From contig JACROO010000045.1 of NCBI GenBank assembly GCA_016214355.1, forward strand, positions 1 to 32,179: a stretch of DNA of 32,179 nucleotides. Reading direction: 5' to 3'. Source of the stretch: Nitrospirota bacterium. Its GTDB lineage: Bacteria; Nitrospirota; Thermodesulfovibrionia; UBA6902; DSMQ01. Under the pieces are notes generated by a model. It saw only the letters and a list, made by a program, of their open reading frames with translations, had not been told where the DNA came from and did no database searches. Both the position numbers and the translations under genes were made by a program. Below are positions 1-32,179 of this stretch, piece after piece (positions within the stretch are counted from its first letter, which is position 1; every line of letters starts with the position of its first letter).

Positions 1-100
1 GCTATAAGCTGATGGGGTATTTTGTCAGAGGCGTGTGAGGGAAAGAGTTTTTCTTTCAACGCAGGTTAGGGGAAAGGGGGTTATCTCATAACGCCCGAAG

Positions 101-574
101 CTATAAAGAATCTGTATATTTAAGGTCAAGGATTAATCCTTCATCCGGGAATCTCGGATTTGGTTTCAGCGAGGCATCAAATAGTTTAAATTCTTCAAAG
201 TCGGTAAGGACTACGAAATAAACCTCTTTTGTTGACCATGCATAACTTTTTGCCTGAAGTATGTGGTTGATATTATCAAGAGTTACAGACGGCGCTTTTG
301 CCTCAACAAAGAATTTTGTTGCGCCGTTTATGCGGAAGTTGTAATCAGGTCTTCCTGTTGTTTCAGGTGAAAGCTCAACAATGACGTCTCTTTCATGAGG
401 AGGCTTCTGTGCCTTATTTTCTATATCCCAGCCTAATGCCTCAAAAAATGGATTTATAAAATCAATTCTTACCTGCGCCTCAAGATAACCTTTTGAAAGA
501 TAGTAGTCCTTGTCTTTTTCAAACTTTGCTATTAAGTCCTGTAATTTTTCTCTAAATGAATTAATATCAGACAT
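101..574 (-). pseudogene. Truncated N-terminal fragment of a type I/IIG restriction enzyme-like protein (HsdR_N-like nuclease domain)
   Basis: 157-aa ORF with LGWDIENKAQKPPHERDVIVEL...GRPDYNFRINGATKFFVEAKAP...AKSYAWSTKEVYFVVLTDFEEFKLFD, a PD-(D/E)XK-like restriction N-terminal domain; ends abruptly after LDLKYTDSL where full-length relatives continue into a methyltransferase region. Confidence 0.7.
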
Positions 575-723
575 TGTTTATTTGTGCATTAATGATAAAA
601 CTGTCACACACAAGCTGTCAAACAACCGGAATATATAACCATTTGAGATTACTTGCTTTTACATGGTATATTACCTATACATTTTTTCATAATTTTTTTA
701 TTAGTTGGAAGGAGTTGGGTTAG

Positions 724-1941
724 TTGCTTATTGTCCAGAAATACGGCGGGACATCTGTTGCTGATACTAAAAGGATTAAGGCTGTTGCAAGGCGTGTAGT
801 GGAAACTGCGAAAAACGGCAATAAGGTCGTTGTGGTTGTCTCAGCCATGGCTGGTGAGACGGACAAATTGATAAACCTTGCCCATAAAGTTTCGTCTACG
901 CCAAAGGAAAGGGAAATGGACATGCTCCTTTCCTCAGGCGAACGTATTACCGCTGCACTTACAGCAATAGCAATTGAAGAGTTAGGACACAAGGCAATTG
1001 CGCTCACAGGCAGGCAGATGGGTATAATAACTGATACGGTTCACACAAAGGCAAAGATTGAAAAAATCACAGGAGAAAAGGCAAAAAAAGCACTTGACGA
1101 GGGTTATGTAATTGTTGTTGCGGGCTTTCAGGGAATAACAGAGGATGACGATGTCACAACCCTCGGCAGGGGAGGCTCTGACCTTTCTGCTGTTGCAATT
1201 GCCTCGGCACTGGATGCAGATTTATGCGAGATTTATACAGACGTTGACGGCGTTTATACAACAGACCCCAATATTGTTCCCGAGGCTAAAAAACTGGATA
1301 AAATCTCTTTTGAGGAAATGCTTGAACTTGCAAGTCTCGGCGCAAAGGTGCTTCAGACAAGGTCTGTGGAGTTTGCCATGAAATATAAAATGCCTGTGGT
1401 CGTAAGGTCAAGCTTTAATAATAATCCGGGGACGCTTGTTACTAAGGAGGATAAGGATATGGAAAAAATTATGGTCGCTGGAATCACCTATGATAAAAAC
1501 CAGGGCAAGATTACCATAATGGGAGTACCTGACAGGCCTGGTATTGCCGCGAAGCTCTTTAAAAAAATTGCAGATGCAGATATAGTCGTTGACATGATTG
1601 TCCAGAATGTAAGCAGCGACGGCAAGGCTACGGACATATCGTTTACCGTGCCAAAAACCGATTGTAAAAAGGCGCTTGAATTGACAAACGAAATATTGAA
1701 AGAATTAGACGCAAAAGGCGTTACCATGAGGGACGATATAGCTAAGGTATCAATCGTCGGTGTCGGCATGAGGACTCACTCCGGAGTAGCGGCGATGATG
1801 TTTGAAACGCTGGCAAAGCACGGCATCAACATAATGGCAATCAGCACGTCAGAAATAAAGATTTCATGCCTTATAGAAACAAAATATACAGAACTTGCTG
1901 TAAGGGTTTTGCACGAGACTTTCGGGGTCGGTGAGAGGTAA
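724..1941 (+). CDS. lysC: Aspartate kinase
   Basis: TTG start; [22 protein letters not shown], two C-terminal ACT domains ([27 protein letters not shown]). Confidence 0.97.
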
Positions 1942-1957
1942 AATAATTCTTAATACT

Positions 1958-3520
1958 ATGCGTTTTATTGAAATTTACGATACAACGCTGAGGGACGGGG
2001 CACAATCAGAGGATATTGCATTCTCTGTTGAAGACAAGCTGAGGATTGCCGGAAAACTTGATGAGCTTGGGGTTCATTATATTGAAGGCGGCTGGCCCAG
2101 CGCTAATCCTAAAGACACAGAGTTTTTCCGCAAAATGCGCAAAGTCAAGCTAAAGACCTCAAAGATAGTCGCCTTTGGCTCTACACATCATCCCGCACGC
2201 AAAGTTAGTAATGACCAGAATATAAAAGCCCTGTTAGATGCAGGCACAGCCATTGTTACTATATTCGGAAAAACATGGGACTTTCATGTAAAAGAGGCAT
2301 TGAGAATCTCACTCTCAGCAAACCTTGATCTGATTCATAACTCTATTGCCTATATTAAAAAACATGTCCAGAAAGTTTTTTTTGATGCAGAGCATTTTTT
2401 TTTTTTTTTTTAAACAAACCCCGAATATGCCTTCAAGGCATTAGAATCTGCAGTTATTGCGGGCGCAGACTGTCTTGTCCTCTGCGATACAAACGGCGGT
2501 ACATTGCCCCAGGAGATAGAAGATATAGAGAGAAAGACATTAAAAAAGCTTAGGATACCTGTAGGTATCCATGCTCATAATGATGCCGAGTGTGCTGTTG
2601 CAAATTCTATTGTCGCCGTAAAACTCGGCGCCTCGCAGGTGCAGGGAACAATAAACGGTTTAGGAGAGCGATGCGGCAATGCCAATCTTATTTCAGTCAT
2701 CCCAAACTTAAAGTTAAAACTTAAATATAACTGCATAACCGATGAACAATTAAAGAAATTAAAAGATGCATCAAGGTTTGTAACAGAGCTCGCCAACTTA
2801 AGGCATTTTAAAAGACAGCCATATGTGGGAGACAGCGCCTTTGCACATAAAGGGGGCATTCATGTCAGCGCCATTTTAAGGCATCCGGAGACCTATGAGC
2901 ATGTAAGACCGGAGCTTATCGGTAACTCCCAGCGGGTGCTCATTTCAGACCTTGCCGGTAAAAGCAATATCCTCAGAAAGGCTAAAGAAATAGGTATTCG
3001 TTTGGACGCTGACTCCCCTAAGCTGCAGGGTATTCTGAACAAATTAAAAAAATTAGAACATCAGGGTTTTCAGTTTGAAGGCGCAGAAGCGTCCTTTGAA
3101 CTCCTTCTAAAAAAAGAGCTTGGACTTTACAGAAAATTCTTTAACCTGCTTGGAGTCAGAGTTATAGTAGAAGAGAAAAGACAGCATGGCGTGCCTGTTG
3201 AAGCGACAGTAATGCTTAAACTGCCTGACAGACGCATTGAGCATACTGCTGCGATTGGGAATGGTCCTGTAAATGCACTTGATAATGCCCTTAGAAAGGC
3301 ACTTGAAAAATTCTATCCCCAGCTTAAAAAAGTAGAGCTTATTGATTACAAGGTAAGGGTCCTTGAAGCCGGCATAGGAACATCAGCAAGGGTGAGGGTC
3401 TTAATAGAATCAGGTGACGACACGCATAAATGGGGAACAGTGGGGGTATCTGAAAATATAATAGAAGCTTCATGGCAGGCGCTTGTGGACAGCATTGAAT
3501 ATAAGCTTCTGCGGGGATAA
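1958..3520 (+). pseudogene. cimA: Citramalate synthase, interrupted by an in-frame TAA (2411-2413) at the end of a 17-nt poly-T run
   Basis: ORFs 1931..2413 and 2504..3520 are in the same frame. IEIYDTTLRDGAQSEDIAFSVEDKLRIAGKLDELGVHYIEGGWP ... [17 protein letters not shown] ... [15 protein letters not shown]. Confidence 0.9.
2395..2411. repeat. 17-nt poly-T homopolymer inside cimA
   Basis: Direct reading: cat + T17 + aaacaaacccc. Confidence 0.98.
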
Positions 3521-3530
3521 GTAGAGGATA

Positions 3531-3628
3531 GGGTTCAAGCGGTCAAGGGGTCAGGGATTCAAGTGCTGGATTAATTTTTTAATTATAATTCACTTGAACC
3601 CTGGAATCCATGAATCCTCGAACCCTTT
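3531..3628. repeat. Word-stutter inverted repeat (~8-nt words) between cimA and the RseC-like gene
   Basis: Left arm gggttcaag/cggtcaagg/ggtcagg/gattcaag; right arm GAACCCTG GAATCCAT GAATCCTC GAACCCTT (period 8), inverted relative to the left arm. Confidence 0.8.
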
Positions 3629-3633
3629 TCGTT

Positions 3634-4071
3634 ATGATAGAAGAAACAGGCACAGTCACAAAAACAGACGGTCTTACGGCAACAGTTCTTGTTCAAAGAA
3701 AAAGTGAATGCGAGGCGTGCACAGCAGCGCGCATCTGCGAACCTTCTCAAGGAGGAATGGAAATAGAGGCGCTAAATCCTGTAAACGCCAAGGCAGGGCA
3801 GAGAGTTAAAATAGCCATGAAACCGCAGGCTTACCTTAAAGGCTCAATAATTGTTTACGGAATCCCGCTGACAGCTTTTATTGCAGGGGTAATATTAGGG
3901 AAAAATATAGGCGAGACGCATTTCAAGGAATTCAGTTCTGATACTACGGCAGCAATTTTTGGTTTTATTTCTCTGATTATAACCTTTATAATCATAAAAA
4001 TCTGGAGCAAAAAGGCTGAAAAAAGATTAGACTATAAGCCAGTTATAGAAAAAATAGTGAATAGTGAATAG
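3634..4071 (+). CDS. SoxR-reducing / RseC-MucC family protein
   Basis: MIEETGTVTKTDGLTATVLVQRKSECEACTAARICEP (Cys cluster) and two TM segments; the upstream start at 3610 lies inside the stutter repeat, so 3634 is preferred. Confidence 0.85.
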   Translation: MIEETGTVTKTDGLTATVLVQRKSECEACTAARICEPSQGGMEIEALNPVNAKAGQRVKIAMKPQAYLKGSIIVYGIPLTAFIAGVILGKNIGETHFKEFSSDTTAAIFGFISLIITFIIIKIWSKKAEKRLDYKPVIEKIVNSE

Positions 4072-4263
4072 TCTTTTTAACTAATGCAAACGCAAGAAGT
4101 AAAGTGTCATTGCGAGGAGTGAAGCGACGAAGCAATCTCTGTATTTACAAGGGGATTGCCACGCTCCCGTTGGTCGCTCGCAATGACAATGTAACAACAT
4201 TTAATGCGTTTGTATTAAATACTATTCACTAACGACTATTCACTGCCGTTGTTACTATTCACT
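4054..4263. repeat. Three-layer nested palindrome
   Basis: Outer AGTGAATAGTGAATAGT (4056-4072) vs ACTATTCACT x3 (4221-4230, 4235-4244, 4254-4263); middle taatgcaaacgc (4083-4094) vs gcgtttgtatta (4206-4217); inner TGTCATTGCGAG (4105-4116) vs CTCGCAATGACA (4177-4188). Confidence 0.9.
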
Positions 4264-4279
4264 AAAAAGGGGAGGCTGA

Positions 4280-6242
4280 ATGGTAAATTTTGACATTGAG
4301 AAAATCAGAAACGTTGCAGTAATTGCACACGCAGGAGCAGGGAAGACCTCACTGGTTGAAGCTATGCTTTTTAATTCAAAGGCTGTAGACCGCCTTGGAA
4401 AAATCATAGAAGGCAATACAACCACCGACTACGAACCCGAGGAGATAAACCGTAAATTTTCAATTTCTTCAGCCCTTGCATTTTGTGAATGGAATGGTCA
4501 CAAGATCAATATCATTGACACGCCCGGATATATAAATTTTTTGGAAGACACAAAATCCTGCCTTTCTGCTGTTGACGGTGCCGTTGTCATAGTAAGCGCA
4601 TTATCAGGGGTAAAGACTGAAACAGAGAAGGTCTGGCAATATGCAAATAAGCATGAGCTTCCCAAAATAGTATTTGTCAATAAAATGGACAGAGAAAACG
4701 CCAATTTCAGCACAGCATTGAACGAACTTGAAAAAACCTTCGGCGCAAATGTAATACCTTTAAATATACCTATCGGCTCTGGGGACAGCTTTGAGGGTGT
4801 TATAGATATACTTGATATGAAGGCTGTTAAATTTCAGAATGGGAACCCCTCAAAAGCAGAAATCCCCGATGAACTTAAACCGGAGGCTGAGGAATACAGA
4901 AAGAAGCTCGTTGAAAAAATTGCTGAATCAGACGACTCCCTGCTTGAAAGATACCTTGAGGGCCATACCTTCTCCGGCTGAAAAGTCGGACATCACGCCG
5001 ATAAAGGGAACAAACCCGAAAAGCAAAGATGAAGTTACAAGAAAACCTCTGGATACTGAACCCCTCTCAGCGTTGGTATTCAAGACTATTGCTGACCCCT
5101 TTGCAGGCAGGCTTACACTTTTCAGGGTCTTCTCCGGGGTCATGAAGGCTGACTCCACCGTCTACAACTCTGCACGCGGCAGCAAGGAAAGGGTAGGACA
5201 AATTTTTTATCTTATGGGGAAAAAACAGGTGCCTGCTCAAAAAGTTGGCCCGGGTGAAATTGCAGCGGTGGCTAAACTAAAGGATGCCCTTACAGGCGAT
5301 ACCCTTACTGATCATGATAAGCCTGTGCTTTTTGAACCTGTTAAATTCGCTGACCCGATGATTTCTTATGCCATTGCACCCAAAAGCAGAGGGGACGAAG
5401 ATAAAGTAAGCATAGGACTCCATAGAATGCTTGAGGAAGACCCTACTCTTAAATTTCATCGTGATACTGAAACCAAGGATATGATTCTCTCGGGAATGGG
5501 TCAGATGCACCTTGAGATTACACTTGAAAGATTAAAAAGAAAGTTTGGGGTTGAGGTATTGATGAAGGCCCCGAAGATTCCTTATAAAGAAACGATTAAA
5601 ACCACTGCGAAGGCTCAGGGCAGATATAAAAGGCAGTCAGGCGGTAAAGGGCAGTACGGTGACTGCTGGATAGAAATAGAGCCGCTGCCTAAAGGCGGAG
5701 GGTTTGAATTTGTAGATAAGATAGTCGGCGGTGCAATACCCCGTCAATATATCCCTGCAATTGAAAAAGGCATTGTAGAAGCCATGCATGAAGGCATACT
5801 GGCAGGCTATCCTGTGGTTGACCTCAGGGTAACTGTTTACGATGGTTCGTATCACACGGTTGATTCTTCGGAGATGGCATTTAAGATAGCCGGTTCTTTA
5901 GCCATAAAAAAGGCTACGCAGAACGCAAAACTTGTCCTGCTTGAGCCGATTCTAAAGGCTGAAGTAATAGCTTCTGATGAATTTTTAGGCAGTGTAATAG
6001 GTGACCTTAACGGGAGGCGTGGAAAGGTTCAGGGTGTTGAATCTCAGGCAGGCGGCAACCAGAGAATCACAGTACTTGTCCCGATGGCGGAGATGCTGAC
6101 ATATGCAAATCAGCTTAATTCCCTGACCAGCGGACGCGGTATGTACACCGCAGAGTTTTCTCACTACGAAGAAGTTCCGTCTCACCTTGCGCAGAAAATT
6201 GTAGCTGAAAAGGCAGCTGCAAAGAAAGGAGAGGAAGATTAA
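4280..6242 (+). pseudogene. Elongation factor G-like GTPase, broken by an internal deletion and frameshift near nt 4960
   Basis: ORF 4280..4981 (IRNVAVIAHAGAGKTSLVEAMLF...DTPGYINF...NKMDRENANF) and the out-of-frame ORF ending at 6242 (PSPAEKSDITPIKGTNPKSKDEVTRKP...ALVFKTIADPFAGRLTLFRVFSG) together form an EF-G-like protein lacking the segment between LLERYLEG and PSPAE. Confidence 0.9.
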
Positions 6243-6247
6243 TTCTT

Positions 6248-6646
6248 ATGGATAAAATAATCGCCGCAATATTAATGTTGGGACTGATATTAATGGTTAT
6301 TTTCTGGATTCCTACAATTTTGCAAATCAGGAAGACGGCAAAATCTTTAGAAGACTTTCTGAAGACCACCCGGGAGACACTGCATCCCCTCTTGCTGGAA
6401 TTAAAAGAAGGCATTAACAGAATGAACAAGACTACCGAAGGGATTGAGGAATCCGTAAAAAATGTGCAGCGCCTTACAAAGTCCGTGGGAGAGATTGGCA
6501 CTATGATTGACAGTGTAAACAGCTTAATCAGGCAGACAGGTATTGCATTTACTGTCAAGGCTGCCAGCACTGCTGTTGGTATAAAGACAGCCCTCAGCGT
6601 TTTGGCTAAGGGGCTGCTCACAAAGGGAGGTGAAAAGCATGAGTGA
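6248..6646 (+). CDS. DUF948-like membrane-anchored protein
   Basis: N-terminal TM (IIAAILMLGLILMVIFWIPTI) followed by amphipathic helices, adjacent to a YtxH-like gene. Confidence 0.6.
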   Translation: MDKIIAAILMLGLILMVIFWIPTILQIRKTAKSLEDFLKTTRETLHPLLLELKEGINRMNKTTEGIEESVKNVQRLTKSVGEIGTMIDSVNSLIRQTGIAFTVKAASTAVGIKTALSVLAKGLLTKGGEKHE

Positions 6647-6950
6647 AGAAAAAGGTTTTACGACAAGTAATGTTCTTTTGGCATTTGTGATCGGCGGTAT
6701 TGTCGGGGCGGGCGTTGCCCTGCTTATGGCTCCGCAGTCAGGCAAAGAGACACGGCAGAAGATTAAAGAATTAGCCGGCGAGGCTAAAGACAAGGCAGGG
6801 GATTACATAAGCCATGTAAAAGAAAAAGTTACCTCTGCTGTTGAGCACGGCAAGGAATTTGTCGGAGAAAAGAAGTCTTTAATCGCTACCGCAATAGAGG
6901 CAGGCAAGGAGGCATACGAAAAAGAAAAGGAAAAACTTTCCAAGCAATAA
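6639..6950 (+). CDS. YtxH domain-containing protein
   Basis: VLLAFVIGGIVGAGVALLMAPQSGKETRQKIKELAGEAKDKAGDYI; SD gggagg upstream of ATG 6639. Confidence 0.85.
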   Translation: MSEEKGFTTSNVLLAFVIGGIVGAGVALLMAPQSGKETRQKIKELAGEAKDKAGDYISHVKEKVTSAVEHGKEFVGEKKSLIATAIEAGKEAYEKEKEKLSKQ

Positions 6951-6956
6951 ACACAG

Positions 6957-9900
6957 ATGAAAAAATTCATTGGGCTTGACGCTGGTTCCGTAAGCGTAAA
7001 AATTGCTGTTTTAGACGCAGAAGGCAGCATCCTTGAAACTAAATATGTCCGCCACAAAGGAAAACCATTAACAGTCGCCTGTGACCTGTTAAGCGAAATC
7101 AACTGCCCGTATTCCCTCAGTATTACAGGCTCGGCAGGGAGGCTTATTGCGCAAATTTTCGGCATTGAACCGGTAAATGAGATAGTCGCACAGAGCTATT
7201 CAACCAAAAAGCTCTTCCCTCATATTAATACCGTCTTTGAAATGGGCGGCGAGGATTCAAAACTTATATTACTTGAAAACGGCAGGGTAAAAGAGTTTTC
7301 TATGAATTCCGTATGCGCAGCCGGTACGGGCTCCTTTCTTGACCAGCAGGCAGAGAGATTACGGTTAAGCATTGAGGAATTCAGCGAGATAGCCTTAAAG
7401 TCCGAAACCCCCCCGAGGATTGCAGGACGATGCAGTGTTTTCGCAAAGTCTGACATGATACATCTGCAGCAGATAGCAACCCCGATGGAAGATATAGTTG
7501 CAGGCCTCTGCTTTGCTGTTGCAAGGAATTTCAAAGGAAGTATTTGCAAAAACATGGCACTCACAGAGCCAGTAAGTTTTCAGGGCGGTGTGGCTTCAAA
7601 TAAAGGTGTCACAAAGGCTATTAAAGAAGTTTTTGGCTTTAAAGGCCTGCTCATCCCCGAGCATTATGCACTGATGCCTGCAATTGGTGCAGCCCTTAAT
7701 GACATGGAACAGGGGGGGGGAAATACCTATGACATTGAGAAACTCAAAGCATTTCTCTCTTCCCGGAAAAATGAGGACAGGGGACATGAACCACTGACAA
7801 AAGTTCATAGTTCACAGTTTACAGTTTACACTAAACAAACACCTACCTATCAACTGTCAACCGTCAACCGTCAACTGTCAACTAAAGCTTATCTTGGCAT
7901 TGACATTGGTTCAATAAGCACAAACCTTGCTGTTATTGACGAAGACGGCGGTCTCCTTGCAAAGAGATACCTGATGACTGCCGGCAGGCCTATTGAGGCA
8001 GTAAGACAGGGGCTTGCAGAGATAGGCGGGGAGATCGGAAATAATGTAAAGATAATAGGTGTGGGAACTACCGGGTCAGGAAGATACATGATTGCAGATT
8101 TTGTCGGAGCAGACATTGTAAAGAATGAAATAACTGCACAGGCAACTGCTGCTGTAGCGATAGACACGGAGGTTGACACAATTTTTGAGATTGGAGGGCA
8201 GGACTCAAAATATATTTCAATAAAGGACGGGGTAATCGTTGATTTTGAGATGAACAAGGCATGTGCCGCAGGGACAGGCTCTTTTATTGAGGAACAGGCA
8301 GAAAAACTTGACTTGTCAGTAAAGGAAGAGTTTAGCAAGATGGCTTTTGAATCCCGGAACCCCTGCGCCCTCGGCGAAAGATGCACTGTATTTATGGAAA
8401 ACTCCCTTCTCTCAAGACAGCAGAGGGGCATCCCGAAGGAAGACCTTGTTGCAGGGCTGTCTTACTCAATAGTACAGAACTACATTAATAGGGTTGTGGG
8501 TGACAAAAAGATAGGCGAGAAGATATTTTTTCAGGGCGGGGTAGCTTTTAACGAGGCGGTCGTTGCCGCATTTGAAAAATATCTTAATAAAAGCATTACC
8601 GTTCCGCCTCACCACGACGTAACAGGCGCAATAGGCATGGCGATTATAGCCAGAGGGTATATGAAAAACAAAAAGTCAGCGATTAGCAGTGAGCAGTTAG
8701 CAGTTAGTAAAAACGAACTAACAGCTAACAGCTATTCGCTAACTGCTGAGTCTTCTTTCAAGGGTTTTGATCTTTCCAGAAGAAATTATGAAATCAAATC
8801 CTTCGGGTGCAAAGGCTGTGAAAATCTCTGCGAGATAAACAGTGTACGGATAGAAGGAGAAAAAGACCCGCTTTTCTACGGAAGCAGATGCGAAAAATAT
8901 GATGTCAAGAGAAAGAAAAAATATTCTTCAAATATTGATATGCCCGACCTGTTTGCAGAAAGAGAGGACATCCTTACAAAAACACACAGGGAATATAAAG
9001 AAAGGTTCTCAGTTCCCAGTTCTCAGTTCCCAGTTCGTATCGGCATACCAAGGATATTCTTTTTCCATGATTTACTGCCCTTCTGGAGTACGCTCCTGTG
9101 GGAACTCGGATTTGAGGTTGAACTTTCGGATAAAACAACCAGACAGATAGTCAACAAAGGTGTAGAAAACATCCTCTCGGAGAGCTGTTTCCCTCATAAA
9201 GCCTCGCACGGGCACATAAAGAATTTAATTGAAAAAAATGTTGATGCCATTTTAATCCCGAGTTTTATAAACCTCAATTCTTCAATAGAGGCAATGCGCG
9301 GTTTTGCCTGCCCGTATGTTCAAACTATACCTTATATCGCAAGGGCAGCCTTTGGAAAAGCGGAAAACAGAATAAAATTTCTCAATCCCGTAGTTAATAA
9401 AGAATTAGGGGAAGACTTCCTGTTAAGTGAACTGCATAAAACATTACGCCACTACAATATTTCAAAACACAAGATTAAAAAAGCAGTTATAAAAGCGGAA
9501 AACGTGCAGGGAGAGTTCATTTCAGCGGTAAAAAACAGAGGGAAAAAAGTGCTGGGCAATCTCAATGGAAAAACGATTGTCATATTAGGACGTTCGTATA
9601 ATGCATTTGATTCCGGTATGAATCTTGACATTCCCAAAAAGCTGTCAGACCTCGGCGTTCTCTCCATCCCTATGGACTATCTGCCGTTAGAGGAAATTGA
9701 TATATCAAGTAAATGGCCGGGCATGTACTGGAGGTCAGGGCAGAATATTTTAAGGGCAGCAGAGATAATCAGGAATAATACGGACCTCTTTGCACTGTAT
9801 TTAGGGAATTTTTCCTGCGGTCCTGACTCTTTTATCCATAAATATTTTAAAGAGACAATCGGCAGCAAGCCTTTTCTTCAGATTGAGATTGATGAACACA

Positions 9901-11273
9901 GCGCAGATGCCGGTGTTATAACGCGGTGCGAGGCTTTTCTTGACAGCATTAGCAATATAAAAGCAGTTAGCAGTGAGCAGTTGGCGGTTAGTAAAGAACT
10001 AACTGCTAACTGCTATCCGCTATCCGCTAAATCGCCAACTATCTCTCGTAATTTACAAAGGCGTATTATATTTATACCACGGATGTCAGACCATGCATTG
10101 GGGATTGCTGCAGCCTTTGAGTCCTGCGGGGTTGACGCTGAGGTCTTGGATGCGCCTGATATTGAAACCGTGAAGGTCGGGAGACAATACATTTCAGGGA
10201 AAGAATGCTATCCATGCGTTATCACAACAGGGGACATGGTAAAAAAGGCGATATCAAAAGACTTTAATCCTTCAAGGGCTGCCTTTTTCATGCCGTCAGG
10301 CGCAGGACCGTGCCGTTTCGGGCAATATAATATCCTCCACAGGCTTGTTCTGAGTGAAGCAGGATTCCCGGATGTCCCGATATTTTCCCCCAACCAGGAC
10401 GCATCTTTTTACAGGGAATTAGGCATGGTCGGCAAGGACCTCACTAAACATGCATGGAAAGGCATTATTGCAATAGAACTGCTGATGAAATGTCTTCATG
10501 AAACAAGACCCTATGAAAGTAACAAAGGAGAAACCGAAAATATTTACAAAGAATATCTCGTAAAAATCAGCCGGAGCGTTAAAAGCCATAATGGCGCTAT
10601 GCATGAACTTTTGAGAGAAATGCAGAGGACATTTTCTGCAGTACCAAAAAATACCCGGAAAAAGCCCCTTGTCGGCATTGTCGGAGAAATCTTTGTCAGG
10701 CACAATGCCTTTTCAAATGAAGATATTATCAGAAAGATAGAGGCGCTGGGCGGTGAGGTCTGGCTTGCTCCCGTAGAAGAATGGCTTTATTATGTAAATC
10801 AGATGGGACTGCGCAAGGCAGTAAACAAATTCAGGAGTATGCCTTTTTCAAAAAAAGCTGCGTCAGAAACCTTAAGCATCTTTGTTACAGGACTTGTGCA
10901 AAAAAGGATTGAACATGAATTTTCAAAACCGTTTAACGGGTTTCTTAAAACAGTTAAGGAGCCTTCAACAAAAAAAATATTTGCAAATGCCTTACCATAC
11001 CTGCATAATTCTTTTGAAGGCGAGGCGATTCTGAGCATGGGCAAGGCGGTGGATTTTGTTCAAAGGGGAGCCTCTGGCATTATCAGCGTAATGCCTTTCG
11101 GCTGCATGCCGGGAACTATCGTAAGCGCCTTATTGAAAGGACTAAAACAGGATACGGACATTCCGTGCCTCAGCATCGCATATGACGGGGCAGAGGCAAC
11201 ATGCTCTGAGATACAGCTTGAGGCTTTTATGCATCAGGCGGCAGTGTTGTTAAATGGCGCAAAAAGAAGATGA
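6957..11273 (+). CDS. Acyl-CoA dehydratase activase fusion: two BcrA/BadF/HgdC ATPase domains + DUF2229-like + HgdB-like region
   Basis: Two activase copies (KKFIGLDAGSVSVKIAVLD...CAAGTGSFLDQQAERL and YLGIDIGSISTNLAVIDEDG...CAAGTGSFIEEQAEKL), then GIPRIFFFHDLLPFWSTLLWELGFEVELSDKT and a Cys-containing C-terminal region (SGKECYPCVITTGDMVKK; FGCMPGTIVSALLKGL). Confidence 0.92.
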   Translation: MKKFIGLDAGSVSVKIAVLDAEGSILETKYVRHKGKPLTVACDLLSEINCPYSLSITGSAGRLIAQIFGIEPVNEIVAQSYSTKKLFPHINTVFEMGGEDSKLILLENGRVKEFSMNSVCAAGTGSFLDQQAERLRLSIEEFSEIALKSETPPRIAGRCSVFAKSDMIHLQQIATPMEDIVAGLCFAVARNFKGSICKNMALTEPVSFQGGVASNKGVTKAIKEVFGFKGLLIPEHYALMPAIGAALNDMEQGGGNTYDIEKLKAFLSSRKNEDRGHEPLTKVHSSQFTVYTKQTPTYQLSTVNRQLSTKAYLGIDIGSISTNLAVIDEDGGLLAKRYLMTAGRPIEAVRQGLAEIGGEIGNNVKIIGVGTTGSGRYMIADFVGADIVKNEITAQATAAVAIDTEVDTIFEIGGQDSKYISIKDGVIVDFEMNKACAAGTGSFIEEQAEKLDLSVKEEFSKMAFESRNPCALGERCTVFMENSLLSRQQRGIPKEDLVAGLSYSIVQNYINRVVGDKKIGEKIFFQGGVAFNEAVVAAFEKYLNKSITVPPHHDVTGAIGMAIIARGYMKNKKSAISSEQLAVSKNELTANSYSLTAESSFKGFDLSRRNYEIKSFGCKGCENLCEINSVRIEGEKDPLFYGSRCEKYDVKRKKKYSSNIDMPDLFAEREDILTKTHREYKERFSVPSSQFPVRIGIPRIFFFHDLLPFWSTLLWELGFEVELSDKTTRQIVNKGVENILSESCFPHKASHGHIKNLIEKNVDAILIPSFINLNSSIEAMRGFACPYVQTIPYIARAAFGKAENRIKFLNPVVNKELGEDFLLSELHKTLRHYNISKHKIKKAVIKAENVQGEFISAVKNRGKKVLGNLNGKTIVILGRSYNAFDSGMNLDIPKKLSDLGVLSIPMDYLPLEEIDISSKWPGMYWRSGQNILRAAEIIRNNTDLFALYLGNFSCGPDSFIHKYFKETIGSKPFLQIEIDEHSADAGVITRCEAFLDSISNIKAVSSEQLAVSKELTANCYPLSAKSPTISRNLQRRIIFIPRMSDHALGIAAAFESCGVDAEVLDAPDIETVKVGRQYISGKECYPCVITTGDMVKKAISKDFNPSRAAFFMPSGAGPCRFGQYNILHRLVLSEAGFPDVPIFSPNQDASFYRELGMVGKDLTKHAWKGIIAIELLMKCLHETRPYESNKGETENIYKEYLVKISRSVKSHNGAMHELLREMQRTFSAVPKNTRKKPLVGIVGEIFVRHNAFSNEDIIRKIEALGGEVWLAPVEEWLYYVNQMGLRKAVNKFRSMPFSKKAASETLSIFVTGLVQKRIEHEFSKPFNGFLKTVKEPSTKKIFANALPYLHNSFEGEAILSMGKAVDFVQRGASGIISVMPFGCMPGTIVSALLKGLKQDTDIPCLSIAYDGAEATCSEIQLEAFMHQAAVLLNGAKRR
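7803..7882. repeat. Heptad-stutter inverted element, in frame in the activase linker
   Basis: Left GTTCATA GTTCACA GTTTACA GTTTACA; right TATCAAC TGTCAAC CGTCAAC CGTCAAC TGTCAAC; encodes VHSSQFTVYTKQTPTYQLSTVNRQLSTK. Confidence 0.92.
8681..8751. repeat. Heptad-stutter inverted element, in frame
   Basis: Left GATTAGC AGTGAGC AGTTAGC AGTTAGT; right ACTAACA GCTAACA GCTATTC GCTAACT GCTGAGT; encodes ISSEQLAVSKNELTANSYSLTAES. Confidence 0.92.
9006..9036. repeat. Heptad-stutter tandem (single arm), in frame
   Basis: TTCTCAG TTCCCAG TTCTCAG TTCCCAG TTC; encodes FSVPSSQFPV. Confidence 0.9.
9963..10032. repeat. Heptad-stutter inverted element, in frame
   Basis: Left GCAGTTA GCAGTGA GCAGTTG GCGGTTA; right ACTAACT GCTAACT GCTATCC GCTATCC GCTAAAT; encodes AVSSEQLAVSKELTANCYPLSAKS. 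Confidence 0.92.
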
Positions 11274-11329
11274 GCAAGCACAAGCACAAGAAGCTTCTCA
11301 AAAAAACCAAACATCAGAGAAGAAAATAG
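11270..11329 (+). CDS. Very small basic protein resembling bS22 / AURKAIP1-COX24 domain ribosomal mini-proteins
   Basis: ATG overlaps the upstream stop (ATGA). MSKHKHKKLLKKTKHQRRK*. The same frame is open upstream to 11222 and reads GGSVVKWRKKK-MSKHKHKKLLKKTKHQRRK, resembling the family pattern ([24 protein letters not shown]...QRRK, recalled from memory). Confidence 0.55.
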   Translation: MSKHKHKKLLKKTKHQRRK

Positions 11330-11360
11330 CGCCTGTGGAACGCAGGTAACCGGGCTATTT
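11324..11360. repeat. Imperfect hairpin overlapping the mini-ORF stop
   Basis: AAATAGC-g-CCTG-tggaacg-CAGG-taaccgg-GCTATTT. Confidence 0.6.
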
Positions 11361-11368
11361 CTTGCCTC

Positions 11369-11398
11369 TTGACATCTTGGAATATAATACCTTATACT
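11369..11398 (+). promoter_or_regulatory. Candidate sigma70-type promoter upstream of the lipoprotein gene
   Basis: TTGACA-18 nt-TATACT. Confidence 0.5.
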
Positions 11399-11458
11399 TT
11401 TTAAGTTTTTAATAATCCAGCCAAGTACAATATTTTATTTAAGGGGGAAGGTGCAATT

Positions 11459-12394
11459 ATGAAGATGTTATTCAGTTATAAGAGAAATTTATTGCTGTTT
11501 ATTGCGGGTATTTTTATTTTGACAGCCGCAGGTTTTTTGCTGACAAGCTGCGGCGCAGGCCCGCAGACTAAGGTGACGGAGCCAGAGAATGGGGATTTCG
11601 CTCTTCAATTTACTGGTGCTGAATATGTTAGAGCAGATATAACTCAAGGACAGGGGTCATCGCTCAGGAATAAACCTGTTACAGTTGAAGCGTGGGTAAA
11701 GACAACTGCCACAACTTTAACGACCATTTTTGCGCGGGGAGCTACTACAGGAGCTATTTTATTTGTTGATAATGGTGCAAATTGTGCTGCTGCCGGCAGG
11801 GTTGGTTTTACCGATGGCGATGTATTTGTATGCAGTACTGCTGCGAAAAATGACGGCGCATGGCATCATCTGGCAGGAGTAATAGCAAATGCTGACCACA
11901 GCACTGTTCATGCAGAGTGTTCTTGTGCTACTATTGTATGCGGTGATTTGGATTCAGATTTGTCGTATAGAGATGAAATACCACATATAGATTTCTATGT
12001 AGACGGTGTTTTTCAGGATTGTGCTGCTCCAAGTTCAAGTATTTACCCTGCAGGTATTGATAACGGCACTAATGCAATGGGAGCTAATCCGGATGGGGTT
12101 GGGAGCAATCTTTCTGCTACCCCGGTTGATTTTACCGGAACTATTGATGAGGTTAGAATCTGGGGCGCTGCGAGAACAGAAAATCAGATTCAGCAATGCA
12201 TGCGGCAGGAGCTTGGCGTAACAGGAGGGGTATGCGGAATTGATAGCAGTATTTTAGAAGGTTACTGGAAACTTAATGAGGGAACCGGTCACAAGGCTAC
12301 TGATGCCTCGGGTCATGGCATTGACGGTTCAAAATATATTTCTGCTACTTCTGCTAACTGGGACGGCGGCTGGGTTTCAGGTTATCCGTTTTAA
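11459..12394 (+). CDS. Lipoprotein with LamG / concanavalin-like domain
   Basis: Signal peptide with lipobox (FLLTSCGAG); FALQFTGAEYVRADITQ...VTVEAWVKTTATTLTTIFARG...WHHLAGVI...GTIDEVRIWGAARTENQIQ...LEGYWKLNEGTGHKATDASG. Confidence 0.75.
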   Translation: MKMLFSYKRNLLLFIAGIFILTAAGFLLTSCGAGPQTKVTEPENGDFALQFTGAEYVRADITQGQGSSLRNKPVTVEAWVKTTATTLTTIFARGATTGAILFVDNGANCAAAGRVGFTDGDVFVCSTAAKNDGAWHHLAGVIANADHSTVHAECSCATIVCGDLDSDLSYRDEIPHIDFYVDGVFQDCAAPSSSIYPAGIDNGTNAMGANPDGVGSNLSATPVDFTGTIDEVRIWGAARTENQIQQCMRQELGVTGGVCGIDSSILEGYWKLNEGTGHKATDASGHGIDGSKYISATSANWDGGWVSGYPF

Positions 12395-12448
12395 CTGCAC
12401 ATTTAGGGCAATTACATAAAGGGGAAGTGTTAAATCGCTTCTTTTTTT

Positions 12449-13240
12449 TTATTCCTTAAACCTTGTAACTTTTATGCCGATGAATTTCATTGATTTAAGA
12501 TAGTCGGCAAAAAGCACTTTTTTTACCCCGTTAGAAACATTTTTTCTAACGGGGTCAGTGTCTTTGCCTTTCACCCCGCTTGCATGGATTAAATAAATTT
12601 CTCTGTGTTCTGTGTTCTGTGTTCTGTGCTCTGTCTTTATAATCCCGATATGCCCGACTATTTCACCACCAACTCTCTTTTTAGGGTCTTTAATGAAAAA
12701 GACGATATCACCGTTTTTTAACATCTCAACGGCATTCACTGCCTCCTGTTTCAGAAGAATCTTAACTTTTTTTTGCCCGCGCGAGCCTTTTATGGATGTT
12801 GTCTTTCCGAGTTCTGCTGAAATATCATTCCCCCATTTACCGCTTAAAATCATATCTTCGCCGTATTGAAACCTGTCGCTGTAGTTTAAAACCGTGTTAT
12901 CCTGCAAAATCCCTTTTGTGTGAAACCGCATATCAAGCGCCTTTTCAATTGCCTGCTCAGGGGTACTGCTCAGGGCAAGCTCTGCAGACCTGAATACATG
13001 ATACATGCAGTCCACCCTTTCATCCGAGACTATCACTTCTCTCCTTACATATTCACCCAGCGGGTCAGGGTCATAAGGACTGCCGACAAACTGCTCTGCC
13101 CAGAAGGCAATTCTGTCAGCAAGAGGTTTATCTTTTAATGCCTGCTGCAGTCTATCAATATTTTCTGTTTCTAAGGCAGTTACATTTTGACTTGATAGAG
13201 TAAGTGCAATGATATATATTATTACTACAAACTTTTTCAT
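12449..13240 (-). CDS. DUF1460-like secreted N-acetylmuramoyl-L-alanine amidase-like protein
   Basis: Signal peptide; FWAEQFVGSPYDPDPLGEY...ERVDCMYHVFRSAELAL...NGDIVFFIKDPKKRVGGEIVGHIGII. Confidence 0.7.
   Translation of the reverse strand: MKKFVVIIYIIALTLSSQNVTALETENIDRLQQALKDKPLADRIAFWAEQFVGSPYDPDPLGEYVRREVIVSDERVDCMYHVFRSAELALSSTPEQAIEKALDMRFHTKGILQDNTVLNYSDRFQYGEDMILSGKWGNDISAELGKTTSIKGSRGQKKVKILLKQEAVNAVEMLKNGDIVFFIKDPKKRVGGEIVGHIGIIKTEHRTQNTEHREIYLIHASGVKGKDTDPVRKNVSNGVKKVLFADYLKSMKFIGIKVTRFKE
12524..12553. repeat. Hairpin ACCCCGTTAGAAA...TTTCTAACGGGGT inside the DUF1460-like CDS
   Basis: accccgttagaaacattttttctaacggggt; the same arms recur at 19073-19115; encodes TDPVRKNVSNGVKK. Confidence 0.85.
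12601..12635. repeat. Heptad-stutter tandem in the DUF1460-like CDS
   Basis: CTCTGTG TTCTGTG TTCTGTG TTCTGTG CTCTGTC; encodes TEHRTQNTEHR on the minus strand. Confidence 0.93.
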
Positions 13241-13334
13241 CTCACTTAAAGTTTAAAAATAAAAAAGCAAAATTGCAAATGAACCACCCTGCGGCAGAGA
13301 CTGTAGGGCATCTAAAAAATTTATTTTGTTAGCT

Positions 13335-13495
13335 GTCATTCCTGCGGAAGTCTATGACCCGTGCCTATGGCTCGGAGCCAACGGCTCATAGAGGGTCACG
13401 ACCCATAGGGCAGGAATCCAGAAAAAACAAAAGACTGGATTCTCTACGAGTCATAGACCGCATCTCTACGAGTCGTAGGCAAGTGCGGAATGACG
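13335..13495. repeat. Composite nested palindrome upstream of smc
   Basis: GTCATTCCTGCGGAAG (13335-13350) + ~59-nt internal palindromic block (13351-13409) + GCAGGAATCCAG (13410-13421), then CTGGATTC...GTGCGGAATGAC. The 24.47 kb copy reads GTCATTCCTGCGGAAGCAGGAATCCA with no block. Confidence 0.85.
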
Positions 13496-13510
13496 TAAAC
13501 GAGTGCAGAT

Positions 13511-16500
13511 ATGCGAGTTGAGAAAATAGAACTAATAGGCTTCAAGTCTTTTTCCGAAAAAACTGTCTTTAATTTCCATCACGGAATTACCGCAATTATT
13601 GGTCCTAACGGCTGCGGCAAAAGCAATATTGTTGATGCCGTTAAGTGGGTCCTCGGTGAACAGAGCGCCAAAAGCCTTAGAGGCGCCAGCATGGAAGATG
13701 TCATATTCAACGGCTCTGTCTCAAAAAAACAAAAAGGGATGGCAGAGGTAACTTTTGTAATATCAGGAATCAGCAGCGGTTCATCCGGAAATGGTGAAGT
13801 CTCTGTCACAAGGCGTCTCTACAGGTCCGGCGAGAGCGAATATCTTATAAATAAAGTGCCGTGCAGGCTTAAAGATATTAAAGACCTCTTTCTTGATACA
13901 GGACTTGAGCTCAAAACCTATTCAATATTAGAACAGGGCAGGATGGACGAAATCATTACTTCAAAACCTCTGGACAGGAGGTTCCTGATTGAAGAAGTCG
14001 CCGGCGTTATGAAATACAAGGTGCGAAAGGCTGAGGCACTTCAAAAACTTGAGTCATCCCAGACAAACCTCCAGAGATTACAGGATATAATTACTGAAGT
14101 TAAACGTCAGATTAACTCTATTGACAGATATGCAAAAAAGGCAGAAAGGTATAAAAGACTTTTTGAGGAAATCAAAGACATTGAAATTAGAATTGCCGCA
14201 AGGGATACAAATCTCTTAAGTAAAGAGCTCTCAGATATTACGTCATCAGAGAATTCGCTCAAATCACATGAGGCTGAACTCTCTGCGAACATGCACTCAG
14301 CAGAAGCACTGATAGAGCAAAAAAAGCTTGTATGCCTTGAAAATGAAAAAAAACTCGCGGAGATTCAATCTAAGCTCTATTCTGCTGAAAGAGAAGTTAC
14401 AGAGGGTGAAGGCAAAGCAGCACTTCTCAGAAGCGAATGTGACAATCTGAAAGGCAGGCTCCACAGGCTGTTTTCGCGCGACAGTGAACTTGCCATTGAG
14501 ACAGAAAACATCAGCACCCAGAATAAAGAGGCAGAAGATACCTCCATGAAGTTAAGTTATGAGATATCAAGCCTTGAGGAAATCCTCAGGACAAGGAGCA
14601 GTTCATTTCAGGATTCTGAAAATGAAATTCTGGGGCTTGAACAAATTCTTGAATCCGGAAGAAAGCAGCTTTTTGACAAGGCAGAGAGCATCATTGCCCT
14701 TAAAAATGAGATAAGCAATCTGACAGCATTGATAGAAGACCTCAATAGAAAAGAAGACAAAAATACCGGTGATATAAATTCTGCTAAAGAAAAAATTTTC
14801 TTGCTCGGCACTTCAATCAGGGAAATAAATAACAGTTGTTTAAATTTAGATTCAGAATTTAAAAACAGGACAGAGACAAAAGAAAGGCTGATTAGCGACA
14901 TAGACAGAAAAAAAGAGGAACTGGCAAAGATAGAAGAACAGCTTTATAAGGACAGGGAAGAACTCGCCTTCTTGACTTCAAGGCTTGAATCCCTGACAGA
15001 GTTATACAGGGACAAAAGAGAAGGCGTAGAGGAAAACATAAAGATACTCTGCCAGGTAGCTGATATTTTTGAGAGTCCTCCGGAGTATGAGACCGCGATA
15101 GAGGCAGCACTCGGAGAAAAACTCAGCGCAGCAGTCGTAGATAACCACCATGAAATAAAAAAGGCATTAGATTTTATAAAAGAACATAAAATAAACAGAA
15201 CTGCCTTTATACCTGTAAATATAAATTTCCACGGTGCAGTTCAGCAGGCTTCTGCTGCGACGGAAAATCAGGAAGGAGTTATTGGCAGAGCCGTTGATTT
15301 TGTCAAGGCAAAGGAAGGGTTTGAAAAAATTGTGGCGTCCCTGCTTAACAATGTGCTTATAGTTAATAACCTGAACGCAGTGTTTGACCTCTGGCAGTCT
15401 TCGCATCAGGTGCATCCGCTAAATGGGACGGCAAAACTCTTTGTCACACTTGACGGAGATGTGCTTGAACCTTCAGGCATTGCCGTTGGCGGCATTGAAA
15501 AAGGCATTCTGAAGGTAAAGCGCGAGATTAAACAGCTTAAAAAAACTATTACTTCAAAGAAGTCTGATATTTCTTCATACGAGGGGAAAGTGGCATCCTT
15601 CAAAGAAGACATTGCATCTATAGATAAAAACATTTCCTCCATCATAGAGGAAATTTCCCGCATTGAAAAAGATCGTCATGAGCTTCAACTGAAAATAGTC
15701 AGCCTGCAGGAAGAAAACCTGACTCAGGAAAAGAAATTAGAATACCTCGTCATTGAACTTGATGAATACCGGAAAGAAAGAGATACGGCTCTGCAGGTTT
15801 TAAATGAAAAGAATACTGCCTGTAAGGCGCAGGAAGATGAACGCTCTGCAATAGAAGACAGGATAAGAAACGCCCATAGCGCAATTACTGATAAAAAAGA
15901 AATACTTGAGGCACTGCGCACTGAACTCACAGAGACTAAACTCTCTATTGCCGCTCTCAGGGAAAAGATTGATTCTCTGGGAAGGGAAAAAGAAAGGCTC
16001 AACACATCCCTTTCAGAGATAAAAAAGAAAAAAGAAGAAATATCAGGGGAACGCCTTGAGATTGAGCAGCGAATCGGACAGAAAGAGGATGAGATAAAAG
16101 AAAAAGAAGACCTCCTCAGGTCTTCTGTGGTTACAATCGGAGAAATGCAGGCTGAACTTTCAAATGTAAAAGATATGCTCGAGGCTAAAACAGCAGAACT
16201 GAATCTGATAGAAAAACAGCAGAAGTCCTACGCGTCAGGGCTGGAATTAGTCCGCAGGGAGCTTTCGCAGGCGGAGCTAAAAAAGACAGAGGCATCTTTA
16301 AGGCTTAAGTATATAACAGAAGATATTAAAAAGTCCTACGGTATTGAGCTTGCCGTTTCAGAACAGCCGACGGCTGAACCATCTCTTTCAGAAAACGAAG
16401 AAAGGCTCCCGGCATTAAGGGAAAAACTTCAGGAGATAGGGCCTGTTAATCTCGGCACGCTGGAAGAATTTGAGGAGCTCAAGACAAGGTATGAATTTCT

Positions 16501-17035
16501 GACCCGGCAGCAGGATGACCTCATTCAGTCCATAAGCTCACTGCAAGATGCAATTTCAAAAATAAACAGGACAACGCACAAGAGGCTCACAGAGGCATTT
16601 GAGGCGCTGAACGCAAAATTTAAAGAAGTCTTTGCAGTGCTTTTTGGAAAAGGCAGGGCAGAACTTACCCTTACCTCAAACAACATCCTTGAGGCAGGCA
16701 TTGAAATAGTGGCACAGCCGCCCGGCAAAAAATTACAGAATTTAATGTTGCTCTCAGGCGGAGAAAAGGCGCTGACAGCTCTTTCCCTGCTCTTTGCAGG
16801 TTTTATGATAAAGCCCACTCCTTTATGCCTTCTGGATGAGGTGGATGCACCGCTGGATGAATCAAATACGGATAGATTTGTTGCCTTACTGACAGAACTT
16901 GCAAAAAATATCCAGTTTATTACCATCACCCACAACCGGAGAACCATGGAAGCTGCTGAATACATATACGGTATTACGATGGAAGAGCCCGGAGTATCTA
17001 AGGTTATCTCAGTGCATATGGCGGAAGCGGTGTGA
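13511..17035 (+). CDS. smc: Chromosome segregation protein SMC
   Basis: ELIGFKSFSEKTVFNFHHGITAIIGPNGCGKSNIVDAVKWVLGEQSAKSLRG; coiled coils; hinge; LLSGGEKALTALSLLFA...CLLDEVDAPLDESN. Confidence 0.98.
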   Translation: MRVEKIELIGFKSFSEKTVFNFHHGITAIIGPNGCGKSNIVDAVKWVLGEQSAKSLRGASMEDVIFNGSVSKKQKGMAEVTFVISGISSGSSGNGEVSVTRRLYRSGESEYLINKVPCRLKDIKDLFLDTGLELKTYSILEQGRMDEIITSKPLDRRFLIEEVAGVMKYKVRKAEALQKLESSQTNLQRLQDIITEVKRQINSIDRYAKKAERYKRLFEEIKDIEIRIAARDTNLLSKELSDITSSENSLKSHEAELSANMHSAEALIEQKKLVCLENEKKLAEIQSKLYSAEREVTEGEGKAALLRSECDNLKGRLHRLFSRDSELAIETENISTQNKEAEDTSMKLSYEISSLEEILRTRSSSFQDSENEILGLEQILESGRKQLFDKAESIIALKNEISNLTALIEDLNRKEDKNTGDINSAKEKIFLLGTSIREINNSCLNLDSEFKNRTETKERLISDIDRKKEELAKIEEQLYKDREELAFLTSRLESLTELYRDKREGVEENIKILCQVADIFESPPEYETAIEAALGEKLSAAVVDNHHEIKKALDFIKEHKINRTAFIPVNINFHGAVQQASAATENQEGVIGRAVDFVKAKEGFEKIVASLLNNVLIVNNLNAVFDLWQSSHQVHPLNGTAKLFVTLDGDVLEPSGIAVGGIEKGILKVKREIKQLKKTITSKKSDISSYEGKVASFKEDIASIDKNISSIIEEISRIEKDRHELQLKIVSLQEENLTQEKKLEYLVIELDEYRKERDTALQVLNEKNTACKAQEDERSAIEDRIRNAHSAITDKKEILEALRTELTETKLSIAALREKIDSLGREKERLNTSLSEIKKKKEEISGERLEIEQRIGQKEDEIKEKEDLLRSSVVTIGEMQAELSNVKDMLEAKTAELNLIEKQQKSYASGLELVRRELSQAELKKTEASLRLKYITEDIKKSYGIELAVSEQPTAEPSLSENEERLPALREKLQEIGPVNLGTLEEFEELKTRYEFLTRQQDDLIQSISSLQDAISKINRTTHKRLTEAFEALNAKFKEVFAVLFGKGRAELTLTSNNILEAGIEIVAQPPGKKLQNLMLLSGGEKALTALSLLFAGFMIKPTPLCLLDEVDAPLDESNTDRFVALLTELAKNIQFITITHNRRTMEAAEYIYGITMEEPGVSKVISVHMAEAV

Positions 17036-18396
17036 AAAACATCAAGGACATCCTGCCCGGCAGGGTATTAACAGATATAGAAGACCTTTTCTGCTACGGA
17101 TTTGATGCCTCATCCTTTGAAGGGCTCCCTTCTGCCGTAATCAGACCGGTTAATACCGATGAAGTTTCCATCGCTGTCACCTTTGCATTTGAGCGGGGCG
17201 TCCCTTTGATTCCCCGCGGCGCAGGGACAGGCATGACAGCAGGCGCAGTCCCAAATCTTCGGGATTCAATCATACTTTCCCTTGAGGGAATGAACAGAAT
17301 TATTGATATTGACGATAAAAATCTCGTCGCTGTACTTGAACATGGTGTTATAAACGCCGCATTGCAGAATAAATTAGAGTCAATGGGATTTTTTTATCCG
17401 CCTGACCCCGCAAGCATGGATTTCTGCACGATAGGCGGAAATGTCGCAGAAAACGCAGGTGGTCCGAGGGCGCTTAAATACGGCGTTACCAGGGATTATG
17501 TCCTTGGACTTGAGCTCGTCCTTCCAAACGGCAAAGTCCTTACAACAGGCGTAAAAACACATAAAGGAGTCGTGGGCTATGACCTGACAAGGCTTATAGT
17601 AGGCTCTGAAGGGACGCTTGCCGTCATAACAAAGATATTTTTAAAGGTACTGCCTCAGCCGGAGGAAATAGCTACCCTTTTATGCCCGTTCCCTAAATTG
17701 GAGTCAGCAGCAATGGCAGTCTCTAAGATAACAGCGTCAAAGATAATACCGAGAACCCTTGAATTCATGGACCACGAGGCAATCAAGGCTGTTGAAAATT
17801 ACAAACCTGTGGGGCTTCCTGCTGACGCCGAGGCATTGCTCCTGATAGAAGTTGACGGTGCGCCGGCTTCGGTAAATGCAGAGGCTGATAAAATAGCAGC
17901 AATCTGCACTTCTTTGGGTGCTGATGTCCGCGTAGCAGACGATATTTACTCAAGAAAGCGGCTTTGGGAGGCGAGGAGGTCAGTATCACCTGCACTTTAC
18001 AGGATAAGCCCTTCAAAGATAAACGAGGACATTGTTGTTCCGAGAAGCAAAATACCGGAGATGATACTCTCACTGAGAAACATAGGGGACAGGTATGGTT
18101 TAAAAATAGTGAATTTTGGACATGCAGGCGATGGGAACATCCACGTAAACATCATGACCGATAAAAATAATCAGGAGGAATATCAAAAGGCAAAAGACTC
18201 AGTAAAAGATATTTTTGAAGCCACGCTCAGATTAGGCGGAACCATCTCGGGAGAGCATGGGGTAGGGCTGAGCAAAGCAGAATATCTGAAGATGGAACTT
18301 TCTCCTTTAGGTATTGAGCTTATGAAGGCCATAAAAAAGACTTTTGACCCGAAAGGCATCATGAATCCCGGCAAGATATTTCCGGCTGATATTTAA
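17032..18396 (+). CDS. glcD: FAD-linked oxidase, glycolate oxidase subunit GlcD-like
   Basis: IPRGAGTGMTAGAVP...GNVAENAGGPRALKYGVTRDYVLGLELVLPNG...SGEHGVGLSKAEYL; GTG start overlaps the smc stop. Confidence 0.85.
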   Translation: MKNIKDILPGRVLTDIEDLFCYGFDASSFEGLPSAVIRPVNTDEVSIAVTFAFERGVPLIPRGAGTGMTAGAVPNLRDSIILSLEGMNRIIDIDDKNLVAVLEHGVINAALQNKLESMGFFYPPDPASMDFCTIGGNVAENAGGPRALKYGVTRDYVLGLELVLPNGKVLTTGVKTHKGVVGYDLTRLIVGSEGTLAVITKIFLKVLPQPEEIATLLCPFPKLESAAMAVSKITASKIIPRTLEFMDHEAIKAVENYKPVGLPADAEALLLIEVDGAPASVNAEADKIAAICTSLGADVRVADDIYSRKRLWEARRSVSPALYRISPSKINEDIVVPRSKIPEMILSLRNIGDRYGLKIVNFGHAGDGNIHVNIMTDKNNQEEYQKAKDSVKDIFEATLRLGGTISGEHGVGLSKAEYLKMELSPLGIELMKAIKKTFDPKGIMNPGKIFPADI

Positions 18397-18477
18397 GTCA
18401 TCTAAGTGACAAATGGAGGATTAAACCCTTAAATGAATTTACACAGAAGTCTTGACACTAATAAGACTTTTCGTTGT

Positions 18478-18507
18478 TTGACAATGCCTGCTGATTCTTG
18501 TTAGTAT
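18478..18507 (+). promoter_or_regulatory. Candidate sigma70-type promoter upstream of rplI
   Basis: TTGACA-18 nt-TAGTAT. Confidence 0.4.
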
Positions 18508-18619
18508 TCTTATATTAAATTTAACCTGCAACAGATTAAATTTTTCCTTTTATGGTATTTAATCGGTTTGTTTTTCTTACTGAAACTCTAATTTAAACAG
18601 AAGGGGGATGCACAATTCA

Positions 18620-19066
18620 ATGAAAGTTATTTTAATGGAAAACGTTAAAAATCTTGGAGACATAGGCAGTGTGGTAAATGTAGCCAACGGCTATGCGAGA
18701 AACTATCTCATACCTAAAAATTTAGCCGCAGAGGCAAGCACCAAAAACATCAAAAAACTTGAGCACGAAAAAAAAATAATCCTTGAGAGGGCTAAAAAAG
18801 TTAAGAGTGCGGCAGAGAAGCTCGCAAGTAACGTAGCGGGCACCACAGTAATTATTGAGGCGCAGGCAGGTGAAGAGGATAAACTTTTCGGCTCTATCAC
18901 AAGCATGGATATCGCAGAAGCACTTGCAAAACAAGGGATGGAGATTGACAAACGCAAGATAATTATTGATGAGCCTATAAAACGGCTCGGCACCTATGCC
19001 GTCTCGGTTAAACTCTATCCCGAGGTAACGGCCAGCATAAATGTAGAAGTAAGGAGTAAGCAGTAA
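18620..19066 (+). CDS. rplI: 50S ribosomal protein L9
   Basis: MKVILMENVKNLGDIGSVVNVANGYARNYLIPKNLAAEAS. Confidence 0.98.
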   Translation: MKVILMENVKNLGDIGSVVNVANGYARNYLIPKNLAAEASTKNIKKLEHEKKIILERAKKVKSAAEKLASNVAGTTVIIEAQAGEEDKLFGSITSMDIAEALAKQGMEIDKRKIIIDEPIKRLGTYAVSVKLYPEVTASINVEVRSKQ

Positions 19067-19073
19067 GCAGTAA
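19046..19073. repeat. Heptad-stutter tandem forming the C-terminus and stop of rplI
   Basis: GAAGTAA GGAGTAA GCAGTAA GCAGTAA; the rplI stop TAA (19064-19066) lies in the third unit. Confidence 0.85.
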
Positions 19074-19115
19074 ACCCCGTTAGAAATTCCAGCGGGGCAT
19101 TATTTCTAACGGGGT
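19073..19115. repeat. Hairpin ACCCCGTTAGAAA...TTTCTAACGGGGT between rplI and dnaB
   Basis: accccgttagaaattccagcggggcattatttctaacggggt; same arms as 12524-12553. Confidence 0.85.
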
Positions 19116-19140
19116 AAACAGATTAGGATTTGGATAAAAC

Positions 19141-20487
19141 ATGAAAGGGCTTGACCTCTCAGTTGACCGTCTACCGCCTCAAAACGTTGAAGCAGAGCAG
19201 TCTATTCTGGGCGCAATCCTGCTTGAAAATGAAGCATTATCAGCAGCGATTGAAGTCCTCTCCTCTGATGATTTCTACAGGGAATCGCACAAAAAGATAT
19301 TCATTGGAATGCTTGACCTTTATGAGAGAAATGAACCTATTGATTTAATTACACTCACAGAACAGTTAAGCAGAAGGGGACATCTCGAAGAGATAGGCGG
19401 AGCCTCCTATCTCAGCTCTATTGTAAACATGGTGCCGACCTCTGCAAATATCAGATACCATTCAAAGATAGTAAAGGAAAAAGCCGTCTTAAGAAACCTT
19501 ATCAGGACCGCAACCGAGATTGTCTCTATGAGTTATGACGAAAACCTTGATGTCAGCGAACTATTAGACAGGGCTGAGACAAAAATCTTTTCTATATCTG
19601 AAAAAATGGTGAAAAGCTCCTTTGTCCATGTGAGGAACGTCGTAAAAGATACCATAGATTTTGTGGATAAGCTCTATAATAAAAAGGAGTATATAACAGG
19701 CCTTCCCACAGGCTTTACGGACCTTGATATGCTTACAACCGGATTTCACCCCGGCGAGTTAATAGTAATCGGCGCAAGGCCCGGCATGGGCAAGACCGCC
19801 TTCTGCCTAAATATTGCCTCACATGTCGGGATGGAAGTCAAAGTGCCTGTGGCACTTTTCAGCCTTGAGATGACAAAGGAGCTTATTGTCTTGAGAATGC
19901 TGTGTTCTGAGGCAGAGGTAGACTCCAAGAGCGTCCGTTCAGGTTATCACAGCAAGGAAGATTATAAAAAACTTGTAAATGCAGCAGGCAGGCTTGCAGA
20001 TGCCCCGATATACATAGATGACGCTTTCAATTCAGTACTGGAGATAAGGGCTAAGGCGCGCCGGCTTAAGGCTGAACACGGACTGGGACTTGTAATTATA
20101 GATTACTTACAGCTTATGAGAGGCAAGGGCTCACACATCCAGAGAGAACAGGCAGTCTCTCAAATATCCCGCTCATTAAAGGCGTTATCCAAGGACCTTT
20201 CCCTGCCTGTAATTGTAATCAGTCAGCTTAACAGGAGCTGCGAGCAGAGAGGGGAAGATAAACGGCCAATACTCGCCGACATGAGGGAATCGGGCGCAAT
20301 AGAGCAGGATGCAGATACAATATTATTCCTTTACAGGGGTGATTATTATAAGGCTAAAGATGCCAAAGAAGGCGTCACTGAATTGAATGTGGCTAAACAG
20401 AGGAACGGGCCAACCAGGGTAGTAGAGCTGACCTTTCTTGATAAATATACAAAATTCAAAAATTATACAGACAGAGAGGAGTTTTGA
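19141..20487 (+). CDS. dnaB: Replicative DNA helicase
   Basis: LPPQNVEAEQSILGAILLENEAL...VIGARPGMGKTAFCLNIA...SQLNRSCEQRGEDKRPILADMRESGAIEQDAD. Confidence 0.98.
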   Translation: MKGLDLSVDRLPPQNVEAEQSILGAILLENEALSAAIEVLSSDDFYRESHKKIFIGMLDLYERNEPIDLITLTEQLSRRGHLEEIGGASYLSSIVNMVPTSANIRYHSKIVKEKAVLRNLIRTATEIVSMSYDENLDVSELLDRAETKIFSISEKMVKSSFVHVRNVVKDTIDFVDKLYNKKEYITGLPTGFTDLDMLTTGFHPGELIVIGARPGMGKTAFCLNIASHVGMEVKVPVALFSLEMTKELIVLRMLCSEAEVDSKSVRSGYHSKEDYKKLVNAAGRLADAPIYIDDAFNSVLEIRAKARRLKAEHGLGLVIIDYLQLMRGKGSHIQREQAVSQISRSLKALSKDLSLPVIVISQLNRSCEQRGEDKRPILADMRESGAIEQDADTILFLYRGDYYKAKDAKEGVTELNVAKQRNGPTRVVELTFLDKYTKFKNYTDREEF

Positions 20488-20505
20488 AAAAACATTGCAA
20501 ACTGC

Positions 20506-20539
20506 AAAATTATCATTTTAAATTTTAAATGATAATTTT
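20506..20539. repeat. Perfect 13-bp inverted repeat, AT-rich core shared with two other loci
   Basis: AAAATTATCATTT-TAAATTTT-AAATGATAATTTT. Confidence 0.9.
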
Positions 20540-20614
20540 ATATTGATAAATTTACAATGAATCAGTTGTCTATGAAAATTATTATTGCAGTCCATGTATC
20601 AAGCGATATTTTCC

Positions 20615-21415
20615 ATGAAGCGTAAGCCTGCGGTAGCAGGACAATTTTATTCAGGCTCATCTACAGGACTTTCAAAAGAAGTTCAGGGATATATTGAGAC
20701 ATCCGCAAAAGAAAAAGTTCTGGGTGCCGTCTCGCCGCACGCAGGGCTTATGTATTCAGGCACAGTAGCAGGCGCTGTTTATTCAAGGATTGAGTTTCCG
20801 CACACCTTTGTGCTCATCGGGCCCAATCACACAGGGATGGGCAGAGATGTATCTATAATGACATCAGGAGAATGGGATATGCCTACAGGCAGTTTAAAAA
20901 TAGACGAGGTCCTCGCAAAAAATATCACGGGTAAATCTAAAATCATAGAGGAAGACAGCAGCGCCCACTTGATGGAACATTCACTTGAGGTACAGATTCC
21001 ATTTATACTGCATTTTTCCTCAGATGTAATGATTGTGCCGATTACGATGATGGCGCACTCACATGATGCCTGCAAGGAAATCGGAGAAACACTGGCAGAT
21101 GCTGTCAGAAACACAAACTATCCGGTCACAATCGTTGCAAGTTCTGACATGACTCACTACGAGAGCGATGCAAAGGCAAGGATAAAGGATAAAAAAGCAA
21201 TTGACAGAATTTTAGACATTGACCCCGAAGGACTTTATAAAACCGTGGTCAAAGAGAGGATAAGCATGTGCGGCTTTGCACCTGCAACTGCAATGCTTTA
21301 TGCGGTTAAAAATTTAGGTGCCAAGAAAGCAGCCCTTGTGAAATATATGACATCGGGCGATGTCAGCGGCGACTACGAACGCGTCGTAGGGTATGCGGGG
21401 GTAATAATAAAATAA
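20615..21415 (+). CDS. amrB: AmmeMemoRadiSam system protein B (MEMO1 family)
   Basis: KRKPAVAGQFYSGSS...AVSPHAGLMYSGTVAGAVYS...LIGPNHTGMGRDVSIMTSGEW...HSLEVQIPF...SSDMTHYES. Confidence 0.92.
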   Translation: MKRKPAVAGQFYSGSSTGLSKEVQGYIETSAKEKVLGAVSPHAGLMYSGTVAGAVYSRIEFPHTFVLIGPNHTGMGRDVSIMTSGEWDMPTGSLKIDEVLAKNITGKSKIIEEDSSAHLMEHSLEVQIPFILHFSSDVMIVPITMMAHSHDACKEIGETLADAVRNTNYPVTIVASSDMTHYESDAKARIKDKKAIDRILDIDPEGLYKTVVKERISMCGFAPATAMLYAVKNLGAKKAALVKYMTSGDVSGDYERVVGYAGVIIK

Positions 21416-21425
21416 AAATGCAAAA

Positions 21426-22436
21426 TTAAGGAACAACCACGACCTTTAATGACTCTTTTCCCTCTGAGACAAGCCTGAATCCCTGCTGTATCTCAGAAAA
21501 AGGAACCCTGTGTGTTATCATCTTCTCCGCATTGATGCTGCCGTTTTCAATCAGATTCATCGCCTCCTTAATGTCGTCTGGAGCGGCGCCGTATGAAAAT
21601 GCAATATTTATCTCATCTCTCCAAAACCTCACAGAAGGTATGGCAATGTCCGTATCAGGTACAGCAAAAAAAAGTACCGTGCCGTTTCTGTCAATAGAAG
21701 AAAATGCATCCTCCACAGCCTTCTTTGCACCTGCGCAGACAATGACTGCGTCTGCCAATTTGCCGCTGTTAACATCCTTTAATTTATCCTCAGAATAATC
21801 CTTTGCATTAAATACATAATCAGCGCCGAATTCAAACGCCTTATGTAATCTGTATTCATTAAGGTCTGTTGCAATTACCCTTGCGCCCCTAAGTTTGGCA
21901 AGCTGGATATGCAAAAGCCCTGAAATTCCAGAGCCGATTATAAGGACAGACTGCCCTTTTTTAAGCCTTATAATATCCTGTCCCCTTACCGCGCACCCTA
22001 AAGGCTCAATCATTGCTGCATTCTCATAAGTCATATCTTGAGGAAGCAGGAATGTCCCGTATTTTACATTTTCTTCAGGGACTCTTATAAATTCAGCGAA
22101 TCCTCCGGGGTCATAATTGCCGGCGTGCAATGCCTCACACGCAGTGTGCTTGCCGGCAAGACAATAACGGCATTGATAGCAGGGGACGTGATGAGATACA
22201 AATACCCTGTCGCCCTTTTTGAATTTTTCAACCCCCCCACCAACATCTGCGATTTTTCCTGCCATCTCATGACCAAGGACACGCGGGGCTTTTTTAATCC
22301 TGTACCACTGCATAACATCAGTTCCGCAGATGCCGGAGGCTTTCATCTTTACGAGTATCTCTCCACGGGAAAGAGGCGGGGCAGGGCGCTCCTCAATCCT
22401 CACGTCATTATTATTGTAATAGACTGCGACTTTCAT
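21426..22436 (-). CDS. Zinc-dependent medium-chain alcohol/polyol dehydrogenase
   Basis: GICGTDVMQWYRIKKAPRVLGHEMAGKIADVG...CYQCRYCLAGKHTAC...VLIIGSGISGLLHIQLAKLRG. Confidence 0.92.
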   Translation of the reverse strand: MKVAVYYNNNDVRIEERPAPPLSRGEILVKMKASGICGTDVMQWYRIKKAPRVLGHEMAGKIADVGGGVEKFKKGDRVFVSHHVPCYQCRYCLAGKHTACEALHAGNYDPGGFAEFIRVPEENVKYGTFLLPQDMTYENAAMIEPLGCAVRGQDIIRLKKGQSVLIIGSGISGLLHIQLAKLRGARVIATDLNEYRLHKAFEFGADYVFNAKDYSEDKLKDVNSGKLADAVIVCAGAKKAVEDAFSSIDRNGTVLFFAVPDTDIAIPSVRFWRDEINIAFSYGAAPDDIKEAMNLIENGSINAEKMITHRVPFSEIQQGFRLVSEGKESLKVVVVP

Positions 22437-22456
22437 TTAGCTGAAAAATTCACTGC

Positions 22457-22513
22457 AAATTTAGCACTGCAAATTTAGCATTGCAAATTTGAAATGTGAA
22501 ATGATAATTTTGC
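22457..22513. repeat. 14-nt-period stutter repeat between Zn-ADH and the LsrF-like gene
   Basis: AAATTTAGCACTGC AAATTTAGCATTGC AAATTTGAAATGTG AAATGATAATTTTGC. Confidence 0.85.
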
Positions 22514-22528
22514 AATTTAAACTGTTTT

Positions 22529-23326
22529 TTATTTGGCTTCAACGGGCTGTTTTTTGGAACTTGAATATATTTCAAACGCCTCTTCTGCGGTAGCGCCTTT
22601 ATGCACAATTGCCCTTACTGCCTTAATCATACCTACAGGGTTGTCGCTCTGGAAGATGTTTCTTCCCATATCAACACCTGTTGCACCTTCTTTAATTGCG
22701 TTTTCCGTCATTTGCAGGGCTTCCATCTCAGGCAGTTTTTTGCCGCCGGCAATGACAATCGGGACAGGGCATCCTTCAACCACTTTATGAAAATCCTCGC
22801 AGTAGTATGTCTTGACCATGTGCGCACCTATCTCTGCTGCTATCCTGCATGCAAGCCCAATGTACCTCGCATCCCTTGCCATATCCTTGCCAACCGCAGT
22901 TATTGCCAGCACAGGCATTCCGTATTGTTGAGCCTCATTAACAAGCCTGCCGAGATTTGATATTGTCCTGTCCTCATTGCCCGCGCCAACGAAAATAGAC
23001 ATGCCGACTCCTGCTGCATTCAGCCTCAAAGCCTCTTCCATGGATACGATAACGTCCTCATTTGATAATTCTCCGAGAATACTCGGACCGCCGGAAACCC
23101 TCAGGCATATTGAAATATCAGTCCTTGGGTCAACACAGTTTCTTACTATGCCTCTTGTTACAAACAGACAGTCTGCATGGGGAATCAGCGGGGTGATTGA
23201 CTTCTTAATATCCTTCAGCCCGGTTGTCGGTCCCTGAAAGTACCCGTGGTCAACCGCAAGCATGACGGTCTTCCCTGACTTGGGGGGAATGATTTTTGAT
23301 AACCTATTTTTTAATCCAAAGTCCAT
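22529..23326 (-). CDS. Class I aldolase of the LsrF / DeoC-LacD family
   Basis: GLKNRLSKIIPPKSGKTVMLAVDHGYFQGPTTGL...GMPVLAITAVGKDMARDARYIGLACRIAAEIGAHMVKTYY...GCPVPIVIAGGKKLPEMEAL...GVDMGRNIFQSDNPVGMIKAVRAIVH, strongly LsrF-like. Confidence 0.85.
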   Translation of the reverse strand: MDFGLKNRLSKIIPPKSGKTVMLAVDHGYFQGPTTGLKDIKKSITPLIPHADCLFVTRGIVRNCVDPRTDISICLRVSGGPSILGELSNEDVIVSMEEALRLNAAGVGMSIFVGAGNEDRTISNLGRLVNEAQQYGMPVLAITAVGKDMARDARYIGLACRIAAEIGAHMVKTYYCEDFHKVVEGCPVPIVIAGGKKLPEMEALQMTENAIKEGATGVDMGRNIFQSDNPVGMIKAVRAIVHKGATAEEAFEIYSSSKKQPVEAK

Positions 23327-23413
23327 ATTAATCCTCCTTGAAAACAGCGATTTTCTTAAAGTATATAAAATAAAGCTATTGAGTGTCAAAATCAGGGAAA
23401 AGGGGGACAGATT

Positions 23414-24442
23414 TTAACGCCACTGGCTCTGAATATCATACGTCCCGTGCTTCCTGAAATTCCTTTTAAGCCTATTCAAATCATCGCCGGCAAGCCCTTC
23501 AAGGGAATACTCGCCCAGTCCCTCTTTTTGCAGATAATAAAGATACCCTATATCCTCCGGCTCAATACCAAGGAGGCGTGCACCAACTCCGTCGGCTTTG
23601 ATGGGGTCGGCTGAGGCTATGGCAATTTTCATATCAACGGCAGTGCCGTCCACCGGTCCGTCGCCTTCCATGCAGATAAAACCGTCAAGGACAACCAGAG
23701 CAGGCCAGACCTTTTTGGCAAGTTCAGTAATGTTGTGGTGAATCATCTTTACGCTTTTTCTATAACCTTTATATTGCCTGAACATAAAATTGATGAACCA
23801 GTTTGGAAGCAGTCTTCTTGCCTTTGAGACTGTGCCGGGCGGTAGTTTATCAAGAAATGTCTTGGGCGCATCCACTTCAATGCCTCCTTTCATACCGTGA
23901 ATCATTGCCATATCCTGCCTCATTACAAGCCCTGCCATATTCTTTATCCCGAAGGTTGCCATTGCAAAGTTGTGTGTCTTGGGAATAGCCAGTGAAATTT
24001 TGTAGTCGTATTGTTCAGCACGTTTTGTAATCCTTAGGCGCGCGTCTCCTATAATTGAGTGAATGTGGCTGTAAATGAAATCTTTATCGTCGTCAAATGC
24101 AGTCAGCCTGACATTATCGTATTTCTTCTCAAGCCGATAGTAATCAAAATCCCTGAAAACATCTGTCGTTGGAAGCCTGTTGTAAAAAGCTGTGGCAGAA
24201 GCCTCGCCGACAGTGATTGGCGTGTCCGGAATAATTCCCCTGATAAACTCAATAACCGCTTCTATTGCCTCAACATGGGTATTGGCAAAGTCAGGCTTAA
24301 GGGCAACAAGGTTGGGTTTAATAAGGATATTCTTTGCACCTGTTATCGGTTCAAGGTCTTCGCGGATTAAAGTCAGACACTTTTTAATATTTTCTTTGCG
24401 GTTTTCTCCTTTTACAAGGGCAACTTTCTTTTTATGGTTCAT
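23414..24442 (-). CDS. DUF362 domain-containing protein
   Basis: ILIKPNLVALKPDFANTHVEAIEAVIEFIRG...ITVGEASA...IPKTHNFAMATFGIKNMAGLV. Confidence 0.9.
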   Translation of the reverse strand: MNHKKKVALVKGENRKENIKKCLTLIREDLEPITGAKNILIKPNLVALKPDFANTHVEAIEAVIEFIRGIIPDTPITVGEASATAFYNRLPTTDVFRDFDYYRLEKKYDNVRLTAFDDDKDFIYSHIHSIIGDARLRITKRAEQYDYKISLAIPKTHNFAMATFGIKNMAGLVMRQDMAMIHGMKGGIEVDAPKTFLDKLPPGTVSKARRLLPNWFINFMFRQYKGYRKSVKMIHHNITELAKKVWPALVVLDGFICMEGDGPVDGTAVDMKIAIASADPIKADGVGARLLGIEPEDIGYLYYLQKEGLGEYSLEGLAGDDLNRLKRNFRKHGTYDIQSQWR

Positions 24443-24464
24443 AATGTCCCTCCATAAAGTACTT

Positions 24465-24552
24465 TGTCATTCCTGCGGAAGCAGGAATCCATGGCTTTGT
24501 CATGCTGAATTTATTTCAGCATCTCTGTATTCCCGCCTTAGCGGGAATGACA
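24465..24552. repeat. Nested palindromic repeat between DUF362 and the GHMP/UDPGP gene
   Basis: TGTCATTCCTGCGGAAGCAGGAATCCA ... ATGCTGAA-TTTAT-TTCAGCAT ... ATTCCCGCCTTAGCGGGAATGACA. Confidence 0.92.
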
Positions 24553-24571
24553 TTTTCACGCAGGATTCAGG

Positions 24572-27500
24572 TTAAAAACTCGCCCTTTCCCTCACATACT
24601 CAAACGACCTGTCGTTAAACCACCTGTCAAGCTGAGACGGCTCTTTCAACTGCTGGCCCCGGTATCTTGGGACTGCAACATAGCTTATCTTTAAATCTTT
24701 CAGGCGGGTCATGTCCCCCCATAGTTTCTCAAATTGTGCTACGGGATAAACATCTTCCTGTCCTGAACCCCATACATACTTCACATTCTTGATGGTTACA
24801 TATGTCGGCATCCTTTTTTCAATATGCTGAATTGCCTCAAGTATCCTGTCGTTCTTCGCGGAATCCTTCTCAGCATCTATGATTAAACCTCTGTCAAGAC
24901 CAAAAAACTCAAGAAGACTATCTATCGTAATCCAGTTTGTAAGGGTATTATAATAACTTAACATATACTCATCCTCTTCCCGTGGAAGTGCTAATCCTTC
25001 TATAAGCTGGATATACCCGTTTATCTTTGCCAATCCGCCGCCTCTGTCTTCAATCCGCCTGGGGGTCACCTCAAATGACAGGCAGGATTGATTTGAAATG
25101 TGCATACCGAGAATCGCAGGTTCAATATCAGCGCCCATTGTATCAATATTGTGGCAGAAGAGATATTTAAGGCAGGGGTTCTCTTTAATTATTCCGGACA
25201 GGACGCCATTTTTTATAAGATTCGGAATTTCATACCAGTGACCGGGGGGATTGAACCTCAGTATGGGCTTATTTTCTGAATAATCTTCTCCTTCCCCTTT
25301 GGATTTTGTCCACTCAATCAATGCCCTGTGGATATTTTCCTGCAGTTTCTGGGTGTTTTCGTCTAATTTTTGCTGAAGCTGGTCTTCCCACAGAAAACGC
25401 AGGTCCCTCTCATTAGGATAAACCCTGTGTCCTATACTCTTGCCCAGAGACAAATATATCCTTGCCCTGTCGCCAAAATAATTAAACCTCTTCAGATAGT
25501 TATCAATGGCGACGTGAGTCAGGTAACTTGTTGTGATTACATGAGGTATCTTATATCCGGATACCCTTCCTGTTTTTCTGCTTTTAGCAAGATGGATTTC
25601 CATGAAAGTCCGGAATTTTCCCTCCATCTTTACAAAGGGGTTTATCGGTTTAACAACCGCTGCCCCTTCGGTCCATCTGCTGCCCATGCCTCCGGCAAAA
25701 GTCACAACTGCGGCCTCATTTCTTTTTAATGACTCCATTCCCGATTTATAAGAATCTCCGTTAGATTTGTCCTTTTCAAAATGGGAAACTTCGTTATCAC
25801 TGACGTCCTCAAGTTTAGTGGTTACAGGCAGCCTGTTCCTTGACAGGCCAATTTCTCCCTGCCTAAGAAGGGTCTTCATATGCTCGTGGGATTTGGAGTC
25901 AAATCCGTATTCCCTCTTAATCCATTTTTCGTTAAGAAATTTTTTAGTCCCGGAAGCAGAATCTTTATCATCCTGTATCTTAGAACTCTCAGGCATCTTT
26001 GCATCTTCGCCGGCTAATAACCGGGCAGAGTTGCCATCATGATTGAAGTCAAAGTCATATACCAGCGGGTCAATGGTAAAAGGAAGGGAATAATTATATA
26101 AATTCTTCAGCTCAGACATAATCTCAACTACCCTCTTTTTAAATTTTTCTTTGATTTCAGGTTTTATAATAAATGCCATTCCGCTGCCTGACATTCCGCC
26201 TAACATCAGGAAACCCCAGTAGTCTTCTTTGAATTCTTTTTTAACATTGTTAATCAGGTCTTCTGTAAATGCATTATTTGCCCATGGAATAATCTGCTGT
26301 ATTGGTCCTTCCCAGTCCTCTGTCGTAAGCCTGCCGAGTTCTTTCAGATTTCCCTGCGCGAGGGCATCAGTAATCTTGTCAAACAGATGAATCCCCCTTA
26401 TCCTTGCGTTCCATTCCTTTTCGTATCTCAGCAGATATTTCTCAGTGACCATTTCCAGAATCGGACCGACATTCTGAGAAATTCCTCCGTGAACAAGAAC
26501 CACAGAATTTATTATCTTATCTTCAACCCCCTGCGGTACATCGGTACGGGAGAATAAACTGTGATTGGGAAGCAGGCATCCTCTGCTGACACCGAATTCA
26601 GGAGTCCCAATCGTAGCTGCTTCACCCGTAATTATTTTTATCCCTGGCCATAATCCGCCTGAATCCTGCCATCCGCCGCCAGAGCCGCCAAGCCACTCCC
26701 CAAGTATTGCACGTGAAGCCGCTATCCGCCGTTCCTCTTCTGTCAGTAAACCCGTCTGACTCTTAGTCTGTCCGCTGAACCTCATCAAGCAGGTTATGAT
26801 TGTTGCCAGAAGTGTTGTGCTTACAGCAAGCCGCGACCCTTTCGGAATATCGTTTACCCTGCTTACAACTTCTATACCGCCCGGTTTATTCAGTAATTTT
26901 TTCAGGATATCTTTTAATTCAATATTTTTGTTTTCAAAAGAGGGCGGTACAATTCCTGATGCCACAACGCCTGCCTTTAATAATGAGAGGTAGTCATTTC
27001 CGAAATTAAATAACTCCAGAAGCGAAGATATTTTCTTTGATGTATTTAAATCAATAGACCTGAGGGATATAACAGGTTCTTCAATAAACCTGCAGTAACA
27101 CTCACACGGCGGTTTAACAGTCCCTTCATCGCCGCTAACCTTAAGATTAACAGAGATATTGACAACCCGTGCACCTTCAGGAAAGTCCATCCCGAGAAAA
27201 AATATGTCAGACCATCCGCTGTGTGAAGGATCTAATCTGACAGGCGTGGCATCCATTCCAACAGGGTATAAACCTGTCCCGGCATCCGGGATTGTCAATT
27301 CCGGCAGGACGGAATATGGATAATTTTCCAAACCATGCGTATTAAAGAGATAAAAGTTTTCATTGCATTGACTGATAGACAGTCTTACCTGGTCAACTAA
27401 ATATTTAAAGGCTAACTGATAATAAGAATGGGCAATTGCACTGCAGACAGCACCATTAAGGTTTCTATTTTTCATTACATCCTTCAGGTAAATATTTATT

Positions 27501-27787
27501 GATTCTTCAAAATTCCTGTCAAGCGCAGCCTTTACGCCTTCAAACGGAATCCTGCCCTCTGGTTTTATCTCTTTATTTTCCTGAAGATAAAACCTGTAAA
27601 TGACAAAAAGGAACAGCGATGCACGCACCTTATGATACAGATTGTTAACTGTCTTTCTAAAATCCTCAAGTTCTTCCGCTGATTTCAGAAGTTCGTCTGT
27701 ATTTTTATTTTTCAGCAGGGAGTCAATGGAACGGTTGCGGAGAGAGATGTCTTCGCTGGTTATTGTTTCAATAAGTTCATTTATCAT
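24572..27787 (-). CDS. Two-module protein: GHMP sugar kinase-like N-terminal part + UDPGP-family nucleotidyltransferase C-terminal part
   Basis: KGSRLAVSTTLLATII...LGEWLGGSGGGWQDSGGLWPGIKIITG (GHMP/fucokinase-like) then AAVVTFAGGMGSRWTEGAAVVKPINPFVKMEGKFRTFMEIHL...ILRFNPPGHWYEIPNLIKNGVL...NIDTMGADIEPAILG (UDPGP-like). Confidence 0.72.
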   Translation of the reverse strand: MINELIETITSEDISLRNRSIDSLLKNKNTDELLKSAEELEDFRKTVNNLYHKVRASLFLFVIYRFYLQENKEIKPEGRIPFEGVKAALDRNFEESINIYLKDVMKNRNLNGAVCSAIAHSYYQLAFKYLVDQVRLSISQCNENFYLFNTHGLENYPYSVLPELTIPDAGTGLYPVGMDATPVRLDPSHSGWSDIFFLGMDFPEGARVVNISVNLKVSGDEGTVKPPCECYCRFIEEPVISLRSIDLNTSKKISSLLELFNFGNDYLSLLKAGVVASGIVPPSFENKNIELKDILKKLLNKPGGIEVVSRVNDIPKGSRLAVSTTLLATIITCLMRFSGQTKSQTGLLTEEERRIAASRAILGEWLGGSGGGWQDSGGLWPGIKIITGEAATIGTPEFGVSRGCLLPNHSLFSRTDVPQGVEDKIINSVVLVHGGISQNVGPILEMVTEKYLLRYEKEWNARIRGIHLFDKITDALAQGNLKELGRLTTEDWEGPIQQIIPWANNAFTEDLINNVKKEFKEDYWGFLMLGGMSGSGMAFIIKPEIKEKFKKRVVEIMSELKNLYNYSLPFTIDPLVYDFDFNHDGNSARLLAGEDAKMPESSKIQDDKDSASGTKKFLNEKWIKREYGFDSKSHEHMKTLLRQGEIGLSRNRLPVTTKLEDVSDNEVSHFEKDKSNGDSYKSGMESLKRNEAAVVTFAGGMGSRWTEGAAVVKPINPFVKMEGKFRTFMEIHLAKSRKTGRVSGYKIPHVITTSYLTHVAIDNYLKRFNYFGDRARIYLSLGKSIGHRVYPNERDLRFLWEDQLQQKLDENTQKLQENIHRALIEWTKSKGEGEDYSENKPILRFNPPGHWYEIPNLIKNGVLSGIIKENPCLKYLFCHNIDTMGADIEPAILGMHISNQSCLSFEVTPRRIEDRGGGLAKINGYIQLIEGLALPREEDEYMLSYYNTLTNWITIDSLLEFFGLDRGLIIDAEKDSAKNDRILEAIQHIEKRMPTYVTIKNVKYVWGSGQEDVYPVAQFEKLWGDMTRLKDLKISYVAVPRYRGQQLKEPSQLDRWFNDRSFEYVRERASF

Positions 27788-27891
27788 TCTTGGTTTATAT
27801 TATAACCATGCAGTTCTTTGGTAGGCAAGTTGTTAGTTTGCGTCCATCTCCAAAAAAGTTGGGATAATCTTAATTCAAAGAATCAAGTAAA

Positions 27892-27936
27892 AGTTAGCAG
27901 TTAACAATTATCATTTTAAATTGCTAAATGCTAACT
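27892..27936. repeat. Heptad-stutter inverted element with shared AT core in the loop
   Basis: AGTTAGC AGTTAAC [AATTATCATTTTAAATT] GCTAAAT GCTAACT. Confidence 0.9.
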
Positions 27937-28037
27937 TTGACCTTATATCTGCTCCCTTGCCATGAGAACAAATCCTTTTGACCCATCTGCATCACCGGTA
28001 GTGAAATGAGGATACTTTTGCAAAGAGTCAAAACCGT

Positions 28038-28364
28038 TTAAGACAGATTTTTTACAAATTCCCTGTACCTTAAAGGCGGGTCTATAATCTCCATACCAAT
28101 TGTGGTTGTTATGTCATCAGGCGGAGAGTTGTGATATGACCATCTGACAGCACAATTAAGATTAATCGTGTCTCCTGAAGAGAGTTCAAACTTCAGGTCA
28201 ATAGGCGTACCCGGGAAAAATTCAATTATTGACTCTGCAGGCACAGTTATTATCTGAATACCGTGCTCTGAAATATTCTCTATAAACACTGCACGGTTTT
28301 CATCGCCTGAGATGCGCTCAGCCTTCAGATAAACCTTTTTTCTTTCAAAACGTCTTTTTTCCAT
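28038..28364 (-). CDS. PilZ domain protein
   Basis: KRRFERKKVYLKAERISGDENRAVFIENISEHGIQIIT...LKFELSSGDTINLNCAVRWSY. Confidence 0.85.
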   Translation of the reverse strand: MEKRRFERKKVYLKAERISGDENRAVFIENISEHGIQIITVPAESIIEFFPGTPIDLKFELSSGDTINLNCAVRWSYHNSPPDDITTTIGMEIIDPPLRYREFVKNLS

Positions 28365-28732
28365 CGGGGAGATTTTACCATCAAAGAAAGAAAAATTAAA
28401 GCAAAAAATCAGTAGTGATGTCTAACATTCTGCCAAACCACTACAATATTGTCATCCCCGCTTCCAGAGTTAATAGTCTTTTAGTTATCATATAAATTAA
28501 AATAACATCTACATTGTTTTTAGAGAAACAGCGGCATGAGTAAAAAATTCCATATACATACATTTGGCTGACCCTTGGGCTGTCCTCTACAAATTGTTTA
28601 AACCATTCTTTTTTACCGCTTTTAAATCAGAATTAGCATTTTAAATAAAAACAACCCACACCAACGGCTTTGGTCTGCCTTACCTGCCTGCAAGTCAGGA
28701 AAGGTGGCCTGCTTCCCCCTATAAAAAAATCG

Positions 28733-28761
28733 TTGACATAATCGTATAAAATATATATACT
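28733..28761 (+). promoter_or_regulatory. Promoter of abiEi-abiEii
   Basis: TTGACA-17 nt-TATACT; SD cggagg precedes ATG 28797. Confidence 0.75.
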
Positions 28762-28788
28762 TATTGACAAGTAGTAAGAGATTATACG
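28743..28788. promoter_or_regulatory. Candidate operator: inverted repeat CGTATAA / TTATACG bracketing the -10 and leader
   Basis: CGTATAA at 28743-28749 and TTATACG at 28782-28788. Confidence 0.4.
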
Positions 28789-28796
28789 GAGGTTAA

Positions 28797-29387
28797 ATGA
28801 ACACAAGAACACAGGAACTCATGAATTTTTTTCAGAGCCATGGCGGGGTGGCCCGTTTTTCTACTGTTCTGAAGGCTGGATTTCATCCTGATTCGCTTAT
28901 TGCTCTTGAAAAAGAGGGGAAGGTTGAAAAGATTGCCCGGGGCCTTTACCGGGTGGCCAATTATACCCATGGTACACATCCGGATCTTGTTATTGCATCA
29001 CTTCAGGCACCCAGAGGCGTTATTTGTCTTCTTTCTGCTCTGTTTTTTTATGATGCAACAAGCGAGATCCCAAAGTATGTAGCCCTGGCTATTCCGCAAG
29101 GTAGTCATGCAAATAGAATTAAGTATCCACCGGTAAGATTTTGCCGTTTTGCGTCTAAAGCATGGAAAGCAGGGATTGAAGAGCATGAAATTGAAAGACA
29201 GTATAGCCTCGCTAAGACGATTGCCGATTGTTTTAAATTCCGTAATAAAATAGGTATGGATGTCGCCAGAGATGCCCTCAAGGTTGCTGTTACAGAAAAA
29301 AACATAACTCCAAAAGAAATTATGAAATACGCCAAAATTTGCCGTGTTGATAGCATTATAAAACCAATACTGGAAGCTATGATATGA
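28797..29387 (+). CDS. abiEi: AbiEi-family antitoxin (type IV TA)
   Basis: FFQSHGGVARFSTVLKAGFHPDSLIALEKEGKVEKIARGLYRVA (wHTH) + AbiEi C-terminal-like region ERQYSLAKTIADCFKFRNKIGMDVARDALK; overlaps abiEii by ATGA. Confidence 0.85.
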   Translation: MNTRTQELMNFFQSHGGVARFSTVLKAGFHPDSLIALEKEGKVEKIARGLYRVANYTHGTHPDLVIASLQAPRGVICLLSALFFYDATSEIPKYVALAIPQGSHANRIKYPPVRFCRFASKAWKAGIEEHEIERQYSLAKTIADCFKFRNKIGMDVARDALKVAVTEKNITPKEIMKYAKICRVDSIIKPILEAMI

Positions 29388-30298
29388 AAAAGGATATTAA
29401 GAATATAAAAGCTTCTGTTCGCGCCCGTCTTCAAGATAAAGCGAAGGAAGCTGCTCAGCCATTTTCAGAAATTCTGCAATATTATGGGATGGAGAGATTC
29501 CTTTATAGGTTTAGCCGTTCTAAATATGCGGATAAATTTATCCTGAAAGGCGCGCTTATGTTTACAGTTTGGCAAGTTCCACAAAGACGGACAACGCTTG
29601 ATATAGATTTCTCAGCACGCTATGACAATCAGATAGCAACTATTGAGAAAGTAATCAAAGATGTATGTAAGGTTTCGGTGACTCCAGACGGGCTTGTTTT
29701 TGATTCGCAGACAGTAAAGGGACAGAAAATAAAAGAAGATGCTGATTACGAAGGCATACGTGTTAAATTTAGAGGTTTTTTAGAACGCTCACGTATCCCG
29801 ATGCAAATTGATATTGCTTTTGGCGATATCATCTATCCAAAACCTAAAGTTATTGATTATCCTGTTATTTTAGATTTTCCTAAACCCCATCTTAAAGGAT
29901 ATCCCGCAGAAAGTGTTGTTAGCGAAAAATTTGAAGCTATGGTTAAGTTAGGTCTTTTAAACAGTCGCATGAAGGATTTCTATGATATTTGGCTCATGAT
30001 GCGTCAGTTTGATTTTGATGGTCTAAAACTCGTTGAAGCTTTAAAAGGAACCTTTGAACATCGTAAAACTCCTTTGCCAGAGCATAAACCATTATTCGCT
30101 GAAGAAATTTACGATGAAAAATCCGATCGCCAAACATTATGGAAGGCTTTTCTAAAAAAGGGAGATATTAAATACGTACCAGAAAAGTTGCGCACAACAG
30201 CCACAGAGATAGAACAATTTCTTATTAACCCGCTTGATGCAATTTATAGAAGCCAAGAGTTTAGCAAAGAATGGAAATCCGCAGGACCGTGGAAATGA
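29384..30298 (+). CDS. abiEii: AbiEii nucleotidyltransferase toxin
   Basis: FILKGALMFTVWQVPQRRTTLDIDFSARYDNQ (NTase GG/DxD-like) ... YPAESVVSEKFEAMVKLGLLNSRMKDFYDIWLM. Confidence 0.9.
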   Translation: MKKDIKNIKASVRARLQDKAKEAAQPFSEILQYYGMERFLYRFSRSKYADKFILKGALMFTVWQVPQRRTTLDIDFSARYDNQIATIEKVIKDVCKVSVTPDGLVFDSQTVKGQKIKEDADYEGIRVKFRGFLERSRIPMQIDIAFGDIIYPKPKVIDYPVILDFPKPHLKGYPAESVVSEKFEAMVKLGLLNSRMKDFYDIWLMMRQFDFDGLKLVEALKGTFEHRKTPLPEHKPLFAEEIYDEKSDRQTLWKAFLKKGDIKYVPEKLRTTATEIEQFLINPLDAIYRSQEFSKEWKSAGPWK

Positions 30299-30409
30299 GA
30301 AATGATGAAAGAAGAAGTATAGTATAAGATAATGAAAACCGCCTTATACATAAGAGTATCCACCGAAGACCAAGCCAAAGAAGGCTATTCTCTTGAAGTC
30401 CAGAGGGAG

Positions 30410-30450
30410 CCCCTATAGATTCTTTCAGAATCTAAACACAGGGATAGATA
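30410..30450. mobile_element. 41-nt hairpin insertion in the recombinase gene
   Basis: CCCCTAT-AG-ATTCT-TTC-AGAAT-CT-AAAC-ACAGGG + atagata. Confidence 0.7.
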
Positions 30451-30480
30451 TATCTTGAGTCCTTTGCTGAAAGGGAAGGG

Positions 30481-30560
30481 CACCCCCATGGTTTTGATAC
30501 CCGTAGTTTTCCTTATGGAAAACATAGCACGGGTACAGGACAAAACAAAATATGGGGACG
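30481..30560. mobile_element. 80-nt nested hairpin insertion in the recombinase gene
   Basis: Outer CCCCAT-G-GTTTTG...CAAAAC-AAAAT-ATGGGG containing inner TACCCGT-AG-TTTTCC-TTAT-GGAAAA-C-ATAGC-ACGGGTA. Confidence 0.7.
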
Positions 30561-30668
30561 TATGAGATTTATAAAATCTATCAGGATGATGGGATAAGCG
30601 GCTATTCTACCGAACGTCCTGCTTTTTAATTAAAACCCTTGCTCAAATATTGTAAAATATCTGTTACC

Positions 30669-30959
30669 ATGAGTTTTAAACGTAATGCTGTGTTTTTCGT
30701 ATATATCGTTAAATGTGCTAACGGAACATATTACACCGGTTACACAAATAATCTCGAGAACCGAATCAAACTACACAATAAAGGGGATGGCGCAAAGTAT
30801 TTAAAAGGAAAGTTGCCGGTCCAGTTGGTTTATGCTAAAGAATATAAATATTATAAAAATGCGTTGCATGCTGAGAGGAATTTAAAGAAGTTGACTAGGA
30901 AAGAGAAGGAGGTATTAATTTCGAACTATGAGCGCACAAATGGAAATTTATCCCTATAG
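30669..30959 (+). CDS. GIY-YIG nuclease superfamily protein (UPF0213/YhbQ-like)
   Basis: VYIVKCANGTYYTGYTNNLENRIKLHNKGDGAKYLKGKLPVQLVYAKEYKYYKNALHAERNLKKLTRKEKEVLI; the stop TAG is supplied by the downstream hairpin. Confidence 0.92.
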   Translation: MSFKRNAVFFVYIVKCANGTYYTGYTNNLENRIKLHNKGDGAKYLKGKLPVQLVYAKEYKYYKNALHAERNLKKLTRKEKEVLISNYERTNGNLSL

Positions 30960-30985
30960 ATTCATTCTGAATCTATACATAGGGA
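30951..30985. repeat. Bulged hairpin E
   Basis: TCCCTAT-AG-ATTC-ATTCT-GAAT-CT-ATAC-ATAGGGA. Confidence 0.85.
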
Positions 30986-31002
30986 TTAGAAAAAAAGGTT
31001 GC

Positions 31003-31038
31003 CCCCGTAGTTTTGCTATTGCAAAACTGGACACGGGG
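31003..31038. repeat. Bulged hairpin A
   Basis: CCCCGT-AG-TTTTGC-TATT-GCAAAA-CT-GGAC-ACGGGG. Confidence 0.9.
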
Positions 31039-31098
31039 ACACCCATGTCTAAGTTTTCAGGTGGTATTTTATGAGATACTACTCCAGAATGTTTAGGT

Positions 31099-31139
31099 GC
31101 TCCCACAGATTTGCCGCTGCAAATCTAGGACGTGGGAGC
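31099..31139. repeat. Bulged hairpin B
   Basis: GCTCCCAC-AG-ATTTGC-CGCT-GCAAAT-CT-AGGAC-GTGGGAGC. Confidence 0.9.
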
Positions 31140-31194
31140 AACCGTGTCCAGGTTTTGAGGAAAATATGAAATATTTTCTCAAAACCTACGGTTG
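31139..31194. repeat. Bulged hairpin F overlapping the miaB start (opposite orientation)
   Basis: CAACCGT-GTCC-AG-GTTTTGAGGAAAATAT-gaa-ATATTTTCTCAAAAC-CT-ACGGTTG. Confidence 0.9.
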
Positions 31195-32179
31195 TCAGAT
31201 GAATGTCCACGACTCTGAGAAGATTGCAGGTATTCTCTCGGAATCAGGATATAATGCGGCAGATTCTGTCACAGATGCTGATGTGATAGTTCTGAACACA
31301 TGCAGTGTGAGGCAAAAGGCAGAGCAGAAGTTTTTTAGTGAACTGGGAAGGCTGAAAGCAGAAAAAAAGAAAAATCCTGATTTAAAAATTGCTGTTGCCG
31401 GCTGTATTGCACAGCAAAGGGGCAGCGATATATTTGAACGTTTCCCTTATGTTGATTTTATTTTTGGTCCTCAGAATATTGATAGTCTTGAGAAGTGGAT
31501 ATCAGACAAACCACAGGCAATAGACGCCAGACAACAGACATCAGACTACGCAGTACGCGGTACGAGATACGCAGAACAGAATCCTATAAAAAGGGAAGGG
31601 CAGGTCAAGGCATGGGTAGCTATAATGCACGGTTGTAACAACTTTTGTTCGTACTGTGTTGTGCCTTATACCCGCGGCAGGGAAAAAAGCAGGCACAGCA
31701 TGGACATTCTTAATGAGATTAGGGAAATTGCAGTGCAGGGGTTTAAAGAGGTGGCACTTCTTGGGCAGAATGTTAATTCCTATGGCAAAAATCTTCCTGA
31801 AAACATAGACTTTCCAGATTTACTTAAAGTAATCCATGAGATAAATGACATACAAAGGATTAGATTTATCACCTCTCACCCTCGGGACCTTTCAGAAAAA
31901 CTGATAAAAACAATGCGTGACCTGCCTAAAGTATGTGAGCATATGCACCTGCCCATACAGGCAGGCTCTGACAAAATCTTATCACTTATGAACAGGGGGT
32001 ACTCATACATTCAGTACAAAGAGAAAATTGACATGCTCAGAACAGAAATCCCTGATATTGCTATAACAACAGATATAATCGTTGGTTTCCCCGGGGAGAC
32101 TGATGATGATTTTGAATGTACAGTTAACGCCTTGAAGGAGATAGAGTTTGACGGTATTTTTGCCTTTAAATATTCAAAA
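31166..32179 (+). CDS. miaB: tRNA-2-methylthio-N6-dimethylallyladenosine synthase (partial, runs off the window)
   Basis: MKYFLKTYGCQMNVHDSEKIAGIL...NTCSVRQKAEQKFFSELG...AWVAIMHGCNNFCSYCVVPYTRGREKSR...HLPIQAGSDKILSLMNRGY...TDIIVGFPGET. Confidence 0.97.
   Translation, partial: MKYFLKTYGCQMNVHDSEKIAGILSESGYNAADSVTDADVIVLNTCSVRQKAEQKFFSELGRLKAEKKKNPDLKIAVAGCIAQQRGSDIFERFPYVDFIFGPQNIDSLEKWISDKPQAIDARQQTSDYAVRGTRYAEQNPIKREGQVKAWVAIMHGCNNFCSYCVVPYTRGREKSRHSMDILNEIREIAVQGFKEVALLGQNVNSYGKNLPENIDFPDLLKVIHEINDIQRIRFITSHPRDLSEKLIKTMRDLPKVCEHMHLPIQAGSDKILSLMNRGYSYIQYKEKIDMLRTEIPDIAITTDIIVGFPGETDDDFECTVNALKEIEFDGIFAFKYSK
31522..31577. repeat. Heptad-stutter tandem, in frame in the miaB linker
   Basis: AGACGCC AGACAAC AGACATC AGACTAC GCAGTAC GCGGTAC GAGATAC GCAGAAC; encodes DARQQTSDYAVRGTRYAEQ. 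Confidence 0.9.

Follow-up and report, generated by a model that had tools for sequence, protein, structure and literature searches.

The window, by which we mean the whole stretch of 32,179 nt analyzed here, corresponds to contig C37 of an assembly of 1.85 Mb and 85% completeness. The SMC protein encoded in the window has its closest named relatives in MAGs of the class Thermodesulfovibrionia / Nitrospirae. Upstream of smc, positions 13335–13495 are a 69-nt head-to-head dimer of CGTC-tagged REPs together with four inserts totaling 92 nt. The parts of this dimer, and the second dimer of the window, are as follows.

13335–13350, plus strand: left arm of REP hairpin 1, with the TGTC tag from 13334, stem ATTCCTGC and loop GGAA (anatomy after PMC3733652)
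13351–13363, plus strand: left part of unit A, TCTATGACCCGTG (A is found uninterrupted in G047, G072 and six further genomes)
13364–13392, minus strand: unit N nested in A, TCTATGAGCCGTTGGCTCCGAGCCATAGG (independent copies in, e.g., G072, G013 and G009)
13393–13410, plus strand: right part of unit A, (G)GGTCACGACCCATAGGG
13411–13421, plus strand: right arm of REP hairpin 1 and CCA tail, CAGGAATCCAG
13422–13434, plus strand: spacer separating both REP hairpins, read from the sequence
13435–13442, minus strand: outer part of REP hairpin 2, CTGGATTC, identical in L026, an empty dimer elsewhere in this genome
13443–13458, plus strand: first copy of unit S, TCTACGAGTCATAGAC, which interrupts the REP stem between GATTC and CGCA (same insertion in L157, absent from L016 and L026)
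13459–13464, minus strand: CGCATC, which completes the left arm of REP hairpin 2 and forms part of its loop
13465–13480, plus strand: second copy of unit S, TCTACGAGTCGTAGGC, located between TC and AAG at the apex of REP hairpin 2
13481–13495, minus strand: right arm of REP hairpin 2, AAGTGCGGAATGAC, and CGTC tag
24466–24551, plus strand: the window's other REP dimer, whose hairpin 1 has an empty apex; it served as the paralogous reference

The carrier dimer and its inserts

Excision of N (30 nt), A (30 nt) and the two S units (16 nt each) from 13335–13495 restores the canonical 69-nt dimer GTCATTCCTGCGGAAGCAGGAATCCAGAAAAAACAAAAGACTGGATTCCGCATCAAGTGCGGAATGACG, whose first hairpin is that of the empty copy at 24.47 kb and whose right half is identical to the dimer L026 elsewhere in the genome. 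The hairpins of the insert-free dimer read ATTCCTGC-GGAA-GCAGGAAT-CCA and ATTCCGCA-CTTGA-TGCGGAAT-CCA, with terminal tags TGTC at 13334–13337 and CGTC at 13492–13495 (minus strand). CGTC-REPs, a superfamily that takes in dRS3 of Neisseria and RPE-4 and RPE-6 of Rickettsia, are characterized by a CGTC, TGTC or CCTC terminal motif, an 8–9 bp stem starting from AT, a loop of 4–5, a CCA tail and an arrangement in mostly head-to-head dimers, and a dedicated transposase is not known for them (Di Nocera et al. 2013, PMC3733652). Without its inserts, the copy upstream of smc fits every one of these features, having a TGTC and a CGTC tag, 8-bp AT-start stems, loops of 4 and 5, CCA tails and the head-to-head layout of a multi-copy dimer. 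It differs in that the published loops measure 4–5 bp with few exceptions (PMC3733652), whereas the loops and the stem here hold separate mobile units of 16–30 nt. The genome holds 37 occurrences of the pattern GTCATTCCYGC versus 4 of the reversed pattern, and these 37 REP half-sites mostly form facing hairpin pairs within ~100 nt, GTCATTCC..GGAATCCAG / CTGGATTCC..GGAATGAC.

The initial annotation had described a block of about 59 nt inserted at the apex of a GTCATTCC repeat, had pointed to an empty paralogous copy and had suspected more insertions in the right half. The insertion at the apex was recovered, with GTCATTCCTGCGGAAG at 13335–13350 and GCAGGAATCCAG ending at 13421, as was the empty site, GTCATTCCTGCGGAAGCAGGAATCCA at 24466–24491, and the right half does hold further insertions, namely the two S units. 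The block itself is present, but its length is 60 nt, because the filled site has GG where the empty site has one G, and it consists of two nested units, A and N, not one. Unit A (30 nt, TCTATGACCCGTGGGTCACGACCCATAGGG) entered the loop of REP hairpin 1 directly 3' of AAG, and N was put into A in the opposite orientation; the insertion of N amounts to 30 nt counting one flanking base, which is ambiguous (e.g. 13393), the unit itself being 29–30 nt. Both copies of unit S (16 nt, TCTAYGAGTCRTAGRC) were inserted after C in REP hairpin 2.

Units S, A and N within and beyond this genome

The three units share their ends, starting with TCTAYGA and finishing with RTAGR; each is also found on its own in many contexts, and they nest within each other. 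N lies inside A in the window, while the converse, A inside N, occurs in G007 (L126) and, with a variant of A, in G047 (L300). This reciprocal nesting means that the units are separable. In addition, S was found inside an N relative in G007 (L317) and inside S at several loci, including L262 of this genome and L277. Variants of A and N retain the fold CTATG-ASC-CGTG-GST-CACG-ASC-CATAG, whose inner stem alternates between CGTG/CACG and CGTTG/CAACG, so that both sides change; the C-or-G position of ASC, GST and ASC co-varies between A and N. The letters of N can pair in two alternative ways. One gives the layout of AG/CT with a 3' bulge, and the relatives of N speak for a symmetric fold, S1-ASC-CGT(T)G-GST-C(A)ACG-ASC-S1'.

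Copy numbers of S range from 0 to 49 across the relatives, with 11 copies in this genome and 38–49 in G009 and G013 (the maximum of 49 being in G013), and the unit is present in 14 of 61 genomes, with a reversed-pattern control of 0 in nearly all. Unit A was detected in 8 of 396 Nitrospirota genomes, all belonging to one class, and N-type units in 11 of 111; A without N occupies the same REP apex position in G047 and G072. A viral or plasmid origin was considered and rejected: A had no match in IMG/VR, the plasmid and phage searches gave no match, and the 27 matches of S in IMG/VR are fewer than the rough chance expectation for a 16-mer there.

Filled and empty sites were also compared. A REP-A composite lies 3' of a radC-like gene in G047 (L128) and is absent at the orthologous site of G050 (L341), and among near-identical paralogues in this genome L017 is filled with a unit termed C, while L003/L001 are empty with the loop GAAA. 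No orthologous sites were found at which S, A or N alone differed while the REP was kept. A gap-pattern search, some matches of which are coding or tandem REPs, gave long REP apices in 112 of 200 relatives, with three recurring apex families, A, B (CTTGTCC..GGGGA) and C (CCCCGTATCAAGTACGGGGTAAACTCCA). The expectation that other copies of the repeat would carry structured apex contents was borne out, since 18 of 46 distinct contents have a hairpin of their own at p < 0.05 and A, B and C recur. Unit C was observed in L012, L017, L028 and many relatives, and itself carries nested inserts in G047:C17 and G056:C81.

Insertion targets and the proposed mobility

At 74 distinct sites of S, the upstream flank carries C at −1 in 71, C at −4 in 49 and C/T at −3 in 65, while the 3' flank is nearly random. 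C precedes N at −1 in 23/23 sites, and G precedes A at −1 in 21/21, mostly after AA. The target is thus one-sided, C-Y-N-C for S and N and AAG for A. Any target-site duplication, the feature looked for as a sign of a MITE of a DDE transposase, does not exceed 1 bp, being C..C in S and N and G..G in A, with exceptions both ways. A lies at the apex of hairpins with stems ≥7 bp in 9/23 cases versus 0.5% in controls. Apex-directed insertion of S was rejected, the observed 10/81 standing against 5.6% in controls and some of the cases being S-in-S. Apex insertion is therefore not a general rule, as S follows a short target motif. S is intergenic in 35/39 cases, a fraction that is approximate because the ORF calls there are mechanical. 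We also observed S or N directly at the 3' end of tRNA-Ser or tRNA-Leu genes (L282, L228), and an N or S unit at the D-loop position of truncated 5' tRNA halves (L319, L320, L327, L300 and L264); a complete tRNA comes after the truncated half in L319, L320 and L327, and a GIY-YIG-like ORF seems to come after it in L319 and L300.

Insertion of small mobile units is very likely what produced this arrangement, and we consider it probable that the dimer upstream of smc took up four very small non-autonomous mobile palindromes that moved in trans at the DNA level. Under this model, S, A and N would be mobilized by an enzyme that recognizes the hairpin and joins it 3' of the short one-strand target (C-Y-N-C or AAG), leaving no target duplication or a single-base one. 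Other palindromes would be preferred landing places, because their single-stranded loops are exposed and the target is contained in them. From the one-sided short targets, the lack of a clear duplication, the hairpin form of the units and their insertion into hairpins, we infer tentatively a single-strand DNA chemistry of the HUH type, which might resemble that of the HUH/Y1 transposases of REPs and IS200/IS605; an HUH-like mover is a possible candidate only. RAYT/Y1 as a neighbor of the units was rejected, since neither S nor A nor N flanks any of the 30 Y1/RAYT loci examined. The number of S copies correlates weakly with that of Y1 genes (rho 0.33, not corrected for phylogeny), and no enzyme could be tied to the units. 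Several Y1/RAYT loci bear inverted repeats of their own, such as TAGGGACACATCCCATA, between which the near-identical RAYT-like Y1 genes of L187 and L188 are located.

Spread of the composite as a whole (REP + A or REP + S) by recombination or REP transposition, with fresh insertion of the small units being rare, is an unlikely account of the data. It agrees with the 19 of 23 A sites that lie in REP-like apices and with the many near-identical REP-A composites in G047, and many A copies may owe their spread to that of their REP and not to fresh insertion. However, A also occupies non-REP sites, in the GGTCAAG repeats L121 and L129, in L124 and inside N in L126 and L300, S has 74 distinct flanks, and N is mostly outside REPs.

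Insertion at the RNA level, in which a hairpin RNA would reverse-splice into transcript loops and then be copied back, has been suggested for mitochondrial double-hairpin elements. For those elements an RNA intermediate is proposed, and no flanking duplications are reported in Allomyces (PMC2800124; Paquin et al. 2000). Like S, A and N, the mitochondrial double-hairpin or repetitive hairpin-forming elements are small hairpins, located between genes and within genes for structured RNAs (PMC2800124). The positions of the present units in hairpin loops, at tRNA 3' ends and in the D-loops of truncated tRNA copies would suit such a route, as would the lack of a clear target duplication. The mitochondrial elements differ in being organellar, and S shows no bias with respect to the transcribed strand (12 copies in the same orientation versus 13 opposite), making RNA-strand-dependent insertion unlikely; moreover, the flanks of S carry a short, one-sided target of DNA style. 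Taken together, we judge an RNA route for the present units improbable.

Template switching at stalled forks, creating new palindromes at hairpin apices with no mobile unit involved, would account for the co-changing arms of REPs and of A/N variants, yet it is very unlikely, as the same 16–30 nt sequences with fixed ends recur across unrelated contexts and genera. That the region acts as a conserved structured RNA or regulates smc is even harder to uphold. The region folds strongly compared with dinucleotide shuffles (z = −6.0 on the plus and −8.0 on the minus strand, with 0/200 shuffles equal) and lies between the upstream gene and smc; nevertheless, 13335–13495 has no match in Rfam, the whole dimer is absent upstream of smc in G003 (L059), no copy at the same place was found in the other relatives scanned, and the same units occur near unrelated genes.

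Known systems share some features with these small palindromes. The cyanobacterial small dispersed repeats that Elhai and colleagues described in 2008 are reportedly palindromic and non-autonomous, 21–27 nt long and have no known mover. They resemble S, A and N in size class, hairpin form, dispersion and insertion into other repeats, and differ in belonging to another phylum and in that S, with 16 nt, is shorter. GTAG-REPs/REPINs with RAYT are likewise short palindromes thought to be moved by Y1 (PMC3116915, PMC3733652), but S, A and N have no unpaired GTAG tag (GTAG is inside the stem of S) and do not flank RAYT genes here. IS elements inserting into REPs (Tobes and Pareja 2006, as cited in PMC3116915) also use REP palindromes as targets, while the inserts here are gene-less palindromes of 16–30 nt. 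As far as our searches reach, the carrier is already known and the nested set of very small palindromes is undescribed in the literature searched.

It is possible that these units belong to a superfamily of 16–30 nt palindromes with shared ends, so far confined to Thermodesulfovibrionia, which insert recursively into themselves and into other palindromes via a dedicated, hitherto undescribed single-strand hairpin-joining activity. If true, this would place S among the smallest DNA units known to move independently. Three families with shared ends and readable targets provide a defined substrate and target for candidate enzymes of CGTC-REPs and tiny palindromes, and the nested record of events indicates that complex palindromic intergenic regions can arise by successive small insertions.

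The hairpins at 30–31 kb and other window genes

The initial annotation had linked the block upstream of smc to the hairpins at 30–31 kb through a common layout of AG/CT with a 3' bulge. A covariance model (R1) built from these five hairpins matched only the same five genome-wide at E < 0.001, all of them within the window at 30.4–31.1 kb, and they show covariation. The block (13364–13409, minus strand) scored at chance under this model, with 9.3 bits, E = 5 and rank 16 in the window, and the proposed link did not survive. Although one possible fold of N has AG..CT with a 3' bulge, membership of the block in that class can practically be dismissed, given this score and the restriction of the class to five local hairpins in the genome. 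The 30–31 kb hairpins are a real local family, separate from the block upstream of smc. They are double hairpins (CCC..AG..CT..NNAC..GGG) located at 30411–31140 around a GIY-YIG ORF (30639–30959), and they apparently break up a serine-recombinase-like reading frame.

Elsewhere in the window, genes resembling citramalate/isopropylmalate synthase (1931–3520) and EF-G (4280–6242) by sequence are each split over two frames, one of them being broken at a homopolymer run, which reflects either assembly error or pseudogenes.

Follow-up and report, generated by a model that had tools for sequence, protein, structure and literature searches.

The window analysed here (the whole stretch of 32,179 nt, from the Nitrospirota genome G000, a bin of 1.85 Mb in 189 contigs that is 85% complete) contains near its right end a compact series of genes, all on the forward strand, interspersed with short hairpins. 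The series begins with an AbiE pair, comprising an AbiEi antitoxin-like gene at 28797-29387 (Pfam AbiEi_4, E 6.6e-8) and an AbiEii nucleotidyltransferase toxin-like gene at 29384-30298 (Pfam AbiEii, E 5.3e-41). Downstream of this pair lie the first 58 codons of a large serine recombinase (30332-30629), interrupted by a hairpin insertion of 41 nt at 30410-30450 and by a composite insertion of 80 nt at 30481-30560. These are followed by a gene for a GIY-YIG nuclease domain at 30639-30959 (Pfam GIY-YIG, E 7.2e-18), which takes its stop codon from the hairpin that follows. Three further hairpins of the same family, recognized by the covariance model R1 described below, are found beyond the recombinase: one overlaps the 3' end of the GIY-YIG gene (30950-30989, 46.5 bits), one lies in the gap between this gene and miaB (31001-31043, 53.6 bits) and one lies just upstream of miaB (31099-31142, 46.5 bits). 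The 5' part of miaB (31166-32179; UPF0004 and Radical_SAM), which runs off the window, is the likely integration site of the recombinase element. Both in the window (31040-31200) and in an FCPU426 genome (L174:1-600), the beginning of miaB is found again upstream of the gene, once as an inverted copy that has a bulge of GTC(C) and, before this, as a decayed direct copy, as if the start of the gene had been duplicated by an integration event. That the hairpins might constitute a miaB-specific element was ruled out, as no hairpin is present upstream of miaB in 21 relatives, including BMS3Bbin09 (G018). Elsewhere in the window, two palindromes that face each other at 24465-24552 (TGTCATTCCTGCGGAAGCAGGAATCCA / TGTATTCCCGCCTTAGCGGGAATGACA) have the appearance of a head-head dimer of REPs belonging to the known CGTC (dRS3-like) class. 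Inverted repeats of the AGCAGTTAGC type occur in frame at 8678-8747 and 9962-10030 inside an ORF of 1438 aa (6957-11273), to which they add peptides such as SSEQLAVSKNELTANSYSLTAES, and similar repeats are seen at 27882-27946.

Read without excision, the recombinase frame gives MKTALYIRVSTEDQAKEGYSLEVQREPL followed by the first of several stops within 30332-30629. Removal of the 41 and 80 nt yields MKTALYIRVSTEDQAKEGYSLEVQREYLESFAEREGYEIYKIYQDDGISGYSTERPAF followed by a stop, i.e. 58 residues that are colinear with the TP901-1 integrase (E 2.8e-10; TnpX was also matched) and share 84% amino acid identity with the intact recombinase of G053, a genome of the same class. The original prediction that deleting these two segments restores the N-terminus of a serine recombinase is thus borne out. 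The predicted folding energies of the two insertions are -10.8 and -32.1 kcal/mol, respectively. The first matches R1 at 30409-30448 (44.4 bits), and the second is made up of two hairpins, one within the loop of the other: the outer one is formed by CACCCCCATGGTTTTG...CAAAACAAAATATGGGGACG and the inner one, at 30497-30539, matches R1 with 52.1 bits. The same prediction had described both insertions as codon-exact and as placed before a TAT codon, and neither property could be established. In an enumeration of all excisions, the frame at site 1 is kept by cuts at 30409, 30410 and 30411 (equivalent placements 30409-30449 and 30411-30451), and at site 2 cuts at 30480 or 30481 give an identical product (equivalent placement 30480-30559). 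At site 1 the cut at 30409 produces GAA TAT, with GAA being the codon of both G053 and BMS3Bbin08 (G007), and the cut at 30411, which has the best score of the site-1 cuts, produces CAT for histidine exactly as in G053. As these cuts, shifted by 1-2 nt, fit equally well or better, neither label can be claimed, and codon-exactness would in any case mean little because the insert lengths are not multiples of 3. The accompanying statement that there is no obvious target-site duplication holds insofar as no repeat is visible at the ends of either insertion, with site 2 having a 1-nt placement ambiguity only; a very short duplication may nevertheless be present, because the ends of the elements are uncertain by 1-2 nt. 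The G000 gene is a dead remnant: its frame ends after 58 codons, nothing resembling the remaining ~490 residues lies downstream, and the window contains only this N-terminal remnant of the recombinase type.

The G053 protein (L007; 544 aa), the closest intact homolog found, contains Resolvase, Recombinase and zinc-ribbon domains and is a large serine recombinase of the phage integrase type; phage integrases are 43-47% identical to it. Its gene has neither hairpin and shows about 78% nucleotide identity to the excised G000 sequence. The alignment to an intact homolog that had been proposed as a check therefore confirms the insertions, even if their exact boundaries are not unique. About 27 further homologs align across both sites without an insertion, and recombinase homologs on plasmids and phages provide no closer empty site because they are at most 47% identical. 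A related, decayed recombinase is encoded by G007, which belongs to the same order but to a different family. This allele is empty at site 1, and at site 2 it carries, at the same codon as in G000, the hairpin CACCCCCATGGTTTTG-ctacct-CAAAATAAAATATGGGGACG (L035:555-596). The outer arms of the two genomes show one difference, and the inner hairpin is present in G000 only, where it replaces the loop. Given this match of the outer arms and the restriction of the inner hairpin to G000, the sequences suggest that the outer hairpin is most likely a single insertion inherited by both copies, and that the inner one was most likely acquired afterwards by the G000 lineage, or else lost from G007. Together, the empty sites of G053, the empty site 1 of G007 and its outer hairpin devoid of the inner one make this locus the before/after record of genuine insertions that had been anticipated. 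Some 20 codons before site 2, at L035:380-495, G007 additionally bears a threefold nested hairpin of its own. In this genome a further copy of the family disrupts another recombinase remnant, which is located directly 3' of an AbiEii gene (L035:2839-2960). On this contig (G007:C33) the AbiEii gene directly upstream of the broken recombinase is a paralogous one (L035:1977-2834) and is itself preceded by an unassigned ORF, the whole arrangement spanning L035:1217-2960. Since the G007 allele contains its own in-frame TAG even without the hairpin and soon loses its frame, these recombinase remnants are dead with or without the hairpins.

All these hairpins follow a common plan, ~40 nt in total, consisting of a CCC-rich outer stem that begins with CCC, an inner stem of about 7-8 bp (often AGATTTGC or AGTTTTGC), a loop, the returning inner stem, a purine-rich 3' bulge of 4-5 nt (GGAC, AAGAC and similar) and the returning outer stem. 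The two-stem/3'-bulge motif occurs four times in the window, compared to 2, 1 and 0 occurrences when the entire scanned sequence of >400 kb was subjected to Markov shuffling. We captured this plan in the covariance model R1 (43 positions, 15 pairs, rough E-values), for which ten copies of the G000 and G007 genomes served as the training set. Genome-wide counts with R1 recovered five copies in G000, all at 30.41-31.14 kb of the window and thus forming one cluster within 750 bp. Among the 61 relatives examined, which like all other genomes considered here are probably metagenome bins, G007 has 38 copies, G018 has 36 (39 matches at E<=1, in a genome that is 92% complete) and G042 and G013 have one each, with no copy in the 56 that remain after these four and G000. 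Under stricter filters, 396 genomes of the phylum yielded matches in G000, G007 and G018 only. A DNA pattern run over GTDB genomes added one genome each of Omnitrophota (G416), Desantisbacteria and FCPU426, in which R1 detects 18, 27 and 2 copies, respectively; as this pattern (CCCGYAG...RGACRYGGG) was deliberately strict, the distribution obtained is to be read as a minimum. Viral contigs are devoid of the family pattern. In 98 distinct copies 92.1% of the pair cells are paired and 13 of the 15 pairs change on both sides. The covariation score of this set is 0.417, compared to 0.155 for shuffled and <=0.082 for slid pairings, in an alignment fitted to the structure, which favours the score; ten copies aligned with MAFFT gave 0.444 versus 0.189. 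Rfam searches gave no match at E<=1 in window 30300-31250 and only tRNAs at nine loci, and a non-exhaustive search of the literature found no description of such hairpins. The family is apparently previously undescribed, and is present in at least four candidate bacterial phyla.

The majority of the copies are located in tight intergenic gaps, at median distances of 54 and 58 nt from their neighbours. Of the 45 copies situated between co-directional genes, 40 point in the sense direction (P about 4e-8 under an assumption of independence that the copies do not fully satisfy, and with crudely called ORFs), as do all hairpins in the three recombinase remnants. A few copies are in frame inside apparently intact genes, namely three genes of G018 and G007. 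The cobyrinate synthase of BMS3Bbin09 (G018:C64, L136:1295-2815) has a 48-nt hairpin (FPTDSPFGTNLRHGDF) in frame between its CbiA and GATase domains, the tRNA pseudouridine synthase TruA of BMS3Bbin08 (G007:C32, L140:664-1665) has an in-frame insertion of ~69 residues after GWQVQN that contains three tandem hairpins, and a radical-SAM/DUF2344 protein (L153) has two copies in a linker. In TruA and the cobyrinate synthase the hairpins thereby add new peptide segments to apparently intact proteins. Insertion of one copy into another is likewise recurrent: of 118 copies, 23 are immediately enclosed by a stem of >=6 bp. The corresponding number was 5.5 when the flanks were shuffled, with a maximum of 13 among 200 shuffles, and 3.3 for randomly chosen places. 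While 15 of these 23 cases come from G007, where most represent one amplified composite, independent cases are found in G000, Omnitrophota and Desantisbacteria. Nesting within the family reaches three deep, and in G018 copies also occur within the 3' bulge of the parent (L068, L071, L129, L134). Finally, six copies of one 41-nt hairpin, identical bar one tail base, are found in unrelated contexts of G007 (L142-L147), which favours movement over local formation.

We consider it highly probable that the insertions in the recombinase are dispersed, non-autonomous hairpin elements of a REP/RPE-like kind, which came as passengers of an AbiE/serine-integrase element at miaB or had been inserted before its transfer. 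Such elements would make clean insertions that show no visible target-site duplication, and would land in DNA that is not essential: narrow gaps between genes, genes undergoing decay, the loops or linkers of a few proteins, and also the loops and bulges of copies already in place. Insertion into earlier copies would generate nested composites that could then be copied as units, and mobility would probably be conferred in trans by a separate enzyme. An integrative element with the AbiE pair and a phage-type large serine integrase would have integrated at miaB, bringing the hairpins from a donor that might have been a hairpin-rich genome related to BMS3Bbin08; alternatively, they might have inserted into the integrative element prior to its transfer. 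Arrival as passengers appears most likely because all five G000 copies lie beside the AbiE pair and the integrase remnant at miaB. Horizontal arrival of the hairpins in G000 is suggested by this clustering and by gene order rather than by a tree: the recombinase ORF of G053 ends inside the miaB start, and the FCPU426 genome displays the order GIY-YIG - hairpin - miaB.

With respect to the mode of movement, both the lack of target duplications and the use of hairpin loops as targets would be explained if the copies were REPs whose mobility depends on a Y1 (HUH) transposase of the REP-associated type (RAYT/TnpA-REP) that acts on single-stranded DNA. Such single-stranded chemistry is established for IS200/IS605 and fits the clean insertions and the use of loops, and Y1_Tnp genes are present in G000 (4), G007 (17), G042 (5), G417 (10) and G418 (7). 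However, we found none in the hairpin-rich G018 or in the Omnitrophota genome with 18 copies, a point weakened by the incompleteness of the bins, and the 26 Y1 loci of G000, G007 and G042 contain no family copy at E below 0.1 in flanks of up to about 1.5 kb. Moreover, Y1 loci of G042 and G007 (L099, L101, L103, L117) are flanked by palindromes of their own, of the ATCGAGGTTGAACCTCGAT type, that constitute a separate REP family, and the RY of the apparent GTAG in the present hairpins is paired and covarying. After the search of seven genomes and of the flanks of these 26 genes, RAYT/Y1 mobilization is unsupported and we regard it as unlikely; no mobilizing enzyme was found. A different route, in which insertion is RNA-mediated or transcription-coupled and a hairpin RNA or an R-loop acts as the intermediate that leads to sense landing, would account for the 40 of 45 sense copies. 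It would also account for the uniformly sense hairpins of the recombinase remnants, in which selection by the gene should be absent, and accords with an RNA fold that is well paired and asymmetric. The same bias is, however, expected from selection on mRNA, or from a lagging-strand preference combined with genes that are co-directional with replication, and it was counted on non-independent copies and crude ORFs; hence we find this route distinctly doubtful. We are no less sceptical of the bolder proposal of a mobile DNA that spreads across phyla without Y1, lands in the loops and bulges of its own copies and inserts in the sense orientation, possibly via an RNA or transcription-coupled intermediate. 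If true, it would define a class of mobile DNA whose members consist of nothing but a bulged hairpin.

The remaining explanations fare less well. Quasi-palindromes do arise by template switching or fold-back copying during replication, and in the vicinity of miaB some hairpin arms are similar to the start of this gene in inverted orientation. Nevertheless, a purely local origin of this type is quite improbable in view of the near-identical copies and whole composites at unrelated loci of one genome, the 3' bulge common to unrelated copies in several phyla, and the recombinase inserts, which have no template in the flanks. The restoration of the frame by excision could be taken to mean that the hairpins are removed or skipped at expression, by programmed ribosomal bypass or in an intron-like manner, leaving a functional recombinase. 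Yet neither site has a matched pair of take-off and landing codons, the gene comes to a stop at 58 codons, an in-frame TAG is present in the G007 allele irrespective of the hairpin, and the family is mostly intergenic. In a dead gene in which neither insertion maintains the frame, bypass or splicing receives no support and is extremely improbable. The fragmentation and incompleteness of the G000 bin might raise the suspicion of an assembly or binning artefact, but in G007, which was binned separately, the site-2 hairpin occupies the identical codon and differs in its nesting, and several assemblies contain the family, rendering this concern practically negligible.

Understood as dispersed, non-autonomous elements, these hairpins bear on the question of how palindromic repeats of very small size can be mobile in the absence of an accompanying transposase. 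The family furnishes precise before/after alleles, including the insertion of one hairpin into another, in named genomes of several candidate phyla. Because two hairpin-rich genomes are without the usual suspect enzyme and the sense-strand bias is strong, hypotheses on mobilization become testable.

Several known systems invite comparison with this family. Programmed bypass elements, such as those of T4 gene 60 and the byps of yeast mitochondria, are short hairpins that interrupt coding sequences; the present hairpins differ in having no matched take-off and landing codons, no intact downstream frame, a dead host gene and a mainly intergenic distribution. Unlike classical MITEs, they show no visible target-site duplication at either insertion. 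The small dispersed repeats of cyanobacteria studied by Elhai et al. are reportedly very small, with clean presence/absence and no identified transposase; the present family resembles them in its clean presence/absence, a likeness at the level of description rather than of sequence. The GTAG/CGTC-tagged REPs are short intergenic palindromes close to gene ends, which sometimes supply stop codons or lie in frame in genes, including truA; some are found inside larger palindromes, and the CGTC REPs are without a known transposase (Di Nocera et al. 2013, PMC3733652, whose text does not mention "Nitrospir-"). The present family is likewise a short palindrome scattered in intergenic DNA. In contrast to the GTAG REPs, it has no unpaired terminal GTAG, the two variable positions of the GTAG-like stretch being paired with the 3' strand and covarying (pairs 7-85 and 8-84: GC, AU, CG, UA), and no copy at E below 0.1 accompanies the 26 Y1 genes whose flanks were searched, the element-rich G018 and G416 being without Y1. 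It also has none of the hallmarks of the CGTC REPs, namely a terminal CGTC, one stem of 8-9 bp starting with AT and a CCA tail. Instead of a single stem it has two stacked stems with a 3' bulge, and its nested copies belong to the same family. The Rickettsia palindromic elements (RPE) are palindromic repeats that enter protein-coding genes in frame (reviewed in PMC10969869), as a few of the present hairpins do in the cobyrinate synthase, TruA and the radical-SAM/DUF2344 protein. Compared by description rather than by sequence, the present elements differ from RPE in their length of about 40 nt as against about 150 bp, in being mostly intergenic and in disrupting the frame of the recombinase (insertions of 41 and 80 nt). 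Thus, the tagged REPs and the RPE are the nearest described kinds, yet the missing unpaired tag, the two stems with a 3' bulge and the self-nesting indicate that this hairpin family is neither a GTAG nor a CGTC REP.

Follow-up and report, generated by a model that had tools for sequence, protein, structure and literature searches.

What are the bulged hairpins that lie in front of miaB in this Nitrospirota contig, built on one plan and variable in sequence, and by what means did they come there? In this work, we addressed this question for the window, i.e. the whole analysed stretch of 32,179 nucleotides, which forms contig C37 of a 1.85-Mb genome assembled from a metagenome (completeness 85 %). 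The initial annotation had described five hairpins of one layout (an outer stem, an AG/CT step, an inner stem and a one-sided bulge) and a sixth as a near fit. All were found in their places; the six share the layout, four of them strictly, and the sixth (h2) is indeed a near fit, having CA for CT and a 5-base bulge. A seventh hairpin (h7), enclosing h2, had been missed. The features considered are the following.

30332-30629, + strand: remnant of a resolvase (serine recombinase) gene, cut by h1 and h7, as read from the sequence.
30410-30445, + strand: h1, inserted after ..GTCCAGAGGGAG, with one outer-stem mismatch (sequence and covariance model).
30483-30557, + strand: h7, a degenerate member of the family, whose loop encloses h2 (sequence).
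30498-30536, + strand: h2, located within the h7 loop, with CA in place of CT and a 5-base bulge.
30669-30959, + strand: GIY-YIG nuclease gene (UPF0213-like; Pfam PF01541, 7e-18), its stop codon in h3.
30951-30986, + strand: h3, containing the TAG at which the GIY-YIG gene stops (sequence and covariance model).
31002-31040, + strand: h4, the top covariance-model match (56.7 bits).
31039-31100, - strand: decayed (-) hairpin with a putative old miaB start (sequence).
About 31098-31140, + strand: h5, which aligns with the Elusimicrobia and FCPU426 copies.
About 31138-31194, - strand: h6, the (-) hairpin at the miaB start.
31166-32179, + strand: miaB, native, ending at the contig end.

A strict scan of the 32-kb window (outer stem of at least 5, AG/CT, inner stem of at least 4, bulge of 3-6, loop of at most 20) returned exactly four places, h3 to h6, against a mean of 0.05 and a maximum of 1 in dinucleotide-shuffled windows. 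The arms of h7 read CCCCCAT-GG-TTTTG ... CAAAA-CA-AAAT-ATGGGG. Directly upstream of the resolvase remnant, an AbiEi/AbiEii-type toxin-antitoxin gene pair (PF13338, PF08843) occupies positions 28797-30298. A contaminant contig was ruled out: the miaB of the window is 59-70 % identical to same-order orthologues vs 49-51 % to Omnitrophota, so that the contig is native.

A covariance model was built from the six hairpins of the window and applied to relatives at E <= 0.01, the E-values being rough. The initial annotation had named a lack of further copies in such a search as refuting the family, which was not the outcome; in the host genome the model matched only these six at good scores, and two of the 149 related genomes, both of the same order, contained dispersed copies (27 in G007 and 34 in G018), the other 147 giving zero matches at this threshold. 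A pattern scan of GTDB species recovered the family in G018 (bacterium BMS3Bbin09) and in genomes of four other phyla, by their record titles Omnitrophota, Desantisbacteria, Elusimicrobia and FCPU426, with 15, 16, 4 and 2 copies by the covariance model, respectively; all copy numbers are lower bounds, and the assemblies are draft metagenomes. On viral contigs, 14 exact matches to CCCGTAG..CTGGACACGGG formed no hairpin and were discarded as chance. The hairpins of the window are genuine, and the family of mobile DNA to which they belong is common to bacteria of at least five phyla.

It is the structure of these copies that is conserved rather than their sequence, in agreement with the covarying stems proposed at the outset. 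Among 103 distinct copies, 94.8 % of the pair cells are paired, and two-sided changes occur at 13 of the 14 pairs, a figure reached by 0 of 500 shuffles. G-U and A-C mismatches are equally frequent (about 20 and 23, the last inner pair left out); a G-U wobble excess, the test for RNA function, was not found among the copies, which argues for pairing maintained in the DNA itself rather than in a wobble-paired RNA. No Rfam match up to E = 1 was obtained for positions 30000-31400, and this part of the window therefore holds no known intron; a free-standing arrangement of the GIY-YIG gene is compatible with this result.

The copies behave as mobile DNA, because they nest, interrupt the resolvase gene and sit 3' of co-oriented genes. 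A homologous resolvase gene in G007 (C33) has hairpins at partly different sites: the two genes share one insertion (h7), and h2 is present in its loop only in the window, the counterpart of h7 without h2 lying at L151 557-595 of G007. In G018, the bulges of outer hairpins are split at RRGA|C by inner ones; if the latter are mentally removed from the sequence, the consensus bulge reappears. Some G007 hairpins are likewise nested in the loops of others, and one composite, made of a hairpin with another nested in it, is repeated there in differing contexts; three copies of it lie in duplicated histidine-kinase genes, to which they give the C-terminus and the stop codon (L239 3180-9781, G007 C53; shared last residues VAPLDSAPAVLC + stop). 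In the same locus, at 143755 and 149238 of C53, short new palindromes (TCCCG..CGGGA) occur within the right arm of standard hairpins, and their sequence looks as if they had just been formed by inverted copying. Hairpin copies are mostly outside ORFs, and most are found shortly 3' of a same-strand gene (61 vs 23, p = 4e-5, an approximate value as ORF calls were simple and some palindromes were counted on both strands).

The protein encoded between h1/h2 and h3-h6 has UPF0213 proteins (1zg2, 1ywl) as its closest solved structures. Its GIY-YIG motif residues are intact, and Y12, Y22, G24, R32, H36 and E69 are invariant in its clade (10 sequences). In a tree of 23 sequences, this clade unites the miaB-linked GIY-YIG proteins with that of G018 (support 0.93-0.99), and it has a member in six of the seven hairpin genomes. 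The exception is G007, in which the 27 hairpins coexist with no clade gene, the best GIY-YIG match reaching only 44 % identity. Matches of at least 60 % were obtained in 4 of 150 relatives searched (the window genome, G018, G010 and G023); the clade genes of G010 and G023 (73-74 %) have neither hairpins nor miaB directly beside them, and both genomes lack hairpins. The GIY-YIG gene and the hairpins can hence exist apart. The clade gene of these two genomes is flanked by a histidine-kinase gene on one side and by ars genes on the other (L232, L233), and in G010 miaB is situated about 1.7 kb downstream of it. Viral, phage and plasmid collections gave no match to the clade at 60 % identity or more. 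To our knowledge, no UPF0213 protein is a demonstrated homing enzyme.

The association of this clade with miaB was observed at nine loci (window included) in five phyla, each with a clade GIY-YIG gene and then a palindrome whose right arm consists of miaB codons T-Y/F-G-C. The full order, i.e. GIY-YIG gene, (+) hairpin and (-) palindrome ending in miaB K/Q-T-Y/F-G-C-Q, was found at L156 (Elusimicrobia), L069 (FCPU426) and L159 (Omnitrophota), whose genomes were first reached through hairpins alone; a clade member stands next to miaB in all four of the other-phylum genomes reached by the hairpin pattern alone. A GIY-YIG gene with an unbulged palindrome occurs in Desantisbacteria (L178/L200) and at L197 (G419, from the phylum of the Omnitrophota genome), and the miaB palindrome has no bulge in Omnitrophota, Desantisbacteria and G436. 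Querying 149 genomes of the phylum of the Elusimicrobia genome with the GIY-YIG protein, without the hairpins, brought three more cases to light, all at loci that matched best, in G428, G436 and G493 (L242 and L244 were found in this way), while six loci below about 55 % GIY-YIG identity had no hairpin by the model. In G493 (L245), a KTFG* remnant is found at the cassette end and the next 1.3 kb or so contain no miaB, as in a copy detached from the gene; alternatively, miaB may have been lost there afterwards. The cassette is absent at miaB in Nitrospirota relatives, and the exact pattern of the miaB inverted repeat, searched in 395 Nitrospirota genomes, was recovered from the window genome only. 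Searches of open-access papers revealed neither a link between GIY-YIG genes and miaB nor a free-standing GIY-YIG homing element with palindromes.

In the window, the right arm of h6 consists of miaB codons F-L-K-T-Y-G-C and is thus protein-coding; the left arm is an inverted copy of it with GTCC inserted, and the miaB ATG lies in the loop, as does the new ATG at most linked loci. The initial annotation had recognised h6 and overlooked the coding nature of this arm; more generally, it was right about the hairpins of the cluster and had missed the GIY-YIG gene among them, as well as h5/h6 being the 3' end of a miaB cassette. The miaB codons P-K-V..T-F-G are partly palindromic on their own. The palindrome at the miaB start measures 10-27 bp in six GIY-YIG-linked genes vs at most 9 in eleven unlinked ones, and its left arm follows each host's own codons. 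Between the window and G428, which belong to different phyla, identity is 72 % for the GIY-YIG gene; the 60 bases that precede the target reach 84 %, the 21 bases of the target itself 100 % and the following 60 bases 55 %. Up to miaB codon 13 the range is 72-100 %, and beyond it the value is 55 %, the identity of the target being raised somewhat by the conserved peptide encoded there (76-90 % in other pairs).

Upstream peptides resembling the MiaB N-terminus were detected at four of these loci. The GIY-YIG frame of L156 itself starts MKFYLRTYGC, and MKEQKFHIQTFG precedes the GIY-YIG frame in L242. Before the last (+) hairpin, L069 has MKFFFRTYGC, and at the same place the window has, within the decayed hairpin (31071-31100 (+), ATGAGATACTACTCCAGAATGTTTAGGTGC), the comparable decayed peptide MRYYSRMFRC. 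In our reading, these peptides are former starts of miaB that were interrupted at T-Y/F-G-C, and the cut site and the new start are thus documented in four loci.

These observations suggest that the GIY-YIG cassette is homing-like and that REP-like hairpins derive from it, a reading to which we assign a probability of about one half; together, the hairpins and the GIY-YIG gene at miaB have the look of a homing or transposable element of a kind not described before. The hairpins would be its palindromic modules, and the full element would consist of the small GIY-YIG gene, followed by a bulged (+) hairpin and, directly adjoining it, a (-) palindrome ending in the first miaB codons. The cassette would enter miaB at codons T-Y/F-G-C, and miaB would stay usable because a new 5' end is brought along, usually with a start codon in the palindrome loop. 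The window may have seen two such rounds: an older insertion, with the GIY-YIG gene, h3, h4 as its (+) hairpin, the decayed (-) hairpin and the old miaB start, and a newer one, with h5 as its (+) hairpin, h6 and the present miaB. Single scattered, nested or intergenic hairpins elsewhere would be non-autonomous derivatives. While the association of gene, palindrome and miaB is demonstrated, the enzymology is inferred: the nuclease would cut the target, homing proceeding by repair from a cassette-bearing copy, and may also drive the hairpins, whose arms would be kept matched by copying one from the other. Against this reading count the hairpins of G007 without a clade gene, the clade genes of G010 and G023 without hairpins, the unbulged miaB palindromes, the partly palindromic miaB codons and the second explanation for L245. 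Rather doubtful is the more far-reaching version in which a new class of mobile element uses the GIY-YIG nuclease to insert hairpin modules into hairpin-prone sites. One arm would then be built as a copy of the target, which would give every hairpin stems of its own within a shared bulged architecture, and at miaB the gene start would be replaced within the loop.

The strongest rival holds that the hairpins are REP-like elements moved as single-stranded hairpins by a Y1 (RAYT) transposase, with RYAG as guide and CT as cleavage dinucleotide, GIY-YIG/miaB being a mere hot spot; we consider it possible, though unlikely. It owes its rank to the AG/CT step, as cleavage at C|T, chosen through the A-G of GTAG, has been reported for TnpA_REP (PMC8266576), and to GGGGWSAS-like ends, which are common to some RAYT terminal repeats (PMC3733652). 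REP-like copy number and intergenic 3' placement speak for it too, as do the presence of Y1_Tnp in five of the seven hairpin genomes and a RAYT gene of G151 (L077 1174-1972, C13) that has GGGGGACGG terminal repeats and a TG..CA hairpin variant between repeat and gene. The initial annotation had suggested looking for a Y1/HUH transposase; no Y1_Tnp was found in two hairpin-rich genomes, G018 (34 hairpins, 92 % complete) and G150 (15 hairpins), and across the seven genomes searched a family hairpin stands at only 1 of 34 Y1_Tnp loci, on one side only and near chance, which speaks against RAYT as the hairpin source. Furthermore, the four RYAG bases are not free: AG pairs with CT, and RY with the outer 3' arm. 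The linkage of GIY-YIG to miaB is also left without explanation. In the window's own genome, a RAYT-type gene (L002 1380-2160, C119) is flanked by GGGACAGACAC repeats, with no bulged hairpin. Both main readings could be partly true, RAYT-type hairpins having been captured by a GIY-YIG cassette.

Alternatively, replication template switching might generate palindromes and multiply them in place, as a fold-back copying that keeps the arms matched with no dedicated enzyme. Pair types that change without G-U intermediates, the short new palindromes next to older ones in G007 and the host-specific left arm at miaB would suit this process, which we nevertheless judge improbable: it would erase the conserved bulge, it explains neither why few genomes have tens of copies nor why the same cassette occurs in five phyla, and h7 with and without h2 already suggests a clean empty site. 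Still less probable are conserved RNA hairpins that act in a 3' UTR, as a terminator or in translation control and owe their spread to selection, not to mobility; the bias towards same-strand upstream genes and the miaB start codon inside a hairpin loop would fit them, against which stand the missing G-U excess and Rfam match, the nested and gene-interrupting copies and the patchy spread. Hardly credible, finally, is a simple inherited gene neighbourhood in which the palindrome is incidental. Several related phyla do have the same gene order, and the G010 gene lies near miaB; yet the arrangement is absent in Nitrospirota relatives although the miaB of the window is native, interrupted miaB starts lie upstream in L156, L242, L069 and the window, and identity falls inside miaB.

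If the homing-like cassette is real, it ties a tiny nuclease of UPF0213 type, a widespread protein family without clear role, to palindromic DNA and to a conserved gene start within one mobile element. It would mean that one cassette was transferred across phyla into a housekeeping tRNA-modification gene, and it would offer a concrete test case for palindromic repeats arising and spreading without a Y1 transposase.

Compared with known systems, the hairpins resemble integron attC sites in being bulged, conserved in structure, variable in sequence and placed 3' of same-orientation genes. Unlike attC, they form no cassette array and have no core boxes, RYYYAAC / GTTRRRY being absent from the listed copies and the pair table save for a chance GTTAGAT in a G007 outer hairpin, and identity with attC was thus rejected. 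The likeness to GTAG REP/RAYT palindromes, drawn in the initial annotation, holds for small size, tens of copies per genome, a mostly intergenic position 3' of genes, RYAG 5' and CT 3' of the inner stem, and stem irregularity; it fails for the paired tetranucleotide, the extra outer stem acting as a clamp, the RRGAC bulge, the strongly variable but covarying stems, the self-nesting and the lack of a consistently linked RAYT. UPF0213 (YhbQ/YazA) proteins share family and length with the nuclease; those are ordinary chromosomal genes elsewhere, whereas the clade described here is tied to miaB and hairpins. Free-standing GIY-YIG homing elements (e.g. phage seg genes) are similar in having a small nuclease gene with intact catalytic residues at a conserved coding site, which is interrupted here and uninterrupted in close relatives, in identity confined to the insertion site and in a patchy, cross-phylum distribution. 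The present element differs from them in its UPF0213/YazA-like single domain with no recognised DNA-binding part, and in bringing hairpins and a replacement gene start into bacterial chromosomes.

Follow-up and report, generated by a model that had tools for sequence, protein, structure and literature searches.

GIY-YIG homing endonuclease elements, whether carried in introns or as free-standing genes, link a small nuclease gene to a target in a conserved housekeeping gene. Single-domain GIY-YIG proteins of the UPF0213 type are also found in the Ssn family of single-strand nucleases, studied in Neisseria, whose targets are repeats that lie near the gene and elsewhere; to our knowledge these repeats have not been described as the replacement start of a housekeeping gene. 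Short, dispersed and imperfect hairpins are characteristic of REP sequences with their RAYT partners and of other palindromic repeats. The dusA islands enter a tRNA-modification gene close to its 5′ end and supply a new 5′ end while the original one marks the outer border of the island, and the MiaB-like gene rimO is named among the targets of mobile elements in the same source (PMC4482086). No title on GIY-YIG together with miaB was found in the open-licence literature searched.

The locus described here lies on contig JACROO010000045.1 of a Nitrospirota bacterium, of which a stretch of 32,179 nucleotides, referred to as the window, was analysed. From comparison of sequences we consider it likely that the hairpin at the start of miaB in this window forms, as hairpin B, the right-hand boundary of a small selfish element of homing type, one that is directed at miaB and provides it with a new 5′ end.

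The hairpin at the miaB start

Read directly from the sequence, the hairpin at 31139–31194 has 24 base pairs and two bulges, one of four nucleotides (GTCC) and one of a single G. The 5′ arm runs through CAACCGT (31139–31145), the GTCC bulge (31146–31149), AGGTTTTGAG (31150–31159), the bulged G (31160) and AAAATAT (31161–31167), the loop is GAA (31168–31170), and the 3′ arm consists of ATATTTT CTCAAAACCT (31171–31187) followed by ACGGTTG (31188–31194). The first codons of miaB (31166–32179, plus strand; UPF0004 and Radical_SAM domains, running past the contig end), from 31166 on, make up this 3′ arm, so that the hairpin both mirrors and contains the present gene start. Its DNA fold of −19.5 kcal/mol (z −6.7) is equalled by 0 of 200 shuffles, and the miaB start compared with its own upstream DNA gives a mirror score of 37 against a shuffle maximum of 23, values on which a chance palindrome is rejected. 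The hairpin described in an earlier note on this DNA is therefore real, with an upstream arm that mirrors the miaB start well above chance. The same note had placed the ATG (31166–31168) in the loop, which is correct for the unpaired G only, the A and the T closing the stem; it had also held the gene arm to be fixed by protein conservation, which is true of its T-Y-G-C end and not of the first codons, as these vary among genomes of the order.

GTCC was rightly taken for the bulge of a hairpin family. The hairpins near miaB in which one arm is interrupted by a bulge of 4 or 5 nt are H6, H7, H4, H1, H2 and H3, the last being the hairpin at the gene start, and a covariance model (R1) built from H1, H4, H6 and H7 only detects the untrained H2 (E 6.5e-9) and H3 (minus strand, E 3.4e-6). 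Family stems vary while the 4-nt bulge stays. Nested hairpins number 8 of 56 in a strict test, and hairpins inside bulges were seen by eye in five loci of genome G018 (L140, L144, L149, L152 and L154). Rfam holds no family matching the hairpin at 31139–31194 at E ≤ 1.

Across 48 related genomes R1 gives 7 matches in the genome of the window, 35 in G007, 34 in G018 and one in each of four genomes (E 0.0036 to 0.68), with zero in the remaining 41. Outside this contig the window's own genome yields only a weak match (C99, E 0.74), and a 204 kb sample of it contains no further GTCC-bulge hairpin. The shortness of the hairpins, their many copies in some genomes and the Y1 genes present in G000 and G007 are what would be expected if a Y1 (RAYT) transposase mobilized the hairpins in the manner of REP sequences; G018, however, combines its 34 hairpin matches with zero Y1 (PF01797) matches, which suggests that such a transposase is not needed and leaves this explanation scarcely credible.

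A sequence pattern of the hairpin shape picked out 50 stretches among genome contigs, many of them in Bacterium BMS3Bbin09, a Planctomycetota genome, Omnitrophota, Desantisbacteria, Elusimicrobia and further groups; the few isolated hits in Amycolatopsis, Roseovarius, Helicobacter and Bacillaceae seem to be due to chance. The discovery of the arm as a dispersed repeat far from miaB had been named in the earlier note as what would speak against its account, and the occurrence of the hairpin family in unrelated genomes comes close to this. A viral source was considered and rejected: the one pattern match in viral contigs is identical in sequence to the Metabacillus match and was judged to be chance. 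Relatives of the GIY-YIG protein were absent from viral contigs and were found in plasmid and phage collections only at less than 60% identity.

The displaced start and the inserted interval

The present miaB start, MKYFLKTYGC, is not of the type expected for the resident gene. At 28536–28570 (plus strand), 2.6 kb upstream of miaB, ATGAGTAAAAAATTCCATATACATACATTTGGCTG encodes MSKKFHIHTFG followed by a stop (translation MSKKFHIHTFG, stop, PLG) and is cut at GGCTG/ACC. This N-terminal type is common to the family member G003 (MSKKFHIHTFGCQMN) and to most relatives in the order, which identifies the sequence as the displaced 5′ end of the resident miaB. Genome G026 has a displaced miaB start with the identical cut GGCTG/ACC, followed by a small gene pair that by eye looks HicAB-like. 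In a junction-pattern search for displaced starts 6 of 230 genomes matched, the matches in two (the window's own genome and G026) being miaB starts and those in four lying in other genes; no displaced start is present within 35 kb upstream in G023 or within 31 kb upstream in G010. Given the displaced order-type start and the G026 cut, the interval 28571–31195 reads as inserted DNA with which the present start came in, and the miaB codons to about 31195 would be element-supplied, with the remainder resident. Since the present start arrived in this way, both hairpin arms most likely arrived together. The locus thus does not support the view that the upstream arm is a local copy of a gene arm of old, resident origin, nor does it show local inverted duplication as the mechanism.

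Within this interval the AbiEi/AbiEii toxin–antitoxin genes (28797–30298, plus strand; PF13338 E 6.6e-8, PF08843 E 5.3e-41) form island cargo and are followed by an N-terminal serine recombinase remnant (30332–30629, plus strand), the joined pieces of which match Resolvase PF00239 at E 7.2e-13. The remnant is shortened and carries two hairpin inserts on the plus strand, namely H6 (30409–30446; an R1 training sequence, 47.0 bits, fold z −2.9) and an 80-nt insert (30481–30560; fold z −4.1) in which an outer hairpin holds H7 (30497–30537) in its loop. A hairpin also occupies the matching site of a homologous recombinase gene in G007 (L136:556). Serine recombinase genes of G007 are hairpin-broken as well (L136:300–860 and L136:2840–2960), one insert being nested three deep, and the position of the AbiE pair is occupied by the HicAB-like pair in G026.

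A recombinase remnant and AbiE cargo between the displaced and present starts, together with the HicAB-like island of G026 behind the same cut, raise the question of a serine-recombinase island that used the miaB start as attB and resupplied it like the dusA islands, the hairpin being only an arm of the attachment site. We regard this as quite unlikely for the present start, for the recombinase of the window is itself hairpin-broken and inserts of 407–465 bp at two other loci (L249 and L247) hold a GIY-YIG gene only, although an earlier insertion at this position may have been of that kind. The AbiE pair and broken recombinase, which are not part of the unit seen elsewhere, read as such an earlier island or as cargo.

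A GIY-YIG nuclease gene of the UPF0213 type (30669–30959, plus strand; PF01541 E 5.4e-18) is overlapped at its 3′ end by H4 (30950–30987, plus strand; bulge ATAC), an R1 training sequence. From this gene towards miaB there follow H1 (31001–31041, plus strand; bulge GGAC), also used in training, which would be hairpin A of an older unit; a sequence at 31039–31100 (plus strand) that opens with ACACCCATGTCT, as hairpin B does elsewhere, and contains a worn miaB start (ATGAGATACTACTCCAGAATGTTTAGGTGC; ATGAGATACTAC..AGGTGC, encoding MRYYSRMFRC); H2 (31097–31143, plus strand; bulge AGGAC, fold z −6.5) right after the TGC codon of that worn start, as hairpin A of a newer unit; and H3, the hairpin B described above. 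Two rounds of insertion at one codon are probably the simplest account of this arrangement: an older unit (H1 and the worn hairpin B) would have inserted first, and the newer H2–H3 unit would then have entered behind the TGC codon of the worn start. Because the worn hairpin B folds no better than its shuffles (z 0.69), it is called a probable decayed hairpin B and the older round only a probable one.

Among solved chains the nearest to the GIY-YIG protein of the window are UPF0213 proteins (1zg2, E 4.7e-16; 1ywl, E 5e-14). The residues Y12, Y22, R32, H36 and E69 are invariant in 11 GIY-YIG homologues, the catalytic ones being among Y12, Y22, R32 and E69, and the predicted nuclease of the window is intact in these positions. 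A match of at least 60% identity is present in 3 of 295 Nitrospirota genomes, the window's own included. G010 and G023 carry GIY-YIG genes 73–74% identical to that of the window, upstream of and near miaB and without hairpins, possibly an old, worn insertion; genes of arsenic type (by eye) stand between GIY-YIG and miaB in both (G023:C27, L176; G010:C56, L054). G007 is rich in hairpins, yet its best GIY-YIG match is 44%, and in G018 GIY-YIG and miaB are on different contigs. All four genomes count against the element proposed here.

Elsewhere in the window, an inverted repeat at 24465–24552 (TGTCATTCCTGCGGAAGCAGGAATCCA / TGTATTCCCGCCTTAGCGGGAATGACA) is of the widespread dRS3-like kind. Two conserved genes named by eye from their translations, one elongation factor G-like (4280–6242) and one citramalate/homocitrate synthase-like (1931–3520), are each broken up into two frames that overlap or adjoin, which read as frameshifts or assembly errors.

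Recurrence of the unit in other phyla

The order GIY-YIG, hairpin A, hairpin B, miaB is found again in Omnitrophota, Phycisphaerae, Desantisbacteria, Elusimicrobia and FCPU426, and in 5 of 51 hairpin loci the GIY-YIG gene is 60–72% identical to that of the window. Hairpin B in those loci typically reads CACCCAT-NNNN-AGGTTT... and mirrors a miaB start ending AAACCTATGGGTGY, then QMN; the mirror of L197 is shorter and bulgeless. Among 19 genomes picked by the hairpin pattern alone (a subset of those behind the 50 stretches, with the chance-looking ones and BMS3Bbin09 left out) 14 have a GIY-YIG homologue at E ≤ 1e-15, the best matches being 54–72% identical, against the above 3 of 295 Nitrospirota genomes that reach 60%, and ten of these 14 genes lie within about 600 bp upstream of miaB.

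Selection by protein only leads to the same association from the other side. In Omnitrophota a homologue at E ≤ 1e-22 is present in 81 of 384 genomes, and at 15 of 84 GIY-YIG loci, one of them worn (L322), miaB lies on the same strand no more than 260 bp downstream, where chance would give about 0.03 by our own estimate from some 1,700 genes per genome; miaB is within 1.4 kb at four further loci. The 69 of 84 homologues that are not directly before miaB count against the model. At one locus, L280, the start is mirrored but no MiaB match is present. In the Desantisbacteria group both of the two genomes searched gave a GIY-YIG match, and both were already in the set. In the Planctomycetota locus L252, tandem repeats from about position 1752, each ending in a mimic of a miaB start (KVLVKTFGC), lie between GIY-YIG and the real miaB.

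Displaced starts are also present in these phyla. MNKIYVKTYGC stands right before GIY-YIG in L249 (Omnitrophota; same place as L232), MKFYLRTYGC and KKRLAIVTYGC precede GIY-YIG in L245 and L247 respectively, and in L227 a displaced MKFFFRTYGC is followed by hairpins A and B and the new start with no gene between. Old and new start motifs are 407 bp apart in L249 and 465 bp apart in L247, which leaves no room for another enzyme, and the unit made of hairpins only comes to about 107 bp in L227 and about 95 bp in the window (H2 and H3). No pair of empty and filled strains was seen among the genomes compared.

Mirrored miaB starts recur in distant genomes, at 18 of 22 GIY-YIG-linked miaB loci as against 0 of 27 control miaB starts from the order (Fisher p 6e-10). 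A start was counted as mirrored when its score was reached by at most 2 of 500 shuffles for an 18-nt arm, a 26-nt arm missing short palindromes inside the reading frame; three more loci reached 3–4 of 500, and L295 fails the mirror test. The 22 loci comprise seven from hairpin-selected genomes, three in both sets (L241, L247 and L249), the window and 11 selected by protein only, of which 8 passed; L322 was left out because its start is worn. A hairpin that controls the translation or RNA of miaB, its stem masking the ribosome-binding GAGG together with part of the ATG, would agree with the presence of most of the GAGG and two ATG bases in the stem of the window and with an ATG in the loop of hairpin B at several loci. 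The unmirrored controls and the absence of an Rfam match speak against it, and it does not account for the nuclease link, the displaced starts or the dispersed copies; we therefore think it very unlikely as the reason for the hairpin, although translation control could be a side effect.

The two arms of hairpin B covary. Over 11 long-hairpin loci (the row of L245 is misplaced and was kept in the counts) the Watson–Crick fraction of the inner arm is 0.89 with its own partner and 0.66 with a swapped one, and inner pairs 7 and 8 show two-sided changes. Start sequences that differ across genomes while their upstream arms match are also what repeated local copying or stem correction would give, and a local inverted duplication, in which polymerase template switching copied the miaB start backwards upstream with GTCC as a slip, would explain the near-perfect mirror of the arms and the likeness, by eye, of the new and displaced starts in L227. 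It remains an unlikely explanation, however, when the present start of the window is not the resident one, when the mirror recurs in company with hairpin A, the bulge and a GIY-YIG gene, and when the hairpin belongs to a dispersed family. The first origin of such a unit may nevertheless have been a local inverted duplication.

On a tree of 28 MiaB proteins from which the N-termini were removed, the N-terminal type of the present start requires five changes, and well-supported branches force at least three of these; the types scatter over the tree like shuffled labels (176 of 500 shuffles as low). As the labels are no more clustered than shuffled ones, the tree fits repeated replacement but also convergence and provides no proof.

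In about nine loci the mirrored start ends in GG.TG/[AG]CC and is not in miaB, for which the element model gives no account. Mirrored or displaced starts ending GG.TG into [AG]CC.. were noted in L279, L286, L302, L307, L313, L318, L251, L264 and L229, at 28571 in the window and in L096; they frequently continue [AG]CCGTTGG.. TTATAG .. and may represent a second recurrent junction or a second type of element.

The proposed element and its parallels

A full unit is made up of three parts: a gene for a UPF0213-type GIY-YIG nuclease, hairpin A with its bulge, and hairpin B, the 3′ arm of which serves miaB as a substitute 5′ end. It measures 407–465 bp with the nuclease, the hairpins alone about 95–107 bp. 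Units are located in miaB immediately behind GGNTGY, the Gly–Cys codons within its conserved motif T-[YF]-G-C-Q-M-N; the old start has been pushed upstream and the unit's own start has taken over, by which the miaB reading frame survives. This architecture, its site, the displaced starts, the mirrored arms and their recurrence in several phyla are what the comparison of genomes shows. The GIY-YIG enzyme may cut the T-Y-G-C sequence of miaB, or a single-stranded or hairpin form of it, and the unit may enter by repair or by strand transfer through the similar hairpin end. Units of hairpins A and B only, and single hairpins, would be non-autonomous derivatives. We file the element as homing-type and gene-end-restoring. 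A bolder reading, on which our judgement is evenly balanced, is that it forms a class of mobile DNA of its own: a unit of 400 bp, built from a nuclease gene and palindromes and with 100-bp derivatives, would home to the miaB start repeatedly in several uncultured phyla and provide a mirrored replacement start, one strand of its terminal hairpin being coding sequence of the gene attacked.

Should the proposed element be confirmed, a minimal selfish element would persist at a coding site of high conservation, hidden by the new start with which it provides the gene, and a hairpin that probably serves movement would double as coding sequence. It would offer a short, defined substrate together with its enzyme, a GIY-YIG protein of about 90 residues, and a reason why the first ten miaB codons change often among relatives while T-Y-G-C stays. 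Hairpins at start codons would then be best interpreted as regulators or local duplications only after their neighbours have been checked.

The likeness to REP/RAYT systems lies in the short, dispersed hairpins, and the differences in the hairpin-rich G018 without Y1 and in a 4-nt bulge that is constant amid varying stems. With Ssn the unit shares a single-domain UPF0213-type GIY-YIG protein and differs by its insertion into miaB. In contrast to the GIY-YIG homing elements the miaB unit does not involve splicing: it replaces the 5′ end and terminates in a hairpin mirroring that end, the miaB frame being restored by the replacement start and not by joining. The dusA islands resemble it in that a new 5′ end is given and the old one is displaced to the border (28536–28570 and 31166–31195 in the window; L227, L245, L247 and L249), but carry a dedicated integrase and large cargo, whereas the smallest miaB units have the GIY-YIG gene only or are hairpins of about 100 bp; no integrase lies inside the element in L249 or L247, which hold GIY-YIG only, and the window has only the broken recombinase remnant. 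The dusA islands are the best parallel for the outcome, the GIY-YIG homing elements for the enzyme, and Ssn for the pairing of a small GIY-YIG protein with a set of repeats.
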